A DNA stretch of 8,954 bases, taken from Pseudomonadota bacterium (GTDB lineage Bacteria > Pseudomonadota > Gammaproteobacteria > Steroidobacterales > Steroidobacteraceae). Shown one piece after another: positions 1-8,954 of this stretch; position 1 is the first letter of the stretch; each line of letters starts with the position of its first letter. The stretch covers positions 1 to 8,954 of the forward strand of contig JAKAZP010000081.1 in NCBI GenBank assembly GCA_021815905.1. Reading direction: 5' to 3'. Made by a program: the position numbers and the translations under genes. Below the pieces are notes generated by a model. It saw only the letters and a program-made list of their open reading frames with translations. It was not told the DNA's origin and did not search any database.

Positions 1-498
1 CGCGATGTCGAACGGCGAGGACTCATCGTCCGTGCTCACGCGCTGTGTCACGAGGTCGACCGTGGCCCGGTGGCGTTGCGGGTCCTCGCTCACCCAGCGG
101 GCGAGCCTCGCCACCGCCTCCGGCGCGAGCCGCGCGGGCAGCACGCCGTTGCGCAGGCAGTTTCGATGGAAGATCGAGCTGAACGACGGTGCGACCAGCG
201 CGCGAAAGCCGTATTCGGCGAGCGCCCACACGGCCTGCTCGCGGCTCGATCCGCAACCGAAGTTCTCGCCCGCGATGAGGATCCGCGCTCCCTGAAATGC
301 CGGGTCGTTCAGCGCGAAGCCCGGATCCGGGGTCCGGCCCTGGCCGGGCAGGTAACGCCAGTTCGCGAACAGCCCGTCCGCGAGGCCGGTCTTGCTGACG
401 GCGCGGATCTCCCGCGAAGGGATGATGGCGTCGGTGTCGATGTTGTCCCGCAGGAGCACCGCCGCCACCGCAGTCAACCGGGTGAAGGGTTGCGCCAT
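1..498 (-). CDS. LeuD-like hydro-lyase small subunit (isopropylmalate dehydratase family), 3' end cut by window
   Basis: Small (swivel-domain) subunit of a LeuCD-type hydro-lyase, which with the large subunit isomerises or hydrates hydroxy/unsaturated di- or tricarboxylates in the cytoplasm. 166 codons are visible; family members are usually about 200 residues, so only the C-terminus is missing off the left edge. Seen: NIDTDAIIPSREI near residues 19-31 and the LeuD hallmark GENFGCGSSREQAVWAL at 77-93, then PSFSSIFHRNCLRNGVLP at 104-121. The usual REHAPWAL of leucine-biosynthesis LeuD reads REQAVWAL here, a hint of a different substrate. The ATG at 498 lies 3 nt after the leuC-like stop, so the two are translationally coupled in one operon. 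The alternative is the genuine leucine-pathway subunit; a leuB gene beyond the edge cannot be excluded. Family is sure, substrate is not. Confidence 0.93.
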   Translation of the reverse strand, partial: MAQPFTRLTAVAAVLLRDNIDTDAIIPSREIRAVSKTGLADGLFANWRYLPGQGRTPDPGFALNDPAFQGARILIAGENFGCGSSREQAVWALAEYGFRALVAPSFSSIFHRNCLRNGVLPARLAPEAVARLARWVSEDPQRHRATVDLVTQRVSTDDESSPFDIA

Positions 499-501
499 CG
501 C

Positions 502-1905
502 TCAGCCCGCCGCCCCGCGCGGATCGGCGATGTGGCCGGCGATCGCCGAGGCAGCCACCGTCTCCGGACTCGCCAGATGAGTGCGGGTCTGCGGTCCCTG
601 TCGACCCTCGAAGTTGCGGTTGGTCGAGCTCACGATTCGCTGTCCGGGAGCGAAGCTCTCTCCGCCTGCGAAGAAGCACATGGAGCAGCCGGACTCGCGC
701 CATTCGAACCCCGCGCGCTCGAAAACGGAGGCGAGGCCCTCGGCTTCCGCGAGCTGCTTCACGCGGGTTGAGCCGGGAACGCAGATCGCGCGGACGCCTG
801 TCGCCACTTTTCGCCCCTCGAGGATCGCCGCCGCACGGCGCAGGTCGCTCAGCCGGCTGTTCGTGCAGGCGCCGATGAACGCCCCGTCTATCGGCAATCC
901 CTCGAGTCGTCGCGCCGGTTCGAGGCCCATGTATGCGAGCGCGCGCTCGTAGGCCGGCCTGCTCAGGCGCCCGGACACCGACGGGAACTCGGGGACGGAA
1001 CCGTCGATCGGCAGGGCATCCTGTGGGTTCGTTCCCCAGGTGATCATGGGCCGCACTTCGGCGGCGCTCACCACCACCTCGAGATCGAAGCGCGCGTCGG
1101 CGTCGCTGTGCAACTCCCGCCAGTTCCGCAGTGCGCGCTCGAACGACTCGCCCGAGGGGGCGAAGGGGCGTTCGCGAAGGTAGGCGAACGTCTGCTCGTC
1201 CGGGGCGATGAGGGCTGCGAACGCCGAGAGCTCGGTCGCCATGTTGCAGAGCGTCATCCGTCCGTCCATGTCCAGGCTGCCGACGGCCGGACCGGCGAAT
1301 TCGACCACGTAGCCTCTGGCGCCGGCGGCGCCGCGCGCGGCGATCAGGCTCAGAGCCAGGTCTTTCGCCGTGACCCCCGGCTGCAGAGCGCCCTCCATCG
1401 TAACGCGCATGGCGAGAGGCTTGGCGATGCGCAACGTCTGGGTCGCGAGCGCGTGCTCGGCATCCGTCGTGCCGATCCCCCAGGCGAGCGCGCCGACGGC
1501 GCCCTGTGTGCCGGTGTGGCTATCGGTGCAGACGAGCGTCAAGCCGGGCAATACGATGCCCTGCTCCGGGCCGATGACATGCACGATCCCCTGGCGGGGG
1601 TCGTCCACGTCGAACAGATGAATCCCCGCCGCGTGCGCCTCCCGGCGCGTGACCTCGATGAAGGGATTGCCGGCTCCCGCCGTCGCGCGCGAGTTCCGGC
1701 CCGGCCGCGTGTCGACCACGTGGTCCATGGTGGCGAAGACGCGCGCGGGATCCGCGACGCGATGACCCGCCTGACGCAGGCTCTGCAGCGCCAGCCCGCC
1801 GGTGCGCTCGTGGAGGAGGATTCGATCGAGCAGCAGCAGACCTCCGCCGGAGGTGTCGGCGATGAGGTGGGCGTTCCAGATCTTCTCGAAGAGAGTTGCC
1901 GGCAT
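502..1905 (-). CDS. LeuC-like [4Fe-4S] hydro-lyase large subunit
   Basis: Large, iron-sulfur subunit of a LeuCD-type dehydratase/isomerase, 467 residues, full length for bacterial LeuC. Seen: N-terminal TLFEKIW, VCTDSHTGTQGAVGALAWGIG (125-144), and three cluster-ligand cysteines: Cys347 in GACTNSR, and Cys407 and Cys410 in ESGCSMC. The tail STNRNFEGRQG followed by RTHL is the LeuC signature. After the last ligand, biosynthetic LeuC usually reads MCLAMN; here it is MCFFAGGE, a change next to the active site. The ATG at 1903-1905 gives the family's usual N-terminus, although no strong Shine-Dalgarno precedes it. It is the first gene of an operon with the LeuD-like subunit and is transcribed divergently from the GntR gene, with shared 24-bp site 1 in its promoter region. 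I infer a catabolic LeuCD (citraconate/citramalate or similar), given the CoA-transferase and lyase nearby; leucine biosynthesis remains possible. Confidence 0.93.
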   Translation of the reverse strand: MPATLFEKIWNAHLIADTSGGGLLLLDRILLHERTGGLALQSLRQAGHRVADPARVFATMDHVVDTRPGRNSRATAGAGNPFIEVTRREAHAAGIHLFDVDDPRQGIVHVIGPEQGIVLPGLTLVCTDSHTGTQGAVGALAWGIGTTDAEHALATQTLRIAKPLAMRVTMEGALQPGVTAKDLALSLIAARGAAGARGYVVEFAGPAVGSLDMDGRMTLCNMATELSAFAALIAPDEQTFAYLRERPFAPSGESFERALRNWRELHSDADARFDLEVVVSAAEVRPMITWGTNPQDALPIDGSVPEFPSVSGRLSRPAYERALAYMGLEPARRLEGLPIDGAFIGACTNSRLSDLRRAAAILEGRKVATGVRAICVPGSTRVKQLAEAEGLASVFERAGFEWRESGCSMCFFAGGESFAPGQRIVSSTNRNFEGRQGPQTRTHLASPETVAASAIAGHIADPRGAAG

Positions 1906-1935
1906 TCACTGGCCAGGGGCGTCCCAAGAAATAGC

Positions 1936-1941
1936 ATTGTA
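1936..1941 (-). promoter_or_regulatory. Candidate -10 element for the leuC-like operon
   Basis: Read on the minus strand this is TACAAT, five of six matches to the consensus -10. It lies 30 bp upstream of the leuC-like ATG and would give a leader of about 24 nt. No good -35 is seen 16-18 bp further upstream; that position is occupied by the edge of the 24-bp site 1. A regulator bound there could block or assist polymerase. Weak evidence without transcript mapping. Confidence 0.4.
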
Positions 1942-1956
1942 ATGTCCGGCCGGCCA

Positions 1957-1980
1957 ATTTGATATATGGTTGTGACAAAT
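1957..1980. promoter_or_regulatory. Shared 24-bp operator-like element, site 1
   Basis: Inverted repeat ATTTG-N14-CAAAT in the divergent region between the leuC-like gene and the GntR gene. It aligns without gaps to sites 2 and 3: ATTTG, then A or C, TAT, four variable bases, an invariant TT at positions 14-15, three variable bases, and ACAAAT. At this copy the dyad extends outward: GGCCAATTTG (1952-1961) faces CAAATCGGCC (1976-1985) with one mismatch in ten. Plus-strand positions 4-12 (TGATATATG) resemble an extended -10. A regulator-binding site is inferred; the adjacent GntR protein is the obvious candidate. Confidence 0.7.
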
Positions 1981-2158
1981 CGGCCGAGCCGGCCGGCACG
2001 GGGAATACCGGCGGGTTGCGGGCCCGCGCGTCGACGGAGGCGCTCGCGGACGGCCGACCGTTGCCCTAGAATCGTGGCGCGGGGCGAGCGGGCGGCGACC
2101 CGGGCGATGGTGCCCGATCGCGGTTCCGGTCAGAAGGGAGACGCCGTCAAGGCGAGGC

Positions 2159-2908
2159 ATGCTAAACAAGAGCAAGCGGGCGGGGCTCGACAGATCCGCG
2201 GCGATTCCTCTTTATCATCAGATCTTCCTGCAGTTGCGGGACGAGATCCTCTCGGGACATCGCCCCCAGGGCTCCGCCATCGGAACGGAGAAGGAGATCT
2301 CGGCCGCTTACGAGGTGTCCCGGATCACCGCCCGGCGCGCGCTCGCCGAGCTCGCGCAGCAGCATTTCGTCGCGCGCAAGCGCCGCGTGGGCACGACGGT
2401 CATCTATCGTCCGCCGGTCAAGCCCATCGAGGCGAACATGGACCAGACGGTCGACTCGCTGCTCGAGTTCGGACGCGTCACTCGAGTGCGGGTGCTCGCG
2501 CTGCAGAAGGAGCTGGCGAGCGCCTGGGTGGCCGAGATGATGAGTCTCGATGCCGGGGAGCGGGTGCTGCGGGCCGATCGTGTCCGGTACCTGAAGGACG
2601 AGCCGCTCGGGTACATCATCAGTTATGTGCCGATCGCTCTGGCCGATCACGTCACGCGCAAGGAGCTCATGCATGCGCCCATCCTGGAGCTCATCAGGCG
2701 CGCCGGGTTCCGCCTCGGAAAGGCGAGCCAGACCGTCGCGGCGATGCTGGCCGACCCGCAGTTGTGCGAGGCGCTCGAGGTCGAGCCCCGCTCGGCGATC
2801 TTGCGCATCACCCGCTCGGTGTTCCAGCCGAATGGCGAGCCGCTCCTGCTCACCATCGCCCATTACCGCTCCGATCGCTATCAGCTGCGTCTCGATCTGC
2901 AGCACTGA
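2159..2908 (+). CDS. GntR-family (HutC subfamily) transcriptional regulator
   Basis: Ligand-responsive DNA-binding protein of 249 residues, the normal HutC-type size. Seen: an N-terminal winged helix-turn-helix, starting with IPLYHQIFLQLRDEILSG (16-33) and continuing GTEKEISAAYEVSRITARRAL (42-62, broken here as GTEKEISAAYEV / SRITARRAL), ending RKRRVGTTV (73-81). The remainder (about 95-246) has the UTRA effector-domain pattern, with conserved LRADRVRYLKDEPLGY (137-152) and the C-terminal VFQPNGEPLLLTIAHYRSDR (221-240). The ATG at 2159 has AAGG six bases upstream. The gene is divergent from the leuCD-like operon, with site 1 between them, and ends 4 bp from the convergent CoA-transferase gene. 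UTRA domains typically bind small metabolites, so the inducer is probably a pathway intermediate. I infer that it controls the three shared 24-bp sites; the site does not match the GT-N-TA-N-AC style reported for several GntR regulators, so this is untested. Confidence 0.92.
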   Translation: MLNKSKRAGLDRSAAIPLYHQIFLQLRDEILSGHRPQGSAIGTEKEISAAYEVSRITARRALAELAQQHFVARKRRVGTTVIYRPPVKPIEANMDQTVDSLLEFGRVTRVRVLALQKELASAWVAEMMSLDAGERVLRADRVRYLKDEPLGYIISYVPIALADHVTRKELMHAPILELIRRAGFRLGKASQTVAAMLADPQLCEALEVEPRSAILRITRSVFQPNGEPLLLTIAHYRSDRYQLRLDLQH

Positions 2909-2912
2909 GCCA

Positions 2913-4091
2913 TCAAGCGACGGCTCCGCTGCGCGCGAGCTCCTCGAAGCGCTCATCCGATATCCCGATCTCCCGGAGCACGGCGCGCGAGTCGCCTCCC
3001 GCGCTCGGAGGATTGCGGCGCAACCCGCAGCGCTGGCCGTCGATCTCGAGTGGCAGGCCCGGAAGTCTCGCGGACTTGCCGTCGGGGAGCGTGAGCTCGA
3101 GCAGACCGTGGCCGGCGGCGAGGTGCTCGTCCTCGAGCAGGTCCTCGGGCCGGGCGATCTTCGAGGCGGGTAGTCCCCTCGATTCGAGGCGCGAGAGCAA
3201 CTGCTCGCGCGCGTGGGCGGCAAACAGCGCGCGGATGCGGGGCAGGATCCGCTCGCGCTGCAAGATCCGTTGGTTGTTGGTCGCCAGCGCCGGGTCCGAG
3301 GCGAGCTCCTGCAGGGCGAATTCCGCGCAGAACGCCTGCCATTGCGCATCGCTCACCACCGCGAGAAAGATCTGCTGCCCGTCGGCGGTATCGAACACGT
3401 CGTATATGGCCCAGGCGGAGATGCGGGCGGGCATCGGGGCCGCCGGCTTGCCGGTGACCGCCAGCTGGGCGATGTGCTGTCCGACCAGGAACGCCGTGCT
3501 CTCGAAGAGCGAGCAGTCGACGCGCCCGCCGCGCCCCGAGCGATGACGCCGCTCGAGCAGGGCGAGGATGCCGATCACTCCGAACATGCCGCCCGTCACA
3601 TCGATCACCGAAGCCCCGGCGCGCAGCGGGCGGCCGGGCGGCCCCGTCATGTATGCCAGGCCGCCCATCATCTGCGCCACCTCGTCGAGTGCCGTGCGGT
3701 GCTCGTACGGGCCGCTCAGAAAGCCTTTGGCGGAACAGTAGACGAGTCGGGGATTGTCCCGGGCGACGGTGTCATAACCGAGACCCAGGCGATCGAGCGT
3801 CCCGGGGCGGAAATTCTCGACCAGGACGTCGGCGGTCTGGGCCAGCCTTCGGGCGACCTCGATTCCGGCCTCGGACTTCAGGTCGATGCAGACGCTGCGC
3901 TTGTTGCGGTTGTACATCGCGAAGTAGCCGGCGCCCGAGCCCTTGAGGCTCCGGGTCGGATCGCCTCCGGGGGGCTCCACCCGGATCACGTCCGCGCCGA
4001 GGTCCGCGAGCACGAGCCCGGCGGAGGGGCCCATCACCATGTGCGTGAACTCGAGTACGCGGATGCCGGTCAGCGGCGGATCGTTCGGCAT
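2913..4091 (-). CDS. CaiB/BaiF (type III) CoA-transferase
   Basis: Family III CoA-transferase moving CoA from an acyl-CoA donor to a carboxylate, 392 residues, typical length. Seen: the N-terminal GIRVLEFTHMVMGP and LADLGADVIRVEPPGGDP pattern, NRNKRSVCIDLKSEAG, DVLVENFRPGTLDRLGLGY, and the catalytic aspartate in ALDEVAQMMGG (Asp136 from the chosen start, equivalent to the formyl-CoA transferase nucleophile). The C-terminal half has GLPASKI and HLAAGHGLLEL, as in the family. The ATG at 4091 is preferred over the TTG at 4112 because GGGAGG lies just upstream of it. The gene is divergent from the lyase gene across site 2 and convergent with the GntR gene. The pairing suggests it makes the CoA thioester that the lyase cleaves, for example from a citramalate-like hydroxy acid. 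Substrate cannot be told from sequence, since family members act on oxalate, carnitine, malate, citramalate and aromatic acids. Confidence 0.93.
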   Translation of the reverse strand: MPNDPPLTGIRVLEFTHMVMGPSAGLVLADLGADVIRVEPPGGDPTRSLKGSGAGYFAMYNRNKRSVCIDLKSEAGIEVARRLAQTADVLVENFRPGTLDRLGLGYDTVARDNPRLVYCSAKGFLSGPYEHRTALDEVAQMMGGLAYMTGPPGRPLRAGASVIDVTGGMFGVIGILALLERRHRSGRGGRVDCSLFESTAFLVGQHIAQLAVTGKPAAPMPARISAWAIYDVFDTADGQQIFLAVVSDAQWQAFCAEFALQELASDPALATNNQRILQRERILPRIRALFAAHAREQLLSRLESRGLPASKIARPEDLLEDEHLAAGHGLLELTLPDGKSARLPGLPLEIDGQRCGLRRNPPSAGGDSRAVLREIGISDERFEELARSGAVA

Positions 4092-4094
4092 GGT

Positions 4095-4100
4095 CCTCCC
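4095..4100 (-). promoter_or_regulatory. Ribosome-binding site deciding the CoA-transferase start
   Basis: GGGAGG on the minus strand, three bases before the ATG at 4091. It favours this start over the in-frame TTG at 4112, which would add seven residues and has no comparable site. Confidence 0.6.
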
Positions 4101-4127
4101 GTGTGCTTCCAACGGCTGCAGGCGGAC

Positions 4128-4133
4128 ATTCTA
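4128..4133 (-). promoter_or_regulatory. Candidate -10 element for the CoA-transferase gene
   Basis: TAGAAT on the minus strand, five of six matches to the consensus. It lies about 37 bp upstream of the ATG and 18 bp downstream of site 2, so site 2 would cover the -35 region, the same geometry as in front of the leuC-like gene. No clear -35 hexamer is visible. Confidence 0.35.
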
Positions 4134-4151
4134 CATGCAGCGGCGGCTCTG

Positions 4152-4175
4152 ATTTGCTATCATATTATTACAAAT
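4152..4175. promoter_or_regulatory. Shared 24-bp operator-like element, site 2
   Basis: ATTTG-N14-CAAAT between the CoA-transferase and lyase genes, aligning without gaps to sites 1 and 3. It is the most symmetric copy: the half-site ATTTGCTATCAT and its opposite half agree at 9 of 12 positions. Plus-strand positions 4-12 read TGCTATCAT, a good extended -10 (TGnTATAAT type). That would start transcription near 4170 and give the lyase gene a leader of about 28 nt containing its ribosome-binding site. Repressor-over-promoter is the simplest reading. Confidence 0.72.
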
Positions 4176-4186
4176 GATCCCGTGCC

Positions 4187-4194
4187 GAGAGGAG
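4187..4194 (+). promoter_or_regulatory. Ribosome-binding site deciding the lyase start
   Basis: GAGAGGAG three bases before the ATG at 4198. An in-frame ATG at 4174 is discounted: it overlaps the end of site 2 and has no room for a ribosome-binding site in a transcript starting near 4170. Confidence 0.7.
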
Positions 4195-4197
4195 TCG

Positions 4198-5166
4198 ATG
4201 GCTGAGCGGCCGGTCCTGGTGAGCGAGGTGGGTCTGCGCGACGGGCTCCAGAGCATTCGCCCGGTCATGCCGACCGAGAGGAAGCTCGAATGGATCATGG
4301 CCGAAGCCGCCGCCGGGATCCGGGAGATCGAGGTCGGAAGCTTCGTGCCGCCGAAGTTGCTGCCGCAGCTTGCCGACACGGACGCGCTCGTCAGGTTCGC
4401 GCGCACGATTCCCGGGCTTTCCGTCGCCGTCCTCGTGCCGAACCTGCGCGGCGCCCAGGCAGCCGTCGATGCCGGGGCTCACAAGATCACCCTCCCGTGC
4501 TCCGTCAGCGAGACCCACAGCCTGCGCAACGTGCGCCAGAGCCATGCGCAACTGCTCGAGGGGGCCCGGGCGATCGCCGAGCTGTTGCACGCGGTGCCGC
4601 GGGAGCGGCGTCCGACCTTCGAAGCCTCCCTCTCGACGGCGTTCGGCTGCACGCTCGAGGGGCCCGTCCAACCTGACCGGGTCGCCGGGCTCGCCGAGCG
4701 GCTGATGGCCGCCGGCTGTGACGAGGTGGGGCTCGCGGACACCTCCGGCTATGCGGATCCGGCCGCGGTCCGGCGGCTGATCCGGCTGGTACGCTCGGTC
4801 GTCGGGAACGATGCGCTGACCGGCATTCACCTGCACAACACCCGTGGCCTGGGGCTCGCCAATGTCCTCGCGGGACTGGAGGAGGGCATCACGACCTTCG
4901 ACAGCTCCCTTGCCGGGCTCGGCGGCTGCCCGTTCGCGCCGGGCGCATCGGGCAACATCGTGACCGAAGACCTGTGTTTCATGTTGGAGGCCATGGGGAT
5001 CGAAACCGGAGTCGATCTCGAGGCGCTGCTGCGGGTGCGCGGGATTCTCTCCCGGGCGCTTCCGGGGGAGCCTCTCTACGGCTTCACCGCCGAGGCGGGG
5101 CTGCCGCTCGGGTTCGCCGGCCTCAGTCGATCGGGGTCGACGGAGTCCCGGCGAAGATCTCGATGA
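4198..5166 (+). CDS. HMG-CoA lyase family (DRE-TIM metallolyase), acyl-CoA lyase
   Basis: Divalent-metal TIM-barrel lyase splitting a 3-hydroxy-acyl-CoA type substrate into acetyl-CoA (or another acyl-CoA) and a keto acid; 322 residues, normal length. Active-site residues can be matched to human HMG-CoA lyase at constant offset: Arg14 and Asp15 in SEVGLRDGLQ, Glu45 in IEVGSFV, His211 and His213 in GIHLHNTRG, Cys244 in AGLGGCPFAPGASGN, Asn253. The metal-site loop reads HLHNTRG rather than the HCHDTYG of true HMG-CoA lyases, so the substrate may differ (citramalyl-CoA or similar is an inference). It is divergent from the CoA-transferase and probably driven from the -10-like core of site 2. After GFTAEAGLPLGF the tail is short, serine/arginine-rich and unlike the family; its last 44 bases overlap the convergent VOC gene, suggesting a lost original stop. 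The family is sure, the exact reaction is not. Confidence 0.92.
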   Translation: MAERPVLVSEVGLRDGLQSIRPVMPTERKLEWIMAEAAAGIREIEVGSFVPPKLLPQLADTDALVRFARTIPGLSVAVLVPNLRGAQAAVDAGAHKITLPCSVSETHSLRNVRQSHAQLLEGARAIAELLHAVPRERRPTFEASLSTAFGCTLEGPVQPDRVAGLAERLMAAGCDEVGLADTSGYADPAAVRRLIRLVRSVVGNDALTGIHLHNTRGLGLANVLAGLEEGITTFDSSLAGLGGCPFAPGASGNIVTEDLCFMLEAMGIETGVDLEALLRVRGILSRALPGEPLYGFTAEAGLPLGFAGLSRSGSTESRRRSR

Positions 5167-6058
5167 GCTCCCCTGCCGCGCCGCGCAGGCAGGCGCACGA
5201 GCCGCGCAGTCCGGGCAGCAGGCACTCGGACGCGGCGCCGATGCGGGGCAGGGCCTCGAGCGAATCGGCGTCGAAAGTGACGATGGCCATTCCGGGTGGC
5301 ACGCCGTCGGCGCTCGAGTCGCGGCGACGCGCGGAAGCGGGGTATTGATCGAGCTCGATCAGGGTGCCCCCGCTCAGGCGCACGAGGCCGTGTCGATGCG
5401 GGGTATCCTCCGGCAGCGAGTGGGCACGGGAGATGATGCCGATCGGCGTGGCGACCGGCGGATCGGTTCTGTTGCCGAAGAGCGCGTAGGGAGCATACAG
5501 GGCATCGGCGTCCGGACCCGCGACGACGGCGATGAATACCCGACCGACGAACGATCGAGCGGACGGGAGATCGAGCCCCGAGCCCGGCCCGATCTGAGTG
5601 AAATAACAGCACTCCCCCGCCGGACCGAGCGCCTGCATGGCGCGAATCATCGGAAAGCGGGTCAGCGGTTTCGGAGGACCGATGATCCGGAACTCGCTGT
5701 GATCGAGCCGCGCCGCAAGCGCCTCCACGTCCTGCACCACGAACTCGGTCGCGTTCCAGCCGAAGGTGGTGAGGGCGGTCCAGCCCCCGGCATCGGCGTC
5801 CTCGATGAAGCGCAGGAAGACGAGCTCGCCGCTCGCGGGGGCCAGTGTCAGCATCGGACGGCCCGCGGCCGCGGGCGCGGTCCACGAGCGCGCCTCGGCA
5901 TCCGATACCCGCCGCCTGCCGAGGACGAGGTAGCCGAGACGGTTCCGATACGCCCGCTCGATGGCATCGAGGTCTGGGACGGAATACGTGACGGCGCGAA
6001 TCGCGCCGAGCAGGGGACGCGAGGCGGGGGCGCTGATCGTCCCGGGCTGAATGGACAT
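5123..6058 (-). CDS. VOC (glyoxalase/extradiol dioxygenase fold) family protein
   Basis: Cytoplasmic 311-residue protein with four VOC-type beta-alpha-beta modules, the size of two-domain type I extradiol dioxygenases. Seen: AIRAVTYSVPDLDAIERAY (19-37) starting module 1, ATEFVVQDVEALAARL (103-118) module 2, GRVFIAVVAGPDADALYAP (172-190) module 3, and MAIVTFDADSLEAL (257-270) module 4. Strand ends GTLIELDQYP (231-240) and GELIEIFAG (297-305) keep the glutamates that are metal ligands in many VOC enzymes. The histidines expected on the opposing strands are absent: Tyr25, Phe175 and Ile259 lie near those places. It may therefore be a binding or non-iron VOC protein rather than a ring-cleavage dioxygenase. 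The ATG at 6058 is chosen because the extension above it is low-complexity arginine/alanine and would run into site 3; a TTG in between is possible, as the ribosome site is weak. It overlaps the lyase gene tail-to-tail. Confidence 0.8.
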   Translation of the reverse strand: MSIQPGTISAPASRPLLGAIRAVTYSVPDLDAIERAYRNRLGYLVLGRRRVSDAEARSWTAPAAAGRPMLTLAPASGELVFLRFIEDADAGGWTALTTFGWNATEFVVQDVEALAARLDHSEFRIIGPPKPLTRFPMIRAMQALGPAGECCYFTQIGPGSGLDLPSARSFVGRVFIAVVAGPDADALYAPYALFGNRTDPPVATPIGIISRAHSLPEDTPHRHGLVRLSGGTLIELDQYPASARRRDSSADGVPPGMAIVTFDADSLEALPRIGAASECLLPGLRGSCACLRGAAGELIEIFAGTPSTPID

Positions 6059-6087
6059 GAACGTGCCGGCAGGAGATGTCGGGGCGG

Positions 6088-6096
6088 ATCGTAGCA
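6088..6096 (-). promoter_or_regulatory. Candidate extended -10 for the VOC gene
   Basis: TGCTACGAT on the minus strand: a TGn extension followed by TACGAT (five of six matches). It is 29 bp upstream of the VOC ATG and would give a leader of about 22 nt. It lies some 65 bp from site 3, so control of this gene by site 3 would be less direct than for the other genes. Confidence 0.4.
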
Positions 6097-6160
6097 AGTT
6101 CCGCCGGGCCGTCGCATCCGGTCGGGGCGCCGCGCGCGGGCCCGTGCGCCGCCCCGGCGC

Positions 6161-6184
6161 ATTTGCTATAGTCTTACGACAAAT
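6161..6184. promoter_or_regulatory. Shared 24-bp operator-like element, site 3
   Basis: ATTTG-N14-CAAAT between the VOC gene and the small-protein/methyltransferase operon, colinear with sites 1 and 2. Plus-strand positions 4-12 read TGCTATAGT, an extended -10 with five of six hexamer matches. It would start transcription near 6179, with a leader of about 28 nt to the GTG at 6207, the same layout as at site 2. The run of G+C on its left makes it stand out sharply. Confidence 0.7.
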
Positions 6185-6193
6185 TATGCGGCC

Positions 6194-6199
6194 AAGAGG
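6194..6199 (+). promoter_or_regulatory. Ribosome-binding site deciding the small-protein start
   Basis: AAGAGG with seven bases to the GTG at 6207. An in-frame ATG at 6186 sits 2 bp after site 3 and would leave a leader too short for a ribosome-binding site if transcription starts near 6179, so the GTG is preferred. Confidence 0.6.
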
Positions 6200-6206
6200 C
6201 GATGCG

Positions 6207-6512
6207 GTGAGCAAGGAACGGCCTTACTTCCTCGCGCCAGAGCTCGAGCGGGTGCTCGCGATCGCAATGACGCTCGCGCAGGAGCTCGCCGTGGCGCGCT
6301 CGCGCATCGACACCCTCGAGCGGCTGCTCGAGCGAAAAGGCCTGATCGGCCGTTCGGAGCTCGAAGCATTCGAGCCGACCTCCCTCGAGCACACCGAGCG
6401 CGCTCGAGAGAGCGCGGAGTATGTCGACCGGATCCTGCGAGGATTCGGGGAAGACCTCGAGCGCATGCGTGCCGCGGCCGATTCATCCGGCTCCGGCGCC
6501 GATCCGGGGTGA
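6207..6512 (+). CDS. Small helical/coiled-coil protein of unknown function, GTG start
   Basis: 101-residue soluble protein that I do not recognise. Seen: YFLAPELERVLAIAM (7-21), then an uninterrupted heptad-like stretch to about residue 44 including SRIDTLERLLERKGL, a second short motif IGRSELEAF (47-55), a further amphipathic helix RARESAEYVDRILRGF (65-80), and a flexible Ser/Gly/Asp-rich tail. No signal peptide, membrane segment or cysteine. The segment LERLLERKGLIGRSELEA recalls the helical linker in some enzyme subunits and partner proteins, for example the N-terminus of nitrile hydratase subunits, but this is only a visual resemblance. It is the first gene of an operon with the methyltransferase (4 nt between stop and ATG), directly behind site 3. 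A dimerisation partner or chaperone for the methyltransferase is a guess. It is judged real by good start signals, coupling and non-random residue pattern. Confidence 0.82.
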   Translation: MSKERPYFLAPELERVLAIAMTLAQELAVARSRIDTLERLLERKGLIGRSELEAFEPTSLEHTERARESAEYVDRILRGFGEDLERMRAAADSSGSGADPG

Positions 6513-6516
6513 GCCG

Positions 6517-7641
6517 ATGGACATGCATCGTAGCCAGCCTCACGCGATGCTCGCACGGCAGACCTGCGACGACCGTGCGCGCGCGCAGTTCATCATCGGC
6601 TTGAAGCGACGGCTGCGCGCCCTGGCGAGCGGCAACGAGCTGACGTACGCCGTGCGCGCGACGCCGAAGTTCCGCGCGCTGCACGGACGGGCGCCGGAGT
6701 CGGTCGAGGAGATGCGCACGGCGATGACCGGCGAGCCGTACTACAGGCTCTGGAGCGCGCTCTCCCGGGGCGCGCAGGAGATGATGTGGGACATCGTCGA
6801 GACCACGATCAACCGTGACATGCCGCGGATGCTCGAGACGGCAACCCGCCTCACCCGCGCGGGCGAAACCAGGGGCTCGCTGTCGCTCGATCCCGAGCTC
6901 GCGCCTCCGGAGGACGTGCTGGTGGCGGACATCCACTGCCAGCCCGGCGGCTACATGCGCGATCGCAACCCCGATGACATCCTGGCGGGGGCGCTGTACG
7001 AAAGCGGCGGCAGCCTCTATTCGTCGGGCGTCGGGATCGGGCATCGCGACAGCAAGGCCGGGGCGGTGATCGCCCACCTGGCCGGGCGGTTTCCCGAGCT
7101 CAGGCCGCGGCGAATACTCGATCTCGGCTGCTCGGCGGGCGGCGCCTCGGTCGCCTACGCGGCGAGCTTTCCCGATGCCGAAGTGCACGCGATCGACGCG
7201 GGGCCCGCGATCCTGCGCTACGCCCATGCCAGGGCGGAGGCGCTCGGCGTGGCCGTGCACTTCCATCAGATGGATGTGCGAAGGCTCGGATTCCCGGACG
7301 AGTCGTTCGACCTCGTCGTCTCGCACAATCTGATGCACGAGATCTCCAACGACACGCTGGACCATCTGTTCTCCGAGTCGCACAGGCTGCTGCGGCCGGG
7401 GGGGCTCGCCGTGCACCAGGACGTGCCGATCCGGGGGCGGCGCAGCCTGTTCGAGCGCTTCATGTTCGCCTGGGAGACCGAGTACAACAACGAGCCTTTC
7501 TGGCAGGAGTTTGCCGAGGCCGACGTCACTCGGGCCCTGGCGCGCGCGGGTTTCGATCCGGCCTCGATCTCCGAGGCGGAGCTGGCGAAGCTCGATGGAC
7601 CGGGATCGTGGTACGTGGTGCTCGCCCGGAAATCAGCTTGA
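6517..7641 (+). CDS. Class I SAM-dependent methyltransferase with long N-terminal domain
   Basis: 374-residue cytoplasmic enzyme transferring a methyl group from S-adenosylmethionine to an unidentified acceptor. Seen: motif I LDLGCSAGGASVAYA (201-215), acidic motif II ending Asp227 (VHAIDAG), FHQMDVRRLGFPDESFDLVV (249-268), SHNLMHEI (269-276) in the motif IV region, and RLLRPGGLAVHQDVP (290-304). The first 190 residues are a separate, mainly helical region with TPKFRALHGRAP (49-60) and GEPYYRLWSALSRGAQEMMWD (72-92, i.e. GEPYYRLWSAL plus SRGAQEMMWD), which I cannot assign; it probably shapes the substrate pocket. The ATG at 6517 is chosen because it follows the small gene's stop by 4 nt with GGGGTG upstream; a longer reading would overlap that gene. 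Its stop overlaps the convergent aldehyde dehydrogenase by 9 bp. A natural-product or aromatic-acid O-methyltransferase are alternatives, and the acceptor is open. Confidence 0.9.
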   Translation: MDMHRSQPHAMLARQTCDDRARAQFIIGLKRRLRALASGNELTYAVRATPKFRALHGRAPESVEEMRTAMTGEPYYRLWSALSRGAQEMMWDIVETTINRDMPRMLETATRLTRAGETRGSLSLDPELAPPEDVLVADIHCQPGGYMRDRNPDDILAGALYESGGSLYSSGVGIGHRDSKAGAVIAHLAGRFPELRPRRILDLGCSAGGASVAYAASFPDAEVHAIDAGPAILRYAHARAEALGVAVHFHQMDVRRLGFPDESFDLVVSHNLMHEISNDTLDHLFSESHRLLRPGGLAVHQDVPIRGRRSLFERFMFAWETEYNNEPFWQEFAEADVTRALARAGFDPASISEAELAKLDGPGSWYVVLARKSA

Positions 7642-8954
7642 CCCGAGCTGCAGCATCGGCGCCGCCTCGACCGGCAGGGTGGTGGCTTTTTCCGTCGTGT
7701 AGAACTGCATCGATGCCTGACCGCCCTCGCGGCCCATCCCCGAGTCCTTCACGCCGCCGAATGGGGCGCGCAGCTCCCGCACCATGGGCGTGTTGACCCA
7801 AACGACGCCGCTGCGGATCGCGCGGCTCGCATGAAAGACCGTCGGCAGATGCTCCGACCAGACATACGAGACGAGCCCGAAAGGGGAGTCGTTGGCGATC
7901 GCGATCGCCTCGTCCGCATCGTCGAAGACGAGAAAGCTCGCGAACGGGCCGAAGATCTCCTCCTGGCATATCCGGGCTCTCGGATCGGTCGCCAGTACCG
8001 CCGTCGGCTGCATGAAGAACCCGCGCTCGCCGGCTCTCGCCCGCGCCCCGCCGGTGAGCACTCGCGCGCCATCCGCACGCGCGACGTCGACGTAGCCGAG
8101 GACGCGGTCGAGGTGGGCGCGGAATGCGAGCGGGCCGATCTCGGTGCCCGGGTCCATCGGGTCGCCGATCCGCAGCTTCTTCGTCCTGGCGACGAACCGG
8201 TCGATGAAGTCGTCCGCGATCGAGCGCTCGACCAGGATGCGCGAGCCCGCGAGACACTGCTGTCCGTTGTTCGAGAAGATGCCGAGCAGGGCGCCGTCGA
8301 GGGCCCGATCGAGAGCGGCGGAGGCGAACACGATGTTGGCCGATTTGCCTCCGAGCTCGAGCGAGCACGGCTTGAGGTCCGCGCCCGCCGCCGCCATGAT
8401 CGTACGGCCGGTTCCGGTGCCGCCGGTGAACGAGACCAGGTTGACCTGCGGATGGCGCACCAGGGCATCGCCGGTGACGGGACCCCGGCCGCAGACCATG
8501 TTCACGACGCCCGGGGGCACGCCGGCCTCGACGATGAGATCCATCAGACGCGCCACGGCAAGCGGCGTCTGCTCGGCCGGCTTCGCGACGCAGCAGTTGC
8601 CGAAGGCGATGCAGCCCGCGATCTTCATCGAGGTGAGCGCAAGCGGAGCGTTCCAGGGACCGATGAGCGCCGCGACGCCGATCGGCTCCCGCGTGACGAA
8701 TGTCAGGTAGCGCGAGTCCTGCGTGTACACCTGTCCGGCGGTCTGGCCGATGAACTCCGCGAAGAACTCGAAGTTGAGCGCCGCGCGAGGGATCTGCCCG
8801 AGGGCGAGGTGCCGCATCGGGATTCCCGAATTGAGACATTCGAGGTACGCAAGCTCCGCGGAGTGATCGCGGATGAGGGCGGCCACCCGGCGCAGGATCC
8901 CCTGCCGCTCGGCGACCTGCATGCGCGGCCACGGCCCGTGAGCGAACGCGCGGC
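7633..8954 (-). CDS. NAD(P)-dependent aldehyde dehydrogenase, N-terminus cut by window
   Basis: Oxidises an aldehyde or semialdehyde to the acid. About 439 residues are visible of a usual 480-500; the frame is open to the right edge and reads AHGPWPRM just above the internal ATG at 8922, the normal ALDH sequence at that place, so the true start is outside. Counting from that internal Met: GPWNAPL (Asn91, oxyanion hole), SFTGGTGTG (164-172, cofactor loop), LELGGKSA (Glu189, general base), NNGQQCLAGSR (Cys223, nucleophile), then EEIFGPF and RAPFGGVKDSGMGREGG near the C-terminus followed by QFYTTEK. The latter pattern resembles 5-carboxymethyl-2-hydroxymuconate and 2-hydroxymuconate semialdehyde dehydrogenases (HpcC/HpaE group) by eye. 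It might supply a dicarboxylate to the LeuCD-like hydratase. Any promoter lies off the window, so whether it carries the 24-bp site is unknown. Confidence 0.93.
   Translation of the reverse strand, partial: RAFAHGPWPRMQVAERQGILRRVAALIRDHSAELAYLECLNSGIPMRHLALGQIPRAALNFEFFAEFIGQTAGQVYTQDSRYLTFVTREPIGVAALIGPWNAPLALTSMKIAGCIAFGNCCVAKPAEQTPLAVARLMDLIVEAGVPPGVVNMVCGRGPVTGDALVRHPQVNLVSFTGGTGTGRTIMAAAGADLKPCSLELGGKSANIVFASAALDRALDGALLGIFSNNGQQCLAGSRILVERSIADDFIDRFVARTKKLRIGDPMDPGTEIGPLAFRAHLDRVLGYVDVARADGARVLTGGARARAGERGFFMQPTAVLATDPRARICQEEIFGPFASFLVFDDADEAIAIANDSPFGLVSYVWSEHLPTVFHASRAIRSGVVWVNTPMVRELRAPFGGVKDSGMGREGGQASMQFYTTEKATTLPVEAAPMLQLGSS

Follow-up and report, generated by a model that had tools for sequence, protein, structure and literature searches.

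A 24-letter element that occurs three times in a stretch of Steroidobacteraceae DNA of 8,954 nucleotides (the window) appears to be a genuine regulatory switch, and sequence comparisons strongly support a dedicated regulon. The HutC-type GntR protein whose gene lies next to the first of the three sites very probably uses all three as operators and would act as a repressor. Distant proteobacteria (Steroidobacteraceae, the window's group, and Sphingomonadales) share the dyad motif in sequence and placement at corresponding genes, and it is concentrated where this gntR is present, both among genomes and among contigs. Among the open-licence PMC papers listed by the searches, none appears to describe this regulon.

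The element and its neighboring genes

The preliminary description had reported one 24-bp pattern in three divergent intergenic regions, and both statements hold. A pattern scan of the window found exact plus-strand matches to ATTTGNTATNNNNTTNNNACAAAT at three places (Table 1), which lie in the leuC/gntR, CoA-transferase/HMG-CoA-lyase-like and VOC/small-protein gaps, and none of 200 dinucleotide shuffles of the window had a match. Reading the 4152 site on the opposite strand gives a fourth match, which has 3 mismatches. The element forms an imperfect inverted repeat, a feature absent from the preliminary description: it reads ATTTGnTATA-N4-TATAnCAAAT, with 14, 18 and 14 of 24 positions self-complementary at sites 1, 2 and 3, so that site direction is arbitrary. 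Conserved half-site positions are a G at −8 and TATA at −6 to −3, which gives one conserved G per half-site, with the conserved G and conserved C of the dyad 14 bp apart. Central columns 11–14 carry 0.13–0.19 bits each in a matrix from relatives and the window; of the TT described earlier at columns 14–15, relatives conserve the second T (column 15) and not the first. The window is GC-rich (69% G+C). Listed 24-mers with at least 17 A/T all overlap the three sites, and some with 16 occur elsewhere (1922, 2203–2204). Under a matrix trained on L001–L068 plus the window, without L069–L080, the best position outside the three sites scores −7.5. Site-to-gene distances are 178 bp for gntR and 102 bp for VOC.

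Table 1. Candidate operator sites and genes of the window
Feature	Position	Strand	Basis and remarks
Candidate operator site 1	1957..1980	no strand	leuC/gntR gap; imperfect 24-bp dyad; exact match; matrix score 31.1
Candidate operator site 2	4152..4175	no strand	CoA-transferase/HMG-CoA-lyase-like gap; exact match; matrix score 29.8; contains extended −10-like TGnTATnnT
Candidate operator site 3	6161..6184	no strand	VOC / small-protein-methyltransferase operon gap; exact match; matrix score 24.3; weakest of the three
leuD-like hydratase small subunit	1..498	-	Profile searches; gene cut by window end
leuC-like hydratase large subunit	502..1905	-	Profile searches
gntR, HutC-type GntR regulator (wHTH + UTRA)	2159..2908	+	PF00392 1e-14; PF07702 2.7e-30
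CaiB-type (family III) CoA-transferase	2913..4112	-	PF02515 1.7e-112
HMG-CoA-lyase-like lyase	4198..5166	+	PF00682 9.5e-44 (scored from 4174); 269.9 bits for the HMG-CoA lyase subfamily (cut-off 246)
Two-domain VOC-fold protein	5123..6058	-	AlphaFold2 pLDDT 91; closest folds are glyoxalase I and VOC dioxygenases
Small protein, at most 108 aa	6186..6512	+	Homologues adjoin a methyltransferase in relatives
Class I SAM methyltransferase, long N-terminal extension	6517..7641	+	PF13649 1.7e-23 (scored from 6421)

The GntR protein has a wHTH domain (PF00392, 54.3 bits, cut-off 27) and a UTRA effector domain (PF07702, 105.5 bits, cut-off 23.8), and its PDB matches include NagR/YvoA and DasR. The LeuC-like protein exceeds two LeuC subfamily cut-offs and falls just below that of the leuC equivalog_domain (556.6 vs 560.25); the truncated LeuD-like protein exceeds its own (173 vs 116.25). 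A biosynthetic LeuCD identity was not adopted, and the surrounding context is catabolic. Succinate--glutarate CoA-transferase is the best NCBIfam match of the CoA-transferase, at 244.3 bits under a cut-off of 750. The best PDB matches of the lyase are HMG-CoA lyases; its start is more likely at 4198 than at 4174 because site 2 overlaps the ATG at 4174. The VOC protein has no Pfam match and is assigned by fold alone.

Conservation and genomic distribution of the sites

A matrix built from only the three window sites was applied to gene 5′ ends in 63 related loci (L006–L068, mostly Sphingomonadales). Sites were found near the 5′ ends of 35/35 HMG-CoA-lyase-like, 32/33 CoA-transferase, 16/19 VOC, 26/36 methyltransferase, 26/63 gntR and 14/35 leuC genes, and near none of 27 small-protein 5′ ends. 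The preliminary description had joined all of these gene types in one regulon. Its members are supported, best for the CoA-transferase and lyase and well for leuC in the closest relatives; VOC and the methyltransferase are supported only via L006–L068, which are more distant, and the small protein lacks sites at its own 5′ end. Among the sites listed for the closest relatives (L001–L004), none that scores at least 18 adjoins the homologues of VOC or the methyltransferase; the case for site 3 therefore comes from the window and L006–L068. The regulon is larger in relatives than the earlier gene list, with a TonB receptor, MFS carriers, cyclic-amide hydrolases and oxidoreductases as further genes. 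In L001, leuD is followed by an AllB-like gene, and a TonB receptor gene that has a site is close by. Through operon rearrangements in relatives, sites stay with their operons.

Conservation in related clusters was thus found with the three-site matrix, which at threshold 12 matched 149 of 248 gene 5′ ends, compared with a mean of 42.2 and a highest value of 124 for 200 permuted matrices. At threshold 8, it gave 153 matches and a permuted matrix gave up to 152, so AT-rich promoters alone yield many weak matches. Such matching of many promoters by permuted matrices at low thresholds would fit a chance likeness among AT-rich promoters in GC-rich DNA, but chance is scarcely credible as an explanation given the absence of matches in shuffled sequence, the high scores of the three window positions alone and the concentration of matches in one cluster per genome in the ten- and five-genome scans described below. 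Matrices took the place of an early regular-expression search for TTTG-N14-CAAA across 80 loci, which had given 48 matches vs ~9 in Markov-simulated sequence. Training of the first matrix drew on all loci, so the L001–L004, rearrangement, further-gene, site-gap and −35 counts based on it are descriptive; the tests given weight used either the three-site matrix or one trained without L069–L080.

Genome-wide scans were run on relatives' genomes with patterns written after the loci had been seen and are, therefore, not blind. Across ten genomes (41 Mb), 39 of 54 pattern places fall inside the 20-kb gntR locus, which makes up ~0.5% of the sequence, and the remaining 15 are close to the reversed-pattern control (14 in all). 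All 13 matches in the genomes of the five closest relatives are on the gntR contig, with none for the reversed control. The motif is, thus, not spread over many unrelated promoters. Within one family (149 genomes), 8 of the 9 genomes that have this gntR contain the pattern (the ninth has no match), vs 22 of the 140 that lack it (Fisher P 9e-6).

The sites could alternatively be operators of another regulator, encoded elsewhere, that controls the same clusters. We consider this quite improbable: the presence of the motif in a genome goes with gntR, and distant gntR genes (L069–L080, 34–40% identity), scored with a matrix trained without those loci, have an upstream site in 8/12 cases, several with otherwise different neighbors. 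The 4/12 distant gntR genes without an upstream site favor another regulator, although two of these have <170 bp of upstream sequence, as does a dyad that is wider than known GntR operators. In the L081 stretch and within the catabolic genes of L082, GntR is also the sole gene annotated as a regulator; many genes there carry only a hypothetical annotation. A sigma-like gene and a ParB gene occur in L082 beyond 36 kb.

Proposed recognition by GntR and promoter geometry

NagR/YvoA of Bacillus subtilis, a member of the GntR/HutC subfamily, resembles the window GntR in its wHTH and UTRA domains and, as proposed for the window, in its dyad operators, with relief by a pathway metabolite in NagR; sequence similarity is low (59.6 bits). 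NagR Arg48 is described as reading a guanine (PMC4333415). It aligns with Arg55 of the window protein, which is present in 34/34 aligned proteins (window included) and fits the single conserved G per half-site. The dre-sites are described as ~14–15 bp long with half-sites 6 bp apart and guanines at −5/−4 read by two arginines, and half-site spacing in NagR, FadR and AraR operators as 5–8 bp (PMC4333415). In contrast, the element here is 24 bp long with one conserved G per half-site, and NagR Arg38 is replaced by Lys (19), Gln (14) or Asn (1) in the 34 aligned proteins. With its G at −8 and these replacements, the system does not fit the NagR/DasR dre-site type. HutC, the histidine utilization repressor of Proteobacteria, belongs to the same subfamily and is the best NCBIfam match of the window GntR, at 106.6 bits; this is far under the equivalog cut-off of 220, and the HutC histidine repressor identity was rejected. 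No hut genes were found among the genes annotated or scanned, which cover part of the loci. The regulon of HutC is described as local and catabolic and, in Sphingomonadales, as including a TonB-dependent transporter (PMC5343134); the regulon here is likewise local and catabolic, with a TonB receptor in relatives.

The sites contain TGnTATnnT, which we take to resemble an extended −10. In relatives, 23 of 40 lyase promoters have a −35-like hexamer 15–18 bp ahead of the motif TATA (0.55 expected; related loci counted separately), and at many lyase promoters the TATA occupies the expected −10 box position; a clear −35 was not seen at the window's own lyase promoter. These features would suit a shared core promoter motif, an AT-rich extended −10, instead of an operator. 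This is very unlikely because both arms of the 24-bp dyad are conserved, which a −10 box does not need, and because a general promoter would be expected at many genes, whereas matches are concentrated in one cluster. The matrix was made symmetric, but individual listed sites also show both arms.

HutC-type regulators are mostly repressors. Median gaps between sites and projected starts in relatives are 19 bp for the lyase and 19–30 bp across lyase, CoA-transferase and VOC, which puts the site on the core promoter or downstream from it, as is usual for a repressor. Aligned −35 hexamers are not enriched outside the lyase (CaiB 3/37, VOC 1/17, methyltransferase 1/27, leuC 0/18, gntR 0/29), and with just 0 to 3 cases per gene type the geometry there is open. 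The latter leaves some room for GntR as an activator or dual regulator, which we regard as unlikely given the gaps and the habit of the subfamily. Under repression, a GntR dimer would bind the dyad, cover the core promoter and keep leuCD, the CoA-transferase and lyase genes and the small-protein/methyltransferase operon from being transcribed; gntR and VOC would probably also be repressed. Release of GntR would follow when its UTRA domain binds a metabolite of the pathway.

A candidate catabolic pathway and its implications

The gene content weakly suggests that a cyclic imide is opened first and a substituted maleate/malate is degraded next. A fuller reading, which we offer tentatively, is an undescribed catabolic regulon in which import would be followed by cyclic imide/amide opening, de-amidation to a substituted maleate, LeuCD-like hydration, CaiB activation and HMG-CoA-lyase-like cleavage, with a maleate- or malate-type inducer and a GntR with an unusually wide operator. 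The source compound could be a substituted maleimide, e.g., from tetrapyrroles. Itaconate degradation in Pseudomonas (Ict, Ich, Ccl) similarly combines a hydratase, a CoA-transferase and a lyase acting on a branched dicarboxylate, as is proposed here, and dimethylmaleate hydratase (DmdAB) is a LeuCD-like hydratase of the type found in the window. Compared with these systems, the genes here combine LeuCD, CaiB and an HMG-CoA-lyase-like enzyme, with cyclic-amide hydrolases in relatives.

In other environmental bacteria, what appears to be the same switch precedes related genes for uptake and breakdown. Loosely annotated genes of dozens of environmental genomes are thereby joined as parts of a single regulated pathway, for which there is a candidate regulator. 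The 24-bp candidate operator can be used to find more pathway genes wherever this gntR occurs, and the identity of the inducer would point to the substrate. If GntR binds the wide dyad, knowledge of how GntR regulators read DNA would be extended.

The element and its setting in the window

The 24-bp element is an inverted repeat, ATTTGnTATA-N4-TATAnCAAAT, in scans of the loci and the window. The shared pattern proposed in the preliminary description matches exactly at all three sites, with one further match (three mismatches) that is the middle site read in reverse, and is absent from all 200 shuffles of the window sequence. The sites are also AT-rich islands as described: in this window of 69% G+C, every listed 24-mer with at least 17 A/T overlaps one of them. 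A set of 202 distinct sites, drawn from the window and relatives' gntR loci L001–L068, was used to train a matrix that scores sites 1, 2 and 3 at 31.1, 29.8 and 24.3; the runner-up (0.4) overlaps site 2, and nothing outside the sites exceeds −7.5. Three staggered half-sites at 8-bp offset, forming two overlapping dyads, occur in L008 (17136–17167), L011 (16660–16691) and L009 (7390–7421); such arrangements could bind two dimers. The protein without a Pfam match is, by predicted fold, a two-domain VOC protein: its AlphaFold2 model (pLDDT 91, 24 aligned sequences) has glyoxalase I and VOC dioxygenases as top PDB matches (TM about 0.6).

Genes and elements of the window
Feature	Position	Strand	Remark
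leuD-like and leuC-like genes		-	
Site 1	1957-1980		between leuC and gntR
GntR regulator with UTRA domain	2159-2908	+	
Family III CoA-transferase		-	
Site 2	4152-4175		between CoA-transferase and lyase
HMG-CoA-lyase-like gene		+	
Two-domain VOC protein		-	no Pfam match; assigned by fold
Site 3	6161-6184		between VOC and small-protein-methyltransferase genes
Small protein and methyltransferase		+	
Aldehyde dehydrogenase	7633-8954	-	best NCBIfam HpaE, below that cut-off; start and promoter outside window

Conservation and genomic specificity

The GntR homologue search found 565 proteins, 120 of these listed, including a hit at 77% identity named as Steroidobacteraceae, from which the window probably belongs to that group; loci L001–L080 are the best 80 of 170 confirmed genome places of gntR. 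L001–L005 are Proteobacteria/Pseudomonadota MAG contigs (GntR 74–83% identical to the window's), L006–L068 are mostly Sphingomonadales by title (47–62%) and L069–L080 are distant (34–40%). A second matrix, built solely on sites 1, 2 and 3 and applied to L006–L068 from −300 to +30 of projected starts at threshold 12, lends weight to the proposed dedicated regulon, with sites near the starts of the lyase (35/35), CoA-transferase (32/33), VOC (16/19) and methyltransferase (26/36) genes. Frequencies are lower for gntR (26/63) and leuC (14/35), and none of 27 small-protein starts has a site, the small protein lying mostly 3' of the methyltransferase. Pooled over gene types, 149/248 starts carry a site (permuted matrices: mean 42.2, highest of 200 runs 124), counts that are non-independent because divergent genes have common sites and the loci are kin; at threshold 8 the best permuted matrix gives 152 vs 153 observed. 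Among the distant loci, which lie outside the training set of the 202-site matrix, 8/12 gntR genes are preceded by a site that begins no more than 150 bp from the matched start, each score being equalled by 0/500 simulated sequences; L069, L073, L078 and L079 have no site in that interval, the upstream stretches of L073 and L078 being short.

In the closest relatives, sites scoring at least 18 occur at leuC/gntR in L001, L003 and L004 (L002 begins at gntR), at CoA-transferase/lyase in all four loci and before a TonB receptor gene in L001, L002 and L004. No listed site at that score lies beside VOC or methyltransferase homologues in L001–L004 (L003 has no listed methyltransferase match), and counterparts of site 3 are therefore confined to more distant loci.

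All patterns for the following genome scans were composed after inspection of the loci. Across ten whole genomes, the symmetric pattern (up to two mismatches) occurs in 54 places, 39 of which, by coordinates of matches and loci, fall within 20-kb gntR loci, leaving 15 outside vs 14 in total for the reversed-pattern control. A window-like pattern loosened to fit L001–L005, with one mismatch, has 13 places in the five closest genomes, 13/13 on the gntR contig and 12 within sampled loci; its reversed control has none. The family of the L024 genome (a Sphingomonas MAG) was surveyed in 149 genomes, nine with gntR (E 1e-50). The one-mismatch pattern is present in 8/9 gntR-bearing genomes (19 places, all but one of them within 25 kb of gntR) vs 22/140 others (30 places; Fisher P 9e-6), several of the gntR-bearing genomes being sources of the loci inspected for the patterns; the reversed control has 20 places in 13/149 genomes. 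Another near-perfect palindrome, about ACATGTTATA-N4-TATAACATAA, occurs once per genome in 10/140 genomes without this gntR (G018, e.g., C2:551705–551728, G052, G063, G071, G079, G085, G129, G131, G144 and G146) and is perhaps another regulator's operator.

Proposed recognition and control

Median gaps from site end to projected start are 19 bp for the lyase, 26 for CoA-transferase, 30 for VOC, 43.5 for leuC, 59 for methyltransferase and 131 for gntR. Lyase promoters have a −35-like hexamer 15–18 bp ahead of the motif TATA in 23/40 cases (expected 0.55), and each of five other gene types has 0 to 3. This supports promoter occlusion at the lyase gene, where the site would sit over the core promoter; occlusion may extend to the other genes.

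Arg55 is invariant in all 34 aligned GntR proteins (the window protein and 33 of the 120 listed homologues) and aligns with NagR Arg48, which reads a guanine; where NagR has Arg38, these proteins have Lys, Gln or Asn. A single invariant Arg would fit one conserved G per half-site. Half-sites lie 5–8 bp apart in NagR, FadR and AraR, according to PMC4333415, whereas the conserved G and C here are 14 bp apart, which points either to an unusual geometry or to a different contact. The regulator is a member of a known subfamily and by analogy probably acts like other local catabolic repressors, with the wide operator a possible variant; no description of operator or regulon appears among the open-licence PMC papers listed in literature searches.

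Regulon content and a candidate pathway

A census of 72 loci (L001–L068 and four plasmid stretches), with a matrix trained on all loci and scores of at least 20, gives 241 sites, 22 without a called gene downstream and the remainder leading to 278 distinct proteins. The largest downstream groups, in loci, are TonB receptor (40), CoA-transferase (29), methyltransferase (26), lyase (26) and gntR (21), followed by MFS carrier (16), VOC (14), leuC (11), alpha/beta hydrolase (10) and FAD oxidoreductase (9); groups without a window counterpart are each named from one or few members. The L001 vicinity includes a TonB receptor preceded by two sites, a cupin, an MFS carrier and an allantoinase-like hydrolase. 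Downstream of the lyase gene, L024 and three annotated plasmid stretches carry one gene of the isochorismatase family and two of the polysaccharide-deacetylase family; the L024 isochorismatase and one deacetylase-family protein match N-carbamoylsarcosine amidohydrolases and PuuE allantoinase in the PDB, all three proteins scoring under NCBIfam cut-offs. HapK/REDY-like small proteins, known in prodigiosin-type clusters, lie immediately 3' of a site in L007 (14143–14481, carrying PF11639) and six other loci. The leuC-like gene of L043 (18060–19444) matches as three separate pieces, perhaps a broken gene or an assembly error. An Acidiphilium multivorum plasmid typed conjugative (L084, 9530–15753), whose host belongs to another alphaproteobacterial family, carries CoA-transferase and gntR with transposase genes between, which suggests horizontal spread.

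From general knowledge of the enzyme families, LeuCD-like hydratase, CaiB CoA-transferase and HMG-CoA-lyase-like enzyme would form a sensible order for a 2-substituted maleate/malate. Cyclic-amide hydrolases of two unrelated folds, PuuE and AllB, both known as allantoinases, are distributed over 73 loci as PuuE-type in 46, AllB-type in 4 and neither in 23. They occur together in 0/73, within flanks limited to 10 kb (at most 20 kb for plasmids), an exclusion that is no more than suggestive, since the four AllB loci are close kin; the window, whose end cuts leuD, contains neither type. PMC9304392 describes HxnM as a cyclic imidase whose half-amide product is then cut by an amidase, and as structurally like HpPgdA, of which PuuE is the nearest characterized relative. 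These hydrolases and the HxnM likeness therefore raise the idea, by analogy, that a cyclic imide may lie upstream of the substituted maleate/malate route.
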